From Anaerolineae bacterium (GTDB lineage: Bacteria > Chloroflexota > Anaerolineae > Aggregatilineales > Phototrophicaceae): DNA of 57,332 nucleotides. Positions 1 to 57,332 of this stretch are shown in pieces (the first letter of the stretch is position 1; every line of letters starts with the position of its first letter). Location of the stretch: NCBI GenBank assembly GCA_023382675.1, contig JAHDWN010000042.1, positions 1 through 57,332 of the forward strand. Reading direction: 5' to 3'. The translations under genes and the position numbers were made by a program. The notes beneath the pieces were generated by a model. The model saw only the letters and a list, made by a program, of their open reading frames with translations. It made no database searches and had not been told where the DNA came from.

Positions 1-49
1 AACCCAACTGAGCACCGAGTACCGAGCACTGAGTACCAAGTACCCCCTT
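1..49. repeat. Degenerate 'ACTCGGTGCTCAGT' word repeat
   Basis: The left edge is built from repeated words of the type GAGCACCGAGTACCGAGCAC, the reverse complement of the words at 994-1060, 1736-1790, 6422-6505 and 8452-8550. The words are about 11 bases long, imperfect and in tandem. It directly follows the stop codon of the leftward tail-tube-like gene. Function is unknown. Confidence 0.75.
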
Positions 50-481
50 CTACGGAATAACGGACGGCGACCACGATCCAATACCGACGAGCTGGACGGT
101 CGTGAGCGCAGGATCGCCGCTGCCAGCCTTGCGGTCGAGTGCAGGATCGAGCGCAGCGATGCGCACCTCGCCCTCGTAGCGCAGCGCGCCGCTGACGCTG
201 GCGGGCGTGTCGATGCGCAGGGTGCGCGCGCCGCCACCGGCGATCCAATCGCGGCAGAGGGCGTGCGCCTGGCCAACGTTCTCCGTCTCCAGCACGGTCA
301 GCGTGATGTCGGTGTCGATGCCGCCCTCGGTCGCATCATTCCAGACCGAGGCGAGCGTGTGGAAGCGCCCAATCTCCTTCTTGTAGCTGATCTTGATGGC
401 GTTCGCCTGGCCGCTGATGTTGACCGGCGATCCGCCGCTGTCGTCGAGCTGCACAACGCAATTGTGCATTGAGATTGCCAT
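50..481 (-). CDS. Putative phage major tail tube protein
   Basis: This 143-residue soluble protein is the last visible gene of the leftward phage module and follows a tail-completion-like gene. It has no signal peptide or membrane segment. The length, beta-rich composition and position after the connector and completion genes fit a tail tube (major tail) protein, which polymerises around the tape measure. An AGGAG lies 6 bases before the ATG, so the start is well supported. The call depends mainly on gene order and general look; no diagnostic motif exists. The tape measure, chaperone and tip genes would be expected to the left, outside the window. Confidence 0.5.
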   Translation of the reverse strand: MAISMHNCVVQLDDSGGSPVNISGQANAIKISYKKEIGRFHTLASVWNDATEGGIDTDITLTVLETENVGQAHALCRDWIAGGGARTLRIDTPASVSGALRYEGEVRIAALDPALDRKAGSGDPALTTVQLVGIGSWSPSVIP

Positions 482-522
482 AGCATCTCCTGTGAATGGT
501 TAGGTGCAGGGCGCGGCCTGCG

Positions 523-975
523 TCAGCGAATGTCGGCGAGGACGAGGGCGGCCTCAACGCCGTAGTAGCTCGCGCCGCCCTCCGGATAGGTGAAGACGCC
601 CGGATCAAGCGTCGCGCTCTCGATGGTGACGCCGCCGAGCAGCGGCACGTGTTCCCGCAGCGCGTCGAGATAGGCACTCTGGTAGCGGGCGAGCGCCGAG
701 GCCGCCTCGGCCAGACCGCGCCCCTGCCCTGCCGGGAGCAGCAGAAACAGATCGGTGAGCGCCCAGGCGATGCGGGTCTGCGCGCCGGCGAAGGTGATCG
801 GCGTGACGGCGCGCGCCTCGCCGCGGGCGCTCAAGGGCAGCAGCAGTCGGCAAGGCAGATGCGCTGTCTGCACGGACGCGGGCAGTTCATCCAGGTCGAA
901 GACGGGGACGGGCTGCCCGTCGAGCAGGACGGGCATGGCCGCCAGCGCGGCATAGAGTTCGAGGACGGTGTGCAT
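523..975 (-). CDS. Putative phage tail completion / minor tail protein
   Basis: A 150-residue soluble protein with no transmembrane segment, located between the head-tail connector and the tail-tube-like gene, where neck or tail-terminator proteins usually sit. The sequence begins MHTVLELYAALAAMPVLLDG and alternates short helices with beta strands. The ribosome binding site is weak. It is separated from the connector by about 140 bases filled with degenerate repeats, unusual for a phage operon, where genes usually abut. Function is inferred from position; a small host protein cannot be excluded. Confidence 0.45.
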   Translation of the reverse strand: MHTVLELYAALAAMPVLLDGQPVPVFDLDELPASVQTAHLPCRLLLPLSARGEARAVTPITFAGAQTRIAWALTDLFLLLPAGQGRGLAEAASALARYQSAYLDALREHVPLLGGVTIESATLDPGVFTYPEGGASYYGVEAALVLADIR

Positions 976-993
976 GGTCGGTCGCTTTCGGGA

Positions 994-1118
994 AGATGGT
1001 GCTCAGTGCTTGGTGCTCAGTTGAGGTGTGTTCACAGCGCATGGTACACAGTTCACGGTGCGGGAGGCGGGTTCTGGGTACTCGGTACTCAAAAATGCTA
1101 ACCGCTAAAGGCTATCGG
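994..1118. repeat. Degenerate word repeats between two phage genes
   Basis: Two word families occur here. 994-1085 has repeated GGTGCTCAGTGCTTGGTGCT-type words, a TTCACAGCGCATGGTACACAG stretch and TACTCGGTACTC. 1090-1122 switches to GCTAACCGCTAAAGGCTATC-type words. Both families recur at other gene borders in the window. No ORF of interest is present. Confidence 0.75.
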
Positions 1119-1703
1119 CTAAGGAACCACCCGCTTGTACGGTGCGAGCAGATCGAGGACGTCACGCGGCAGGCGCGGCGGCAGCATGAGTACACCGTCG
1201 AGCGTCGCACGGGCGAGATCGCCGATCTCGGTCTGCGTGTCCTTCTGGCGATAGAGATAGGCGGCGAGGCGGACGCAGGCATGAGCGATGTCGGCGGGCG
1301 GCGTCACGCAGTAGGCCCAGCGGCCCGTGACTTGGATAGCGTTGTGCGGATCGTCGGTGTAGGTCCAAGTCGTATCGCTGGTGTATTTGAGGCGCAGGGC
1401 GTAATACGGTGCATGGCTGCGTGGCTCGGTGACAAGGGCCGCCAGCGAGACGCTTGCCCCGTCTCCGTTGACGACGGCGGTCAACTGGCACAGGTCTTCA
1501 TCCAGGAAGAGCAAGCGCCCGTCGCCGCTGACATCACGCACGGCATCGAAGGTGCGAGCGCTGTCGGCCTCCGCCGCGAAGGTGCGCGCCGTGGCCGTGT
1601 CGATGATCTGCGTCGCGCGCTCGATCAAGGCCGTCAGCAGCGCGTCATCGTCGCTGGTGGCAATGTTCAGGTAGATCTTGAGGTCGTCGAGAGTCGTGTA
1701 CAT
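1119..1703 (-). CDS. Phage head-tail connector protein (gp6-like)
   Basis: This 194-residue protein begins MYTTLDDLKIYLNIATSDDD and continues with ALLTALIERATQIIDTATAR, the helical opening typical of HK97 gp6-like / YqbG-like head-tail connectors, which form a ring under the portal. The middle part (about 60-120) is beta-rich and the C-terminal third is helical again, as in many larger connectors of this family. It lies downstream of the capsid gene, as expected. The start has no clear ribosome binding site. The 5-prime side is separated from the next phage gene by about 220 bases of repeats. Confidence 0.7.
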   Translation of the reverse strand: MYTTLDDLKIYLNIATSDDDALLTALIERATQIIDTATARTFAAEADSARTFDAVRDVSGDGRLLFLDEDLCQLTAVVNGDGASVSLAALVTEPRSHAPYYALRLKYTSDTTWTYTDDPHNAIQVTGRWAYCVTPPADIAHACVRLAAYLYRQKDTQTEIGDLARATLDGVLMLPPRLPRDVLDLLAPYKRVVP

Positions 1704-1735
1704 AAGGGTTGGTTCTCGGCAGGCGGCTTTGGGGG

Positions 1736-1920
1736 ATGGTGCTCAGTGCTCGGTGCTCAGTTGGGTTGGGTTCACAGTACACGGTTCACCGTTCACGGCG
1801 CGAATACAGGTGGCGCTGTAGGGGCAACCCGTGGGTCGTCGGAGGCGTCGATGCTCCTGGTCGTTGCGGACGAGGCACGCCTCATCCCTACGAACGGTTA
1901 ATAGCCGACCGCCGATAGCC
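1736..1920. repeat. Degenerate word repeats and hairpin block
   Basis: 1736-1790 repeats GGTGCTCAGTGCTCGGTGCT-type words followed by TTCACAGTACACGG. The stretch around 1866-1902 holds GGACGAGGCACGCCTCATCC, an almost perfect hairpin followed by CTACGAACGGT. The same hairpin plus tail appears at 8647-8677. The block ends in a GCCGACCGCCGATAGCC word of the second repeat family. No coding region is recognised. Confidence 0.7.
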
Positions 1921-1924
1921 CCTC

Positions 1925-2368
1925 CTAATTGACAATCTCATCGACCGTCGCGAGATCGAAATCCGACGCCGGGCTGTAGCGCAGGCCGCCCGCGAGCGCG
2001 ACGACACAGGCCTGCGACGCCGCCGTGCCGACGGTAAGCGCGCCGCGCACGTAACGGAAGCCCTGCGCCCCGGCTTCCTCGGCGCTGACCTCGACGATGA
2101 TCTGCTTGTTGTCATCGCTGCCCGCCTGGGTCAGTTGGGTGATGGTCTTGCCAGTGACGGTGGTCGTGAAGCTGCCGCCGCTGGCGCTGTCACCTTTGAC
2201 GGCGAAATCGAGCGTAGCGCTGGCACCGAGCGTGCCCGCCGCGACGACGAAGATGACGCTGCGCACACGGCTGAGGTCGATCACGTCGGTGTTGACGGTA
2301 CCGGGCGAGATGCTGGACGGATCGATGGTGGCGATCACGGCGAGTTGATCAGAGAGTGCATGGGTCAT
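1925..2368 (-). CDS. Small phage capsid-associated (decoration-like) protein
   Basis: A 147-residue protein starting MTHALSDQLAVIATIDPSS. The ATG at 2368 is preferred over an upstream in-frame start because GGAG lies 13 bases ahead and the phage-like sequence begins there. It is beta-rich and lacks membrane segments. It stands between the major capsid gene and the connector, where head decoration or head-fibre proteins are often encoded. I see no catalytic motif. The identification as a virion protein is inference from position and composition. Confidence 0.45.
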   Translation of the reverse strand: MTHALSDQLAVIATIDPSSISPGTVNTDVIDLSRVRSVIFVVAAGTLGASATLDFAVKGDSASGGSFTTTVTGKTITQLTQAGSDDNKQIIVEVSAEEAGAQGFRYVRGALTVGTAASQACVVALAGGLRYSPASDFDLATVDEIVN

Positions 2369-2783
2369 GGGAGAGTCTGACTCCTTGGATGTAGGCGAGC
2401 GAGTTGGCAGACGGGTTAGGGTAGCAAAGGAGCGGATTAGGGGAACGAGCATCGGGAAGGTTTGTGCGTCGCCGACGGGTCAACCCGTCGGCTAAATGTC
2501 ATCAAGCGCACTGAAAGGCGCTTCAGTGTTTTGGGCGTCGGGCTTGAGCAACTTGACCCCGATTCACGGTTCGGTTTGCGACGTATCGGCAACCTAAGCG
2601 CTTTGGCGAATAGTACGGGCCAGATTGAGACACGCTGTGCCAGCCTCTTTAGCAGGCTTGATTTCGCTAGCCGTGCTAAGGGGGTCGGGGCATTGCACCG
2701 ACTGAAGGCCGCTTTGCGGCCCCCGCGCAGGTTGACCCGTCGGCGACGATTCCCTCTGCCAGGCTCATGCGCTAATTCGTTTG
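2369..2783. other. Intergenic gap occupied by an inverted-repeat element
   Basis: The 415 bases between the capsid gene and the small capsid-associated gene hold no credible ORF. Most of the gap is the 282-base element with 19-base terminal inverted repeats listed separately. Confidence 0.7.
2467..2748. mobile_element. 282-bp MITE-like element with perfect 19-bp terminal inverted repeats
   Basis: The left end CGTCGCCGACGGGTCAACC (2467-2485) is the exact reverse complement of the right end at 2730-2748. Imperfect complementarity extends outward (GGGAA on the left, TTCCC on the right). Internal short hairpins include CACTGAA/TTCAGTG near 2507 and GGCCGC/GCGGCC near 2710. No transposase is encoded. 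An AGGCTTGATTTCGCTAGCCG-like segment inside also has a near match at about 6567-6586. I see no clear target-site duplication, so this could be a non-autonomous transposable element or a structured intergenic repeat. Confidence 0.6.
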
Positions 2784-4577
2784 CTACCCATTCAGGCTGA
2801 CGAATGGGCTGACGGTGTAGCTGCCCTGCGGATCGGCGAGCGTGATCGGCTGCTTCATCCAGGGCTGGCCGTCGCAGCGCATCCCGAAGCGCCAGGTGTC
2901 CTTGCCTTCGGCGAAGGCGGCGTGCTCGCTGAACTCGACGTAGAGACCGCCCTTCTCGAACAGGACGTAGGCGCCCAGATCGACCAGCGCGACCGAGCCA
3001 TCGTGATCCGGCTGCGGCAGGTGTTCGCTCGCCAGCAGCGGGTGGCCGAGCAGCGCCATGGTCATCCCGGCGCTCAGGTTGTTGACGAGCACCGCGCCGC
3101 CCGTGCCGATCTCGAACTGGGCGATGTCGTTGATCATGCCGGGATGATAGACCCAGGCGGGCGCGCCGCCGACGGACTTGAAGCGCGAGACCATCTCGAC
3201 CGCGTCCGGATAGGCGAAGACGCCGCTGCTATCCGGGTTGAGGCTGATGAGCGCGGGCGCGTTGAGAATGCCGAGCGGCTCGCCCGCCCCGCTGCCGCGC
3301 AGGATGTAGTATTCAAGCTTGCTGGCGACGGCGACGCCAATGACGTTGCGCAGGAAGGCTTCGATCCCGGCGATGCTGTCCGCGCGCAGTTCCTTGGTGA
3401 CTTTGACCATGCCGCTGGCCGCGTCGGTGATGCGGTAGCGGATCATCTCGAACTGCGGCTCGGTCTCGGTGTAGGCCGCGCCCTCCACGCGCTTGCTGGC
3501 TTTTGCGCCGCCGGCCTGGGCCGTGTTGCCGCCCCCCGCGACCGGCGTCAGATACTGATCGAGCGCCGGATATTCACCGACGGGCGCGCTGACCGGAATG
3601 CGCCGCACCCGCGCCAGCACCGGCGAACTGCCCGCCGCGATCTGCAAAAGCTGAGCGCTGAACTCGGTCGGAACGGTGTAGCCGCCCGCGACGCCGGTAT
3701 CGGTTGCCAGCGCCTTGGTGCTCTTGTAGACGCTGCGCAGGCGCGCATCATCGCCGCGCACGAGCGCCAGCAGCCAGTCGCCGAACGACTTGACGTGGCG
3801 ATCCGCCGTGCCGCCATCGACGGTGAAATAGCCCGCGCCTTTGAGGCTGGGCGCGTCTTCGATGTATTGGAGCACGCGGCTGAGTTGTTCGCCGACGCCG
3901 GACATCTGCGTCTTGAGCGCGGCGAGTTCATCCGGCTGGGTCTGCGCTTGTTCGGGCATGGGGGTCTCTTTCTGGTGATGAGTAACGGGTGATGCGTGAT
4001 GAGTAAAGAGTTGATGAGGTGATGAGGCGCGAAGCACGCGTGCGGCTCGCTGCATTCGAACGGTTGGCTGCTGGTGTGCGTTGCTATCCTCCATTCGCTC
4101 GGCGGTGAGCGATTTGAGCGGGACGACGCGGGCGCGCGGCTCTGCGGGCGCAGGCGTCAGCGAAGCCTCGGCAATCGTCCAGCGGGTGATGCGCTGCGCC
4201 TGGCCTGCGGGCTGACGCTCGACCAGGTGCGCCGCCGCGCCACTCGACCAGCCGAGTCGCCCCTGCTGCGCCAGGTCATAGACGGCACGCTCGTAATCAT
4301 CGCGCAGGTCGAGCTGCGCCTCCAGCCAGACGCCAACATCGTCATGGCGCAGCGCCCCACGCCCGATGCGCCGCTTCTTGAGCACGGGGTCAAGACCATG
4401 CAGATAGTAAACACCGACCTGGTGGCCGTCCTCGAAGTCGAAGTCGGTCTGCGGCGTGAAGAACTCACCTTCCAGGTCGGGATGCTCGGCGTCGCCATAG
4501 ACGACGAGGTAGCCGCCGAGCCGCCCATCGGCCAGGGCTTTGATCGCCCCGCCGTAGGCGATGAGTGTATCTTTCAT
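2784..4577 (-). CDS. Prohead protease fused in frame to HK97-fold major capsid protein
   Basis: One uninterrupted frame encodes 597 residues from the ATG at 4577, chosen because AGGAG stands 6 bases upstream. Residues about 1-170 are an HK97-type prohead protease (peptidase U35 style): the histidine in VYYLHGLDP and the serine in GWSSG fit its catalytic pair. Residues about 225-597 are an HK97-fold major capsid protein with the typical N-terminal helical delta-like region, GGYTVPTEFSAQLLQ and a long beta-rich body. The join (about 180-207) is encoded by a degenerate repeat of TGATGAGT-type words. An internal ATG at 3959 (MPEQAQTQ) with a weak A/G-rich upstream stretch could yield free capsid protein. 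In most relatives the two genes are separate. Confidence 0.85.
   Translation of the reverse strand: MKDTLIAYGGAIKALADGRLGGYLVVYGDAEHPDLEGEFFTPQTDFDFEDGHQVGVYYLHGLDPVLKKRRIGRGALRHDDVGVWLEAQLDLRDDYERAVYDLAQQGRLGWSSGAAAHLVERQPAGQAQRITRWTIAEASLTPAPAEPRARVVPLKSLTAERMEDSNAHQQPTVRMQRAARVLRASSPHQLFTHHASPVTHHQKETPMPEQAQTQPDELAALKTQMSGVGEQLSRVLQYIEDAPSLKGAGYFTVDGGTADRHVKSFGDWLLALVRGDDARLRSVYKSTKALATDTGVAGGYTVPTEFSAQLLQIAAGSSPVLARVRRIPVSAPVGEYPALDQYLTPVAGGGNTAQAGGAKASKRVEGAAYTETEPQFEMIRYRITDAASGMVKVTKELRADSIAGIEAFLRNVIGVAVASKLEYYILRGSGAGEPLGILNAPALISLNPDSSGVFAYPDAVEMVSRFKSVGGAPAWVYHPGMINDIAQFEIGTGGAVLVNNLSAGMTMALLGHPLLASEHLPQPDHDGSVALVDLGAYVLFEKGGLYVEFSEHAAFAEGKDTWRFGMRCDGQPWMKQPITLADPQGSYTVSPFVSLNG
3972..4028. 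repeat. TGATGAGTAACGGGTGATGC-type word repeat inside a reading frame
   Basis: GTGATGAGTAACGGGTGATG, GTGATGAGTAAAGAG, TTGATGAG and GTGATGAGG follow each other as imperfect tandem words. Read leftward the block encodes the His/Ser-rich linker of the protease-capsid fusion. The word differs from the two other families but shares the style of short imperfect tandem words at a gene border. Confidence 0.7.
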
Positions 4578-4758
4578 GACTGCTCCTGCTCTTGGGATGA
4601 TGTTGAGCGATGGCGACGCGACAGCACGCCAGAGGTACCGGCAAGCGCCGGTCAAAAACCTTTATCACCGTGGCGATTGGTGGCAGCTATCATGGTTAGA
4701 GGCGCACAGCACCCTTGAACATCCAGTCGCAGGGCGACACAGCCCGGTTGAAATCATC

Positions 4759-5892
4759 ATGATCCGTGAAACACAACTCCCCACCCAATTCGCCCCCGCC
4801 GAACGTGCTCACCCTGACGAGCTTGTCCGGCAGACTCAGCGGCTTCAATCCGAGATTTCGACTTTGATGCCGTTTATGCTGGACTCTGTCAGCGATATCA
4901 TCCTGGTGCTGAACGAGCATCGGCAAATTGTGTACGCCAATCGCACGCTGCAAGAAACGTTCGATCTGGAAGACACACGGATTCAAGGATTGCGTCCGGG
5001 CGAGGCGCTGGATTGTGTTCACGCGTATGAGCCCCCCGGCGGCTGCGGCACAACCGTGTACTGCCGCACCTGCGGCCTGGCAAAGGCCCTGTTACCCAGC
5101 CTGCGCGGCCAAGATAAGGTTGAAGAGTGCAGCATCATCCGGCAGGATGGTTCGGCGCTCGAATTCCGTGTGCGCGCGCGTCCGCTCATCCTGGACAACC
5201 ATCGCTATTCGGTATTCTCGATGCAGGACATCAGCGACGAGAAACGGCGGCGCGCTCTGGAACGCATCTTCTATCACGACATTCTGAACAGCGCCGGGCT
5301 GCTCGCCGGATACGCGAGTCTCCTGGACGACGAGCGCGCGATGGATGCTGACGTTCTCCGTGGCTCGCTGCGCGAGATTGCCAACCGTCTGATTGAAGAG
5401 ATCCGGGCGCAGCGCGATCTTACCGAAGCCGAAGCCTATGAACTGAACACACAATCTTCGACCTTGAATTCGGTTGACCTGCTGACCACGTTGAAGAGCG
5501 TCTACGAAGGCCACATGATCGCCGAAGGTCGCAGGATTGTGATTGCGGCCGATGCCCAATCGATCGATTTTTCGACAGACGAAACACTGCTGCGGCGCGT
5601 CGTCGGCAATATGCTGAAGAACGCTCTGGAATCCAGTCACAACGGTGCGACAGTGACTCTGTCCTGCGCGCTGGTTGACGGCTATGTGGAGTTGAGCGTC
5701 CATAATCCCGGCGCGATCCCGGCGCAGGAGCAGAGCCAGGTTTTCCGGCGCTCCTTTTCGACCAAGGGCACGAATCGCGGCCTGGGCACCTACAGCATGA
5801 AACTGCTGACGGAACGCTACTTGCAGGGTCACGTCGGCTTCACGTCCACGCCGGAGCATGGGACGCGGTTCTTCGCGCAGGTGCCGATGTAG
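4759..5892 (+). CDS. PAS-domain histidine kinase (FxHDxxN type)
   Basis: A 377-residue soluble sensor kinase from the ATG at 4759; a longer frame reaches 4561 but would overlap the start of the leftward protease gene. Residues about 30-155 form a PAS-like domain containing a Cys-rich insert (GGCGTTVYCRTCG). The phosphoacceptor helix is IFYHDILNSAG, followed by a HATPase domain with NMLKNALES as N box. The G1 box reads HNPGAIP rather than DxGxG, while RSFSTKGTNRGLGTYSMKLL supplies F and G2 boxes; this pattern is known for the FFHDxxN kinase subgroup. No response regulator is adjacent. It is the only rightward gene inside the phage module. Confidence 0.85.
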   Translation: MIRETQLPTQFAPAERAHPDELVRQTQRLQSEISTLMPFMLDSVSDIILVLNEHRQIVYANRTLQETFDLEDTRIQGLRPGEALDCVHAYEPPGGCGTTVYCRTCGLAKALLPSLRGQDKVEECSIIRQDGSALEFRVRARPLILDNHRYSVFSMQDISDEKRRRALERIFYHDILNSAGLLAGYASLLDDERAMDADVLRGSLREIANRLIEEIRAQRDLTEAEAYELNTQSSTLNSVDLLTTLKSVYEGHMIAEGRRIVIAADAQSIDFSTDETLLRRVVGNMLKNALESSHNGATVTLSCALVDGYVELSVHNPGAIPAQEQSQVFRRSFSTKGTNRGLGTYSMKLLTERYLQGHVGFTSTPEHGTRFFAQVPM

Positions 5893-5974
5893 AGCCTCGC
5901 TTTTGGCTATCGGCTGTCAGCGGTCGGCTTTCGGCTCTTTGCTAATCTGCTAACACGCTAATCCGCCAATTAGC
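5893..5974. repeat. GCTATCGGC / CTAATCCGC word repeats
   Basis: The gap between the convergent kinase and gp10-like genes consists of imperfect words such as GGCTATCGGCTGTCAGCGGT, CGGCTTTCGGCTC, and CTAATCTGCTAACACGCTAA. The same words recur at 10123-10200, 10275-10370, 11331-11362, 16908-16972 and 57181-57266. Confidence 0.75.
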
Positions 5975-6421
5975 TTATCTACTTTCGTCACTGAGGGCTT
6001 CGGCGACGAGGTGCGCGGCGTACGCGCCTTCCTCGTGCGTGATCTGCTCGGCAGTGCGCCAGCCGGTGGCGCGGTGGAAAGCCGTCTGCTGCGCGCCCCA
6101 GACGTAGCGCGCGCCGGGCTTGGATGTGCCGAGGGTGACCGATACTCCCCTGCCTTCAGACGGTGATGACGGCTCGATCTGCCAGCCGCCGCCCGTGCGG
6201 ACGTAGGGCACGTGGATGCTGCCGCGGTGGAGTCGGGCGAAGAAGCCGCGCCGCTGCCGATCCGACGTGAAGACGGCGCGCCAGGTGCGCCGCGGCGGCG
6301 GCTTGGTGATCTGTGCCTGGAGGTATTCGGCGGCGCTGTTCAGGCCACGGCGGACGCCCGCCATGCGTTCGAGGCGCTGCAGGCCAGCGCGCGCGGCGAT
6401 GGCGTCGATGAGGACATTCAT
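5975..6421 (-). CDS. HK97 gp10-like head-tail / neck protein
   Basis: A 148-residue basic protein whose N-terminal helix (IAARAGLQRLERMAGVRRGL) is followed by a beta-rich middle and a C-terminal helix ending in VAEALSDES. This is the layout of HK97 gp10-like tail-component or neck proteins. It sits between the portal and protease genes rather than downstream of the connector, which is its usual place, suggesting rearrangement of the module. The ATG at 6421 is flanked upstream by word repeats, so the promoter or ribosome site is not clear. Confidence 0.55.
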   Translation of the reverse strand: MNVLIDAIAARAGLQRLERMAGVRRGLNSAAEYLQAQITKPPPRRTWRAVFTSDRQRRGFFARLHRGSIHVPYVRTGGGWQIEPSSPSEGRGVSVTLGTSKPGARYVWGAQQTAFHRATGWRTAEQITHEEGAYAAHLVAEALSDESR

Positions 6422-6620
6422 TGTGGGTACTCAGTGCTCGGTGCTCGGTTGGGTTCACAGTGCGGAAGACGGGTTCTGTGTTCTGAGTTCTGGGTTCAGA
6501 AGTAGACGGGTACTCAATCTCAAGATGGAGTCATCTAGAGATGGGCTGTTTTCCAGCGCCTTGAGTGCGCTTGATTTCGTCTAGCCGACCGGCTTCAGCC
6601 GTCGGCGGGAAACGGTGTCC
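6422..6620. repeat. Word repeats and short inverted repeat upstream of gp10-like gene
   Basis: 6425-6500 repeats GGGTACTCAGTGCTCGGTGC and GGGTTCTGTGTTCTGAGTTC words. 6567-6586 resembles an internal segment of the 2467-2748 element (GCTTGATTTCG followed by CTAGCCG). It is followed by GCCGAC / GTCGGC arms at about 6581-6604. No gene is seen. Confidence 0.6.
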
Positions 6621-6639
6621 GGTTCACCGCGCCTACGGA

Positions 6640-7284
6640 CTACCGACGCAGCCAGTGTTTGACGGCGTTGTAGGGCACGATCACGAGGCCACCCAGGAGC
6701 ACACCGATTTCCTGCCAGATGCTGCTGCCCCTGGCAGGCTGCCCGCGCAGACGGCTGAGCAGCGCCTCGAAGGTGTTGCCGTACAGGTTGCCGAGGGTGA
6801 TCATGCGGATGTAGGCCATGATGTCCCGCGCGCGGTCTGCGCCATACGTCGCCACAAGCCGCTGCCACGCGGCGGGGTCGGGCTTGCCCCGGCTTTCGGC
6901 ATAGTGCTGCGCGAACAGGATGGCGACCCCCTCCGCTTCAGGCAGCGCCTGCAAGTCGCCCTGGCGCAGCGCATCCAGCTCCGCCTGTGTCACCCCGGCA
7001 CGCAGGGCCATGTGCGTGTGAGCGTAATCGCAGTAACGACAGCCGTTGACCTGCGTCACCGCCATCATGACACGCTCGGCGAAAGCATGGCTGATGCGGT
7101 GCTGGCGAGCGGCGGCGCGCATGTCCCCCAGATGGTCAAGCATGTCGTCGATGGCCGCGCTGAAACTGCTGACGGTGAAGGTGCGTTTGTTGAACGTGTT
7201 TTGCATCATGTGCGCAGCCGCCTGGATTCGCGCTCGATCTGGGTCGTTATGTCGAATCTTAGGCAGCCCAATCGGCAGGGTCAA
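6640..7284 (-). CDS. AhpD-like carboxymuconolactone decarboxylase family protein
   Basis: A 214-residue all-helical protein with the redox signature GCRYCDYAHTHMAL, matching the Cys-x-x-Cys...His motif of AhpD-like peroxidase/CMD-family proteins, which reduce peroxides or act in thiol redox reactions. The annotated start is a TTG at 7284; ATGs at 7209 and 7206 are alternatives and would remove about 25 residues. A C-terminal hydrophobic stretch (IGVLLGGLVIVPYNAV) may attach it to the membrane, unlike the usual soluble AhpD. It is a host-type gene placed between portal and gp10-like genes. Confidence 0.8.
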   Translation of the reverse strand: MTLPIGLPKIRHNDPDRARIQAAAHMMQNTFNKRTFTVSSFSAAIDDMLDHLGDMRAAARQHRISHAFAERVMMAVTQVNGCRYCDYAHTHMALRAGVTQAELDALRQGDLQALPEAEGVAILFAQHYAESRGKPDPAAWQRLVATYGADRARDIMAYIRMITLGNLYGNTFEALLSRLRGQPARGSSIWQEIGVLLGGLVIVPYNAVKHWLRR

Positions 7285-7336
7285 GCGACCGCGGCATAAA
7301 CGTGATGATCGTCATGCGCCAGCCATGGCCTATGGC

Positions 7337-8449
7337 CTACAACCCCATCAACTGCCGGGCTTCGTCGCGGGTGATAACGTTGGCCGTGACGAGCGTCGCC
7401 ACGCGGTCAGCCTTCTGCGCTTCGAGCGACTGGTAAATCTCCAGGCGATCCGGGCGAAAGCGCAGGCGCACGCCCTGCCGCTCGAACAGCCCGCTGTTGA
7501 GTGCGGATTCGATGCGGCGCGCCTCCGGCAGGACGGTCTTATCGTAGAAGTGCAGGTCGTCCTGGCGCGCGGTGGCGTAATTGGCCGCGTTGCTGAAGAG
7601 CAGCGAATGCGGCACGCCAAGCGCGGTGGCGATGTCTTCGCGCTTCTTGTCGGTCAGTTCCGGCAGCGCGAGCTTGCCGAGTTCGACATTGCCCGCCAGC
7701 GGCTGCACCTTGACCGGCGCACGCAGCGCCAGCGGGCGGAACGCGTTGCGCAGGCCGCTCATGGCGCGCCCGGCCCAGCTTTCGAGCTTCTCCATGTCCG
7801 CGGGCGAGGGCATCCCCTCGATGCTGATCAGCGTCGGCATGACCGCGCCGTGCTGGAAATACTGCTCGCCGAATTGATCCGCCGCGTGCAGCATCCCCGC
7901 CGACGACAGCGCGGCCTGGGCGGGCGGGACGCCGTGGCCGAGTTCGGCGCGGCGCGCGGGCAGCCAGATAGCGACCACCTCATCGAGGCTGAGCGCGATA
8001 CGCTCGCCGCCTGCCTGGCGCTCATAGCCAACCAGCCCACGCTCACCCTCGTAGATCGGCGTGACGGTGCGCGGGTGGAGCGGGCGCAGTTGTTTGACAC
8101 GGCGGGCGGCGTTCATGCCTTTGAAGACGTAGGCCGCGCCGTAGAGCGTGAGCCAGCCCTCGATCAGGTTGAGCAGATGTGGCAGATCGAGCGCGAACGG
8201 CAGGCGCGGCGGCATATCCAGCGGCGTGCCGTCGAGCGTCTCCCAGCTTATAGGCAGGCTGGCGATGGCATCCGCGCGCAGGTTGACCGCGCGATATAGC
8301 CACGGGATGCGCTCGTACAGATCGAGCGCGCTGCCGCCCTCGTCCGCGCCGAGGACCGGCGTCCAGGCGGAGTCAGGCAGCGCGTCCAGACCGACGCTCT
8401 TCACGCTAAGTCCGCCGTTGGCGGCGGTGACGAGGTAGTGTTTGTGCAT
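7337..8449 (-). CDS. Phage portal protein (HK97 family)
   Basis: A 370-residue portal protein, the dodecameric vertex through which DNA enters and leaves the capsid. Family features include YERIPWLYRAVNLRADAIAS near the N terminus, LYGAAYVFKG in the wing, and the helical stem/clip region with GVPHSLLFSNAANYATARQD and FYDKTVLPEARRIESALN. Length is typical or slightly short for the family. It is followed (leftward) by an AhpD-like gene instead of a protease gene. The start lies beside a long block of word repeats, which leaves regulation unclear. Confidence 0.9.
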   Translation of the reverse strand: MHKHYLVTAANGGLSVKSVGLDALPDSAWTPVLGADEGGSALDLYERIPWLYRAVNLRADAIASLPISWETLDGTPLDMPPRLPFALDLPHLLNLIEGWLTLYGAAYVFKGMNAARRVKQLRPLHPRTVTPIYEGERGLVGYERQAGGERIALSLDEVVAIWLPARRAELGHGVPPAQAALSSAGMLHAADQFGEQYFQHGAVMPTLISIEGMPSPADMEKLESWAGRAMSGLRNAFRPLALRAPVKVQPLAGNVELGKLALPELTDKKREDIATALGVPHSLLFSNAANYATARQDDLHFYDKTVLPEARRIESALNSGLFERQGVRLRFRPDRLEIYQSLEAQKADRVATLVTANVITRDEARQLMGL

Positions 8450-8451
8450 AA

Positions 8452-8726
8452 GGGGGTACTCGGTTCTGGGTTCTGGGGAAGATGGTACTCGGTGCTCAGT
8501 GCTCGGTGCTCAGTAATTCGGATCTGAGTATCGGAAAGGTACTCGGTTGTACTCACAGATCAGGATTTCGCGTTCGCTGTCCGGCAGCCCGCTTCCAGCG
8601 GGCTTTGCAACCTCGCCGGTGGCTTCGAGCCACCGGCAGCCGCCGCGGACGAGGCACGCCTCGTCCCTACGAACGGTCATGGATTACCAGCCAATAGCCG
8701 ACCGCCGAAAGCCCGATCCGGCTAGC
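8452..8726. repeat. Word repeats plus three consecutive perfect hairpins
   Basis: 8452-8550 holds TACTCGGTTCTGGGTTCTGG and GTACTCGGTGCTCAGTGCTC words. Three perfect hairpins follow: AGCCCGC/GCGGGCT (8586-8604), GCCGGTGGC/GCCACCGGC (8615-8637) and GGACGAGGC/GCCTCGTCC (8647-8666). The last hairpin with its CTACGAACGGT tail also occurs at about 1866-1902. No gene is seen in this gap between terminase and portal. Confidence 0.7.
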
Positions 8727-10106
8727 CTAACCCCCGAACACAATCAACGGCCCCGCGCCCGCGGCGTGCCAGGCGAGCGCGAGCGCGATTACGCAGTCAT
8801 CATGCTCGCCGGGCGGCGCGCCAAGCTGCCACGCGCCGGTCGCTGACTGGCGGCGCGTGAAGATCTCCAGCTCGTGGCGCTGCGCCGGATCGGGCAGCAG
8901 CTTCAGCCCGCTCTCCTCCAGCGCCAGCCGCAGCGCTTCGATCAGCGTTGTCTTGCTGGCGTAGGTGGTCGTGAAGGGCAGGATCGCCGTGCTGCATCCT
9001 GCGGTGTCGAACTCGGCGAGGAGCGACTCGATGTTGGTGCTGCCCATGCTGTTGGCCTCGGCGACGAGCGTGTGGACGTTCCACTGGCAGCACAGATCGA
9101 GCACGGCCTTGCGCATCTCCGCCCACGAGCGATGGTTCATGCGCAGCAGCGCGACCTGCTCGCGGGTCGTCGCGTCGAGCACGGAGCAAACGGTGTAATC
9201 GTTCGACTGGCCGAAGTCCAGCCCGGCAACGTAGCGATGCCCGGCGACGGTCAGCGGCGCGGGGTTGGCGCTGAAGATGACCTCGGACAGGCGGAAATAG
9301 CCCTCGCCGCTGGTCAGGAAGGCGGAATAGGCATCCTCTGGATATTCCTGCGCGAACAACTCGCCGAGTTCGAGCTGCTTGTGCCTGCGCCAGGCGATCT
9401 GCCCGGCGTCGAGGCCGTGCGCCGCCATCAGCCGCCGCTCCTCGTCCGTCATGATCAGCGGTTCGACGACCGGCAGCCGGTAGGCATCATCCCACCACCA
9501 GGGGAAGAAGTGCAGCTTCCAGATGCTCTTGCCTTCGAGCGCGCGCATGACCTGCTGGTAGAACCAGCCCTGCGCGCCGTTGGCGGTGCTCTCCAGAATG
9601 ATGTGGCCCTGGACGGGCACGCCTTGCAGCAGCCCGGCCAGGATGCGCTCGGCATTGCGCCAGTAGGCCACCTCGCTGCCATGCACGTGCGAGTACGTGC
9701 CGCCGCGCCCGGATCGGGTGTTTCCGGCCGTGCCATAGAACAGCCAGCTGCGTGTATCGGGAAAGTAGGTGCGGGTGGCGCTGTTAGCGCCACGGGCGGG
9801 CCGCTCATCTTCCGGCAGCGTGTCGTAGAAAAGCTGCGTCATGTCGCGCAGCTTGTGCGTCGTTTCCTTGTCATGCGCGAGCGTGCCGGCGCGGGACGTC
9901 TGAGACATGGCGGCGATGAACAGCCACGCCTGAATGGCGGTACTGATTCCCAGCTGCCGCGCTTTGAGCACGAGATCGCGCCCGGTCAGCCCGGTGATCA
10001 GCGCCGACTGAGCGCGGTTGAGCGTGAGCGGGCTGAGCTGGCTTTCTTTGTCAATGATGTGCAGATCGGACAGTTGGAGGGGCGTGAATGTGGTCTGTTC
10101 CGTCAT
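8727..10106 (-). CDS. Phage terminase large subunit
   Basis: A 459-residue DNA-packaging motor. The N-terminal ATPase has an adapted Walker A, LKARQLGIST, and the C-terminal RNase H-like nuclease shows AGLDFGQSNDYTVCSVLDA, LVAEANSMGS and GEHDDCVIALALAWH, supplying the expected acidic residues. Length is normal. No small terminase subunit is recognised upstream. The ATG at 10106 has AGGGAGG directly in front. A leftward TATAAT and a LexA-box-like palindrome stand about 115-145 bases upstream (10220-10250), suggesting that this is the first gene of the module. Confidence 0.92.
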   Translation of the reverse strand: MTEQTTFTPLQLSDLHIIDKESQLSPLTLNRAQSALITGLTGRDLVLKARQLGISTAIQAWLFIAAMSQTSRAGTLAHDKETTHKLRDMTQLFYDTLPEDERPARGANSATRTYFPDTRSWLFYGTAGNTRSGRGGTYSHVHGSEVAYWRNAERILAGLLQGVPVQGHIILESTANGAQGWFYQQVMRALEGKSIWKLHFFPWWWDDAYRLPVVEPLIMTDEERRLMAAHGLDAGQIAWRRHKQLELGELFAQEYPEDAYSAFLTSGEGYFRLSEVIFSANPAPLTVAGHRYVAGLDFGQSNDYTVCSVLDATTREQVALLRMNHRSWAEMRKAVLDLCCQWNVHTLVAEANSMGSTNIESLLAEFDTAGCSTAILPFTTTYASKTTLIEALRLALEESGLKLLPDPAQRHELEIFTRRQSATGAWQLGAPPGEHDDCVIALALAWHAAGAGPLIVFGG

Positions 10107-10416
10107 GCCTCCCTGCTGGTGGGCTGTTGGCGGTTGGGAAGTGGCGATTGGCTGTCGGCATTCGGCTAATGGCTTTCGGGGTTGGCTGCCAGCTATTGGT
10201 TGTGGATGGGGTGTGATTTAGAACGTGTGTTCTGTCCATTTTGTATTATACGCAGCCTGTCAAGTCGGACGCAAAGAGGGCTGTTGGCGGTCGGCATTTG
10301 GCTTTCGGCATTCGGCTCTCGGCTAATTCGCTAATCTGCTAATCCGCCAATTCGCTTGAAGCTAAAGGCTGCGCGCTATAATCCGCCAATCTGATCCTCG
10401 TAGAAAGGCGACCGCA
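10107..10416. repeat. Gap with word repeats and promoter block
   Basis: 10123-10200 and 10275-10370 contain GGCGGTTGGGAAGTGGCGAT, GGCTGTCGGCATTCGGCTAA and GCTAATCTGCTAATCCGCCA words. Between them lies the direct-repeat block with a LexA-like palindrome (10220-10268). No ORF is credible here. Confidence 0.7.
10220..10268 (-). promoter_or_regulatory. Leftward promoter-like block with LexA-box-like palindrome (copy 1)
   Basis: On the minus strand a TATAAT (10250-10245) is preceded by TTGCGT at 18 bases and followed by AGAACACACGTTCT (10233-10220), a palindrome of the GAAC-N4-GTTC type bound by Gram-positive-type LexA. The palindrome would overlap the transcription start. The 24 bases 10245-10268 are identical to 11400-11423. 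The position suits SOS control of the terminase gene, which is inference. Confidence 0.5.
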
Positions 10417-11325
10417 ATGACGCCCACCCCGGCTGAACGCAATATCCGCAGGCTGCTGCCACTCATGCGCTTGATCCAGGTCTACGTGCCGCTGTCGCTG
10501 GTGCGTTGGTCGGAGAAGCGCGGCATGGAGCGTGTGCGCATGACCCCCGGCGTCGCCCGCGAAGTCGTGTCTGCCGACGGTGTTCGCTGCGAATGGTGCA
10601 TTCCCGACCAGAGCGCGGCGGATCGCGTGCTGCTCTATCTGCACGGCGGCGGCTTCATCTATCGCCTGTCCGCCCTGCACCGCAAGATGGTGGCCGATCT
10701 GGCGCGAAGGCTGGGCGTCCGCGCGCTGCTGGTGGAATATCGTGTCGCGCCGGAGTATCCGTTTCCCGCGGCGCTGGACGACTGCGTGACCGCCTATCGC
10801 TGGCTGGTGAAGCAAAGCATCGCGCCGCACAACATCGTCGTCGCCGGTGATTCGGCGGGCGGCAATCTGACCATCACGTCGCTGATGAAGCTGCGTGACG
10901 ACGGCGATCCGCTGCCGGCGGCGGCGGCCTGCCTTTCACCGGTGGGCGATATGACCGATCGAGGCGGTATGCTGGGCAACGTCAAAGATCCGCTGCTGCA
11001 TCCTAAAGCGCTCAAAATCTACCACCAATCGTATGTGGCGGAGCATGACGCGCGCCACCCGTTGATTTCGCCGATCTTCGGCAACTGGCACGGGCTGCCG
11101 CCGCTGCTGATCCACGCCGGGGAAGACGAGATCCTGCGCGAGGATGCGCTGCGGATCGAGCAACTGGCAAAGGCCGCCGGTGTGGACGTGCGCCTGGAGA
11201 TTTACCCGCGCATGTGGCACGTCTGGCAGTTGTATCTGACCCTGCCGCAATCGGTGCAATCGCTGGACGACATCGCGCAGTTCCTGCGGTCGCACCTGGG
11301 CGTGGCGCAAGAGCAGGCGGGCTGA
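10417..11325 (+). CDS. Alpha/beta hydrolase of the hormone-sensitive-lipase family
   Basis: A 302-residue cytoplasmic esterase/lipase-like enzyme. The oxyanion-hole motif YLHGGGFIYRL and the nucleophile motif VVAGDSAGGNLT identify the HSL/BAH (alpha/beta-hydrolase_3) family; the acid is probably the Asp in IHAGEDEILREDAL and the base the His in RMWHVWQLY. Length is typical. The ATG follows GAAAGGCGACC. The gene is flanked by direct repeats 10220-10268 and 11375-11423, suggesting it entered as a cassette between the phage module and the PAAR-like gene. Substrate is unknown. Confidence 0.9.
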   Translation: MTPTPAERNIRRLLPLMRLIQVYVPLSLVRWSEKRGMERVRMTPGVAREVVSADGVRCEWCIPDQSAADRVLLYLHGGGFIYRLSALHRKMVADLARRLGVRALLVEYRVAPEYPFPAALDDCVTAYRWLVKQSIAPHNIVVAGDSAGGNLTITSLMKLRDDGDPLPAAAACLSPVGDMTDRGGMLGNVKDPLLHPKALKIYHQSYVAEHDARHPLISPIFGNWHGLPPLLIHAGEDEILREDALRIEQLAKAAGVDVRLEIYPRMWHVWQLYLTLPQSVQSLDDIAQFLRSHLGVAQEQAG

Positions 11326-11330
11326 TCAGC

Positions 11331-11362
11331 CTTTGGCGGTCGGCTTTCGGCTAATGGCTCAA
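11331..11362. repeat. GGCGGTCGGCTTTCGGCTAATGG word repeat
   Basis: A short run of GGCGGTCGGC, TTTCGGCTAA and TGGCTC words immediately after the hydrolase stop codon, matching the second word family at 5893-5974 and 10123-10370. Confidence 0.65.
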
Positions 11363-11374
11363 AGCGGCGAGAAG

Positions 11375-11423
11375 CGAACGCGCGTTCTATCTAATCTGGA
11401 TTATACGCAGCCTGTCAAGTCGG
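11375..11423 (-). promoter_or_regulatory. LexA-box-like palindrome and TATAAT block (copy 2)
   Basis: A perfect 12-base palindrome GAACGCGCGTTC (11376-11387) precedes a 24-base segment (11400-11423) identical to 10245-10268, in the same orientation. The flanks between palindrome and identical core match copy 1 only partly. Read leftward this promoter-like block would face the end of the hydrolase gene, so it may be a relic left by a duplication; read rightward the palindrome lies about 170 bases before the PAAR-like gene. Confidence 0.45.
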
Positions 11424-11554
11424 GGGAAACAGCGATTACAAATCCTGATCTTGCAACTACTTTCCGCACAGGCAAAACCGCTGCGCTGCGCCCCGAAGCC
11501 GCATTTTCGCTACAATAGCGGACGATAAGCCGCATTTGAAGGGAGGACCGCGAC

Positions 11555-12010
11555 ATGTTCCCAGCTTCAGTTATAGCTTCAGGGGCAGGTCTGTCCATGG
11601 TGGATGTCTGTCTCACGCCATCATCCAACCAGCGTTTGCCGTTGCCCTACCCCACCAGGGAAAATGTGATTGTCATTGCGATCGGTGGGCCAAAGGCTGG
11701 CAAGAAAGTCTACAAGAGCAAAGGCGATGGTACGGTCAGCACCCTGGGTGACAGCAGTTTGAGCAGCGCTGAAACCTTCATCATCAAGCCGGACGGCAGT
11801 GTATCTGGCTATCCGCGCCCGTGCCGAACGCCACGCGCCGCGGCGGCTTTGGTCAGCACCGAGTTAGGCGCGGGCGCGACTGCAACTGTCATCTCGTCGG
11901 ACGAAAAGGACGAGTATCCTATCGCCTTCCGCGTGACGACGCAGACAGTACGTCGCGTGCAGATCGTCAGAAATCCCGCCGACTGGCTAACAGCGATCCG
12001 CGGGCATTAA
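11555..12010 (+). CDS. PAAR-like (DUF4150-like) domain protein
   Basis: A 151-residue protein with GAAGGGAGG before its ATG. The N-terminal half reads MVDVCLTPSSNQRLPLPYPT, then a Lys-rich KAGKKVYKSKGDGTVSTLGD, a pattern like the DUF4150/Tox-PAAR-like family (DVCxTPxP...PxPYPN...S.GDE). Such domains cap spikes of contractile injection systems or precede toxins. The C-terminal half (about 90-151) is not recognised and is short for a toxin. No VgrG, sheath or baseplate gene is near, although a phage module lies to the left. A TACAAT about 45 bases upstream may be the -10 box. Confidence 0.5.
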   Translation: MFPASVIASGAGLSMVDVCLTPSSNQRLPLPYPTRENVIVIAIGGPKAGKKVYKSKGDGTVSTLGDSSLSSAETFIIKPDGSVSGYPRPCRTPRAAAALVSTELGAGATATVISSDEKDEYPIAFRVTTQTVRRVQIVRNPADWLTAIRGH

Positions 12011-12060
12011 ACTGTACTGGTCGCTGACCAACCATCTTCCAAATGGCTTCCCAAATCACC

Positions 12061-12091
12061 AGCCGTCCGACTGTTCGACGGTCGGGCGGCT
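12061..12091. terminator. Hairpin between convergent PAAR-like and SLATT genes
   Basis: AGCCGTCCGAC (12061-12071) pairs with GTCGGGCGGCT (12081-12091), an 11-base stem with one G-T wobble. It lies between two convergent stop codons, a usual place for a terminator. No strong T run follows on either strand, so Rho-independent function is uncertain. Confidence 0.35.
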
Positions 12092-12112
12092 CTCACGCAT
12101 CGCGCCGGATTA

Positions 12113-13042
12113 TTACCCCCCGCCTGGATCCGGCTCTGGATCGGCGGGATCGGACGCGCCGCCCGCCGGTGGGCTGGCCGGGGGTGGCGAGGACGCGGGC
12201 GGCGGCGGGGGTGGCACGCGCTGGGCGTCGGCCAGAGCTTCAGCATCGGCCAGCCGCTCGCGCAGGCGGCGCATCTCGTCGGCAGTGTAGGACTTCAGTG
12301 TGTCGAGCGTCGGCACTTTTTGTGCGGCGGCCTCGGTCTGCGCCATGGATGCTTTGATAAACGCGTCTAATTGATCTGGCGTCTTGATGATCTGCCCCCA
12401 CTGCGCCGTCTCGTCACGCATGACCGAAAGCGTGCCCAGCGAGTACGCCTGCAGGCTGGCACGATAATGCTCCATGTCCATTTGATCGACGGGCGATTTC
12501 GCATCCGCCACTTCGATGTTTTCGAGCGCCGATTCGTAGACATTGATCAGCCGATCCCACTGGTAGAGATCGGCCAGCGTGCTGAACGCACCACCGAGCG
12601 CGGGCGCGACAACGGAAGTGATGAGCAGGATGACGAGGACACCGCTCCATCCGCCACAGCCAGCGAGCGACGAACTCTCGGCTGCTCCACCCTGCGCGTT
12701 GGGAGCGGTTTGCCCGCTGGTTCCGGCCACGGCAGCGGTCGCCGTCGCGTCCAGGCCGGCGTCGGGAGGCGCCTGCGTGGTTGTTGGGGCTGTGAAGGCG
12801 GTGCCGAAGGCGGACGTCGCGCAGGCGGGCTGAATGGTGACGACGAAGATGGCGAGTGCAGACGCCAGGCCGGTGACAAATGCGAGCAAGGCGCGGAGAC
12901 TGTTAACCTGGGCGGCGGCCTTCCGATTGCGGTCGACCGAGCGCTTGTAGTAACGACGCTGGTCATTCAGGGCGAACTCGTTAAACAGCAGGTAGCGCGC
13001 TGTGAGATCGGCCCTGGTGAGCTCGTATTTCGTGTTTTCCAT
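12113..13042 (-). CDS. SLATT-like two-TM membrane protein with long extracytoplasmic loop
   Basis: A 309-residue protein. The N-terminal helix (ALNDQRRYYKRSVDRNRKAA) leads into TM1 (about 50-70), then an unusual Ala/Thr/Ser-rich loop of about 75 residues, TM2 (about 140-160), and a cytoplasmic helix with YQWDRLINVYESALENIE and YRASLQAYSLGTLSVMRDET. This layout resembles SLATT-family effectors, two-TM proteins associated with nucleotide-sensing conflict systems. The tail is Pro-rich (PPPPPPASSPPPASPPAGG). AGGGGAT precedes the ATG. It lies 12 bases downstream of a second SLATT-like gene and is surely cotranscribed. No CD-NTase, SLOG or TIR gene is adjacent. Confidence 0.6.
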   Translation of the reverse strand: MENTKYELTRADLTARYLLFNEFALNDQRRYYKRSVDRNRKAAAQVNSLRALLAFVTGLASALAIFVVTIQPACATSAFGTAFTAPTTTQAPPDAGLDATATAAVAGTSGQTAPNAQGGAAESSSLAGCGGWSGVLVILLITSVVAPALGGAFSTLADLYQWDRLINVYESALENIEVADAKSPVDQMDMEHYRASLQAYSLGTLSVMRDETAQWGQIIKTPDQLDAFIKASMAQTEAAAQKVPTLDTLKSYTADEMRRLRERLADAEALADAQRVPPPPPPASSPPPASPPAGGASDPADPEPDPGGG

Positions 13043-13054
13043 GCGCTGATCCCC

Positions 13055-13717
13055 TTACCAGATACCCGGTTCTTCAGGAAAGTCGCCCCGGTTGATGTCT
13101 GCCACTCGCGTAGACAAGGTTTGCTGGCGTGCCACGATGTCCAGGCCGTCGTACGGCGCGAGATTGAGCAAAAAACGAAAGTATTCCCGGCGCATCTGTT
13201 CGGAACGCCGTCGGTCACGCAGCCAGAGCGGCAGCGGCGGCTCTCGGCCGCTGATCGTCGCGAGGTAGACCGCGCCGAGCGCGACGATTGTCTCCAACAA
13301 AGCGATGAACGGCATCAAGCGTGGGTAGCTGGCCAGAGCCAGCGATTGCAGCGAGCCGAGCACGGCGGCGAGCATGGCGAGAAACATGAAGCCGATCTGA
13401 TAGAAACGGTAGCGATTCTGCTGCAAGGCCGCGTTGTGATCGCGATCGCGATACAGGCGCATCAGCTCGTCGTTGAGGAAATTCAGATCCGCCTTGATGC
13501 GCACCGCTTCCTGCGAATTCGGCGCAACGCCTTTGTCCTTGAACATTGTCTCGAGCTTCGACTGGTCGATGAGTTGGTAGTTGGGATCAGGTTTGTGGGG
13601 TTTGAAATCCAACTTAGGCAGCGCGCGCCACCAGGACCAGTTTTCATCAGCAATGTTTTCACCCTGGGAAGTTGGCGCCGCTGCATCGACTTGCTGTGGT
13701 GATGCTTGATCGTTCAT
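13055..13717 (-). CDS. DUF4231/SLATT-like two-TM membrane protein
   Basis: A 220-residue protein from the ATG at 13717, chosen over a TTG at 13723 because AGGAG is 10 bases upstream. After a disordered N terminus (about 1-70) comes LNFLNDELMRLYRDRDHNAA, two membrane helices (about 105-125 and 133-152), and the post-TM helix RDRRRSEQMRREYFRFLLNLAPYD, strongly reminiscent of DUF4231/SLATT proteins. These act as membrane effectors in several conflict systems. It is the first gene of a two-gene operon with the SLATT-like gene downstream. The two proteins may form a hetero-oligomer; this is inference. Confidence 0.6.
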   Translation of the reverse strand: MNDQASPQQVDAAAPTSQGENIADENWSWWRALPKLDFKPHKPDPNYQLIDQSKLETMFKDKGVAPNSQEAVRIKADLNFLNDELMRLYRDRDHNAALQQNRYRFYQIGFMFLAMLAAVLGSLQSLALASYPRLMPFIALLETIVALGAVYLATISGREPPLPLWLRDRRRSEQMRREYFRFLLNLAPYDGLDIVARQQTLSTRVADINRGDFPEEPGIW

Positions 13718-13877
13718 AGGCAATCACTCCTCTGTCCGATACGGAAGATCAGGCCAAGGCATGTGTCATGCACTCTTGAGCGTACACTGATTTTCGACGA
13801 AATGCTATCAGCAGGCAGGCGCGCGAAGATGCCGGTCGCGCGGACGTGGCCGGAGGGTGACACGCTGCGCGAGCAGG

Positions 13878-14327
13878 CTATCCACGCACGCGGACGCGCC
13901 ATCGGGACGTGCGCTGGCGGCGCTTATAGCAACCGGGCCGTGGCGTATATGTCTCATCGAGTGGGATGCCGAGCAGTTCGCAGCGCCAATGCACCCACTC
14001 GATGCGCATCAGGATCTGCGGAACATTGCTCGGCAGGCAGCCCGCCATCGAGGCGATGTAGCGGGCGCGTTTGAGCGTGACGTAATCGCTCTGGACGGCG
14101 CGCGTTTGCCGCAGGTAGCGGCGGTCGTAATAGCTGACGCGCTTCTCCAGCTCCGTCAGCGTCAGCCGCGACTCGGCAGCGGCGACGCGCAGGCTGGCGG
14201 CGAACTCCGTCGGACGCACGACGGCTTCCAGGTTGGCGCGGCGGCGATCCTCTTCGTTGCGGCGCAGGCGCTGCTCGCGTTTGCGGCGCACAAATTCGGC
14301 GCGGAAGGCTGCATAGTTGAATGTCAT
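13878..14327 (-). CDS. Uncharacterised basic helical protein
   Basis: A 149-residue protein from the ATG at 14327, where GGAGGT lies 8 bases upstream; an in-frame ATG at 14378 lacks this. The N-terminal 60 residues are highly charged and probably coiled (RRKREQRLRRNEEDRRRANL), and the C-terminal tail is Arg-rich. I do not recognise a family. It reads in the same direction as the SLATT pair, 160 bases upstream. A DNA- or particle-associated protein is possible from the charge pattern, but this is speculation. Confidence 0.6.
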   Translation of the reverse strand: MTFNYAAFRAEFVRRKREQRLRRNEEDRRRANLEAVVRPTEFAASLRVAAAESRLTLTELEKRVSYYDRRYLRQTRAVQSDYVTLKRARYIASMAGCLPSNVPQILMRIEWVHWRCELLGIPLDETYTPRPGCYKRRQRTSRWRVRVRG

Positions 14328-14690
14328 GAGCGCGCGACCTCCGGGCACGCTGTTCCATTGGAATGGCGTTAGTGACATAACAAATCTCGAACTTACTGGG
14401 AATTAAGCGTAGCACACTTGTTCGGTTTTTTGCTATAGAGTTTGGTAAACGGTGGGTAGGAGTTTGGTTGTGGGTGGCGGACAGCGGCAGCAGGTCGAGA
14501 GCCAGGCAAGGCGCAGATCCTGCCCAGCCTCAAGATTGTGTTCGATTCCGTAGCGATGGGATGCCGGAGACAGTCCCATGCGTGTGACAACGCGAGTGCT
14601 GTCCGCAGGTACATGCAGCTGCGCTCGCTCGTCATCTATCGCATGTCGGCAAAGCGTGGCCAATGACGTGTCAAGCCCCGCGGGCTGCGG
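14328..14690. other. Gene-free gap
   Basis: I see no supported gene, repeat or strong hairpin in these 363 bases. GC falls locally near 14400-14460 (TTGTTCGGTTTTTTGCTATAG), which might include promoter elements for the leftward gene ending the previous block, but no consensus pair is convincing. Confidence 0.4.
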
Positions 14691-15269
14691 CTACGTGTCA
14701 TTCCGTTGCCAGGCGTGGAACCCCTGAATAAAGATCTGAATGAGATGGCGATAGCTCTCATCACGATCCAGCGCAAGCCCGAATCCGCCGGCAATTTCCA
14801 GATCGACAAAGCCGTGTATCACACTGCGCAGGCCGCGTGTAACATGCAGCATTGCATCCTGGCTCAGTCCATACGGTTCCAGAATCGCCAGCACAACGTC
14901 AAGTACGCCCTGGCTGGCGGCGATCAGCTCGGCCTGATCTGGAGCCGGCGCGCGCAGCGTGAGCGCATAGACGCCCGGATGCTCGTGCACAAAGGCGCGA
15001 TAAGCGTCGGCCACGCTCAGGATGGCGTTGTCGCCAGCCTTGCCGACAGCAGCGCGCCGGATTGTTTTGCCTAGCCGGTGCACCCCCCAGACGGCCATCT
15101 CGTAGCGCAGACCGGGCAGGCCGGAAATGTGGTTGTAGAGCGACGGTACGCGGATGCCGAGTTGATCGGCTACAGCGGCCAACGTCACCGCTTCGAAGCC
15201 ATGCGCGTCCGCCAGCGCAATACTCACATCCAGCACCCGCTGCCGATCAATATGCTTTCTGGGCGGCAT
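14691..15269 (-). CDS. TetR-family regulator (WHG C-terminal type)
   Basis: A 192-residue repressor from the ATG at 15269 (GGGAG lies 8 bases upstream); the longer frame is read-through into the preceding gene. The N-terminal HTH reads VLDVSIALADAHGFEAVTLAAVADQLGIRVPSLYNHISG. The ligand domain contains AYRAFVHEHPGVYALTLRAP, typical of TetR proteins with a WHG C-terminal domain. Its start overlaps the end of the MBL-fold hydrolase gene by 23 bases, so the two are translationally coupled. The twin palindromes at 15989-16028 are the likely operators, giving autoregulation. Confidence 0.85.
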   Translation of the reverse strand: MPPRKHIDRQRVLDVSIALADAHGFEAVTLAAVADQLGIRVPSLYNHISGLPGLRYEMAVWGVHRLGKTIRRAAVGKAGDNAILSVADAYRAFVHEHPGVYALTLRAPAPDQAELIAASQGVLDVVLAILEPYGLSQDAMLHVTRGLRSVIHGFVDLEIAGGFGLALDRDESYRHLIQIFIQGFHAWQRNDT

Positions 15270-15975
15270 CCGCATTGCTCCCAAGGTGATGATGCGCCTC
15301 GGCGATGGCACGTTCCATCGCTGGGACCGGATTCTCCAGCGTGCGACCATGGCCGACCGCCAGTCGTGCAGGCTGCAAGTCGCGCAGGACTTCGGCGCTG
15401 CGCAGCGTCGTCGGTTTGTGCCACGTCGCGAGTGCGTGGAACGGGAACAGCAACCGCAACGAGCCACCGGTCACAATCCCGGCTTTGGTGCTGTAGGTGT
15501 CACCGGTGATCAGCGTTTTGTCGCGATGGTCGAAGTACGCGACGTGGCCAGGCGTATGTCCTGGGGTGGCGATTACTTCGAGCGAGCCCACCACGTCGCC
15601 GCTATTGAGCAGACGGGTCGGTTCAGTCGTGCAGTCTATGTACCCGCCGCGCAGGGGAACTTGCGGCTCGCCGACCTCAAGGCTGCGGTCGCCCTTGAGG
15701 AACCGCGCGTCACGCGCCGAGATCGCGACTTCGACATCCGGCAGCAGTGCGTGCAGTGCATCGAGCGAGCCGACGTGATCGATGTGCGCATGCGTCAGGA
15801 GAATCCGGCGGATCGGCCCGCCGAGTGACCTCGCGGCCTCGATGATGCCTTTTGCGCTGCCGCTGAGGCCGGTATCTATCAGGCTGAATCCGTCAGCCTC
15901 GCGCACCAGAAAACAATTGAAGGCCGTGAAGCGTGTCAGTTGAATGAGATAGTCGCCGTGTGTCTTGATCTGCAT
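15247..15975 (-). CDS. MBL-fold metallo-hydrolase
   Basis: A 242-residue cytoplasmic metallo-beta-lactamase-fold hydrolase. The zinc motif THAHIDHVGS (HxHxDH), then ATPGHTPGHVAYF, LITGDTYSTK and VGHGRTL supply the metal ligands in the family order. The N terminus LVREADGFSLIDTGL is typical of the glyoxalase-II-like group. First gene of the operon with the TetR regulator. A sigma-70-like promoter (TTGACA, 17 bases, TATATA) overlaps two palindromic operators upstream. The substrate is probably an ester, lactone or thioester that also serves as inducer; this is inference. Confidence 0.9.
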   Translation of the reverse strand: MQIKTHGDYLIQLTRFTAFNCFLVREADGFSLIDTGLSGSAKGIIEAARSLGGPIRRILLTHAHIDHVGSLDALHALLPDVEVAISARDARFLKGDRSLEVGEPQVPLRGGYIDCTTEPTRLLNSGDVVGSLEVIATPGHTPGHVAYFDHRDKTLITGDTYSTKAGIVTGGSLRLLFPFHALATWHKPTTLRSAEVLRDLQPARLAVGHGRTLENPVPAMERAIAEAHHHLGSNADAAQKAY

Positions 15976-15988
15976 GTGCTCCCTCTCG

Positions 15989-16033
15989 AAACTAATATAC
16001 TTAGTATATAAACTAATTATGTTAGTTTGTCAA
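15989..16033 (-). promoter_or_regulatory. Promoter with two TetR-type operators
   Basis: A perfect 19-base palindrome AAACTAATTATGTTAGTTT (16010-16028) fills the spacer of a leftward promoter with TTGACA at 16033-16028 and TATATA at 16010-16005. A second copy, AAACTAATATACTTAGTAT (15989-16007, core ACTAA-N5-TTAGT perfect), lies downstream of the -10. The centres are 21 bases apart, two helical turns. This is a clear repressor target for the TetR gene at the end of the operon. Confidence 0.8.
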
Positions 16034-16177
16034 GTAGCTCACACTCTGAATTTCTCACGCACACGATTTCGACGCGCCAGGCCGACTCCCCCCAACCGTA
16101 TGTACAGGTCACGGATCCATCGGCCTGGCGCTACAATCAACCTGTCGCTCGTGGTGTTCAACTGAGACTGCGCGAGA

Positions 16178-16885
16178 GTGCCGATGATCGATCAGGAGAA
16201 ATCGCAGCCCCCCATCATGCAAGGCCGCGTCATTTACGTCCTGGCCCTCACTACTCTGATCCAGACCCTCTACCCGATCACCGAGAACGCTTCGACAGCG
16301 GTGCTGGTCGGCTTCCAGATGCTGTACTTCCTGCTGATCGTGGCGGGCATCCTCGTCGTGCGCGCTTCGCCGCGCAATTTCTGGATCCTGGTCGCGCTCG
16401 GCCTCCTCTGGATCGTCGCCGGGGTTTATTACGCGCTCAATCAGACCGAGCCGGTGGCACAGCTTGCCGCCTACGTCGTCATCGCTCTCTATCAGGCCAT
16501 GGTCGTGCAAGTGCTGCTGCGCTACATCTTCACGACGCGCAGAGTCAGCCGCGATGTCATCTTCGCCGCCTGCGCTATTTATCTGCTGATTGGCGCGGTG
16601 TTCGTCGGTGTCTTTGGCGCGCTCGACATCGTCACCGTGCAGCAAACCGGCGGCCATGCCTTTCGCGATAGTCTGGTCGCAGCGACGGATGCGCTCCCCT
16701 GGCAGCACATCGTTTACTACAGCTACGTGACGTTGACAACAATGGGCTACGGCGACGTGCTGCCAGTGACAGCCTGGGCGCGCTCACTCGCCAGCCTGGA
16801 AGCGATCATCGGCGTGTTGTATCTGACGGTGGTCGTCGCGCGTCTGGTCGGGCTGTACGCCTCGCATGAGGCAGAACACCGCTAG
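16178..16885 (+). CDS. Six-TM ion channel with potassium selectivity filter
   Basis: A 235-residue membrane protein starting at a GTG (16178; ATG at 16184 is an alternative). Six hydrophobic segments are visible at about 13-33, 41-62, 66-87, 97-118, 128-148 and 205-225. The pore loop contains YYSYVTLTTMGYGDVLPVT, with the K+ filter signature TMGYGD. The fourth segment lacks the arginine ladder of voltage sensors, and no cytoplasmic RCK domain follows, so it resembles small bacterial Ion_trans_2 channels with extra N-terminal helices. It is divergent from the MBL/TetR operon. Confidence 0.85.
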   Translation: MPMIDQEKSQPPIMQGRVIYVLALTTLIQTLYPITENASTAVLVGFQMLYFLLIVAGILVVRASPRNFWILVALGLLWIVAGVYYALNQTEPVAQLAAYVVIALYQAMVVQVLLRYIFTTRRVSRDVIFAACAIYLLIGAVFVGVFGALDIVTVQQTGGHAFRDSLVAATDALPWQHIVYYSYVTLTTMGYGDVLPVTAWARSLASLEAIIGVLYLTVVVARLVGLYASHEAEHR

Positions 16886-16907
16886 AGGCACATGAGCGGA
16901 TTAATAG

Positions 16908-16972
16908 ATCAGCGAATTAGCCGATGGCCGACTGCCAACTGCCAATGGCTAATGGCTAACGGCCAACGGTTC
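16908..16972. repeat. GCTAATGGC-type word repeat
   Basis: AGCGAATTAGCCGATGGCCG, ACTGCCAACTGCCAATGGCT and AATGGCTAACGGCC are imperfect tandem words of the family seen near the phage genes. They separate convergent channel and glycosyltransferase genes; the last words reach into the 3-prime end of the glycosyltransferase frame. Confidence 0.65.
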
Positions 16973-17776
16973 AGAGCCATCGCTCTGCTTGACCGGCACC
17001 TGCACCGGTTGTTCCGGCAGCGGCGCGAACACGTCCTCGCTCGAGCGCCGGTACTCGCCACGGATCAGCAGCCACTCGAACCACACCGTCAGCAGCGTGT
17101 AAAGATAGCGACTGCCTTGCTCCTGGAGCTTGAGCTGCGAGACGCCTACCCGCCGGTTGCGCCACGAGATCGGCGTCACCTTATACGAGTAGCCGCGGAC
17201 GATTGCCTTGAGCGGGATCTCGATGGTCAGGTTGAAGTGCGGCGATACGAAGGGGCGACAGCCTTCGATCACGTTGGCGCGGTAGCCTTTGAAGGCGTTG
17301 GTGGTGTCGTTGAAGCGCAGCCCGAACAGGACGCGGATGGCGAAATTCGCCAGCCGGTTGATGAACAGCTTGAAGCGCGGGTAATCGATCACTTTCGAGC
17401 CACGGATGAAGCGTGAGCCAAAGGCACATTCCGCCTCGTCACGCAGGATGTAGTAGTAGTGCTCGACATCCTCCGGTGAGTCGGAGGCGTCCGCCATACA
17501 CACCACCACCGCATCACCCGTGAAGGCCTCGAGACCCATCGCCACCGCGCGGCCATAGCCGTGCTTGCGCGTCGTGTTACGCACGACACGGATGCGCGCA
17601 TCGTCGCGGCTCATCGCGGTCACGATAGCGTAGGTGTCGTCCTGACTGCCGTCATCGACGACGATGATTTCCGTGTCGCTGATGCCCTGGCTGTCAAGAT
17701 GCCCAAGCAGTCCACTGACCGTCGTTTGGATGTTACCGGCTTCGTTGCGCGCCGGGATGACAACGGAAAGTCTCAT
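16949..17776 (-). CDS. Family 2 glycosyltransferase (DPM-like)
   Basis: A 275-residue GT-A glycosyltransferase from the ATG at 17776, which overlaps the methyltransferase stop codon by four bases. LSVVIPARNEAGNIQTTV begins the nucleotide-binding fold; IIVVDDGSQDDT, HGYGRAVAMGLE and CMADASDSPED match the family 2 acidic motifs, and the last resembles dolichyl/polyprenyl-phosphate mannosyltransferase-like enzymes. No C-terminal membrane anchor is obvious. Coupling to a methyltransferase suggests a role in a surface glycan or glycolipid. The terminal SGHEP-like tail is encoded by word repeats, so its end may have been altered. Confidence 0.9.
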   Translation of the reverse strand: MRLSVVIPARNEAGNIQTTVSGLLGHLDSQGISDTEIIVVDDGSQDDTYAIVTAMSRDDARIRVVRNTTRKHGYGRAVAMGLEAFTGDAVVVCMADASDSPEDVEHYYYILRDEAECAFGSRFIRGSKVIDYPRFKLFINRLANFAIRVLFGLRFNDTTNAFKGYRANVIEGCRPFVSPHFNLTIEIPLKAIVRGYSYKVTPISWRNRRVGVSQLKLQEQGSRYLYTLLTVWFEWLLIRGEYRRSSEDVFAPLPEQPVQVPVKQSDGSEPLAVSH

Positions 17777-18450
17777 GACGACACCTTCCTCGCGACGACC
17801 CATGCCTGCTTGCCGAGCAGCACGTGCGCCAGCGGTATCATCAAATACAGCCGCACGAGCCAGGGGGCCTGCGGCAGACGGCTGCGTGTCGTGTAGGGTA
17901 GGAAGCGCGGCTTGACTTCGACCGGCCTCATGCCGACCAGCCCCAACGCCTCGACCAACGTCCGGTCGGTCAGCGGCAGGTAGTGGTCGATGAAATCCCA
18001 GTACTCACCGTGCAAAAAGCGGATATTCGGCTGCAAGATCAGCAGCCGGCCGCCCTTGCGCAGCACCCGCTTGATCTCGGTCAACGTATCCAGAAAGGCC
18101 TGCTTATCCGGCAGGTGTTCGAAGAAGTTACTGACGAAGACCACATCCACCGACTCGCTCGCCACGCCCTGCATGTCGTGGCTCCAGGCGATCACTGTCT
18201 CCACGTCGGGCGCAGCGAAACGCCTGACATCTTCATTCAGATCGACCGCAATCTTGCGCCCGCAGCGGATCTGGTTGATGAACTCGCAGCGCCCGGCGGC
18301 CAGGTCGAGCACCGTGTCCTCTGGCGCGATGTAGCGCTGGAACCAGTGGGCACACAGAACCTGCCACAACTGCGTGCGCGGCAAGCTCTCCTCCTTACCG
18401 AAACGCTTGTCGTAGATACTGCCCAGATGAATGTGCTGTATATGATCCAT
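17773..18450 (-). CDS. Class I SAM-dependent methyltransferase
   Basis: A 225-residue methyltransferase. The SAM-binding start is EDTVLDLAAGRCEFINQI, followed by KIAVDLNEDV and VDVVFVSNFFEHLPDKQAFL, with RVLRKGGRLLILQPN as the later strand-helix motif. A C-terminal hydrophobic helix region (WLVRLYLMIPLAHVLLGKQAW) resembles sugar-lipid associated methyltransferases. The downstream glycosyltransferase start overlaps its stop codon. The pair is likely involved in modifying a membrane-linked glycan. Confidence 0.88.
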   Translation of the reverse strand: MDHIQHIHLGSIYDKRFGKEESLPRTQLWQVLCAHWFQRYIAPEDTVLDLAAGRCEFINQIRCGRKIAVDLNEDVRRFAAPDVETVIAWSHDMQGVASESVDVVFVSNFFEHLPDKQAFLDTLTEIKRVLRKGGRLLILQPNIRFLHGEYWDFIDHYLPLTDRTLVEALGLVGMRPVEVKPRFLPYTTRSRLPQAPWLVRLYLMIPLAHVLLGKQAWVVARKVSS

Positions 18451-18574
18451 GAATGAAAGACCGTTATGAGTCCGTTGATGATGTCATCATAACCCAGGGC
18501 AAGGCACTATCAACCTTAACGCTTGACTCAACCTTCATCTTCACACTCCCAATAAAGTATACCCTATAACGAAA

Positions 18575-18599
18575 CAGCCCCACTCGCTGAGCAGGGCTG
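18575..18599 (-). terminator. Probable terminator of the secreted protease gene
   Basis: On the minus strand CAGCCC and GGGCTG form a stem around a 13-base loop, followed by TTTCGTT. It lies 28 bases after the protease stop codon. The stem is short, so strength is uncertain. Confidence 0.5.
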
Positions 18600-18626
18600 C
18601 AATATGGTCAAGGCGCTAGCGTACCG

Positions 18627-19457
18627 TTAGGGGTTCCCGGCAAAAACCTGCTCGATCCAATCCAGCGACCAGGAGCGATCCATGCGGAAGACACCGCCGG
18701 TGCCAGCGCAGTTGCCGTTCTTGCCGAAGGACGTCACGCCACCGACGACGTTCGAGTTGCCAATGAAGTTCGGGCCGCCCGAATCGCCGAAGCAGGTGCC
18801 GCCGGTGTTCGCATTATTCGACAGCAGCAGCGAGAAATCGCCTACGTATCCTGGGACGTTGATCTGGATCAGGCGCGGGTGGGCAACCATACGCACACGC
18901 ACGTTGTCTTCCTTCCAGGCTGCCGCGTCCGGGAAGCTTTCCTGCAGGCCGTAACCGACCGCCGTAAATGTCCGATCCTGCTGGCCGCGTCGAGTGGCAA
19001 GCACGTCAAGCTGGTTCAGGCCTGGCAGTTCACCGTATTCGCCATTGGCTGAATAATAAGGTTCGTCCAACACGACAACACCGACATCGCGGTAGAAAAA
19101 GGCTGCGGGATTGTAGTCTGGATGCGTATACGTTGTGCCGCCCACATCGCCCGTAAACGGATAACCATTAGCCGGGATACCCGATTCGACATCGGCGTCA
19201 AACCAGATCTCCGCGTGCGCCGCGGGACTTTCTGTGCAGTGACCCGCCGTCAGGAAGACAGTCGGCGACAGCAGTGTACCGCTGCAGCGCCAGAGCGGGT
19301 TGCCAGCAGCATCTTGCGCGACCATCAACCCGACGAACGGATGCCCATTGCCATCCAGTTCGCCATCGGTGACCGCCAGCGCCGACGATGCGCCGAACAA
19401 CAGCAGGGCCAGGCTCAGTAATAAAACGATTCTCTTGCTCACAATCTTCCACTCCAT
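18627..19457 (-). CDS. Secreted trypsin-like serine protease
   Basis: A 276-residue preprotein from the ATG at 19457. A signal peptide (KRIVLLLSLALLLFGASSALA) precedes the S1 protease domain. The catalytic triad is visible: His in FLTAGHCTES, Asp in YRDVGVVVLDEP and Ser in CFGDSGGPNF. Cysteine pairs around the histidine and serine fit the usual disulfides. There is no further domain, so it is a stand-alone extracellular protease. The longer reading frame upstream to 19556 lacks a ribosome site. No zymogen-processing partner is adjacent. Confidence 0.92.
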   Translation of the reverse strand: MEWKIVSKRIVLLLSLALLLFGASSALAVTDGELDGNGHPFVGLMVAQDAAGNPLWRCSGTLLSPTVFLTAGHCTESPAAHAEIWFDADVESGIPANGYPFTGDVGGTTYTHPDYNPAAFFYRDVGVVVLDEPYYSANGEYGELPGLNQLDVLATRRGQQDRTFTAVGYGLQESFPDAAAWKEDNVRVRMVAHPRLIQINVPGYVGDFSLLLSNNANTGGTCFGDSGGPNFIGNSNVVGGVTSFGKNGNCAGTGGVFRMDRSWSLDWIEQVFAGNP

Positions 19458-19592
19458 ATACTTGCCGAGAAGTGCGATCGCTTCTGACCGGTGGCGGTGA
19501 TAACAGTAATTGGTTAGAAGCTGCGTAAGCCTAGCATAGGCAACCTTACGAAGCAATAAAATTGCGGTAGTGACTTTTTTCCTAGTGCCGTT

Positions 19593-22538
19593 TCATTCCA
19601 CCCGGTCGCCCGCATACCAGGCCAGGTTCATAATCGTCAACTGTGGGTTGACCGTCAGCGCGGATGGGAAGACGCTCGCATCGCATACGTACAAGTTGCG
19701 GTAGCCGCGCACGCGGAAATTCGGGTCGAGCACGGTACCCAACGGGTTGCCCCCCTGCGGATGCGATGAATTCAACAGCAGGTCGTCGTCATTGTGGACA
19801 AGCTGGCGCAGATAGCGCACCAGGTCTTGCTCGCTGCGATAGACCGCCTGCGCCCGCGTCACCGGCTCGCCCTCGGCGTAGGCCGTGAAGCTGTGATACT
19901 TGCGCGTCGAAGCGAAAACTTCTTCCGCCCCACTCGCCAGCAAGATCTTGCCGAGCAGGATCAGCGCGTCCACCAGCGTATCCAGATCGCGTTTCGTCGG
20001 CTCGTAGACCAGTTCCGGCGTGCCCCGGAACAGCGTCGACTCGCGGATGTGCGTCGCGTCGGTCGCCTCTGTCCCGACGAGGATGCCCATCGACGCGAAC
20101 TCGTGATAGCGCTGCATGTTGGCGAAGTGCGTATCCAGCCAGCCGGGCATGACCAGCGCCTGCGCCACCGGCGGGTTGAACCACGTCTCGAAGATGTAGT
20201 TGTCGTCGCCCTCGACTTGCAGGTAATGCGACATCTGCAAGCCGTCGTAGGCGTTGATCGTCCGCGGGAAATGCGCGTGCAGCGGGCTGCCCATATTGAA
20301 GCAGATGCGCCGCCCAACCGGCAGGTTCTTGCCGATGCCGCTGCGCATGAGCAGCCAGCTCGACGCGATCACGCCGCCGCTGACGACGACCGTCTGCGGA
20401 TTGCGGATCGTGATCGTGCGCCGCCCGCCGATGCGCACGCGCACCTCGCGCACGCTGCCGCCCTCCTCGCCCAGGCCGATGGCCTCGGCCTCGCTCATGA
20501 TCGTCAGCGCGCCGGGGTAATCGCGCTGCGCCTTGGGCAGCACTTCGTCCGCCATCGACAGCTTGCGCCCGTACTTGCAGCCCATGTTGCAGTAGCCACA
20601 GCCCAGGCAGTCGTCGATGTTGGTCGCCATGGTCGCGAATTCGTATTTTTGCCCCTGCAAGACCTGGGCAATGCCGCGCTCAAGCTCACGGCTGATCGGG
20701 TTGGCGACCTCGGCGGCCTTGCGCGTGCGCACGCGCGCATCCCACGGTTCGATCTGCAAGCGGCGCATGACCTCGGTCTGCGCGTGCCAGTAGGCGTCTA
20801 CGTCGATGCCGGCGTTCGATTCATTGTTCCAGCGGTCGAGGATGTGCCCCGGCGTCTTGAAGCTGATGCAGTTGTTCGCCACGGTCGTCCCGCCGACGAC
20901 ACTGCCCTGCAAGATGCTGAAGCGCAGCGACGACGTGACCTGGAGCGCGTTATCGCCGTAGAGCTTGCCGATCATGTCGATTTCGTCTTCGGTGAAATCG
21001 TCCGGCTTGAGATACTTGCCCTTCTCCAGCATCAGCACCCGCCGCCCCCGCGCCAGCAAGCGCTCGGCCAGGATCGCGCCGCCCGCCCCGCTGCCGATGA
21101 TGACCACGTCGGCGTCGTCGATCACGTCAACGCCCTGGCTGTCGAGATCGCCGGGCGTCACCACGTCCAGCGGCGGATAGCGGCGGATCGGCGTGAGGTC
21201 GATGGCGCGCTCGGTCGCCCGCAGGCTGAACGGTTGGTAGCCGACCTGTGCCTGCACTTTCTTGTCGCCGTAGTAGCCCAGGTACGCGAACTGCATGACA
21301 AAGCGCATCATGCCTTCGACCAGATCGATCAGGAAGTTCAGCCGCAGGGCGTGCAGCAGCGCGTACAGCCCTTTGCCCTGGATGATGTTGACCTTGAACT
21401 GCGTATTGATGAAGTCGCGCCGCTCGCTCAAGTGCATGTAGCTGAGCGGCGGGCGCAGCGAAAATACGAACGGGATCAGCAGATCGAGCGCCGTGATCGC
21501 CAGCCGCGAGAGGGCCAGCTTGGGCGCAGGGAACGATGCCAGGTGATTATCGACGCGCAGCGCGATCTCGTGTGGCTTGAGCACTTCATGTTCGCCACCT
21601 TCGATCAGCCCGTCGCTGATCGCCGCCAGCGCCCAGAACTGGCCGGGCGTAAAGAAGCGCAGGTAATCGAGCAGTGCCAGGTTCAGCCAGCGCCGGGCCA
21701 GCCCGAAGATGAGGATCAGCAGCAGATCGATCAGCGGCGACGCGGCGATGACAGCCGCCAGCAGCGGCGCGGACGGTTGCAGCGCCGCGCTCGACGCCGT
21801 GGGCGGGCGCGCCTGCAACGAGCCGCCGCCAAGCAGCACGAATAGATGCGCCAGCAGCGCCAGCAGCCCGCCGATCAGCCCCAGCGTCAGGAGCTCGCCA
21901 TGTGCGCGCAGGTCATAGGCGACCAGCAGTGCACAGGCGGCGATCCCGCCGAAGAAGACCGCCGCGAACCCAACCATCATCGCGTTGTTGAGCGTCACCA
22001 GCAGTGTCGCCGATCCGCTCAAACGCCCAAAGGCCAGGAACAGACTCACCGCCGCCGCTAACACGCCGACCACAAACAGCAGCGGAGCCAGCACACGCTC
22101 GGCCTGGATCGGCGGCTTGTTGGTTCTCCACAGGGTAATGAACTCCGGCGATGGCGGTGTCCCCGCCAGCAGTAAGATGACGATGATGCCGACCATGCCG
22201 TCAACCAGCGCGCTCACGACCGCCACAAGCTGCGGCGTGCCTGTCGCTGCCGTCTCGCCGGCGATGAGGCCGACGATCCCGCCGTAGGCCAGCAGCACGC
22301 TCACCGTCACGATCATCGTGCGGAAGCGGCGCACGTCACCAGACGCGAACCAGGCCATGAAGGCGATCAAGCCCCAGGCCGCGCAGCCATACGCCGCGCT
22401 CACGGGCACGCCAAAGATGAGATCGTCCGCGCTGCCCGGCGCGCGCAAGAGCAAGAACAGGCTGAACAGCCCGTAACCGACGGCAACAATCTGCAACCAC
22501 GTGCGCAAACGGGCTTCCTGCGGGTTCAAGGGAGTCAT
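19593..22538 (-). CDS. GMC oxidoreductase fused to an N-terminal multi-TM domain
   Basis: A 981-residue protein. Residues about 1-290 contain eight or nine hydrophobic helices. Residues about 475-981 are a GMC flavoenzyme: IIGSGAGGAILAERLLARGR binds FAD, GSVVGGTTVANNCISFKTPG is the second family signature, and SSHPQGGNPLGTVLDPNFRV with VNPQLTIMNLAWYAGDRVE closes the fold. A cysteine cluster DDCLGCGYCNMGCKYGRK sits in the substrate-side domain and may bind an Fe-S cluster or form disulfides. The linker (about 290-470) resembles an alcohol-oxidase/dehydrogenase associated helical region. Probably a membrane-bound alcohol or sterol oxidoreductase; the substrate is unknown. Confidence 0.85.
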   Translation of the reverse strand: MTPLNPQEARLRTWLQIVAVGYGLFSLFLLLRAPGSADDLIFGVPVSAAYGCAAWGLIAFMAWFASGDVRRFRTMIVTVSVLLAYGGIVGLIAGETAATGTPQLVAVVSALVDGMVGIIVILLLAGTPPSPEFITLWRTNKPPIQAERVLAPLLFVVGVLAAAVSLFLAFGRLSGSATLLVTLNNAMMVGFAAVFFGGIAACALLVAYDLRAHGELLTLGLIGGLLALLAHLFVLLGGGSLQARPPTASSAALQPSAPLLAAVIAASPLIDLLLILIFGLARRWLNLALLDYLRFFTPGQFWALAAISDGLIEGGEHEVLKPHEIALRVDNHLASFPAPKLALSRLAITALDLLIPFVFSLRPPLSYMHLSERRDFINTQFKVNIIQGKGLYALLHALRLNFLIDLVEGMMRFVMQFAYLGYYGDKKVQAQVGYQPFSLRATERAIDLTPIRRYPPLDVVTPGDLDSQGVDVIDDADVVIIGSGAGGAILAERLLARGRRVLMLEKGKYLKPDDFTEDEIDMIGKLYGDNALQVTSSLRFSILQGSVVGGTTVANNCISFKTPGHILDRWNNESNAGIDVDAYWHAQTEVMRRLQIEPWDARVRTRKAAEVANPISRELERGIAQVLQGQKYEFATMATNIDDCLGCGYCNMGCKYGRKLSMADEVLPKAQRDYPGALTIMSEAEAIGLGEEGGSVREVRVRIGGRRTITIRNPQTVVVSGGVIASSWLLMRSGIGKNLPVGRRICFNMGSPLHAHFPRTINAYDGLQMSHYLQVEGDDNYIFETWFNPPVAQALVMPGWLDTHFANMQRYHEFASMGILVGTEATDATHIRESTLFRGTPELVYEPTKRDLDTLVDALILLGKILLASGAEEVFASTRKYHSFTAYAEGEPVTRAQAVYRSEQDLVRYLRQLVHNDDDLLLNSSHPQGGNPLGTVLDPNFRVRGYRNLYVCDASVFPSALTVNPQLTIMNLAWYAGDRVE

Positions 22539-22562
22539 AAGGCGTCCCTACCTGGTGCTTTT

Positions 22563-22598
22563 GTTTCCGGCGCTTCCATTCGAGTATAGGCCGGAAAC
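22563..22598. promoter_or_regulatory. Hairpin upstream of the GMC gene
   Basis: GTTTCCGGC (22563-22571) and GCCGGAAAC (22590-22598) form a perfect 9-base stem with an 18-base loop, 25 bases before the GMC start codon on the leftward transcript. It may fold in the leader RNA. No T run follows. Confidence 0.4.
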
Positions 22599-22807
22599 GC
22601 ACCCGCGCAACATCCCGGCAATGTCAGATTGTCAAATGAGACTGAATAGTGCTCAGCACCATTTGGAGGCAAGCCTAGATTTGCCCGTGTGTCACCATCT
22701 AATTACGAATTTGGGGAAAACTCATCCTTCGTAATAAATAGATCGACCTAGAATAGGGCTTAATGACCAGCCGAGCGAGTGGATCAGACAACAATAGGAG
22801 TATGGAG

Positions 22808-23197
22808 ATGCAAACCGAGACAGGCATTCAGGTCGATTGGCTTGACGAGCCGCAGTGCATCCGCATGGTCTGGGGGCACAGGGTCGATGAACGGGACGTC
22901 AAGTTGGCTTTCACAGAGATTCAGACCCTGCTGAACGGCGTTTTGGAGCCTAGATGTGTGCTGGTTGACCTCACCAATGAGCCAAATATGCCCTTGAGTG
23001 CCACTGTCCACAACGCACTGATGGGCCCTTACCGTCATCCCAAGCTGCGCAACTGGCTCATCATCGAATCCAAACCCAATCGGGTCGCGCATGTGGTCGA
23101 GAAATTCCTCTCCGGCGCGACCGGTCGCCAAAACGTGCTCTGGTTCAAATCCGAAGACGAAGCGCTGACCGCCGCGAGTCAGGGAGTGCTGTCGTAA
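22808..23197 (+). CDS. Uncharacterised STAS/SpoIIAA-like-sized protein, paralogue 1
   Basis: A 129-residue protein from the ATG at 22808 (AGGAG 8 bases upstream). Conserved blocks shared with the protein at 24213-24617 include VDWLDEP-CIRMVWG, EPRCVLVD, GPYRHP-LRNWLI and NVLWFKSE-DAL. The alternating strand-helix pattern (about 15-120) resembles SpoIIAA-like/STAS folds, but I do not recognise a named family and no catalytic motif is evident. A decayed third copy lies at 24049-24150. Low-complexity linkage, membrane segments and signal peptide are absent. Confidence 0.75.
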   Translation: MQTETGIQVDWLDEPQCIRMVWGHRVDERDVKLAFTEIQTLLNGVLEPRCVLVDLTNEPNMPLSATVHNALMGPYRHPKLRNWLIIESKPNRVAHVVEKFLSGATGRQNVLWFKSEDEALTAASQGVLS

Positions 23198-23508
23198 TAC
23201 TTCCCCACTTTCGAGCGTGAGAAATTGATGATGTTTGTAATGTAGATGACATGACATCGCCAGCCAAATTCTAGGCTTACGATGTAAATAGGTCGTCGCG
23301 GGCGTGCAACGACAAAAACAGTATCACGCCATGAAAAAACCGCCGGAAGCTGCGCCCGTCGAGGGGTGGCTTTTGGCGTTTTGTTTTTTAGGCGTGTCTG
23401 AGAAATCAAAAGTGTGCGGCGACCGAGCGGTTAAGGGGGTTTCGAGAGCGATTGTGCCCTGTCTTTGAGCGGCCAGGGCGGAATCAACAGTTATTTCAGG
23501 AGTGCAGC
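23198..23508. other. Gap with AT-richer DNA and a possible hairpin
   Basis: No gene is supported in these 311 bases. A stretch around 23330-23392 has an A run, a GC-rich imperfect inverted repeat and a T run (CGTTTTGTTTTTTAGG), which may serve as terminator for the preceding gene. The rest shows nothing recognisable. Confidence 0.4.
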
Positions 23509-23793
23509 ATGTACATCAAGATCAACCGTAACGTCTGTGACCACCAGCTCGCCATCTGTGAGCGCTGCCTGGGCAAGTTTCTCGCAAATCCGATGGGTTA
23601 TGAACGCCAGTGCTTCGAGGAGATCCGGGAGGACGGCAGCGAACTGCTGACCATCGATCTCCACACCGGCGATCACGATGTCCGCCTGGTGCTTGACGAA
23701 GCCCAGCGCAAAATGATGGCTGGCGAAGGCTGGGCCACGTTCATGGATTTCGCCGTGCCCATGTATCGCAATACAACAGAAAAACCGGAATAA
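23509..23793 (+). CDS. Small cysteine-rich unknown protein
   Basis: A 94-residue protein from the ATG at 23509, with CAGGAG 8 bases upstream. Cysteines at about 10, 17, 20 and 34 (VCDHQLAICERCLGKFLANP...QC) suggest a zinc or Fe-S site. The C-terminal half has acidic strands and LDEAQRKMMAGEGWATFMDF. I do not recognise the family. It lies between paralogues of the unknown 22808/24213 family, so the three may be functionally linked. Confidence 0.65.
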   Translation: MYIKINRNVCDHQLAICERCLGKFLANPMGYERQCFEEIREDGSELLTIDLHTGDHDVRLVLDEAQRKMMAGEGWATFMDFAVPMYRNTTEKPE

Positions 23794-24048
23794 CGGCGCG
23801 GACTGCCTGCAAACCGCCGTCGCTTGAATACAGATGGCGTTATCCCGGTTGGCCGGGAAGGCCTGAGCCTCGGGCGGCGTAGGAAAAAACCGATCGACAC
23901 AACGCACCCCGGCCAAATCGGCTGTGCTGTTTTAGCTTGCGCTCTTGGAAAACGCTTACATTTTTCGATAACTATTCTGCTCCATGATCATTCTCGGTAG
24001 CCGCCTGCTGCAAGGAGCGAGCCGCGAGCAGGACATGGAGCAACATCG

Positions 24049-24150
24049 ATGTATCTCGACAAAGCCATCGACGCAGACTGGCTCGACGAGCCGCCGCCCC
24101 GCAATGTACGCTCTTGGGGAAAGGACTTGCCGTCAGGAAAGCCATTTTGA
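24049..24150 (+). pseudogene. Decayed third copy of the 22808/24213 family
   Basis: A 33-codon frame reads MYLDKAIDADWLDEPP followed by a drifted RNVRSWGKDL and a stop. The DWLDEPP block and the following -R-V--WG pattern match the N termini of the intact paralogues at 22808 and 24213, after which similarity is lost. It has an ATGGAG about 10 bases upstream. It lies 63 bases before the intact copy, consistent with tandem duplication and decay. Confidence 0.6.
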
Positions 24151-24212
24151 TGTAGAATTATGCGTAACATAAACCACAAATTATCATCCCTCCCGGAGAC
24201 AACACAGCAACG

Positions 24213-24617
24213 ATGCCACTGGAAAATGGAATTGCCGTCGACTGGCTGGATGAACCACCGTGTATCAGAATGGTTTGGGGACAGCACGTCACAGACAAGG
24301 ACGTGCAGGAGGCGTTTGAGAGAATCCAGATGCTCCTGAACAAAGTCAAAGAGCCACGGTGTGTTCTGGTCGACATATCGCAGGTTGCGAATATGCCGCT
24401 GACAGTCACATTTCAGAGTGCGGTCACAGGCCCGTATCGACATCCGCGGCTAAGGAACTGGCTGATCGTGGAGCCGCACACCAATCGAATCGCCCACGTG
24501 GCCGAGAAACTCATGTCCAGCGTGACACGTCGCCACAATGTGCGCTGGTTCAAATCTGAACAGGATGCGCTCGATTTCATGCGCCAGGGCGAACAGCAAT
24601 TCGGCAAAGAAACCTAG
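24213..24617 (+). CDS. Uncharacterised STAS/SpoIIAA-like-sized protein, paralogue 2
   Basis: A 134-residue protein starting MPLENGIAVDWLDEPPCIRM. It matches the protein at 22808-23197 along the full length, with shared RCVLVD, GPYRHP-LRNWLI and VRWFKSEQDAL blocks, so the two are clear paralogues. CGGAGACAACACAGC precedes the ATG, giving a plausible ribosome site (GGAG) at a long spacing. No signal peptide or membrane helix. Function unknown; a regulatory or sensory fold is suggested only by size and pattern. Confidence 0.75.
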   Translation: MPLENGIAVDWLDEPPCIRMVWGQHVTDKDVQEAFERIQMLLNKVKEPRCVLVDISQVANMPLTVTFQSAVTGPYRHPRLRNWLIVEPHTNRIAHVAEKLMSSVTRRHNVRWFKSEQDALDFMRQGEQQFGKET

Positions 24618-24724
24618 ACCTGCGTCGCTGTAGAAGCGCACTTATAACCGCGTGCCACACAACTCACCCCACCTCCGCAGCGTATAGGAGTCATGGCAAT
24701 CTCACCCACCCAAAGAGTAGTCCC

Positions 24725-25138
24725 ATGCTCCCCCGCTCTCATCTCGATCTGATCGACGGCCCATACACCGCCATACTCACGACCGTCATGCCTGACGGCC
24801 AGCCGCAGACGACGCCTGTCTGGTGCAACCGCGACGGCGACGACGTGCTCATCAATACCATGCACAGCTTCCGCAAGGCAGCCCACATGCGCGCCAACCC
24901 GCGCGTGACCCTGCTCATCTACGATCCGGCGAACCCAGAGCGTCACATCGAAATTCGCGGCCTCGTCGCCGAGATGCGCGAAGATGGCGCGCTCGAACAT
25001 CTCGATCAACTGACGCAGCTCTACATGAAGCGCCCGGACGTGTATTTCTTCGGCGACTGCGTGCCGGAGACCGAGGCGGCGACGCATACCCCGATTCGCA
25101 TCCGCATCACGCCGCAGCGCGTGCGCGTGGAAGGCTGA
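24725..25138 (+). CDS. PPOX-class (F420-type) FMN/F420-binding protein 1
   Basis: A 137-residue split-barrel protein. AILTTVMPDGQPQTTPVWCN and DDVLINTMHSFRKAAHMRAN followed by PRVTLLIYDPANP are the hallmarks of pyridoxamine 5-phosphate oxidase-like proteins of the F420-dependent class. These act as small reductases or oxidases on diverse substrates. It is followed after five bases by a paralogue, indicating tandem duplication and a shared transcript. Confidence 0.88.
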   Translation: MLPRSHLDLIDGPYTAILTTVMPDGQPQTTPVWCNRDGDDVLINTMHSFRKAAHMRANPRVTLLIYDPANPERHIEIRGLVAEMREDGALEHLDQLTQLYMKRPDVYFFGDCVPETEAATHTPIRIRITPQRVRVEG

Positions 25139-25143
25139 TCGCC

Positions 25144-25572
25144 ATGGCAACCATCACCATCCCGGCCTCCCACATCGATCTGCTGCGCGAGCCTGTCCAC
25201 GCGGTGCTTACGACCATGCAGCCCGACGGCCAGCCGCAGTCCACCCTCGTCTGGGCAGATTACGACGGCGAGCACGTGCTCGTCAACACGGCGCTCGAAC
25301 GCCAGAAGTGCCGCAACCTGCGCGCCAACCCCAGGGTGACGCTGTTCGTCATCGACCCGCACAACAGCAGCCGCTGGATCGAGATCCGTGGCCGCGTCGC
25401 TGCGATCACGACCGAGGGCGCGGAAGCCCACGCCGACAAGCTGACCCGGCTCTACACTGGCAAAGCGCACTTCTACGGCGATGTCTACGCCCCGGAGCGG
25501 CGCGCACAGGAGACGCGCGTGATCGTCCGCATCGCGCCGGTCAAGATCGCGCTCGACGCGGTGTTCAAGTGA
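25144..25572 (+). CDS. PPOX-class (F420-type) FMN/F420-binding protein 2
   Basis: A 142-residue split-barrel protein from the ATG at 25144. AVLTTMQPDGQPQSTLVWAD, EHVLVNTALERQKCRNLRAN and PRVTLFVIDPHNSSRWIEIR parallel the preceding gene block by block. The ATG is five bases after the upstream stop codon. A longer frame starting at 24823 is a shadow of the first paralogue. The pair may form a heterodimer, since the family is dimeric; this is inference. Confidence 0.88.
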   Translation: MATITIPASHIDLLREPVHAVLTTMQPDGQPQSTLVWADYDGEHVLVNTALERQKCRNLRANPRVTLFVIDPHNSSRWIEIRGRVAAITTEGAEAHADKLTRLYTGKAHFYGDVYAPERRAQETRVIVRIAPVKIALDAVFK

Positions 25573-25594
25573 AGGGCACGCATCCACGCGTCCG

Positions 25595-26920
25595 CTATCC
25601 AGGCTCCTCGGCTGTCTCTGAGGCCGCTTTGAGCGGCGACGGGCTGCCGACGCTGCGCCGACTCGCTGGCAGGATCAGGCGCACGGAACGGTCGTAAGTC
25701 GCGTAGTTCCACACCCAATTGATCAGCACGCTCAGGCGGTTGCGGAAGCCGAGCAGCCAGAGCAGATGCAGGAACAGCCAGGCGACCCAGGCGATGTAGC
25801 CCGTCAGCGGCACGCGATTGAAGATCCAGGCGACGGCGCGGCTGCGGCCAATCGTCGCCATGATGCCGCGGTCGTGATAGGCGAATGTCTCCTCGGCCTG
25901 GCCGTCAATGCGACGCAGGATGTTGCGCGCGGCCAGCTTGCCCTCCTGCTTCGCCACCGGGATCAGCATCGGATACGGATTGCCGTTCGCGTCTTCCAGG
26001 TAGGCCATGTCGCCGACGACGTAGATGCGCTCGCGGTCGATGACCTCCATCGTCGGGCGCACAGGCACACGCCCGCCGCGCTGAAGCGGTAGATCGAGCA
26101 GTTGTGCGGCGGGCGCGCCTTTCGTCCCCGCTGCCCAGACCAGTGTGTGCGTGGCAATCTCCTGCCCATCCGCCAGGCGCACGTAGCCCTCGCCCACGTC
26201 ATCGACCGCGATATTCAGGTACACCTGGACGCCGAGTGAGCGCAGCTGATCCAGCGCGGATGACTGGAGCTTGGCCGGATAGGGCAGCAGCAGCCTGTCA
26301 ACGGCTTCGACCAGGATGACCTGCGCGCGTCCCAATTCGGGGAAGTCGTTGTTGAGCACGTAGTTGTAGAGTTCGTGCAGCGCCCCGGCGGTTTCGATGC
26401 CCGTTGGCCCGCCGCCCACGACCACCAGCGTCGTCAGGGCGCGCCGCTCGGCCTCGTCGGTGCTGCTGGCGGCCTTTTCGAACTGCTGCAGGATGTGGTT
26501 GCGCAGGACGATGGCGTCGTCGAGTTCCTTGAGCGGCAGCGACAACCGCTCGACCGTGTCATTGCCGAAGTAGTTCGTGACGCTGCCCGCGGCGACGATC
26601 AGGTAGTCATACGGCTCGTCAACCCGCCTGTCGGCAAGCTGCACCGAGACCGTCCGCGCCTCGCTGTCGATCCCGTCCACAAGACCCATGAGGACGCGGA
26701 CGTTGCGCTTCTTGGCGAAGATCTGGCGGATCGGGTAGGCGATGTCGCTCGGATCGAGTGCGCAGGTGGCGACCTGATAGAGCAGCGGCGTAAAGGTGTG
26801 ATAATTCTGGCGGTCGATCAGCAGCGCATCGACTTCTGTGCCCGCCAGCGTTTGCGCCGCGTACAGACCGCCAAAGCCAGCCCCGACGATGATCACGCGC
26901 GGTCGTTGGGTTGTATTCAT
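25595..26920 (-). CDS. ndh: Type II NADH dehydrogenase (NDH-2)
   Basis: A 441-residue flavoprotein that passes electrons from NADH to quinone without proton pumping. RVIIVGAGFGGLYAAQTLAG binds FAD; LVVVGGGPTGIETAGALHEL binds NADH; VVGDMAYLEDANGNPYPMLI and AKQEGKLAARNI are family blocks near the flavin. The C terminus has a hydrophobic/amphipathic anchor (IAWVAWLFLHLLWLLGFRNR). AAGG stands upstream of the ATG. Monocistronic, convergent with the PPOX pair and divergent from the TetR/DinB operon. Confidence 0.92.
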   Translation of the reverse strand: MNTTQRPRVIIVGAGFGGLYAAQTLAGTEVDALLIDRQNYHTFTPLLYQVATCALDPSDIAYPIRQIFAKKRNVRVLMGLVDGIDSEARTVSVQLADRRVDEPYDYLIVAAGSVTNYFGNDTVERLSLPLKELDDAIVLRNHILQQFEKAASSTDEAERRALTTLVVVGGGPTGIETAGALHELYNYVLNNDFPELGRAQVILVEAVDRLLLPYPAKLQSSALDQLRSLGVQVYLNIAVDDVGEGYVRLADGQEIATHTLVWAAGTKGAPAAQLLDLPLQRGGRVPVRPTMEVIDRERIYVVGDMAYLEDANGNPYPMLIPVAKQEGKLAARNILRRIDGQAEETFAYHDRGIMATIGRSRAVAWIFNRVPLTGYIAWVAWLFLHLLWLLGFRNRLSVLINWVWNYATYDRSVRLILPASRRSVGSPSPLKAASETAEEPG

Positions 26921-27165
26921 GGAAACCTTCAGATGGATAATCTACCGATCTGAAACAGGGGGCAATTTTGAACAAGCTGCCGCATTTCTTTCATTATCGT
27001 TGAAATTGCTGGTTAGGCAAGACACCTGCAGGCGCGACATTCAGATTATCTCAAGAGTTCAGCAAGCAAAGAACGTGTGTGAATGCCACCGATGTTGTGC
27101 CACAGGCAGTGTTGGTAATCATTGTGCGAATTCAATTGGAATCGAACCGAATGCAATTTGGCTCC

Positions 27166-27222
27166 TTGACAAGTTCACCAAAACCTATATCATTTAGGTT
27201 ATCCTAAAGCATTTAGGCATAC
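27166..27222 (+). promoter_or_regulatory. Promoter and operator of the TetR/DinB-like operon
   Basis: TTGACA (27166-27171), a 16-base spacer and TATCAT (27188-27193) form a rightward promoter. A perfect palindrome TTTAGGTTATCCTAAA (27193-27208) begins at the -10 end, and a second half-conserved copy TTTAGGCATACTAGGC follows about 20 bases later. These are probable binding sites for the TetR protein encoded next. Confidence 0.65.
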
Positions 27223-27241
27223 TAGGCTGAGTGAGTAATCC

Positions 27242-27883
27242 GTGGATAACGCAAAGCATCTGTCGCCAAAGCAGCGCCGGATACGCAATCGTGAGGAAAT
27301 GACAGCCGCCATTGTCCAAATAGCGCGGGAGATTATGCGCGAGCAGGGCGTGGCTACGCTCAATCTCAGCGAGATTGCGCGCCGCCTGGGGATGCAAACG
27401 CCGTCGCTGTACGAGTATTTTCCCAACAAGATGGCCCTGTACGATCACTTGTTCTGGCTTGGGACACGCCTCTTTCGTGAACGTATGTCACAAGTGGCTA
27501 CTGAGCATCCTGTCTCACCCTGGGATCAACTCGAACGGTTCTTGACCGCCTATCTCCAGTGTGCCATTGACAACCCTGATTTGTTCAAGCTGGTCTATGA
27601 ACGTCACGTTCCCGGTTTTGTACCCTCAGCCGAAAGCATGGCGGAGGCGAACGCTTCCCTCGAAGAGGCTAATCAGTACCTGGAGGATTTTCTGAAGGCC
27701 GCGAAGCTCAACCGTGTAGCGTCAATCGAACACATGCGCGACCTTTTCATCGCGCTCATGCATGGGATCGCCGCTCAGCATCTGGCAAACGATCCAGATC
27801 AACCTGTAGGTGCTGGGCGCTTCGGCAGCCTGGTACCGCTGACGATTGATATGTTGAAAAAGGCCTGGCAAAGAGACACCTGA
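27242..27883 (+). CDS. TetR-family regulator
   Basis: A 213-residue repressor with a GTG start at 27242. The HTH reads IAREIMREQGVATLNLSEIARRLGMQTPSLYEYFPNK, and the ligand domain contains AYLQCAIDNPDLFKLVYERH. It resembles the WHG-type regulator at 14691-15269 in general layout. It stands 13 bases ahead of a DinB-like enzyme gene and most likely regulates this operon through the palindromes upstream. Confidence 0.9.
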   Translation: MDNAKHLSPKQRRIRNREEMTAAIVQIAREIMREQGVATLNLSEIARRLGMQTPSLYEYFPNKMALYDHLFWLGTRLFRERMSQVATEHPVSPWDQLERFLTAYLQCAIDNPDLFKLVYERHVPGFVPSAESMAEANASLEEANQYLEDFLKAAKLNRVASIEHMRDLFIALMHGIAAQHLANDPDQPVGAGRFGSLVPLTIDMLKKAWQRDT

Positions 27884-27896
27884 TTGGGAGGTACAC

Positions 27897-28769
27897 ATGG
27901 ATCAGTCGCTAGCATCTTCATCTGCTCGTGCCAAAGAATATGAACCTCTGAGAGCCTCACATGTTGCAAAACTCAGCCGCGATGAGGTGATTGCGCTTGC
28001 ACGTGAGGAGCTGACACGTTTTTTGACATTGGCTGAGACATTGACCTCCGCCGACTGGGAAGCGCCGACAGATTGTGCACTCTGGACGGTGAAGGATATC
28101 GTGGCGCATCAGGCGAGCCACGTGCTGGCTCTGATCCACTATCGAGAATTCCTGAATCAGTTTAATCCATTGAATTTCCGAGCCTACACCCGAAAGGGCA
28201 TGAATAGTCTTGATGCGGCGAACCAACGCCAGGTTGATATGCGCGCACAATGGCCGCCAACGCAGTTGATCGCCGAAATGCGAGACAACAGCGAAGCATC
28301 TTTCGTGGGTCGCCAGCGTTTTCCGGCCCTGCTTCGGTGGCTGCGCATCCAGCCGCCGGGATATGCGGGGTTAATCAGTGTTGGTGAACTGATCGACAAT
28401 ATTTTCACACGTGATATGTGGATGCACCGGCTCGATATCTGCGGCGCGACGGGGCGCGAGATGGCAATGACTGCTGACCATGATGGTCGCATCACGGCAT
28501 TGGTCGTGCGGGATCTAGATCGACAGTTGTCGGCAAAACTCAATGGGCGCGCCGTGATCTATCAGTTGACGGGAAAAGCTGGTGGCAAGTGGGTAGTCGG
28601 TGGAAATGGCCTGGTAGTGGCAGAGGTCAGCATGGATGTACCGAATTTCCACCGATTGGCATCCGGAAGAATCAGCAGTGAACAGGTGCTTCAACAGGGT
28701 CTGGTGACAATCAATGGCGATCAGAAGCTCGGCGCTCTCGCCGTACACAACACTGCCGTGCTCTACTGA
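27897..28769 (+). CDS. Maleylpyruvate isomerase-like (DinB superfamily) protein
   Basis: A 290-residue protein. The N-terminal four-helix bundle has LTSADWEAPTDCALWTVKDI and VAHQASHVLALIHYREFL, in which the first and later histidines match the metal site of mycothiol-dependent maleylpyruvate isomerase N domains; DMWMHRLDICGATGRE supplies the third. The C-terminal part (about 205-290) resembles an SCP2-like lipid-binding domain. Such enzymes modify substrates by thiol transfer. Its association with a TetR gene suggests a xenobiotic-response function. GGGAGG precedes the ATG. Confidence 0.8.
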   Translation: MDQSLASSSARAKEYEPLRASHVAKLSRDEVIALAREELTRFLTLAETLTSADWEAPTDCALWTVKDIVAHQASHVLALIHYREFLNQFNPLNFRAYTRKGMNSLDAANQRQVDMRAQWPPTQLIAEMRDNSEASFVGRQRFPALLRWLRIQPPGYAGLISVGELIDNIFTRDMWMHRLDICGATGREMAMTADHDGRITALVVRDLDRQLSAKLNGRAVIYQLTGKAGGKWVVGGNGLVVAEVSMDVPNFHRLASGRISSEQVLQQGLVTINGDQKLGALAVHNTAVLY

Positions 28770-28897
28770 CCACTGGCATCGACAAGGCGAGCCGAGAGAC
28801 AACTGAGGTTTGGACACCACGCAGAGATGGGGGCAAGATCGCCCCCAAATTCATACCCAACCGCCAGCAAAACAGCCACCCTGGATTGTCCTGATGG

Positions 28898-30829
28898 CTA
28901 CGACTCCACCCGCATGAGCGTGATCGTCTGCGGCTCGCCCAGGTACGGCCCCAGGATGCTTTCCAGCGTCACCGAGTCGTCACTGAAAGTGAGCTTCGTC
29001 CCGGCATCCATCTCTGTGGTCGCGTAGGCGTTGGTTTCCCCGCGAACGGCCTTTAACGTCAATGTCTGATAGGCCGTCGTCGCGACCAGTTCGCCATCTT
29101 GAATCGACACCTCCAGCCCGCGCTCATACGTGCCGACCACCGCCTCCGCGGCATCGAGATCGACATCTTCGGTCTGCACGCTCGCCAGGACCTGCGAGAA
29201 GAGGGTGCGCAGCTGCGAATCGGCAGTCTGGTAGAAGGTCGTCGAGGTGTGTTCCAGGTCGAAAACCTGCTCGAAGACATACTCGCTGACCGCGCTGCCA
29301 AAGCTGTTGTCAATTGCGCGGTTCGCCAGCACCAGCACGCCGATGCCCGCATCCGGCAGGAAGCCAAACGTGCTGGTGAAGCCGCCGGTATTGCCGCCGT
29401 GCTGGATGTAGGTCAGGCCCTTGTAGTCCATGATCATCCAGCCCATGCCATAGCTGCCGCCGCCCGGCATGGCGATCTCTGGCGACTGCGTGGCGCGCAA
29501 GTTGTCCTCGCTGACGATGCGCGTGCCATCCGGCGCAACACCGCCGTTCAGCTCCATGATCATGTACTGCGCCATGTCGTTCGCTGTCGACCAGACCGCG
29601 CCCGCTGGCGCAATCTGCGTCGCGAACCGCTCATATTCGAGCGGCGTCGGCGCGAAACCATCGACATCGAGGTTAAAAGCATAAGGCAGGGCAAAATCCG
29701 CCCCCATCGTCGCCGCATCGAAATCGAGCGTCGTGTTCTCCATGCCCAACGGCTCAAAGATCTGCGTCTTCATTAGATCAGCGTAGGCATCGTAGAGCGC
29801 GCCGTACTCGCCGCCCGCCGCCAGCGCCGCCAGGTAGCCGCCCGTGGCGACCATCTGGTTGCTGTACTGGAACTGCTCGCCCGGCGCGGCGGTAATCGGC
29901 AGGTTCGCCATGTCAGCAATGATCTCTTCCGCCGTCATCATCTGCAGGAACAGCGGAAAATCGAAACGGGGCACACCGCTGCTCATGTTGAACAGGTCGC
30001 GCACACGAAGTTCGCCCGCCACGTCCATGTCAAACAGGACGAAGTCCGGGTAGACATCCACGACCAGGTCGTTCCAGTCCCACACGCCTTCGTCCACCAG
30101 CATCGCCGCCAGGAGCGAAGTCATCGACTTGGTCGTCGAGCCGATCATGAACCGCGTATCCGCCGTGACCGGCTGGCCGTCTTCGTCCGCCGTCTGGCCG
30201 AAGCCCTGCGTATACACGACCTCGCCATTCTGGACGACGGCCACGCTCGCGCCAAGCGTCGCGTAAGTCTCAAGCTGGCTGTTGACGTAATCCGTCAGGT
30301 CTTCGGCCATCGCATCGTCGAACTGCGCCGGCGCTACACCGCTCAGGTCGAGGGTGTCGCTCGGTTTGAAACTCAGGAGCATCACGTTCAGATCGGGCGA
30401 AGTCGCCTGCGCCGCTGCCATATCTGGCGTCCGGAAGACGACGATGTAAGCCGTGCCGTTGGTCAACTGCACCAGCACCGCGTCCACAACTCCGTCAGAG
30501 ATGTACAGATACTGCGTCCAGATCACGCCGCCCGGCGCAGGCAGATCGGTGACTTGCACCGGCTCGCCCTCGAAGGCCGGATCGACCAGTGCCCAGGCGT
30601 CCGCCAGCGCTGCGTCTTTGTCTGCCGCAGGCAGCGCAAACAGTGCTATCGTCGTGCCGGTCTCGTGCTCGAACAATCCGTAGCCCTCGGCGTCGATCTG
30701 CGTCCAAACGGCGGGGATGTCAGCCGTGAACTGCCCGTCCGGATCGCTGTAGGGCGTCACGTCCTGCGCCAGCACGGGCACGGCGACCAGCAAGCATACG
30801 ACAGTCAGTACGAACAACAAGCGCTTCAT
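28898..30829 (-). CDS. Secreted beta-lactamase-family serine hydrolase
   Basis: A 643-residue preprotein from the ATG at 30829 (GGAAGG 7 bases upstream). The signal peptide is KRLLFVLTVVCLLVAVPVLA. An N-terminal domain (about 25-150) is followed by a class C beta-lactamase / D-alanyl-D-alanine-peptidase-like domain with IGSTTKSMTSLLA (SxxK), FQYSNQM (YxN) and IQHGGNTGGF (HxG in place of KTG). A C-terminal beta-rich domain (about 530-643) completes it. Acts outside the membrane as a peptidase or esterase. The longer upstream frame is read-through of an intergenic repeat. Confidence 0.88.
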   Translation of the reverse strand: MKRLLFVLTVVCLLVAVPVLAQDVTPYSDPDGQFTADIPAVWTQIDAEGYGLFEHETGTTIALFALPAADKDAALADAWALVDPAFEGEPVQVTDLPAPGGVIWTQYLYISDGVVDAVLVQLTNGTAYIVVFRTPDMAAAQATSPDLNVMLLSFKPSDTLDLSGVAPAQFDDAMAEDLTDYVNSQLETYATLGASVAVVQNGEVVYTQGFGQTADEDGQPVTADTRFMIGSTTKSMTSLLAAMLVDEGVWDWNDLVVDVYPDFVLFDMDVAGELRVRDLFNMSSGVPRFDFPLFLQMMTAEEIIADMANLPITAAPGEQFQYSNQMVATGGYLAALAAGGEYGALYDAYADLMKTQIFEPLGMENTTLDFDAATMGADFALPYAFNLDVDGFAPTPLEYERFATQIAPAGAVWSTANDMAQYMIMELNGGVAPDGTRIVSEDNLRATQSPEIAMPGGGSYGMGWMIMDYKGLTYIQHGGNTGGFTSTFGFLPDAGIGVLVLANRAIDNSFGSAVSEYVFEQVFDLEHTSTTFYQTADSQLRTLFSQVLASVQTEDVDLDAAEAVVGTYERGLEVSIQDGELVATTAYQTLTLKAVRGETNAYATTEMDAGTKLTFSDDSVTLESILGPYLGEPQTITLMRVES

Positions 30830-30917
30830 AAGCATCCTTCCTGTTTCAGCAATGTAAATGTATTGGACGTGAGAATGGCTGGTAATTGCCCGCCAGATCG
30901 CGCTGCGCTTCCTCTCC

Positions 30918-31051
30918 AGTGCAATTTCAGGGGCTGTGGTCGAATTTATCCCCTCTCCTTGCTCACCGCCCCATCGCGATGGGGAGGGGACGAACCGCAG
31001 GTTCCAGGGTGGGGATAGAAGACAACGCAAGCCATTACTCTGGATTGCACT
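30918..31051. repeat. Nested inverted-repeat element
   Basis: AGTGCAAT (30918-30925) pairs with ATTGCACT (31044-31051), TATCCCC (30947-30953) with GGGGATA (31011-31017), and the centre is a perfect palindrome CCCCATCGCGATGGGG (30969-30984). The CCCTCTCC...GGGGAGGGG style resembles the element at 48085-48187. Located just upstream of the serine hydrolase gene. Confidence 0.6.
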
Positions 31052-31230
31052 AGCGCCTTGATCTCCCCTATCCAAACCAAAGATTCGCGTCTAGGGGCAG
31101 GCGTGCAATACGCCAATTCTCAAACAGACGCCTCTGCGTGCGCAGAGTGTCTGCTCTACATTACGGGAAAGATCAGCCTTGGGTTGCGCCGATTGCGCCG
31201 GGATTCACGACGCTCTCATCATCTCACGGC

Positions 31231-31644
31231 TCACGGCGAGGGCTGCCAGCCTGCACGCAGCAGATTGCGCCGGATCATCACCGACGGCGTGTAATTCATG
31301 TGCAGCGCCTCGATAGTCGCCCGGCCGCGCGCCGTCCGACCAATGATCGTGCCGTCGTCGTTCATGCGGAAGTGCCGCTCCCACACCTGCCGCCGGGGGT
31401 TGAACAGGCGCAGACGCCGCCCCGTCACCGGGTCCAGGCCTTGCGTCTGATCGCGCTTGAAGCCGTTGCAGCGCGGGCATGACAGCCAGAGATTGCTCTC
31501 GTCGTCGCGCCCGCCCTTGGACTGCGGCAGGATGTGATCGATTTGCATCTGGGCATAGACGTGGCGCGCTGGCACACGGCAGTAGCCGCAGCGCTCACCG
31601 GCAGCGGCGCGGACGCGGGCGCGCGTCGCTTCCGAGACGGTCAT
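31231..31644 (-). CDS. HNH endonuclease
   Basis: A 137-residue HNH nuclease. GERCGYCRVP provides the first zinc pair, QIDHILPQSKGGRDDESNLW holds the catalytic His and Asn, and LSCPRCNGFKRDQT the second pair. The C-terminal tail (about 75-137) includes RRQVWERHFRMNDDGTIIG, common to small HNH proteins of cyanobacteria and Chloroflexota. The start overlaps the preceding gene's stop by four bases (ATGA), so translation is coupled to a ribbon-helix-helix protein. Confidence 0.9.
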   Translation of the reverse strand: MTVSEATRARVRAAAGERCGYCRVPARHVYAQMQIDHILPQSKGGRDDESNLWLSCPRCNGFKRDQTQGLDPVTGRRLRLFNPRRQVWERHFRMNDDGTIIGRTARGRATIEALHMNYTPSVMIRRNLLRAGWQPSP

Positions 31645-32024
31645 GCATTCAGCGGGGGACGCAGACCGCGCCGGACAGCCTCGGCCAGCGCCTCAGCCTT
31701 CCGCAGCGAGCCTTCTTGATAGCGATACAGCAGGAGCGACAGTTCGAACGCTTCGGCGTCGTCGAGCGTGCCTGCCTGCTGCACTTCCAACAGAACGGAC
31801 ATGCGCGCTTCCAGGCGCTCGTTCATCTGGCTCTCAGCCAGCGCGAGGATTTCGCGGTCATCAAGCTGTTCGACGCGCTTCGGCGGCTCGGTGGTGTCGT
31901 TCGGCAGCGTTGCCGCCAGCGTCGCCGTCAGGATGTCTGCGACCTCACGCCCGGAGCGCGCGGCCAGTTGTTGTGCCCGTCGGTACAATTCATCCGGTAA
32001 ATTGAGGGTAACCTGCGCGCTCAT
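31641..32024 (-). CDS. Ribbon-helix-helix-like protein coupled to HNH nuclease
   Basis: A 127-residue protein from the ATG at 32024. The N-terminal VTLNLPDELYRRAQQLAARS is a typical ribbon-helix-helix strand-helix, as in CopG/Arc-like DNA-binding antitoxins. The rest is helical and charged (EQLDDREILALAESQMNERL). It overlaps the HNH gene by four bases. The arrangement resembles a regulator/nuclease or antitoxin/toxin pair, though HNH proteins with this partner are not established toxins. Confidence 0.75.
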   Translation of the reverse strand: MSAQVTLNLPDELYRRAQQLAARSGREVADILTATLAATLPNDTTEPPKRVEQLDDREILALAESQMNERLEARMSVLLEVQQAGTLDDAEAFELSLLLYRYQEGSLRKAEALAEAVRRGLRPPLNA

Positions 32025-32415
32025 CGTCGTTCCGTCTCGGCTTGCTTTGTCTGCATTATACAACGTATTCGCGCCCATACGCCCCGGAACCTGGTGACAT
32101 TCACAGAAGACATCGCCCGAAACGTCAGGCGAGAGGATCAAATCTCTCGCCTGAACGAACATGATGAGACATTGCGCTGCAGAGAGGAAGGGGGCAGATC
32201 AATCCGCCTGCCCCGGAGCCTGCGTCAGGCCATGACAGTGGCGGGCATCGGTTCGCCGGTTTCGAGCAGCGCTCTTATCCAGACGGGCAGGAAAGCTGTG
32301 ATGGGGCTTATTAAGAGATATGAATTCATAAATTATTCATAATCTCACACTTACTTTTGGTCAATTCCACGTACGATCAAGTTAAGCAACATTGCGTAAT
32401 AAAAAGGCCTGTCCG
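32025..32415. other. Intergenic gap with two perfect hairpins
   Basis: No gene is supported in these 391 bases. TCAGGCGAGAG/CTCTCGCCTGA (32125-32154, 8-base loop) and GGGGCAG/CTGCCCC (32191-32214) form hairpins without T runs. AT-rich DNA at 32315-32400 probably carries the promoter of the solute-binding protein gene. Confidence 0.5.
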
Positions 32416-33666
32416 ATGAGAAGATATTTCCTAATCACCCTTGGTTTGGTGCTCATGCTGGCGCTCGGTGTCAGCGTAGGCGCACAAGACAATCCACCAA
32501 TTCTCGTGGGTCACCTGACCTATCACACTGGTCCCTTCACCGATGTGGGCCCGTGGTTTGACGGGGTTACCGCTTTTTCCCTGGACATTATCAATCAGAA
32601 CCCGCCGCTAGGCCGGGAAATGGTATTGATCAATGAAGATATCGGGACTATCGGTGAGGCGCGGGCAGCCAGGAAACTGGTTGAATTCGACGGCGTCGAC
32701 GTCCTGCTCAACCCGGCGCATGGTTATGGGTACTATCGTGACTGGTTGGTTGGTTTTGTTTCGCACAATGATCGTCCCATCATGCCGTCGGTACATGGCG
32801 GCGCGATTGAGCGAGAGATCGGTGGTATTCCCGGCGAGCCGTTGTTCCGAGGTTCACCGATGGACTCGGCGCAAGCCGCAGCCGCTGTGCTTCAGGCTCA
32901 GCAAGCAGGTGCCGCAAACATCGTTATTGTTGCCGCAGAAATTGAAGGCCACCAATTGCAGAAAAACGCGGCCATCAACGCCGCAGCCAGTCTGGAACTA
33001 CCGGTCCTGGAAGTCATCGACGTCCAGGCGGAACTCCCCAACTACGTTAGCACCATCGAACAGGTCAAGGCTCTCGATCCGGATGCGCTCATCGTTTTCA
33101 CCGCAGCGGTCGATGGTGGCCTGGTTGTCAAGGCGGCCGCAGACGCAGGTTTGCGGTCAATGATCATTGGCACGACCGAATGGCAGGGCGAAGAGTTTCT
33201 GGCAACGGCAACCTTCGAGGCCATGGACTCCCTTCAGGCTGTCTGGGTCGTGGCTTTTGCACACACCGACGGTCCGGCCTGGGACTTCTATGAGCCACTC
33301 TGGAACAACTCTGAGTATGCCAGTCTGGCAACCGCCGGGAATTCCTACAATCTCGGATACTATGACGTGCTGAATGTGACCGCTCTCGCGATCGAAGCAG
33401 CGGGAAGCACCGCTGCCAGCGCATGGTCGGAATTCGTTCCCCTCGTTGCTGAAGGCCCCGGCACAGTGGTCTACACCTACGAGCAAGGCATCCAGGCACT
33501 GCGGAATGGCGAGGATATCGACTACAGCGGCGTCTCGGGTGAGATGAACTATACCGACACCGGCGTAGTTTCGGGGCTTTTCGGCATCTTCGAGTGGACG
33601 AATACCGGCGAATTGGCCCTGGTGTCGCTGCTTGATGAGGTCCAGGTCACGGAGTTGGACAGCTAG
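32416..33666 (+). CDS. Periplasmic solute-binding protein (branched-chain-amino-acid type)
   Basis: A 416-residue exported binding protein. The signal peptide RRYFLITLGLVLMLALGVSVGA is followed by two alpha/beta lobes with blocks like LVGHLTYHTGPFTDVGPWFD and GGAIEREIGGIPGEPLFRGS of type I (Peripla_BP_6) receptors. No lipobox cysteine is seen. No ABC permease or ATPase gene is adjacent; instead a Cache-HAMP histidine kinase follows after 92 bases. The protein probably presents a ligand to that kinase rather than to a transporter; this is inference from context. Confidence 0.85.
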   Translation: MRRYFLITLGLVLMLALGVSVGAQDNPPILVGHLTYHTGPFTDVGPWFDGVTAFSLDIINQNPPLGREMVLINEDIGTIGEARAARKLVEFDGVDVLLNPAHGYGYYRDWLVGFVSHNDRPIMPSVHGGAIEREIGGIPGEPLFRGSPMDSAQAAAAVLQAQQAGAANIVIVAAEIEGHQLQKNAAINAAASLELPVLEVIDVQAELPNYVSTIEQVKALDPDALIVFTAAVDGGLVVKAAADAGLRSMIIGTTEWQGEEFLATATFEAMDSLQAVWVVAFAHTDGPAWDFYEPLWNNSEYASLATAGNSYNLGYYDVLNVTALAIEAAGSTAASAWSEFVPLVAEGPGTVVYTYEQGIQALRNGEDIDYSGVSGEMNYTDTGVVSGLFGIFEWTNTGELALVSLLDEVQVTELDS

Positions 33667-33758
33667 CTCAGCGTCTGGGTTAACCATCTTTCACTGGTGC
33701 AGAACAATATCCGCAGCCCAACCAGCCGCTGGCGGCTGCGGATAGGAGTAGGTAGACA

Positions 33759-35810
33759 ATGCGGAAATTCAATCTGAGCTTCATGGCCAAAGTGACCATC
33801 ATGGTCGTGGTCTTCATCGTGCTAACCGCAGTTTCGGTGGGTCAAACAACCACTTCAAATGCGCGTAGTTTGCTGGTCGAGAACAAACTTAGCGAGTTGG
33901 GTTCCGACGTGGAAATCAACAGCGTCCGTCTCCTGTCAGGCATTGATGCCCTGTGGCACGACACAATTTTCCTGTCAAACTTGCCCGAGGTACAAGGTGT
34001 TCGCCGGGCGATTGAAGCCGGCGGCGTGGACCCGGTCGACCTGACCACCGATGCGCTGTGGCGCACGCAGTTGATCGGCGTCTTCTCCGAACTGCTGGTT
34101 TCAAAACCTCACTACGTCAGACTGCAATACATATCAATGCAGGACGCACTTGAACTGGTACGTGTGGAAAACACTGACGGCGCAATCCGGGTCCTGGGTC
34201 GCCGCGAACTGAGCATCGGTGTCCAGGACGACTACTTCCTGGCCGCCCAGGCACTCGCCCCTGGCGCAGTCTATCTCTCCGACATGGAACTGCAGCGAAA
34301 TAACGGTGAGCTGGTCGATCCCCGAACCATCGTTATGTATGCCTCGACCCCAGTCTATTCTGAAGATGGCAGCGTATTCGGTGTCATCGCCATCGGTCAG
34401 GATTTCGGGGCGACCTTTAACGAGCTGTTGGCGCTGAAGAAAAGCGGTGAAACGCTCTACGTGACCAATCAGGCGGGCGACTTCTTGCTCAATTCCGCCG
34501 ATCCGTCGCTGGCATTCGGGTTTGAGAACGGGCAGCAGTACCGTATTCAGGACACCTTTGAAACCCTGGCGCCGCTGTTCGCTCCCGGCAATACCATCCA
34601 GGAATTGCCGGCCTCACCCGACACCGCTTCGAACGAGTCTGCCGTGCATTTTCGGCGCGTATCGTTTGATCAATTGACGCCAGATCGCTTTCTCGGTGTC
34701 GCCGTCGCCACGCCGTACAGCGAAGTCGTTGGCGCGGTCGATAGATTCGTCGGGCAAGTCGCGCTGGTAACAGGCATGCTCATGGTCGGCGGCGTTCTCC
34801 TGCCCGTTATCGTGATGCGGGCACACATTCGCCCGCTGTCTCAGATCAATTAGGCCACGCAGCATATTTCGGAAGGGCACTTCGATATCCACCTGCCTAT
34901 TCACTCACAGGACGAATTCGGTCAACTGGCCAGAGGCTTCAACCAGATGGCCGAAGCAGTCCAGGAGCGTGAGCAGGTGTTGGTTGAATTCAACGAATCG
35001 CTGGAGCAGAGGATCGCCGAACGTACCTTCGAATTGAGGCAGGCCCGTGACGAAGCGCTGGCTGCCCAACGTATCGCCAACGAAAACGCGCGTCTGAAAT
35101 CGGAATTCCTGGCGACCATGTCACATGAACTACGCACGCCCATGAACGCGATCGAAGGCTTCACCAGCATCATGCTCTCCGGCATGGGCGGTGTAGAGTT
35201 CAACGAGAAGACGGGCCGCTACGTCCAGCGTGTCAACGCCAACAGCAAGCGACTGCTAGGGCTGATCAACGATTTCCTTGACCTGTCACGTATTGAGTCA
35301 GGACGTCTGGAACTGGCCAATTTGCCTTTCTCGCCTCGTGACGCTGCCATGCGTTGGAAAGAGGAAATCGGCGTTCTTGCGCAGAAGAAGAACCTCAACT
35401 TCGAGGTATCGATCGATCCGGATATTCCCGAAACGGTTCGTGGGGACGAAGAAGCCTTGTCGAAGGTCGCTTTGAATCTCCTCAGCAATGCCATCAAGTT
35501 TACGGAGACGGGGTCGGTTGCACTAAAGTTGGAAAGTGACGATGACGCCTGGCGCATCGAAGTGAGCGACACGGGCATCGGCATCCCCATGCACGCCCGC
35601 GAGTTCATCTTCGAGGAATTCCGCCAGGTCGATCAATCAACGAAGCGCAAATACGGCGGCACTGGCCTGGGGCTGGCGATTGCGCAGCGTTTTGTGCGCA
35701 GCATGGGCGGAACCATCACTGTGAAAAGCGAGGTCGGACAGGGCAGCACCTTTACGGTGACACTTCCCGCGACGCGGGAGCCTGAGAATGTGGCGGAGGT
35801 TATTGCATGA
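33759..35810 (+). pseudogene. Cache-HAMP sensor histidine kinase interrupted by an in-frame TAG
   Basis: The frame encodes an N-terminal membrane helix (about 10-28), a dCache-like outer domain (about 30-325), a second helix (about 328-350), then RPLSQIN and a TAG at 34851-34853. The same frame goes on with ATQHISEGHFDIHLPI and DEFGQLARGFNQMAEAV, a normal HAMP second half, then a coiled coil, the H box FLATMSHELRTPMNAIEGF, and a HATPase domain (NLLSNAIKFTETG, DTGIGI, GGTGLGLAIAQ). The stop replaces a codon that would fit Gln (CAG). Products could be a 364-residue sensor and a separate 287-residue kinase from the ATG at 34947, a readthrough protein, or none. The fault may also be a sequencing error. 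Confidence 0.8.
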
Positions 35811-36232
35811 AAACTATACCGATGGATCTGCTCGATGGCTGGAATGTTGTCGTCATCGACGATGAAGAAGACAGTCTGGAAGTCGCCCAGATCATACTGG
35901 AGGAGTATGGTGCGGACGTCTCCACGGCATCCAACGGCCACGAAGGGCTGGAGGTCATACGCAGGAAGCGTCCCAAACTGGTGATCTCTGACATTTCGAT
36001 GCCGGTCATGGATGGTTGGGGACTCATCTTTGAATTGAAAAACGATCGCACGACCTGCGATATCCCGGTGATCGCGCTCACTGCGCACGCCATGATCGGC
36101 GACCGGGAACGCGCCATTAGCGCCGGTTTTCATAACTATCTGACCAAACCATTGACCGCAAACACGTTTATCCATGATCTGGTCGGGCTGCTGGTTGAAA
36201 TTCCTCAGCTAGCGCTCGAACTGCCAATGTAA
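35807..36232 (+). CDS. Receiver-only response regulator 1
   Basis: A 141-residue single-domain receiver. VVVIDDEEDSLE gives the acidic pocket, LVISDISMPVMDGWG the phosphorylated Asp, IALTAHAM the Thr and YLTKPLT the Lys. Its ATG overlaps the kinase stop codon by four bases. With no output domain, it may pass phosphate on or act by protein contact, as CheY-like proteins do. It is 12 bases from a second receiver gene. Confidence 0.92.
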   Translation: MKTIPMDLLDGWNVVVIDDEEDSLEVAQIILEEYGADVSTASNGHEGLEVIRRKRPKLVISDISMPVMDGWGLIFELKNDRTTCDIPVIALTAHAMIGDRERAISAGFHNYLTKPLTANTFIHDLVGLLVEIPQLALELPM

Positions 36233-36244
36233 GGATGTAATGAC

Positions 36245-36622
36245 ATGAGCAGCAACAAATGGCACCTGTTGGTCGTAGAAGATGATCCTGATGGGCAGGA
36301 AGTGGTATCTACCATTCTTTCTCATCTACACATCGCGATTGATGTCGCCGGTACCGCCGAAGAAGCTGAGAACTATCTGTTCGGCGCGAGACAGCCATAC
36401 GACGCCGTCATCATCGATCTGGCACTGCCGGGCAAAGACGGCTGGCAGCTGCTCTCGGAAATCCGCGAGGACGGGCAGTTTGCGAATGTGCCCTGCATCG
36501 CTGTCACGGCCTATCACACGTCAAAGCTGCGCGAACAGGCGCTGACGTACGGCTTCAACGCCTATTTCCCCAAGCCGATAGATGCGACCGCGTTCTCGCG
36601 CGCGCTGGAGGAAATCCTTTAG
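36245..36622 (+). CDS. Receiver-only response regulator 2
   Basis: A 125-residue receiver: LLVVEDDPDGQE, AVIIDLALPGKDGWQ (phospho-Asp), IAVTAYHT and YFPKPID show all conserved sites. Last gene of the solute-binding-protein/kinase/receiver cassette, ending before a strong terminator. It has a ribosome site-like AAGGATG ahead of the start. The two receivers differ clearly in sequence, so they are not a recent duplicate. Confidence 0.92.
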   Translation: MSSNKWHLLVVEDDPDGQEVVSTILSHLHIAIDVAGTAEEAENYLFGARQPYDAVIIDLALPGKDGWQLLSEIREDGQFANVPCIAVTAYHTSKLREQALTYGFNAYFPKPIDATAFSRALEEIL

Positions 36623-36660
36623 CCATCACCGGTAGCGCATCGCCTAACGGGCAAACAAAA

Positions 36661-36688
36661 AAGCAGCAGGCCACAACCTGCTGCTTTT
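36661..36688. terminator. Bidirectional Rho-independent terminator
   Basis: AAGCAGCAGG (36661-36670) and CCTGCTGCTT (36677-36686) form a perfect 10-base stem with a 6-base loop, with TTTT after it on the plus strand and a long T run (from AAACAAAAAA) on the minus strand. It separates the receiver gene from the convergent small protein gene. Confidence 0.9.
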
Positions 36689-36734
36689 GCTTCTCCCAAC
36701 AGACACCGTAAGCGTCAGATGGGTATACCGGCAG

Positions 36735-36953
36735 CTACGCGGCGCGTCTGCCGGGGGCGCGCTGCAACTGCGGCCGTGACCAGATGCTGCCCGCCAGCTC
36801 ACGGCGGTACTGATCCCAGAGGACATCGAGGTCGGCGGTGATGCGTTGCATCCGCTCGCGCTGATCGGTCGTGAGATGCTGGCGGCCTGCGAGCAAGAAC
36901 AGGTTGAAGCGCTCTGTCGCCAGAGCATTGATCTTCGCCATCGTTTCGTCCAT
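36735..36953 (-). CDS. Small uncharacterised helical protein
   Basis: A 72-residue protein from the ATG at 36953, with CAGGAG 9 bases upstream. MDETMAKINALATERFNLFL and REMQRI-like charged helices suggest a small coiled or dimeric protein. I do not recognise a family. The same ribosome-site style (CAGGAGCAC) precedes the small protein at 51569-51802, but the proteins are not clearly alike. Confidence 0.5.
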   Translation of the reverse strand: MDETMAKINALATERFNLFLLAGRQHLTTDQRERMQRITADLDVLWDQYRRELAGSIWSRPQLQRAPGRRAA

Positions 36954-37124
36954 CGTGTGTGCTCCTGATGGTCTCTGTGAAATGACGAACATTATTTAGA
37001 CGAGCCAAATACAGGCCGCCCTACCCCCGCTCACCGGCTTCTAGCGCAACGCTAACATTCAGCGAAAACTCATCTTGTGAGAGTACAGTCATCACCATCG
37101 TCCACTAGCCATCGACGGCCAGTT

Positions 37125-37874
37125 GTGCGCACAGAAACCTACTTCGCCAGCGCCGCGCTCGTGACCCAGTTCGAACAGACAGGCCGAATCGCGCACGTGC
37201 ATCACGACGGCGGCGACATCATCCACATCGAACTGCGCAGCCATGAGCACGTGCTCATTCACCTGATCGAAAGCTCGATCCCGCTGCCGGAAGTCCTGGG
37301 CACGCTGGACAACAACCGCGCCCATCAGCATTACACCTTGTTCCTCTTCTGGGCGGATCGGCTGCTGCCGCCGCCAGGTGAGACGCACCTAATCGAGGCG
37401 TGGATGCGCCCGCTGCTGGCGCTCTATGGCGACCGTCTCTACGGCTACGAGGTGCATGGGCGGCGAATTTTCGTCTTCCCGGTCTATTTCGACGGCACAT
37501 CCAGCCTGCGGCGCACGCGCTACGGCGCGTATCTCGACGCCAGTCGGCTCGTCTGCCGCACGGCAGACATCCATCGCGCCGGGCTGGACGGCACCTATTG
37601 CGCAGCAGACTTCGGCGATCCGCACACACCACCACCACCGCCGCCGCATCCCCTGGCAGCGGAGTATGCGCGCCTGGGCGTAGCAACGGACGCTGATCTC
37701 AAGGCGATCAAGCTGGCCTACCGGCGGCTGGCGCGGCGCTATCACCCCGACGTCAACCGTGACCCCGGCGCGCACCTGCACATGCAGCAGATCAACGAAG
37801 CCTACCGCCGCATCGCCCACGCCTACGTCCACGCACATGAAAACTCCGCCGGCAGACCTGCACAGGCGGAGTGA
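37125..37874 (+). CDS. J-domain protein with unknown N-terminal domain
   Basis: A protein of about 249 residues from a GTG at 37125; a GTG at 37077 would add 16. The C-terminal 70 residues are a DnaJ-like J domain: [20 protein letters not shown] holds the HPD tripeptide for DnaK stimulation, followed by [16 protein letters not shown] poly-Pro stretch (PPPPPPHP) separates it from an N-terminal alpha/beta domain (about 1-165) that I do not recognise. No G/F or zinc region exists, so it is not a classical DnaJ. The stop codon lies within an inverted repeat ACTCCGCC/GGCGGAGT (37843-37872). Confidence 0.8.
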
Positions 37875-37938
37875 TCATCAAACCAATATGATGAGATCAA
37901 TTTGACCGGTCGTAGGGGCGATCGGGCGGGTCACCCTG

Positions 37939-37957
37939 GGCAAGCCACCGGCTTGCC
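37939..37957. repeat. Perfect hairpin GGCAAGCC/GGCTTGCC
   Basis: GGCAAGCC and GGCTTGCC flank a three-base loop. It lies in a GTAGGGGCGATCGGGCGGGT-type stretch after the J-domain gene, between two convergent genes. It may help termination; no T run follows. Confidence 0.45.
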
Positions 37958-38015
37958 ACTACCAAGAAACGCCGTCCTTCACCGTCTGGCGTTATGGCAG
38001 AGATTCTGGTCACGT

Positions 38016-39119
38016 TTATTCTGCGGCGGGCGGTGCTTCCGTTTTGATGGTATCGTCGCTGGCTGTCTCGGCTTCTTCCGCCGATGCAGTCGGCTGCAAG
38101 GGGCTGAAGAGCAGCGATTGCAGCACCGGCACGAACTTTTCGGCGTAACCGCGGCGCTTGTTCTCGTCCAGCGCCGGCGCGGCGGCGCTGACCCAGCTTT
38201 CGGCAAAGGCCTTAAGCTGCGTGCGCACATCTTTCACGAGCGGATCGCTCTTGGTCTTGATGGCCGTGCGCGCGGCGGCATCCGTTTGCGCTTTGGCTTC
38301 CTGATTGAGGGCGCGCAGGCGCTCGACCATAATCAAACGTGCCTGCCGCCACTCGGTAAAGCGCGTCTCGAGCAAACGAATGACATCGCGCGCGCCGATC
38401 AGCGTCACGGTGATCAGGCCGTCATCCTGCATTTCAATTGAGCGGATCGTCATGCCAGTGAGCGGATGATTGAGCATCATGTCGATCAATTGCTGGGCAT
38501 TTGCCAGCGCGAGCAGATACTTGCTGACGCCCGTTTCGAGATAGGCCGGCGTCAGCCGCTGGCCGGGCAGCGTTTCGTCGATCAGGCCGATGGTGTATTC
38601 CGTTTGCGCCGTCTCGAAGAAGACGCGCAGCCCCAATTGCCCCAGAGCGATGACGTCACCGCTCTTGATCTGCACCAGTTTGTGCGGCGCAAGCCGGCGG
38701 TCATTCAGGAATGTGCCGTTGGTGCTGTTGAGATCCTGGATGTAGCAGCCGTTATCGGAACGATGCAGCACCGCGTGCAGGCGTGACACGCCGAGCACTA
38801 CGGCCTCGTGCGGCGTCAGATCGACCGTCGGCGAGGATTCGCCGGGCGAGAGACGGCCAAGCGTGATCTGTTTGACCTTGCTTTCCGTGAGGATCGGCTC
38901 GTCCTTGCCGACGACAAAGATGGTCAGGTTGTCGTCGAACCGCTGCGGCGGCCTGGGGCCTTCGACCATAAGCTGTGCCCGCTCACGGATGTGCGGTGGC
39001 ACCGGTACAGTCGAACGCGCTGGCAGCAGCGCTACCAGCGGTGTCTGGCACTTTTCACATACAGTTGCTTCAATGGGGTTGGAATGTTGACAGGTCGAAC
39101 AAATCTTCATGCCGCTCAT
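38016..39119 (-). CDS. Zinc-ribbon and FHA-domain protein
   Basis: A 367-residue cytoplasmic protein. The N-terminal zinc ribbon is KICSTCQHSNPIEATVCEKC. An FHA domain (about 80-175) shows ITLGRLSP, VSRLHAVLHRSDNGCYIQDL and NSTNGTFLNDRRL, the phosphothreonine-recognising core. The C-terminal two thirds are helical and charged, with VMRD-like regions absent and no kinase domain. It probably reads Ser/Thr phosphorylation and binds partners. No Ser/Thr kinase gene is in the window. It is divergent from the sigma factor gene. Confidence 0.88.
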   Translation of the reverse strand: MSGMKICSTCQHSNPIEATVCEKCQTPLVALLPARSTVPVPPHIRERAQLMVEGPRPPQRFDDNLTIFVVGKDEPILTESKVKQITLGRLSPGESSPTVDLTPHEAVVLGVSRLHAVLHRSDNGCYIQDLNSTNGTFLNDRRLAPHKLVQIKSGDVIALGQLGLRVFFETAQTEYTIGLIDETLPGQRLTPAYLETGVSKYLLALANAQQLIDMMLNHPLTGMTIRSIEMQDDGLITVTLIGARDVIRLLETRFTEWRQARLIMVERLRALNQEAKAQTDAAARTAIKTKSDPLVKDVRTQLKAFAESWVSAAAPALDENKRRGYAEKFVPVLQSLLFSPLQPTASAEEAETASDDTIKTEAPPAAE

Positions 39120-39402
39120 ACGTCATGCCCCCAACGAAACGCGCGTTGCGATCCTCTACCGCAACGCCCGCGAGCATAATTTGCCGGCTCATCTGCCGAA
39201 AATGCGTACCCATTTCTTGCGTGTGAAAGCAAGACCAGCCGCAATTCCACATTTACAAAGTGAGCCAATTCACAACTGCTCTGATCTTACACTATATGTC
39301 AATCATCATGACCCACCCAATTGTACTGTCACATCTTAATTTTACGATTTTTGGATCACGATTTCGCAGCACAAGTGTTCCATTTTTATAACCGGAAAAG
39401 CC

Positions 39403-39431
39403 TTGCAATCGGGTAGGATTCGGCGTATACT
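39403..39431 (+). promoter_or_regulatory. Sigma-70-like promoter of the sigma factor gene
   Basis: TTGCAA (39403-39408), a 17-base spacer and TATACT (39426-39431). It implies a leader of about 170 bases before the ATG at 39607, containing the 24-base palindrome. Confidence 0.65.
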
Positions 39432-39496
39432 ATCGAACAGTTGTGCGGTGATGCACCAAGTTTCACACTTTCTGCGTACAACGTCATAGAGTAAAG

Positions 39497-39520
39497 CGAC
39501 ATCTACGCGCGTAGATGTCG
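39497..39520. promoter_or_regulatory. Perfect 24-bp palindrome in the sigma factor leader
   Basis: CGACATCTACGC is followed directly by its reverse complement, with no spacer, then TTTGC. As RNA it can form a hairpin in the leader; as DNA it could be a dimer binding site. Located 60-80 bases after the promoter and 87 before the ATG. Confidence 0.6.
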
Positions 39521-39606
39521 TTTGCACCTTACCAACTGCATACTTCCCGTTCCCTCAAACGGCGAGCCGCACTTTTTGTTCCACTCATCACCCGTGAGGT
39601 TGAAGC

Positions 39607-40188
39607 ATGTCTGGTGCAAGACTCATTGAGCCGCTGGTGCGTCGGTTGCTCCCGGCGCAAAACCCTGATCCCGCAGCAAGAGCGCACGCCTGGAACGATT
39701 GGATCGCCGCCGGTGGCTGCGTGCCGCTCTGCAAGTTCATCCGCTGGGCAAACGGCACGACCGTCGAAGACGACGAGATCCTCCAGGAGACGCTCATCAC
39801 CGCTTACGTCAAGGTTGAACAGGGGGCTTATACACCGCGCGATGTGCCCTTCAGTGCCTTTCTGAAGTCCATCGCCCGGTTCAAGATCCTCGAAGCGGCG
39901 CGACGGCATGGCAGGCACGTCTCATTCGACGCGCTGCCGGACGATTTGCTCGCGGATGAAAGCAGTCCACATGATGCAGCCGATACCTGGAAAGAACAGG
40001 AGGCGCTGCAAACGGCGCTGCGAACGCTCCCACCCCGCCGGTCGCACATCGTGATCCTTTACGAGCACGGTTACACGACGGCGGAGATCGCCTCGCAGCT
40101 TGGCATCGGCGAAGCCCTGGTGCGCAAAGAAAAGAGCCTCGGCTTACGCCAGTTACGTCAGTCAGTGCAGTTCGCGCTGGCAGGATAG
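39607..40188 (+). CDS. ECF-like RNA polymerase sigma factor
   Basis: A 193-residue sigma-70-family factor. Region 2 covers about 40-105 (EDDEILQETLITAYVKVEQG, FSAFLKSIARFKILEAARR) and region 4 about 130-185 (LRTLPPRRSHIVILYEHGYT, ASQLGIGEALVRKEKSLGLRQLR). It lacks regions 1 and 3, as ECF factors do. No anti-sigma or zinc-binding regulator is adjacent, unusual for the group; control may lie in the leader palindrome. The ATG follows GAGGTTGAAGC. Confidence 0.88.
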   Translation: MSGARLIEPLVRRLLPAQNPDPAARAHAWNDWIAAGGCVPLCKFIRWANGTTVEDDEILQETLITAYVKVEQGAYTPRDVPFSAFLKSIARFKILEAARRHGRHVSFDALPDDLLADESSPHDAADTWKEQEALQTALRTLPPRRSHIVILYEHGYTTAEIASQLGIGEALVRKEKSLGLRQLRQSVQFALAG

Positions 40189-40815
40189 CAGAGTTTGGGG
40201 GCGCCTGGGCGGGGCATTCGACAGGTTTCCCCTCGCCCAGGCTTCCTCGGATTGAATCGATAGCGGTAAGTTCTAAGCCTTTAGCTGGTAGCTCCAAGCT
40301 TTTTGGGCTATATCGACCAAGGCAGCCGGTTTCGCAATGGCTCGTCAGGCCGAATGGGGACATGTGACAGTGTTCTGTAAGTCGCCAAATGCACGGCAGG
40401 GCACATACACTGGTTAGCGAAGGCTTAATTTTTCGCGCTGGGCGAAATTCCACGGAAATTCGGGGCTTTCCCGAAGCCGGGAATAAAATCCGCCGAAGCG
40501 AAAAAAACAGGCCACTTAGAAGCCCGACCTCTTTTTACTAAACCGGGTTTCTGGCGGGAAGCAGCAGACATGCATTCGGATGAAAATTCGCCGCCGCGAA
40601 TGTTTGGAAACCTGGCGGGGCGCAGCAAATTTCCCCAAGCACTCAGATCGATTTGACTTCTGTGCCGTTGGCCACCCGCTGACGGCTTTTGCTGTTGCAT
40701 CCTCCGACAGAGCGCGGCAATCCTCCATTTTGTGGATTACAGGCGGCGCGATTTGCAGTTACGCTTATGGGCAATGCCGATTCCTCACCAACGCCCCTAT
40801 CAAGGATGAACGATT
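40189..40815. other. Gene-free block of unusual composition
   Basis: No ORF in these 627 bases resembles a protein family, although three short frames overlap here on both strands. Base use differs from the neighbours, with many AAATTCG/CGGGAA-like words (GAAATTCCACGGAAATTCGG, CCCGAAGCCGGGAATAAAAT). No terminal repeats are seen. It may be a decayed gene or an unrecognised repeat. Confidence 0.4.
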
Positions 40816-41466
40816 GTGAGCGATACGGACGCCTTGATTCATGAGCAGCAGTTGAACGCGGCGCGCGCGACCTGGAATGCCGAGGCCGCGTTGTTTGATG
40901 ACCAGCCCGATCACGGCCTGCGGGATCCCGCCGTCCGCGCCGCCTGGGCAGATCTGCTCAAGGTGTCGCTGCCAGCTAGCACAGTGGCTGTGCTCGACAT
41001 CGGCTGCGGCACAGGCTCGTTGAGTCTTGTGCTGGCCGGGCTGGGGCACGCGGTCGTCGGTATTGACCTGTCGCCCGAAATGATCGCCCTGGCGCAGGCC
41101 AAAGCAGCCGCCGCCGGGCACGCCATCGCCTTTCACGTCATGGACGCGGCCTTTCCACAACTCGCGCCGGGGCAGTTCGACGCGATCGTCTGCCGTCATC
41201 TCTTGTGGGCACTCGTGGAACCCGATCGGGTACTTGAACGCTGGCTGCGCCTGCTCAAACCGGGCGGACGTTTGCTCTTGATCGAAGGCTACTGGCATAC
41301 GGGCGCGGGTCTGCACGCCAGTGAGCTGCTGGAGATGCTGCCCGCTGCCCTGACGCAAACGACGCTTCAGCCCCTGAGCGACCGGGTGGAACTCTGGGGC
41401 GGCATGGTGGCGGATGAACGCTATGCCATCCTCGCCCGTCTGCCAGGGCAGCGTGCCGATGCGTGA
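40816..41466 (+). CDS. Class I SAM-dependent methyltransferase
   Basis: A 216-residue enzyme with a GTG start preceded by AAGGATG. VAVLDIGCGTGSLSLVLAGL binds SAM, then VVGIDLSPEMIALAQAKAAA, DAIVCRHLLWALVEP and LLKPGGRLLLIEGYW. This is the small-molecule methyltransferase pattern (Methyltransf_11 type). It is followed by an MFS transporter after about 100 bases. The pair may modify and export a compound, but the gap leaves the operon uncertain. Confidence 0.92.
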   Translation: MSDTDALIHEQQLNAARATWNAEAALFDDQPDHGLRDPAVRAAWADLLKVSLPASTVAVLDIGCGTGSLSLVLAGLGHAVVGIDLSPEMIALAQAKAAAAGHAIAFHVMDAAFPQLAPGQFDAIVCRHLLWALVEPDRVLERWLRLLKPGGRLLLIEGYWHTGAGLHASELLEMLPAALTQTTLQPLSDRVELWGGMVADERYAILARLPGQRADA

Positions 41467-41567
41467 TACCAGAGACATAACCAGAACGATGATCTTTCTG
41501 GTTAGGATATAGTTTATCCAGACTGCTGCGCAGCGCGGCACGATGATTTTCAAACAGGAGCACCCCC

Positions 41568-42764
41568 ATGACTGCCACGGTAGTCTCTCCACCGGAGACC
41601 TTCATCCGTTCGCGCACGACCTGGCTTGGTTATGCGCTCATGGCCTATTTCGGCTTTGCGCTGTCGCTGGTCGGCCCGGCAATGCCGTTCATCGCGGAGA
41701 GGGTCGGCCTGACCTACACGGAAGTCGGCTATCACTTCACGCTACTCGCCGTGGGCAACCTGTGCATCAGCCTGATCGGTGACCGCATCGCCCGGCGCAT
41801 CGGCAACACCCGCCTGGCCTGGCTCGGCGTGCTCTTGACCGCGCTGGCGTTCGTCGGTTTCATCTCCGGCGCGAGCCTGCCGCTGACACTGATGTTCATC
41901 TTCCTCTACGGCGCGGGCATCGGCACCCTGGCGTTGATTTCGATCAGAGCCATCGCGGACACCAAGCCCCAGTTCGCGACCAAAGCCTACACCGAGGCCA
42001 ACATCCTCGGCGGCGCGGCCATGATCGTCGGGCCGCTCCTGTTCGGCACTATCGCCAAGACCGCCCTCGGCTGGCAGGCGAACGCCCTGCTGCCGCTGCT
42101 CGCCCTGCTCCCCGTCCTGCTGATCTTTCGCGGCCTACCGCTGCCAGCGCCGCGCCAACCGGCGGAGGCAGCCTCGCCTCGCCAAGGAAAAGCAGCGCCA
42201 CTGCCGCTCATGTTCTGGCTGTTCGGCGTGCTCATGATCCTGGCCGTCGCCATCGAGTGGCTGATCACGTCGTGGAGCACGAGCTTCCTGACCAGCGTCG
42301 TTGGTTATGAGCCGAGCACGTCGGCGGTGCTGGTGAGCGTCTACGCCGCCGCGATTGTGCTGGGACGGCTGGCCGGGCGGCGGCTGCTCGATCTGATGAC
42401 CGAGCCGCGCTTGATGGTCGTCTCGCTGATCTGGGTGCTGGTCTCGTTTCCGCTCTACTGGCTGAGCAGTGTCCCGGAATTGACCGTGCTTGGCCTGTTC
42501 CTGATCGGGCTGGGCGTCGGCAATCTCGCGCCGCTGTCCATGTCCGGCGCGATGGCCGCCGCCAGTGCTGCGCGCGACCGTGCCAGCGCCCGTTTCGGCA
42601 TCTTTCCGAGCATCGCCAACGTGACCATGCTCCAGATCGTCGGCATCTTGGCGGATCAGTTTGGCATTCAGAATGCCTATGTCGTTGTGCCGGTGGTGGT
42701 GATCTTCGCCATCGCCATGGCGCTCGGCACGAACCGGATACGTGCAGCACAGCTATCCAAATGA
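41568..42764 (+). CDS. MFS transporter
   Basis: A 398-residue membrane protein with about 12 hydrophobic helices in two halves joined by a loop near 200 (LPAPRQPAEAASPRQGKAAP). GDRIARRIGNTRLAWLGV between helices 2 and 3 is the major-facilitator signature (GxxxDRxGRR-like). AGGAG precedes the ATG. Substrate not predictable. A YdeI-like gene starts nine bases after it, so the two are cotranscribed. Confidence 0.9.
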   Translation: MTATVVSPPETFIRSRTTWLGYALMAYFGFALSLVGPAMPFIAERVGLTYTEVGYHFTLLAVGNLCISLIGDRIARRIGNTRLAWLGVLLTALAFVGFISGASLPLTLMFIFLYGAGIGTLALISIRAIADTKPQFATKAYTEANILGGAAMIVGPLLFGTIAKTALGWQANALLPLLALLPVLLIFRGLPLPAPRQPAEAASPRQGKAAPLPLMFWLFGVLMILAVAIEWLITSWSTSFLTSVVGYEPSTSAVLVSVYAAAIVLGRLAGRRLLDLMTEPRLMVVSLIWVLVSFPLYWLSSVPELTVLGLFLIGLGVGNLAPLSMSGAMAAASAARDRASARFGIFPSIANVTMLQIVGILADQFGIQNAYVVVPVVVIFAIAMALGTNRIRAAQLSK

Positions 42765-42773
42765 GGTGAATCC

Positions 42774-43370
42774 ATGTCTACGCCTGTCGAGCCAACCTAC
42801 TTCGCCACCTCCGTCGCCTTCCGCGCCTGGCTGGAGGCGAATCACGACAGCGCCAATGAACTCTGGGTCGGCTTCTACAAGAAAGGGTCAGGCATCCCCA
42901 GCATCACCTACCCGGAAGCGGTCGATCAGGCGCTGTGTTTCGGCTGGATCGATGGCATCCGCAAGAGCTACGACGCCATCAGCTATATGAACCGCTTCAC
43001 GCCGCGCCGGGCGCGCAGTACCTGGAGCGCCGTCAACATCAAGCGCGTCGGCGAACTGGAAGCGCAGGGCTTGATGCACCCCGCAGGCTTGAAGGCCTTC
43101 GCCGTCCGCACGGACGACAATTCCGCCATTTATGCCTACGAGCAAAGACATAACGCCCAGCTCGACGCCGCCTTTGAAGCCCAGCTTCAGGCGAACGCAG
43201 CCGCCTGGGCCTTCTTCCAGACGCAGCCACCCTCGTACCGGCGCGCAGCTATCCACTGGGTGATGAGCGCCAAGCAGGAAGCCACGCGACACAAACGGCT
43301 GGCACAGCTAATCGAGGATTCCGCCAACGGGCGCACCGTGCCCCCGCTGACGCGCAGAACGCGCAACTGA
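42774..43370 (+). CDS. YdeI/OmpD-associated family protein
   Basis: A 198-residue soluble protein. FRAWLEANHDSANELWVGFYK, ITYPEAVDQALCFGWIDGIR, RFTPRRARSTWSAVNIKRV and a C-terminal helical part are the hallmarks of the YdeI-like/OmpD-associated family, whose biochemical role is not well established. It follows the MFS transporter by nine bases with AGGTG as ribosome site. Confidence 0.88.
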   Translation: MSTPVEPTYFATSVAFRAWLEANHDSANELWVGFYKKGSGIPSITYPEAVDQALCFGWIDGIRKSYDAISYMNRFTPRRARSTWSAVNIKRVGELEAQGLMHPAGLKAFAVRTDDNSAIYAYEQRHNAQLDAAFEAQLQANAAAWAFFQTQPPSYRRAAIHWVMSAKQEATRHKRLAQLIEDSANGRTVPPLTRRTRN

Positions 43371-43447
43371 GCGTGACGTACACATCCAGATGCGCGTGGG
43401 AGCCCGGCAATCAGCCCGAATCGCGCCGGTCTGCCCGCAAATGGGTG

Positions 43448-43562
43448 TATGATCAGGCTGAGTATGCAAGACAGCATACCGGTGACGAGGGTTACAAATA
43501 ACCTTCAGCCTTCACCGCAGTTGTAAGCCTCGTTGCTTATCCCAGGGCACGGCCCGGGATAA
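43448..43562 (+). ncRNA. Candidate three-hairpin leader RNA of the FBP aldolase/phosphatase gene
   Basis: A TATGAT (43448-43453) would start transcription near 43460. Then come three consecutive hairpins: P1 GTATGC/GCATAC (43462-43479, 6 bp, 6-base loop); P2 ACGAGG-G-TTACAA with TTGTAA-G-CCTCGT (43485-43497 and 43521-43533, 12 pairs around one G-G mismatch, 23-base loop); P3 TTATCCC-A-GGGC / GCCC-GGGATAA (43537-43562, 11 pairs, one bulged A, 3-base loop). Spacers are 5 and 3 bases. No T run follows, so it is not a simple terminator. I do not recognise a known riboswitch class. Confidence 0.5.
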
Positions 43563-43648
43563 ACAAGCTTCTCCTCCACTGCCTCAGACCGGACGTGTCC
43601 CTTGTAGGGTTCACTCGCTCAAAAGGTCGTATGAAAGGCAGTGAGACC

Positions 43649-44794
43649 ATGGCAAGCAAAGTAACTCTAAGTCTGATCAAAGCGGATGTCGGCGGCTATG
43701 TCGGCCATGCCCGTATGCACCCGGATCTGATGGCCGAAGCCGCCAGGGCTCTGGAAAAGCACACGCACGCAGGCACGCTGATCGACTTCCGGGTCCTGGC
43801 TTGTGGTGATGATGTCGGCCTGCTCATGTCCCACGATCAGGGGAACGATAGCAACAAGATTCACCAACTGGCCTGGAACGTATTCGAAGACTGCACAGAA
43901 GTTGCCCGGAAGTTGAAGCTCTACGGAGCCGGTCAGGATCTGCTCGCCGACGCCTTTTCCGGCAACATCCGCGGCATGGGGCCGGGCGTCGCCGAGATGA
44001 CGTTTCTTGAGCGCAAGTCCGAGCCTTTCCTGGTTTTCTTCGCCGACAAGACGAGCGCCGGCGCCTGGAACCTGCCGCTGTTCCGGATGTTTGCCGATCC
44101 GTTCAACACCATCGGGCTGGTGATATCCCCGGCGATGCACGAGGGCTACCGCTTCGAAGTCTATGATGTCAAAGGCAATCGCAAGATCGTCCTGGATACA
44201 CCGGAGCAGATGTACGATCTGCTGGTGTTCATCGGTGCGCCCGGTCGCTACATGGTGCGCAACGTCTACACCAAGTCGGGCGAGATCGCGGCGACATCGT
44301 CGACCGAGCGCCTGGCGCTGATCGCCGGACGCTATGTCGGCAAGGACGATCCGGTCTGCATCGTGCGCTCGCAATCGGAGTTTCCGGCGGTGGGCGAGGT
44401 GCTGGAGCCGTTCACGATGCCGCATATTGTCGAGGGCTGGATGCGCGGTTCGCATTACGGGCCGCTCATGCCCTGCCGGGTATCCGAGGCCCATCCCAGC
44501 CGTTTTGATGGCCCGCCGCGCGTGATCGGTCTCGGCTTCCAACTCGCCAATGGTAAGTTGGTCGGCCCGCAGGACATGTTTGACGATCCGTCGTTCGATG
44601 AGTCGCGGCGGCTCTGCAACGTCATCGCCGATCATCTCCGCCGTCACGGTCCGTTCGAGCCGCACCGGCTGCCGATGGAAGAAATGGAATACACCACACT
44701 GCCGCAGGTCATGGCCAAGCTCGAAGATCAGTGGCAGTCACTGGATGGACACAAAACGGACAAGACGAAAGAGAAGCGGGTCGCGGCGCATTAG
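43649..44794 (+). CDS. fbp: Bifunctional fructose-1,6-bisphosphate aldolase/phosphatase
   Basis: A 381-residue enzyme of the archaeal-type (class V) FBPase family, which condenses triose phosphates to fructose bisphosphate and removes the 1-phosphate in gluconeogenesis. VTLSLIKADVGGYVGHARMH, DFRVLACGDDVGLLMSHDQG, DLLADAFSGNIRGMGPGVAE and RNVYTKSGEIAATSSTERLA are near-invariant blocks, containing Mg-binding Asp residues and the catalytic Lys/Tyr region. The ATG at 43649 matches the usual N terminus; 43631 would add six residues. Behind the structured leader. Typical of thermophilic archaea and deep-branching bacteria, including Chloroflexota. Confidence 0.95.
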   Translation: MASKVTLSLIKADVGGYVGHARMHPDLMAEAARALEKHTHAGTLIDFRVLACGDDVGLLMSHDQGNDSNKIHQLAWNVFEDCTEVARKLKLYGAGQDLLADAFSGNIRGMGPGVAEMTFLERKSEPFLVFFADKTSAGAWNLPLFRMFADPFNTIGLVISPAMHEGYRFEVYDVKGNRKIVLDTPEQMYDLLVFIGAPGRYMVRNVYTKSGEIAATSSTERLALIAGRYVGKDDPVCIVRSQSEFPAVGEVLEPFTMPHIVEGWMRGSHYGPLMPCRVSEAHPSRFDGPPRVIGLGFQLANGKLVGPQDMFDDPSFDESRRLCNVIADHLRRHGPFEPHRLPMEEMEYTTLPQVMAKLEDQWQSLDGHKTDKTKEKRVAAH

Positions 44795-44838
44795 GCTGCT
44801 GGACAGCCAACTATCGAGCGACTGTTTTGCCGGAGGTT

Positions 44839-44858
44839 GGGGCGACGATTGCCGCCCC
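44839..44858. terminator. GC hairpin after the FBP gene
   Basis: GGGGCG and CGCCCC form a stem around ACGATTGC, with CCGG arms further out. It lies between convergent genes, 45 bases after the FBP stop. No T run, so function is uncertain. Confidence 0.35.
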
Positions 44859-44890
44859 AGTAGCCGGTTTGCAGGTGAGCAGCATGAACT

Positions 44891-45295
44891 TCAATGAAGC
44901 CGCTCGGGGCGATCAACCAACGTGCCGTCGATATAAGCCTGTACCGCGGCTTCAGCGTCTTTGAATTCGGTCAGGATGGGCCGGATGTTCGCCTGTTGAA
45001 TAGCGACGTAAGCCCCGCGCCCCATGCCGCGCGCGATGACGACCTGACAATCCCGCACGGGGTCAAGCATCTGTGTGTGTTTGTCCGCCGAATGCGCACC
45101 CAGCCCATGCCCGTGTTCGTGATCATGGTCATGATGTTCGGGTTCGATCTGCACGAACTGTTGATGCCCGGCCTTGTCCCGTTGTTCTTTGCCGACGATT
45201 TTGCCATCTTCGACGGTGAAGACGAGATAATACGGCGCGCGACCAAAATGACTGCTGATGGTCGTGCCGCTGTCGATGACTACAGCAATTTTCAT
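44891..45295 (-). CDS. NifX/NifB-like (dinitrogenase cofactor-domain) protein with His-rich insert
   Basis: A 134-residue protein from the ATG at 45295. KIAVVIDSGTTISSHFGRAP and ARGMGRGAYVAIQQANIRPI are the Nitro_FeMo-Co domain core, a ribonuclease-H-like fold that binds metal clusters. A histidine-rich insert (EPEHHDHDHEHGHGLGAHSA, about 52-71) suggests zinc, nickel or iron binding. No nitrogenase gene is in the window, so it likely has a metal-handling role. The P-type ATPase gene lies 140 bases upstream in the same direction. Confidence 0.85.
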   Translation of the reverse strand: MKIAVVIDSGTTISSHFGRAPYYLVFTVEDGKIVGKEQRDKAGHQQFVQIEPEHHDHDHEHGHGLGAHSADKHTQMLDPVRDCQVVIARGMGRGAYVAIQQANIRPILTEFKDAEAAVQAYIDGTLVDRPERLH

Positions 45296-45435
45296 TGCCT
45301 GTTTCCCTTCATAAACTGATTCATGGATAAGACGGGGCAAGGCACTTGTCCTTGCCCAGGCCATGGTCGCAGCGATAGCGCGCTTGCGCAAGAGCAGCTT
45401 ATCGCTGAGCAGCAGCAATCAGGCCCAAAGCCGGA

Positions 45436-47961
45436 TCAATCGCTTGCATGTCTGCGATGGCTGATCGCTTTGCCAATCTCGACAAACACCAGGAGCATGA
45501 GCGCCATCCCGACAACGTAGAGCCATTCTTCCAGAGTCAAGGGCACAATCCCGAGCAGATCGCGCAGGCCAGGGATGACGAAGGCCACCGCGATTGTCAG
45601 CAAGCCGAGCACAACCGTGCCGATGAGGGGTTTGTTGGCAGTCAGCTTGTTCATGCGGTAGATGGGCCGGCGCATACTCCGGTAAGCGAAGATATAGACG
45701 ATTGAGTTGAGCGCGAAACTGGCGAAAGCGATACTCCGTCCCTCGATCGGACTGTTATGGACCTGGAAGTAATGTCCAAACAGCGCCAGGACGAAAATCG
45801 CGCTGGTAATGCTGATCACGCCGATCAGCGACAATGCCAGAGGCGTGAGCACCGACGCTTTCAACGACCGGGGCTTTCTGTTCATGATGTCATCTTCTTT
45901 TGGCTCAAAGCCCAGCACGATATCCAGCGGGCCGTCACAGATCAGGTGGATCCAGAGGATCTGCGCGACCACCAGCGGCGCCGGCCAGCGGAGCATCATC
46001 GCCACAAAGATAGTCAGCACCTCGGCAAACGAGTTCGAGAGGGTGTAGGCAACCACTTTACGGATGTTGTCGAAGATGATACGACCTTCCTCGACCGCAG
46101 CGACGATGGTGCGGAAGTTGCTGTCGAGCAAGATCAAGTCGGCCGTTTCTTTAGCCACGTCGGTGGCACTTCCTACCACCACGCCGATATTGGCACGCTT
46201 GAGCGCCGGGGCATCATTGACACCATCCCCAATCATAGCCGCGATCTCACCGTTGGTCTGCAAGGCGCGGACAATGCGGAACTTGTCCTGCGGGCGGATG
46301 CGGGCGAATACCGCTGTCTTCTTCACGCATTCCTGAAGCTGGTCATCGGTCAGCCCGGCAATCTGCGCACCTTCCAGGGTCTGGTCGCCGTCTTTCATCA
46401 AGCCGATATTGGAGGCTATCTTCTCCGCGGTGCGCCGGTAGTCGCCGGTGATCATCTTGACCTGGATGCCCGCATGCTGGGCAACCTGGATCGCCGCTGG
46501 CACACCTTCGCGCACCGGGTCTTCCATACCGAGCAGCCCAACCCAGGTGTAGCCGGTATAATTATTCATCTCCCCATCGCGGCGGTAAGCCAGCCCCAGA
46601 AGCCGAAGCCCTTCTCCAGCCCATTCATCTGCCTGGGTCAGGTAACGGCTCTGATCCTCGGCTGTCACAGCGCACATCTTCAGGACGATCTCCGGCGCTC
46701 CCTTCAAAAAGTAGTAGAGCGCTCCCTGGAACTGATTGCTCGTTACTTCGGTGATCATGTATTTCGTTTCACTGGTGAACATTTCCTCGGCCAGCCGCTG
46801 CGAGCTATCGAGCAGGTCCTGGGGGTTCGCCGTCATCTGCTTCTCGGCGTATTCCCACAAGGCAATGTCCACCGGGCCTTCCAGATTGTTGCACAACACC
46901 ATAATCTGATAGGCGCGCTCCTCATCGAGGAGTTCGGCGTGGTTCACCCGCATCCGCCCCTCGGTGAGTGTGCCGGTCTTGTCGGTGCAGATCACCGTCA
47001 CCGAACCGAGCGTTTCGACTGCGAGCAGCTTTTTCACCAGGCCGTTGCGCTTGAGGATCTTGCGCATACCCAGCACCAGAATCACCGTCACGGCGATCAG
47101 CAGACCTTCAGGCACCGCCGCAATGGCCAGGATGATCGAGTTGCGGAGCATATCGAAGAACTCGCGGCCCATGGCCAACCCAACGAGCAGGATCACCACC
47201 GTGGCGGCCACCACGATATAGGTAAGGATCTTGCTGAAAGCCTTGAGTCGCACCTGGAGGGGCGTATCTTCTTCGACATGTTCGCTCAGGCTGGCCGCAA
47301 TTTGTCCCAGTTCGGTATGCGTGCCGGTTTTGGTGACACGTAAGATGCCCCGGCCGGTAACGACCGTTGTCCCCATGAAGACGCGTGTCCGCGAGTTAGC
47401 CGCGTCATTCGGCAAGCTTCCGTTTGCCTGACTGATGGACTGTTTGTTGACTGGCTCGCTCTCACCCGTAAGGATGGATTCATCAACAGCCAGTCTGGTC
47501 GTCTCAACCAGCTCGCCGTCGGCAGGGATCTTCTCACCGGAATTGAGCACCACCAGGTCGTCTGGCACCAATTCCCAGACTTCCACTTCCAGCCGCTGCC
47601 CGTCGCGCATGACCGAGGTGGTTGGCCTGAGCAGGCTTTTGAGGGAAGCATAGGTGCGCTGCGCCTGGTATTCCTGAACAAATCCCAGGAACACATCGAT
47701 CACAACCACCACGATGATGATCGCGAAGTCGCCCATCTCACCCAGCGCCAGTGAGACCCCAGCGGCGGCCAGGATGATGTAGATCAGCGGACTCTTGAAC
47801 TGATTGAGCACAATCTTCCAGGCCGAAACACCTTTTTCGGCTGGCAGACGATTTTCGCCAAATTGCGCACGGCGCTTCAGGACCTCGTCGGGGCCCAAGC
47901 CAGTGAGCGCCTCATGTTTATGCGCTATTTCTGCACCCTGTGTCAACGCCGAGGTATTCAT
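45436..47961 (-). CDS. P-type cation-transporting ATPase (P2-like)
   Basis: An 841-residue ATPase with ten predicted membrane helices. LTGESEP is the actuator loop, ICTDKTGTLTEG the phosphorylation site, MIGDGVNDAPALKRANIG the hinge, and AAVPEGLLIAVTVIL the M4 ion-site motif. The M6 motif is LWIHLICDGPLDIVLGFEP: the usual Asn of LWxNLxTD is His while the Asp is kept, so ion preference may differ from Ca2+ pumps. N- and C-terminal P2-type domains are present. It likely acts with the His-rich protein downstream; ion unknown. Confidence 0.92.
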   Translation of the reverse strand: MNTSALTQGAEIAHKHEALTGLGPDEVLKRRAQFGENRLPAEKGVSAWKIVLNQFKSPLIYIILAAAGVSLALGEMGDFAIIIVVVVIDVFLGFVQEYQAQRTYASLKSLLRPTTSVMRDGQRLEVEVWELVPDDLVVLNSGEKIPADGELVETTRLAVDESILTGESEPVNKQSISQANGSLPNDAANSRTRVFMGTTVVTGRGILRVTKTGTHTELGQIAASLSEHVEEDTPLQVRLKAFSKILTYIVVAATVVILLVGLAMGREFFDMLRNSIILAIAAVPEGLLIAVTVILVLGMRKILKRNGLVKKLLAVETLGSVTVICTDKTGTLTEGRMRVNHAELLDEERAYQIMVLCNNLEGPVDIALWEYAEKQMTANPQDLLDSSQRLAEEMFTSETKYMITEVTSNQFQGALYYFLKGAPEIVLKMCAVTAEDQSRYLTQADEWAGEGLRLLGLAYRRDGEMNNYTGYTWVGLLGMEDPVREGVPAAIQVAQHAGIQVKMITGDYRRTAEKIASNIGLMKDGDQTLEGAQIAGLTDDQLQECVKKTAVFARIRPQDKFRIVRALQTNGEIAAMIGDGVNDAPALKRANIGVVVGSATDVAKETADLILLDSNFRTIVAAVEEGRIIFDNIRKVVAYTLSNSFAEVLTIFVAMMLRWPAPLVVAQILWIHLICDGPLDIVLGFEPKEDDIMNRKPRSLKASVLTPLALSLIGVISITSAIFVLALFGHYFQVHNSPIEGRSIAFASFALNSIVYIFAYRSMRRPIYRMNKLTANKPLIGTVVLGLLTIAVAFVIPGLRDLLGIVPLTLEEWLYVVGMALMLLVFVEIGKAISHRRHASD

Positions 47962-48300
47962 GAGTTATCTCCTGTTTTCAGCGCTTGTTCGGGTAAGCCT
48001 TTGAGCCTGGTGATGAGTTCAGCTTGCCAATTCGTCGCGAAGGCTTGTCAGAACTCATCGACAGTACAGTTGCACTAGACTTAGCCTATCCGAAAACCTG
48101 CTCACTCTCACCTCACCCCTGTCTCGCTACGCTTCGATGTCCCCTCTCCGCGCGGAGAGGGGGTTGGGGGTGAGGTTTCTGGATAGGTTCTTATGGTGGG
48201 ATGCCTTCTTTCATGGGAGCACCCTGGAGCATATCACTCCAGCGAAAGGCATTCCGCCTTGTCCATAATTCACGTTTCATAGATAGTGTCGGTCTACCGT
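47962..48300. other. Gap with a long inverted-repeat element
   Basis: No gene is seen in these 339 bases. 48085-48187 is a nested inverted repeat listed separately; the rest has nothing recognisable. Confidence 0.6.
48085..48187. repeat. 103-bp nested inverted-repeat (REP/MITE-like) element
   Basis: CCTATCC (48085-48091) pairs with GGATAGG (48181-48187), AAACCT (48094-48099) with AGGTTT (48173-48178), CCTCACCCC (48111-48119) with GGGGTGAGG (48167-48175), and the core is a perfect 22-base palindrome CCCCTCTCCGC plus its complement (48141-48162). Arms of the CCCTCTCC type recur at 30918-31051. Confidence 0.75.
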
Positions 48301-49419
48301 TTATGCGTGCGCCTCTTGAACGGGCGGAACCCCGCGCACGAGCAGCGTCCCGGCCACGATCAGCAGGATCAGCGTCATGCTGACGGCAGATGTCAGGCAC
48401 CACGCGCAGGTTGCGCCGATGACGAATGGCTCCAGAAACGTCAGGTAGATCGAGAACAGCGTGCCGAAGAGTGCCAGCGCCAGCAGCGCAGTCAGCGCCG
48501 TGCGCCGGGTCTGCCCCTGGCTCCACTGCGTCGCGGCCCAGGCGATCAGCATGGCGACGTTGCCCGCCACGCCGAGGATGCCAATGGGGATCAGGCCGAA
48601 GAGCATGGCGTAAGGGCTTTGCTGCACGGTGTTGCAGTCGCCGATGGGGCCGCAGACGGCGGTCGTGTCCGTCGTCTCGACGTAGGCCAGATAGAGTGAC
48701 ACGCCCAGCCCGACAAGGCAGAGCAGCGCCACCGCCCAGGCCCGCCAGCCGTTCAGCTCCACATGCGCGGCCAACTGCCCCTGCCGCCACATGCGCACAA
48801 CCACCGAACCGAGCGCCAGCAGCATCCCGGCGAGCAGGATGATCGCCAGCGCGTTCCCAGCCGGGTCGCGCTGAATCCTGCTCAAGAGATCATCCGGCGC
48901 GGTTGTTTCTGCTGCCAGCAGCGCCTCAGGCGCGATACTTTCGCTGGACTCCGGTGCCGCAGCCTCATCTGCCGCCGCATCGCTCGCGGCCAGGGCGTCG
49001 GCAAAGCCGGGGATGTCCGGCCAATTGACGCCGCCCACAGCCTGATAATGTTCGAGCAGACCTGGCAGTTGTTCGGGGATGTCCACCGAACCGACGAGCA
49101 CCGTGTCGTCGATGATCAACGCTGGCACACCGCGCATATTATCTGGAATGTTGAAGCGTTGCACCGCCGCCTGATAGAGCGCCTGCCCGCCCGCCTGAGT
49201 CACATCGATGCCGACCAACTGGAGCTGATCGCCGTACTGTTCCTGAAGCGGCGGCAGCACTTCGGTGATGACGTAGTGGCAGTGACCACAGCTCGGCGAA
49301 TAGAACAGCACCACGTGAATAATGCCCGGCTGTGCATAAACTGCCGTCACGTGGAGAAAACCTGCCAGAACCAGCCCGGCCAGCAGGGCAAACAGCGCGT
49401 ATAACCGTTCACGTTTCAT
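48301..49419 (-). CDS. Thioredoxin-like/VKOR fusion protein
   Basis: A 372-residue membrane protein for disulfide formation. A signal/anchor helix (about 7-27) is followed by an outer thioredoxin-like domain with the redox motif SPSCGHCHYV (about 42-51). After an Ala/Glu-rich linker come four or five membrane helices of a vitamin-K-epoxide-reductase domain with ETTDTTAVCGPIGDCNTVQQ (outer loop cysteines) and GATCAWCLT (CxxC active site). VKOR would reoxidise the thioredoxin part using quinone. The order thioredoxin-VKOR is the reverse of the well-known cyanobacterial fusion. Confidence 0.9.
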   Translation of the reverse strand: MKRERLYALFALLAGLVLAGFLHVTAVYAQPGIIHVVLFYSPSCGHCHYVITEVLPPLQEQYGDQLQLVGIDVTQAGGQALYQAAVQRFNIPDNMRGVPALIIDDTVLVGSVDIPEQLPGLLEHYQAVGGVNWPDIPGFADALAASDAAADEAAAPESSESIAPEALLAAETTAPDDLLSRIQRDPAGNALAIILLAGMLLALGSVVVRMWRQGQLAAHVELNGWRAWAVALLCLVGLGVSLYLAYVETTDTTAVCGPIGDCNTVQQSPYAMLFGLIPIGILGVAGNVAMLIAWAATQWSQGQTRRTALTALLALALFGTLFSIYLTFLEPFVIGATCAWCLTSAVSMTLILLIVAGTLLVRGVPPVQEAHA

Positions 49420-49474
49420 ACATGGCTCCTAGAGAGTTCAATGACCACGACCGTACAGCGGCCACCACCGGGCG

Positions 49475-50344
49475 TCACACGCCCAGAAATGCGTCGAGCA
49501 CAGTTTCATATTCCTGTTTGCGTGTCAGCATCGCCCAGTGACCGCCGGAAGCGAACATGTGTACCTGCGCGCCGGGGTAAGTCGCCCGCAGCGCCGCCTG
49601 CTCGTCCGGTTTGAAGCCGCGATCATCTTCCGCCTGCAAAATGAGCACCTGGCCGGGCTTGCCAAATGGCTCGAAGGCGCGGTAGACCTGGGGATTGCGC
49701 ACCAGATCGGCCAGGATTTTGAACTGACCGATCAGCGAGATCTTGTTGTGCTGCACGTCGAGCAGGTCGCGGAAATAGGCGATCATGAACGCCTGCTCAT
49801 CAGCATCTGCGCCTGCCACCAGGCGGTCGATGCGTTTGCCGTAGAAATTGCGCACAAAGCTGTACGGCAGCAGATCGAACAGCGCGAAATACAGCCCGGC
49901 GATGCGCGCGCTGCGGCGGTTGTAGAGGCCAAAGCCGGAGAGCGCCAGCTTGCCGACGCGATCCGGATGCAGCCGCGCGAAGACGTGCGCCACCGCCGCG
50001 CCCATCGAGTGGCCGAAGACGTGCGCCCGCGTGATGCCCTCCGCATCCAGGATCGCGGCCAGCCCAGCGCAGATCGCGCCCATGCGCCCAATCGGCGGAT
50101 ACGACGGCGAAATCACGCAGAAGCGTGGCTCCAGGCGCGTGATCGTGCGAAACGACGACTCGCCGGTGGACAGCCCGCCGCCCAGGATCAGCAGCGCCTC
50201 GTCGCCCTGCCCGCTGGCGATATACGACCAGGTCGCGCCGCCGCTGGTCAACCGCTTATAGGGATGAGTCTCGCGAAAACGCCGAAGCTGTTCCACGAAT
50301 GCGGGCGGAGCCTGGGCGTAGATCTCGTTCGTATCTATAGACAT
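49475..50344 (-). CDS. Alpha/beta hydrolase
   Basis: A 289-residue soluble hydrolase from the ATG at 50344; the longer frame to 50395 lacks a ribosome site. The nucleophile elbow is VFGHSMGAAVAHVF, the acid probably Asp in LILQAEDDRGF and the base His in FASGGHWAML. LILGGGLSTGESSFR gives the oxyanion strand. Length and motifs are typical of the AB_hydrolase_1 family. Substrate unknown. It is divergent from the MenH-like gene. Confidence 0.9.
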   Translation of the reverse strand: MSIDTNEIYAQAPPAFVEQLRRFRETHPYKRLTSGGATWSYIASGQGDEALLILGGGLSTGESSFRTITRLEPRFCVISPSYPPIGRMGAICAGLAAILDAEGITRAHVFGHSMGAAVAHVFARLHPDRVGKLALSGFGLYNRRSARIAGLYFALFDLLPYSFVRNFYGKRIDRLVAGADADEQAFMIAYFRDLLDVQHNKISLIGQFKILADLVRNPQVYRAFEPFGKPGQVLILQAEDDRGFKPDEQAALRATYPGAQVHMFASGGHWAMLTRKQEYETVLDAFLGV

Positions 50345-50710
50345 CTTGCGACCCGCTTTCAGATACGGGCAAAGACCCGCACGAACAAAGTGCAAGCGTA
50401 TGGCTTCATCTTAGGATCAGTGGGTCAAACGTTGGTCATAGCGGCATGGTGATGGATGTCACCAGCGGCGGCGGTGCCGATCGACAATATTTCGCGAGCC
50501 ATCGATCATGACCGCGTCAGAATCAGCGGGTTATAGAAACTCAATTTGAACCGCAAAGTCTCAAAGGACGCAAAGAATAAGCGTGAACAGCCGTCTTTCC
50601 GGCGGGTCAGAGCGGGTGTCAGCCCGCTTCCCGCCGGAAAAGCTAGCCGGGCGGCTTCCAGCCCCCGGCGATCGCTGCTCGTTTTGCCAGTACGCTATAT
50701 ACTCTGCGTC
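50345..50710. repeat. Gap with a long hairpin and CGCAAAG words
   Basis: 366 bases without a gene. 50552-50581 contains ACCGCAAAGTCTCAAAGGAC and GCAAAG words, a type of repeat often found between genes in Chloroflexota and cyanobacteria. 50596-50606 (TTTCCGGCGGG) pairs perfectly with 50630-50640, with inner AGCGGG/CCCGCT arms. A TATATACTC near 50696 may be the -10 box of the MenH-like gene. Confidence 0.6.
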
Positions 50711-51550
50711 ATGAGCAGTCACTTCATCTCCCTGCACGACCTGCGCTATCACTCCGCCAGCGACGGCAGCGGCGCGCCGTTGCTGCTGCTGCACGGCTTC
50801 ACCGGCAGCGCCGCCAATTGGCAGGCGCACGTCGCAGCACTGGCCGAGCGCTGGCGCGTCATCCGCCCGGATCTGCCGGGGCATGGGCAGACGCCCGCAC
50901 CCGCCGCCGACCGCTGCACGATGGAACGCGTGGCCGCCGATATGGCGTTGTTGATCGAACAGGTCGCCGGAGCGCCCGCCGCGCTCCTCGGCTATTCGAT
51001 GGGTGGGCGGCTGGCGCTCTACACCGCCCTGCACCATCCCGCCTGGGTGCGCGTGCTGATCCTGGAGAGCGCGTCGCCAGGGCTGGCGAGCGCAGCCGAC
51101 CGCGCCGCGCGCCGGGCCAGCGATGACGCCCTGGCGCAGCATATTCTCGACGAGGGCATCCCGGCCTTTGTGGATGCGTGGGAACGGCTGCCGCTGTTCG
51201 CCGGCCACGCCCGGCTGCCCGCGCACGATCAGGCGGTGCAGCGAGCGGCCCGGCTCGCCAACAATGCGCAGGGGTTGGCGCACAGCCTGCGCGGCATGGG
51301 CACAGGCAGCCAGCCGTCCCTCTGGGAGCGGCTAGAAACGTGTACGCTGCCCGTGCTGCTGATCAGCGGCGCGGACGATGCGAAGTTCACCCAGATTGCG
51401 CGGCAGATGGCGAGCGCCCTGCCGCACGCGCAGCACGTCACCATCGCGCAGGCCGGGCACACGCCGCACCTGGAACAGCCGGACGCCTTCCGCGCGGCGG
51501 TGACACGCTTTCTGGAGAGGATCGGCGGGCAACCGCAGCGTAACCGCTAG
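50711..51550 (+). CDS. menH: MenH-like alpha/beta hydrolase
   Basis: A 279-residue enzyme from the ATG at 50711. LLLLHGFTGSAANWQAHVAA is the oxyanion block, LGYSMGGRLALYTAL the nucleophile elbow, VLILESASPGLASAADR the typical MenH block, and ISGADDAKFTQIA with QAGHTPHLEQPDAF the acid and base. MenH (SHCHC synthase) removes pyruvate in menaquinone synthesis. No other men genes are in the window, so a related carboxylesterase role is possible. The longer frame to 50546 reads through an intergenic hairpin. Confidence 0.8.
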   Translation: MSSHFISLHDLRYHSASDGSGAPLLLLHGFTGSAANWQAHVAALAERWRVIRPDLPGHGQTPAPAADRCTMERVAADMALLIEQVAGAPAALLGYSMGGRLALYTALHHPAWVRVLILESASPGLASAADRAARRASDDALAQHILDEGIPAFVDAWERLPLFAGHARLPAHDQAVQRAARLANNAQGLAHSLRGMGTGSQPSLWERLETCTLPVLLISGADDAKFTQIARQMASALPHAQHVTIAQAGHTPHLEQPDAFRAAVTRFLERIGGQPQRNR

Positions 51551-51568
51551 ATCGCGGCGGGCGTGGGC

Positions 51569-51802
51569 CTAGCAGTCTCCGGATGCACAGCCGGCATTCG
51601 CCAGCGCCGGTACGCGCCGGGTCTCCCGCTGGCTCACGGCGGCGATCACCACCTGCACGAGAGGACGCAGACGCAACCTGCGCGCAGGTCGTGCCCCCGA
51701 GTCTAGCGCGCGGACCGCCAGCCGTTCGCGCTCGGCCATCCGCAGCAAATCGTTGTGATGCTGGCGGCTGTCAAGCATCTGACTGTAGAAATTGTCCAAC
51801 AT
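51569..51802 (-). CDS. Small basic unknown protein
   Basis: A 77-residue protein from the ATG at 51802, with CAGGAG 8 bases upstream. MLDNFYSQMLDSRQHHNDLL then an Arg-rich middle (SGARPARRLRLRPL), and a C terminus ending in CASGDC. I do not recognise it. It is convergent with the MenH-like gene with 18 bases between stop codons. Confidence 0.45.
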   Translation of the reverse strand: MLDNFYSQMLDSRQHHNDLLRMAERERLAVRALDSGARPARRLRLRPLVQVVIAAVSQRETRRVPALANAGCASGDC

Positions 51803-51967
51803 AGCGTGCTCCTGAGGTGTGTTTCCACGTATAGAGACGTGCAGCCGCCCCCGATGGACGCAAATTCGTGCGCACAGCCGTAAAGTTCCCAAATTGAAGG
51901 CAAAAGAATAGTTATGAAACCTGCACAAATCCTGTCGAATCTTCACACCCAGGATCACATAACAGAT

Positions 51968-51996
51968 TTGTGAGTTTTATGTTTTTCGTGTATGAT
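51968..51996 (+). promoter_or_regulatory. Promoter of the Pro-Thr-rich exported protein
   Basis: TTGTGA (51968-51973), a 17-base spacer and TATGAT (51991-51996), 36 bases ahead of the GTG start. It is a close match to a sigma-70 promoter. Confidence 0.7.
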
Positions 51997-52031
51997 ATTT
52001 ACTAACTTCAAAGTGCCGGAGACCCGTAAAC

Positions 52032-53756
52032 GTGCCCAGTCGTTTCCGTCCATTTTTGTGGCTTCCGCTAGTTCTTATTCTCGTCAGTGTCCAGACCGGG
52101 CTGGCGAGTACTGTGTGCGAACAGGTCATCGAGACGGCTCTGTTTGCCTCAGAGACGGCATGTTACGGGTTGGGGCGCAATCAGGCCTGCTACGGCAATC
52201 ATCTGCTTGAAGCCGAACCCCAGCCTGGTTTCAACAACTTCAATTTCGACGACATCGGCGATGTGATCGACATCACCGGTTTGGAGAGCCTGCGCTTGAG
52301 CGCGATGGATCTCGACGCCGGGCTGTGGGGCGTCGCGCTCATGCGTCTCCAGGCCAACATCCCGCACCAACTGGTCACGCGCAACGTGACGCTGGTGCTG
52401 TTTGGCGACGTAGAAGTTGAAAATCGCGTGCCTGCGCCGCATCTGGCCGCCGTGCGCCCGCGCACAGACGCCAACGTCAACATCCGGCGCTATCCAGAAC
52501 GCGACGCCTACGTCATTGGCACGCTTGATCAAACGCAGATCGCGCTGGCCGATGGCCGCATGGAAGACAGCTCCTGGTATCACGTCCAACTGCTCGAATC
52601 GGGTCGCCGTGGTTGGGTCGCTGCGAGCACGGTCGATGTCATCGGCTCGGCGGACGACTTGAACGTCGTCAGCATCCAGAGCGCCGAGTTTGGGCCGATG
52701 CAAGCGCTCTACATGGAGACGGGCGATAACGCGACCAACTGCGAAGGCGTGCCTGAAAACGGCGTGCTCATTCAGACACCGGACGGCGTGGCGACAGTTG
52801 ACCTCTGGATCAACGAGGTCAAGATCCGGCTCGGCTCAACGGCCTTCGTCCAGGCGAACGCCGGGGACAGAATGACGATCAAGATGATCGAAGGCTCGTC
52901 TCAGGTCGAGGCGCTCGGCGTCGATCAGTTCAGCCTGGCAGGCACGCAGCTCGAAGTGCCCATGAATGAGAGCCTGCAACCGGCGGCCCCGCCCAGTCTG
53001 CCGCAGGCATACGACGCGAATACCGTGCAGAGCATCCCGGTAACGGTGTTGGAGCGCCCCATCGAAGTTGCGCCACCGCTGCCGCAGGAACAGGTTGATG
53101 CGCTCAACCGTGTCAATCTGGCGGATATGGAGACACCACAGCCGCCCGCACCTACGAATACACCGACAGTGGCGCCCACCGCTACCAGCATTCCGACGAA
53201 TACGCCGCTGCCACCGACACCGACCAACACAGCGACGCGGGTACCACCCACGGCGACGAACACGCCGCTGCCGACCGCCACGCGGACGAGCACACCGGTG
53301 CCGCCGACCGCGACACGGACGAACACACCGGTGCCGACCGCGACACGGACGAACACACCGCTGCCGCCGACGGCGACGAACACACCGCTGCCGCCGACAG
53401 CCACGCCAGTGCCGCCGACGGCGACGAATACCCCGCTGCCACCACCGACAGCGACCAACACACCGGTGCCGCCGCCAACGGCGACCAACACGCCGCTGCC
53501 GCCACCGACCGCCACGAACACACCGGTACCGCCGCCGACAGCGACCGACACACCGCTGCCGCCGCCATCCGTCACGACTGTGCCGCTAGGCGTCACCAGC
53601 ACGCCGCTGCCACCGACGGCAACGAACAGCGGTCAGCAGGCGCCAGGCACGACGCCAACGCCAGTGCCGCCCACGCCGACCATAGCCGAGATGTCGCCGC
53701 CAACCGTGCCGCCCATCCCTGATCCGGAGACGGCGACGCCGACCGAAACAGCGTAA
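52032..53756 (+). CDS. Exported SH3-domain protein with long Pro/Thr repeat tail
   Basis: A 574-residue exported protein with a GTG start (GGAG 8 bases upstream). A signal peptide (FLWLPLVLILVSVQTGLA) precedes a domain with VCEQVIETALFASETACYGL, a type found in several Chloroflexota exported proteins, and a bacterial SH3-like domain (about 140-200: ANVNIRRYPERDAYVIGTLD). Residues about 370-560 are a Pro/Thr-rich tail of imperfect TNTPLPPTA repeats, likely extended and surface-exposed or wall-spanning. No sortase motif is seen. It has a terminator directly after it. Confidence 0.85.
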   Translation: MPSRFRPFLWLPLVLILVSVQTGLASTVCEQVIETALFASETACYGLGRNQACYGNHLLEAEPQPGFNNFNFDDIGDVIDITGLESLRLSAMDLDAGLWGVALMRLQANIPHQLVTRNVTLVLFGDVEVENRVPAPHLAAVRPRTDANVNIRRYPERDAYVIGTLDQTQIALADGRMEDSSWYHVQLLESGRRGWVAASTVDVIGSADDLNVVSIQSAEFGPMQALYMETGDNATNCEGVPENGVLIQTPDGVATVDLWINEVKIRLGSTAFVQANAGDRMTIKMIEGSSQVEALGVDQFSLAGTQLEVPMNESLQPAAPPSLPQAYDANTVQSIPVTVLERPIEVAPPLPQEQVDALNRVNLADMETPQPPAPTNTPTVAPTATSIPTNTPLPPTPTNTATRVPPTATNTPLPTATRTSTPVPPTATRTNTPVPTATRTNTPLPPTATNTPLPPTATPVPPTATNTPLPPPTATNTPVPPPTATNTPLPPPTATNTPVPPPTATDTPLPPPSVTTVPLGVTSTPLPPTATNSGQQAPGTTPTPVPPTPTIAEMSPPTVPPIPDPETATPTETA

Positions 53757-53761
53757 ACATA

Positions 53762-53793
53762 AAAAGCCCCGGCAATCAATCTCCGGGGCTTTT
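53762..53793. terminator. Bidirectional Rho-independent terminator
   Basis: AAAAGCCCCGG and CCGGGGCTTTT form a perfect 11-base stem with a 10-base loop, followed by TTG on the plus strand and a T run from AAAAA on the minus strand. It stops both convergent genes, 52032 and 53838. Confidence 0.92.
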
Positions 53794-53837
53794 GTTTGGC
53801 TTGCGGTCAGGTCGCTATCTGCGTTGCGCTCGCCAGA

Positions 53838-56800
53838 TCATGGCTCGACGAACATGTAGCCGATGCCGAGCTGATTTTGAATGAAGCGCGGGCTGTCCGG
53901 GCGCGGCTCCAACTTCTTGCGCAGGCGGCTGATGTTGACCCAGAGATACTGCGTCTCGTTCTCGTATTCCGGCCCCCAGACCTTTTCGAGCAACTGCTTG
54001 TGCGTCAGCACCTGCCCCCGGTTCGTGACCAGGATATGCAGCAGATCGTATTCGATGCGCGTGAGTTCGAGCGGCTTACTGGCAAGGAAGACCTCGCGGC
54101 GGGCAAAATCGACGTAGAGATCACCGACTTGAAGCGGCTCACGCGCGCGGTCGGTAATGTGCAGGCGCTTGAAGATGGTGTTGACGCGCGCCATCATCTC
54201 CTCGCTGCTGATCGGACGGGCAAGGTAGTCATCCGCGCCGGCGTTCAGGCCGCGCACCTTCTCCGTCTCCGAGGCCTTGTCGGCCACCAGGATGATCGGG
54301 GTTTCGGTGCGGGCGCGCAGCTTGGCCGTCACATCGACGCCGTTCATGTCGCGCAGAGATGTATCGACCACGATCAGGTCGAGGCGTGTGGCGTTGACAT
54401 CGCGGATGGCATCCTCTGCCGAGCGATAGGTGATGAGTTCGTAATCCAGCTCGCCGAGAGCGCTGCTCAATTCGCGCGCCAGCGTCGAGCGCCCTTCGAT
54501 GACCATGATGCAGTTCAACCCACGTGACGGCGCGCGCGTGCCCGCCCCACGTGACGGTGCTTCGGCAGCGGCATATGTCTCGACCGCCGTCACCTTCGTC
54601 TGGGTGGGCTGCGGCAGCGAAATGCCGGTCGTCGGCAGGCTGATGACGGCGTAGTAGCCGTTGGCGTCCTGATCGAGATAGATGTGCCCGCCGTGACGGT
54701 TGATCAATTCGCGGCTCATGTAGAGCGCGAAGCTGTACGGGCTGATCTGGCCGTCGGCCTGGCGCAGGCCGCTCAGCAAATCCTGCAATTCAAGCGCGGC
54801 TTTGCCCGGCAGATCGGCAAAGATGAGCGCCGTTTCGTTGCCGCGCTGCTCCCCGCGCACGGTGACGACGCCTTCCTCGGCGACCAGATTGACGAGCACG
54901 TACAGCACGTTGGCGATGGCGCGTTCCAGACGATACTCGTCGCCTTTGATCTGAGTGAACTGCGGGCGCATATCGATCCGCAGCACGCGGTGATAAGGAT
55001 AGAAGGCGCGGCTGTTGACCACACGCTGGACGATACCGGCAATATCGACCAGCTCACGGTTGAGGATAACGCCGCCCATCTCCAGATTGACCATATCCAG
55101 GAAATTGAGCCAGAGCTGGCCGAAATTGTCGAAGTTATGTTCCAGTTCGTGCAGCAGGCGGTCGCGTTCGCGGTGGCTGAAGCCGCCGTGCTGCTCCGCC
55201 AGCATCCCAATTTGCGTGCGCACCTGGGCGTAAGGCATCCGAATGTGATCGGCGATGATCTCTTGCAGGAGAGCGCGCGTGGCCTCGCCGCGCGGCGATT
55301 GCGCGCTATCGCGGATGAGGCCCGCCCAGTTGAGCTTGCCGCTGTCCAACCCTTCGATCTTGACGAACTCAACAGAAATGGTGCGATCCTGATCGGCCAG
55401 GCGCAGATCGACAATCGGGTATTCGTCGGTGTGGACGTTGGGGCGCGAGACAATTGTTTGAGCGCTCTCGAGCTGCGCCGCGACCATGCCTGGATCTTCG
55501 GCATTGTTCGATAAGAGGCGCAGCAGCACGTCCGCAGGCTGGTACAGGACTTCAGACGGCTGAATGCCAGTCAGTTCGCCGAACTGCGGGTTGCAGAAAC
55601 CGATGTGATCGTTTTCGTCAACGAAGAAGATCGCCTCAGAAATGGTGCGCAAGATCGCTTCCAGGCGGCCCGTCTTTTCCCAAATCGTCGCCGTCAGGGT
55701 GATGCGATAAAACATCTGCCCGGCGGTGTGAACCAGGTTTTCGATCAGGTTGATGTCTTCCTGGGTGAAGCTTTTGCCCGCGCCCGCGCCGGCGAACAGG
55801 CCGCCGATGAAGATGTTCGACACGGCAATTGGCACGAACAACACCTGCGGTGCCAGCAGCGCATGGAACAGCGGCAGCAGTGGCCCGGTTTCGACGGCAT
55901 TGCCATCGTAAACGTTGGGCTTGGCGGCGGCGCCGGTTTGATCGACGATATGGGTGATCACACCACTCTTGAGCAGTTTGTCGAAAGCGCGCATGGCGTC
56001 GTCGTTGTTGCAATCGACGAAGACAGTTTCGGTCGGCGCAGCGGGGTTATCGTAGAACCAGACAAGCGCCTGCCCGGCGTGCGGGACTTCTTCGACCAGT
56101 TCGCGCAGCGCGCTCGCGACTTCATGGGTCACGTTGAGGTTGGCGAAACGCTCCCAGGCGCGCAGCAGATGGCGGCTCGATTGGACGTTGACGTACTGCT
56201 GCTGATATTGGGCGACCTTTTGCAGCGCCACGGTCAGTTGTGAGGCGAACGGCTCGTAGATGATCAGATCTTCATGTGTGAGCGCGACATCCGGCATAGC
56301 GCAGATGCCCATCGCCCCCATCATTTGATCCTGGTAGACGAGCGGTAGAATCATGATCGATTCCGCGGCAGGCAGCACCGGAATCTGGGCGTAATTCGGG
56401 TTCTCGCGGACGTTGTGATAGATCTGCGTGATGCCGTTCTCTATCGTCCAGCAGAACGGATCGTAGCGATCAAAGCGGACGATGCTCTCGTAGAGCTTGC
56501 CGCGTTCGAGCGTTGGCTCACCGCCCGCGTAGAGATGGACAACATCGCCATCGCGCAGGGCGAAGATGATGCCATACAGGCGATACGTCGTGACCAGCAG
56601 GTGAACGGCATCCAGCAGCAGCGTTTGCGCGTCGGATGCGTTGTAGAGCAGGCGCGAGAGCGAGGCAATCGAGTGCAGATTCTGGGTGCGCTGCGCCAGC
56701 GCCATGGCCTGTCGGTGCTGCTTGACCATGAGTTGCAGCCGGTGCTCCAGTTCGAAGGCAGTCATGGTCTCTACGAAGAAGTCGTCGGCCCCCGCCTTGA

Positions 56801-57098
56801 AGAGCTGCTCGCGGCGCGCTTCGTCCTGCGCATCGCTGACGATGATCACCGGGATGCCGGGATTGCGGCGTTTGATTTCGGTGACAAGCTTGACCGCTTC
56901 CTTCCGGAAAACGGTGTCGTCGATGACGATCAGGTCATAGCGGATATTCTGAAGGGAGCGTACCGCCTCAGCCGCATTATTGATGGGATAGTAATCGAAC
57001 TGCTGCGCGGCGACGGCGGTGATCCAATGATCCGCGCGCGAACTGACGAACATCACCGGTGCAGGCTTCGTGGTATGAGCAACTGCCATATCTACCAT
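53838..57098 (-). CDS. Large REC-GAF-GAF-PAS-pseudokinase-REC-wHTH regulator
   Basis: A 1086-residue soluble protein. Domains in order: receiver (about 15-130, VIDDTVF but no conserved Lys: FFVETMT), GAF (about 140-290), GAF (about 300-460), PAS (about 475-595), a kinase-like part with IADHIRMPYAQVRTQIGML and an atypical HATPase region (N box NVLYVLVNLV, G1 ADLPGKA), a second receiver (about 850-965, VVDTSLRDMNG but LARPIS without the Lys), and an OmpR/PhoB winged helix (LTRIEYDLLHILVTNRGQVL, YLWVNISRLRKKLEP). The catalytic signatures are degraded, so it may act as a ligand-controlled transcription factor. An ATG at 57089 is an alternative start. Confidence 0.85.
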   Translation of the reverse strand: MVDMAVAHTTKPAPVMFVSSRADHWITAVAAQQFDYYPINNAAEAVRSLQNIRYDLIVIDDTVFRKEAVKLVTEIKRRNPGIPVIIVSDAQDEARREQLFKAGADDFFVETMTAFELEHRLQLMVKQHRQAMALAQRTQNLHSIASLSRLLYNASDAQTLLLDAVHLLVTTYRLYGIIFALRDGDVVHLYAGGEPTLERGKLYESIVRFDRYDPFCWTIENGITQIYHNVRENPNYAQIPVLPAAESIMILPLVYQDQMMGAMGICAMPDVALTHEDLIIYEPFASQLTVALQKVAQYQQQYVNVQSSRHLLRAWERFANLNVTHEVASALRELVEEVPHAGQALVWFYDNPAAPTETVFVDCNNDDAMRAFDKLLKSGVITHIVDQTGAAAKPNVYDGNAVETGPLLPLFHALLAPQVLFVPIAVSNIFIGGLFAGAGAGKSFTQEDINLIENLVHTAGQMFYRITLTATIWEKTGRLEAILRTISEAIFFVDENDHIGFCNPQFGELTGIQPSEVLYQPADVLLRLLSNNAEDPGMVAAQLESAQTIVSRPNVHTDEYPIVDLRLADQDRTISVEFVKIEGLDSGKLNWAGLIRDSAQSPRGEATRALLQEIIADHIRMPYAQVRTQIGMLAEQHGGFSHRERDRLLHELEHNFDNFGQLWLNFLDMVNLEMGGVILNRELVDIAGIVQRVVNSRAFYPYHRVLRIDMRPQFTQIKGDEYRLERAIANVLYVLVNLVAEEGVVTVRGEQRGNETALIFADLPGKAALELQDLLSGLRQADGQISPYSFALYMSRELINRHGGHIYLDQDANGYYAVISLPTTGISLPQPTQTKVTAVETYAAAEAPSRGAGTRAPSRGLNCIMVIEGRSTLARELSSALGELDYELITYRSAEDAIRDVNATRLDLIVVDTSLRDMNGVDVTAKLRARTETPIILVADKASETEKVRGLNAGADDYLARPISSEEMMARVNTIFKRLHITDRAREPLQVGDLYVDFARREVFLASKPLELTRIEYDLLHILVTNRGQVLTHKQLLEKVWGPEYENETQYLWVNISRLRKKLEPRPDSPRFIQNQLGIGYMFVEP

Positions 57099-57332
57099 AG
57101 ATTCAATAACCTGCCATGAGGATAGAAGTATCTACCTAAGTGTAATACAGTTTTTTGGAATTCTGTGCAAATGTTCGTGGTTGGAGATTGGCTATCGGCT
57201 TTCGGCGGTCGGCTTATGGCTATCGGCTAATCCGCTAATCTGCTAACCTGCTGACCTGCCATCTCCCAAAAGCTCTCTTTAGAGGACGACAGTTTTAAGG
57301 GAGGATTGAGCGCTTAACAAAAAGGAGTTCAT
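57099..57332. repeat. Word repeats before the next gene
   Basis: 57181-57266 repeats GGCTATCGGCTTTCGGCGGT and GCTAATCCGCTAATCTGCTA words of the second family. Near the end AAGGAGTTCAT places a ribosome site before an AT that begins a start codon cut by the window (57331), suggesting a rightward gene outside. Confidence 0.7.

Follow-up and report, generated by a model that had tools for sequence, protein, structure and literature searches.

The window, the whole stretch of 57,332 nucleotides analysed here, carries three hairpins packed closely together before a gene for FBP aldolase/phosphatase (FBPase), and the question raised by this locus is whether the hairpins form an RNA leader that controls the gene. 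A preliminary description had proposed that they do, perhaps by sensing a metabolite. The gene to which it assigned the leader is a genuine, full FBPase gene, as judged by its matches to NF041126 and PF01950 (Table 1). Its start at 43649 was chosen by comparison with the starts of relatives, other in-frame starts being the ATG at 43631 and the GTG at 43595. The hairpins are intergenic and lie directly 5' of the FBPase gene on the same strand, P1 beginning 92 bases past the end of an upstream gene for a protein with an OmdA/YdeI domain (the YdeI gene). The layout first reported for P1, P2 and P3, with its spacers of 5 and 3 bases and its details for P2 and P3, proved exact to the base. With G-U pairs P2 extends to 16 pairs (43481-43537), taking one base from P3. 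The statement that no T run stands behind P3 was likewise borne out, the bases read directly 3' of P3 being ACAAGC. A GC-rich hairpin lies just 3' of the FBPase gene (44838-44859), also with no T run directly behind it.

Table 1. Positions of the features discussed, in window coordinates.
Feature	Position	Strand	Description
Gene with OmdA/YdeI domain	42774..43370	+	PF13376; end of the segment conserved in G002
Presumed -10 box, TATGAT	43448..43453	+	Weak; -35 partner absent by eye; read directly
P1 hairpin	43462-43479	+	GTATGC-AAGACA-GCATAC; 6 perfect pairs, 6-base loop; read directly
Short open frame	43464..43526	+	MQDSIPVTRVTNNLQPSPQL; 20 codons; stop in the P2 3' arm
P1-P2 spacer	43480-43484	+	5 bases
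P2' alternative hairpin	43480..43517	+	CGGTGA/TCACCG and GAGGGTTA/TAACCTTC; excludes P2
P2 hairpin	43485-43497 with 43521-43533	+	ACGAGG-G-TTACAA / TTGTAA-G-CCTCGT; 12 Watson-Crick pairs around a G-G mismatch
P2 loop	43498-43520	+	23 bases
P2-P3 spacer	43534-43536	+	3 bases
P3 hairpin	43537-43562	+	TTATCCC-A-GGGC / ACG / GCCC-GGGATAA; 11 pairs, bulged A at 43544, ACG loop
P4, possible helix	43577..43643	+	CACTGCCT (43577-43584) with AGGCAGTG (43636-43643), over the ribosome-binding site
FBP aldolase/phosphatase gene	43649..44794	+	NF041126, 581.7 bits (cut-off 520); PF01950, 602.1 bits

The hairpin element exists, and it folds better than chance would give. On its own, 43460-43564 has P1, P2 and P3 as its minimum-energy structure at -42.3 kcal/mol (z -4.90), and none of 200 shuffles was as stable. 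Taken alone, P2 folds at -19.8 kcal/mol and P3 at -16.0 kcal/mol (z -4.23). Both strands of the whole window were then scanned in 1638 segments of 105 nt, spaced on a 70-base grid and compared with 30 shuffles each. Values of z at or below -4.5 occurred in 11 of the 1638, and the leader stood seventh on the + strand and third on the - strand, a rank that is favoured because the leader was placed in exact register and the others on the grid. No grid segment overlapping the leader is among the 15 top segments listed, and ten other high-ranking segments were, by eye, mostly terminators, simple hairpins or coding sequence. Elsewhere in the window, 50541-50680 holds a very strong hairpin, CCGGCGGG...CCCGCCGG, with z -5.4 on the + strand and -6.4 on the - strand. 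The opposite strand of the leader folds comparably to the + strand (z -4.99), so that folding alone cannot tell a working RNA from working DNA. Extending the folded stretch to 43460-43700 changes its minimum-energy structure to P1, P2', P3 and P4, with P2 absent; here z is only -1.82, and 9 of 200 shuffles were as stable.

Neither P2' nor P4 had been noticed in the preliminary description. In P2' the 5' arm of P2 pairs inside P2's own loop, and the two hairpins are mutually exclusive. Alone, P2' has a predicted energy of -15.0 kcal/mol (z -3.86; 0 of 200 shuffles), and over 43460-43564 the state with P2 is predicted at -42.1 kcal/mol versus -37.6 to -38.5 kcal/mol for that with P2'. When the 59 bases concerned were shuffled 5000 times, 8 shuffles produced a conflicting pair of hairpins; the thresholds applied were more lenient than what was observed and were set with the data already in view. 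The evidence for P4, a predicted helix, is weak: the P4 region alone gives z -0.81, and occlusion of the ribosome-binding site at the FBPase start is ordinary, ranking sixth among 30 gene starts in the window that were picked by the analyst from the frame list.

P1 had been described as starting two bases after the transcription start. We regard that claim as a guess, since the promoter scan was empty and the TATGAT at 43448 stands without a -35 partner. No consensus sigma-70-type promoter was found in 43300-43700, an absence that says little given that shuffles expect 0.1, and the absence of terminator-like sites from the same interval says little as well (0 found, 0.4 expected from shuffles). 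The presumed start would leave only about 4 bases 5' of the 20-codon open frame, so that its role as a leader peptide is doubtful; comparative support for the frame was nil.

A covariance search upstream of FBPase genes, the check proposed in the preliminary description, was run and returned no related leader in which pairing could be compared. The model (R1) was built from the window leader alone, and such a one-sequence model reaches near relatives only. R1 found the window leader itself at 133.7 bits. In 91 other loci, searched with the window as 92 sources and including some places twice, it found nothing at E <= 10, and its remaining scores were at most 13.5 bits and fell in the window itself. 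The source genome gave nothing convincing (next best 16.5 bits, E 3.7), and 153 other genomes of the order, searched with stricter filters, gave nothing at E <= 0.1. In 399 other genomes of the phylum, again under stricter filters and with at most nine candidates per genome scored in the matches listed, a single match appeared among those listed (24.5 bits; E 0.024 per genome, 400 searched). This match, in G428, was rejected as a relative of the leader, since a patatin-like frame runs over it on the opposite strand. Given the one-sequence model and the stricter filters used for order and phylum, distant structural kin may exist. For the FBPase genes, upstream regions were taken where the match began among residues 1-12, lay on the + strand and had 60 bases or more of the locus before it; 89 loci were kept, 83 of them distinct with the window's own counted once, and none of the 82 others resembles the leader, either by blastn and nhmmer of the source loci or by the covariance model. 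Because this result is an absence of homologues and not a finding of broken pairs, it leaves room for a species-specific RNA.

DNA searches agreed. There was no second copy of the leader in its own genome and no homologue in 154 genomes of the order or in plasmid and phage records, blastn and nhmmer of 108 loci returned short chance-level matches only, and viral contigs, scanned for a single exact pattern that represents both P2 arms, returned nothing. All short matches listed for the source genome and the order fall in 43401-43439, a GC-rich segment upstream of P1. These matches, in four other genomes of the order and at nine places in the source genome, were taken as chance; 11 of the 13 were read by eye and have unrelated flanks. 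A dispersed repeat or MITE was rejected, there being one copy in the source genome. An integron attC site was also rejected, as the boxes RYYYAAC and GTTRRRY, which we take to be its motifs, are absent from both strands of 43440-43600. Rfam release 15 gave no match at gathering thresholds anywhere in the window; in 43371-43700 the one weak match is H19_2 (10.9 bits, E 2.4), outside P1-P3. A literature search found no paper joining bisphosphate aldolase phosphatase with a riboswitch, and we claim absence from print no further than that search. In passages of PMC2864571 a Chloroflexi-1 motif is listed and no FBPase leader appears.

The neighbourhood of the leader bears on its origin. An MFS-YdeI segment shares 78% DNA identity with a genome of the same genus, G002, up to about 43358; the similarity breaks off some 12 bases short of the YdeI gene's end, and none reappears in the next 4.8 kb or so, where tblastx against G002 gave, among the matches listed, scattered pieces only. 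Since the similarity ends there, the leader and the FBPase gene begin at a synteny break, as judged against one genome. Of 41 near genomes, the source genome and one other have FBPase, as do 58 of 400 genomes of the phylum, a count that includes the source genome and some partial or distant matches. Also past the break with G002 are a gene for a protein with a dinitrogenase iron-molybdenum cofactor domain (44891-45418, - strand) and, adjoining it, one for a probable P-type ATPase (45436-47961, - strand), which was named from its sequence and whose next best match in the source genome is 39% identical.

What, then, are the hairpins? They might be inverted sequences left over at a rearrangement junction, either the remains of a small element or short inverted duplications, with no present function. 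The leader does sit between the end of the conserved MFS-YdeI segment and a patchily distributed gene, both strands fold equally, and by eye the P2 loop and 3' arm each resemble a diverged copy of the 5' arm's complement. Three separate, well-formed and undecayed hairpins are, however, much for debris, neither DNA nor model searches revealed a second copy in the source genome, plasmid and phage records held none, and the comparison across the junction is with G002 only. We think this origin unlikely, while placing it first among the competitors. Less probable again is that the hairpins simply stabilise the 5' end of the mRNA or act as spacers, with neither switching nor ligand. A stable P1 near the presumed 5' end, a stable P3 and the lack of a terminator match are all in keeping with such a role, but the exclusive folds P2 and P2' are neither needed nor explained by it, and the 5' end itself is predicted only.

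Lower still we place control at the DNA level, in which P1 (GTATGC-N6-GCATAC) and the ACGAGGNTTACAA pair would be transcription-factor operators around the transcription start. P1 is a perfect 6-6-6 palindrome just past the presumed -10 box, and like folding of the two strands is what palindromic DNA necessarily gives. When a single mismatch was tolerated, ACGAGGNTTACAA as a half-site matched 18 more positions of the source genome, versus 8 for a backward control; ten of these 18 were examined, and eight of the ten fall within open frames longer than 300 codons and so are probably inside genes. Exact searches of the source genome found GTATGCN6GCATAC once, and only two exact ACGAGGNTTACAA half-sites, the P2 arms themselves. 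An operator regulon is unlikely, and a single-target regulator binding these palindromes is possible. The least probable of these alternatives is that the structure belongs to some other + strand RNA, either as the 3' end or a processing site of the MFS-YdeI transcript or as a separate small RNA. The fold is strong and P1 starts 92 bases beyond the YdeI gene, but there is neither a T run nor a terminator match here, and hairpins with T runs are visible by eye elsewhere in the window.

Ahead of the junction remnants, the stabilising hairpins, the operators and the unrelated transcript end, we rank as most likely, if tentatively, a lineage-specific structured 5' untranslated leader of the FBPase mRNA that acts in cis on expression. 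Speaking for such a leader are a fold among the most extreme of the 1638 segments, the strength of the two exclusive hairpins, their intergenic place right before a genuine gene on the same strand, and the terminator-type hairpins upstream of FBPase genes in relatives; speaking against it are the lack of a homologue and of a promoter consensus, the like folding of the - strand, the modest z value once the gene start is included, and the unexceptional P4. We infer that the leader is transcribed, that the P2 and P2' states interconvert and that P4 matters. P1 and P3 would be stable flanking hairpins. The strand 43481-43497 would pair either with the loop behind it, as P2', or with the later strand 43521-43537, as P2; P2' would form first during RNA synthesis, and P2 is predicted to be the more stable in isolation. 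The choice between P2 and P2', together with P4 over the ribosome-binding site, could then set the frequency of translation or the lifetime of the mRNA.

From the original proposal, then, a strongly folded element directly 5' of a genuine FBPase gene stands, and metabolite sensing, having found no comparative support, is unsupported. We think it very improbable that the leader is an orphan RNA switch, confined to its lineage, which responds to a metabolite of glycolysis or gluconeogenesis and adjusts translation of the bifunctional FBPase through the choice between P2 and P2' and through P4. Should the leader prove to act on its gene, a key gluconeogenic enzyme of Chloroflexota would be under control at the RNA level; for now, the window leader is a lone candidate for which no relatives were found, and not a demonstrated RNA switch. 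With translation-controlling riboswitches it shares a 5' position, an alternative pairing and a possible helix over the ribosome-binding site. It differs from them in having no conserved aptamer, family or ligand and in being single-copy in what was searched; the searches found no related leader in which an aptamer with covarying pairs could be conserved. Its resemblance to transcription or leader-peptide attenuators lies in the exclusive P2 and P2' and in the short frame ending in the P2 3' arm. Unlike them, it has no intrinsic terminator between promoter and FBPase gene in 43300-43700, and the short frame would begin inside P1, about 4 bases past the presumed 5' end.

A better and more testable lead is offered by FBPase genes elsewhere in the phylum, several of which have terminator-type hairpins just upstream, two of these behind promoter-like sites. 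On these grounds, control of FBPase by its leader is plausible in the phylum. The closest FBPase relatives found are 71-77% identical. Among 26 distinct leaders of genes with at least 70% protein identity, six include a terminator-type hairpin within the 120 bases nearest the gene, versus 20 of 1040 shuffles; the 26 include several closely related species and so are not independent, and the control consists of shuffles, not of upstream regions of other genes. Three of the six come from related Roseiflexus-type genomes. In some cases the hairpin may end the preceding gene. The leaders L013, L082, L083, L084 and L148 are like that of the window in placing a structured region before the orthologous gene, but their sequences and structures are other, with a hairpin and T-rich run that the window lacks; by blastn, nhmmer and the covariance model no relative's FBPase leader is like the window leader in sequence.

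The Roseiflexus-type leaders look like a candidate transcription attenuator. L013, L014, L082 and L083 have a CACGCG...CGCGTG hairpin with a T-rich run behind it, about 60-130 bases before the FBPase start, that of L014 being the weakest and missing the threshold of the 26-leader count. In all four, CACGCG occurs both 5' and 3' of an invariant GCGCGTG, so that the GCGCGTG strand has two possible partners, the second of them, downstream, reading CACGCGC. An automatic consensus fold of the four picked the downstream CACGCG, and those seven pairs are invariant; over the whole fold, both sides change in 4 of 55 pairs. L084 is also a candidate attenuator: in its last 170 bases before the FBPase start, TTGCAT-17-TATAAT, promoter-like by eye, precedes a strong hairpin with a T run, after which comes the gene. 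In L148 (genome G027) the last 170 bases before position 3430 hold, again by eye, an extended -10-like TGCTATAGT followed, about 47 bases ahead of the FBPase start, by a hairpin with a T run.
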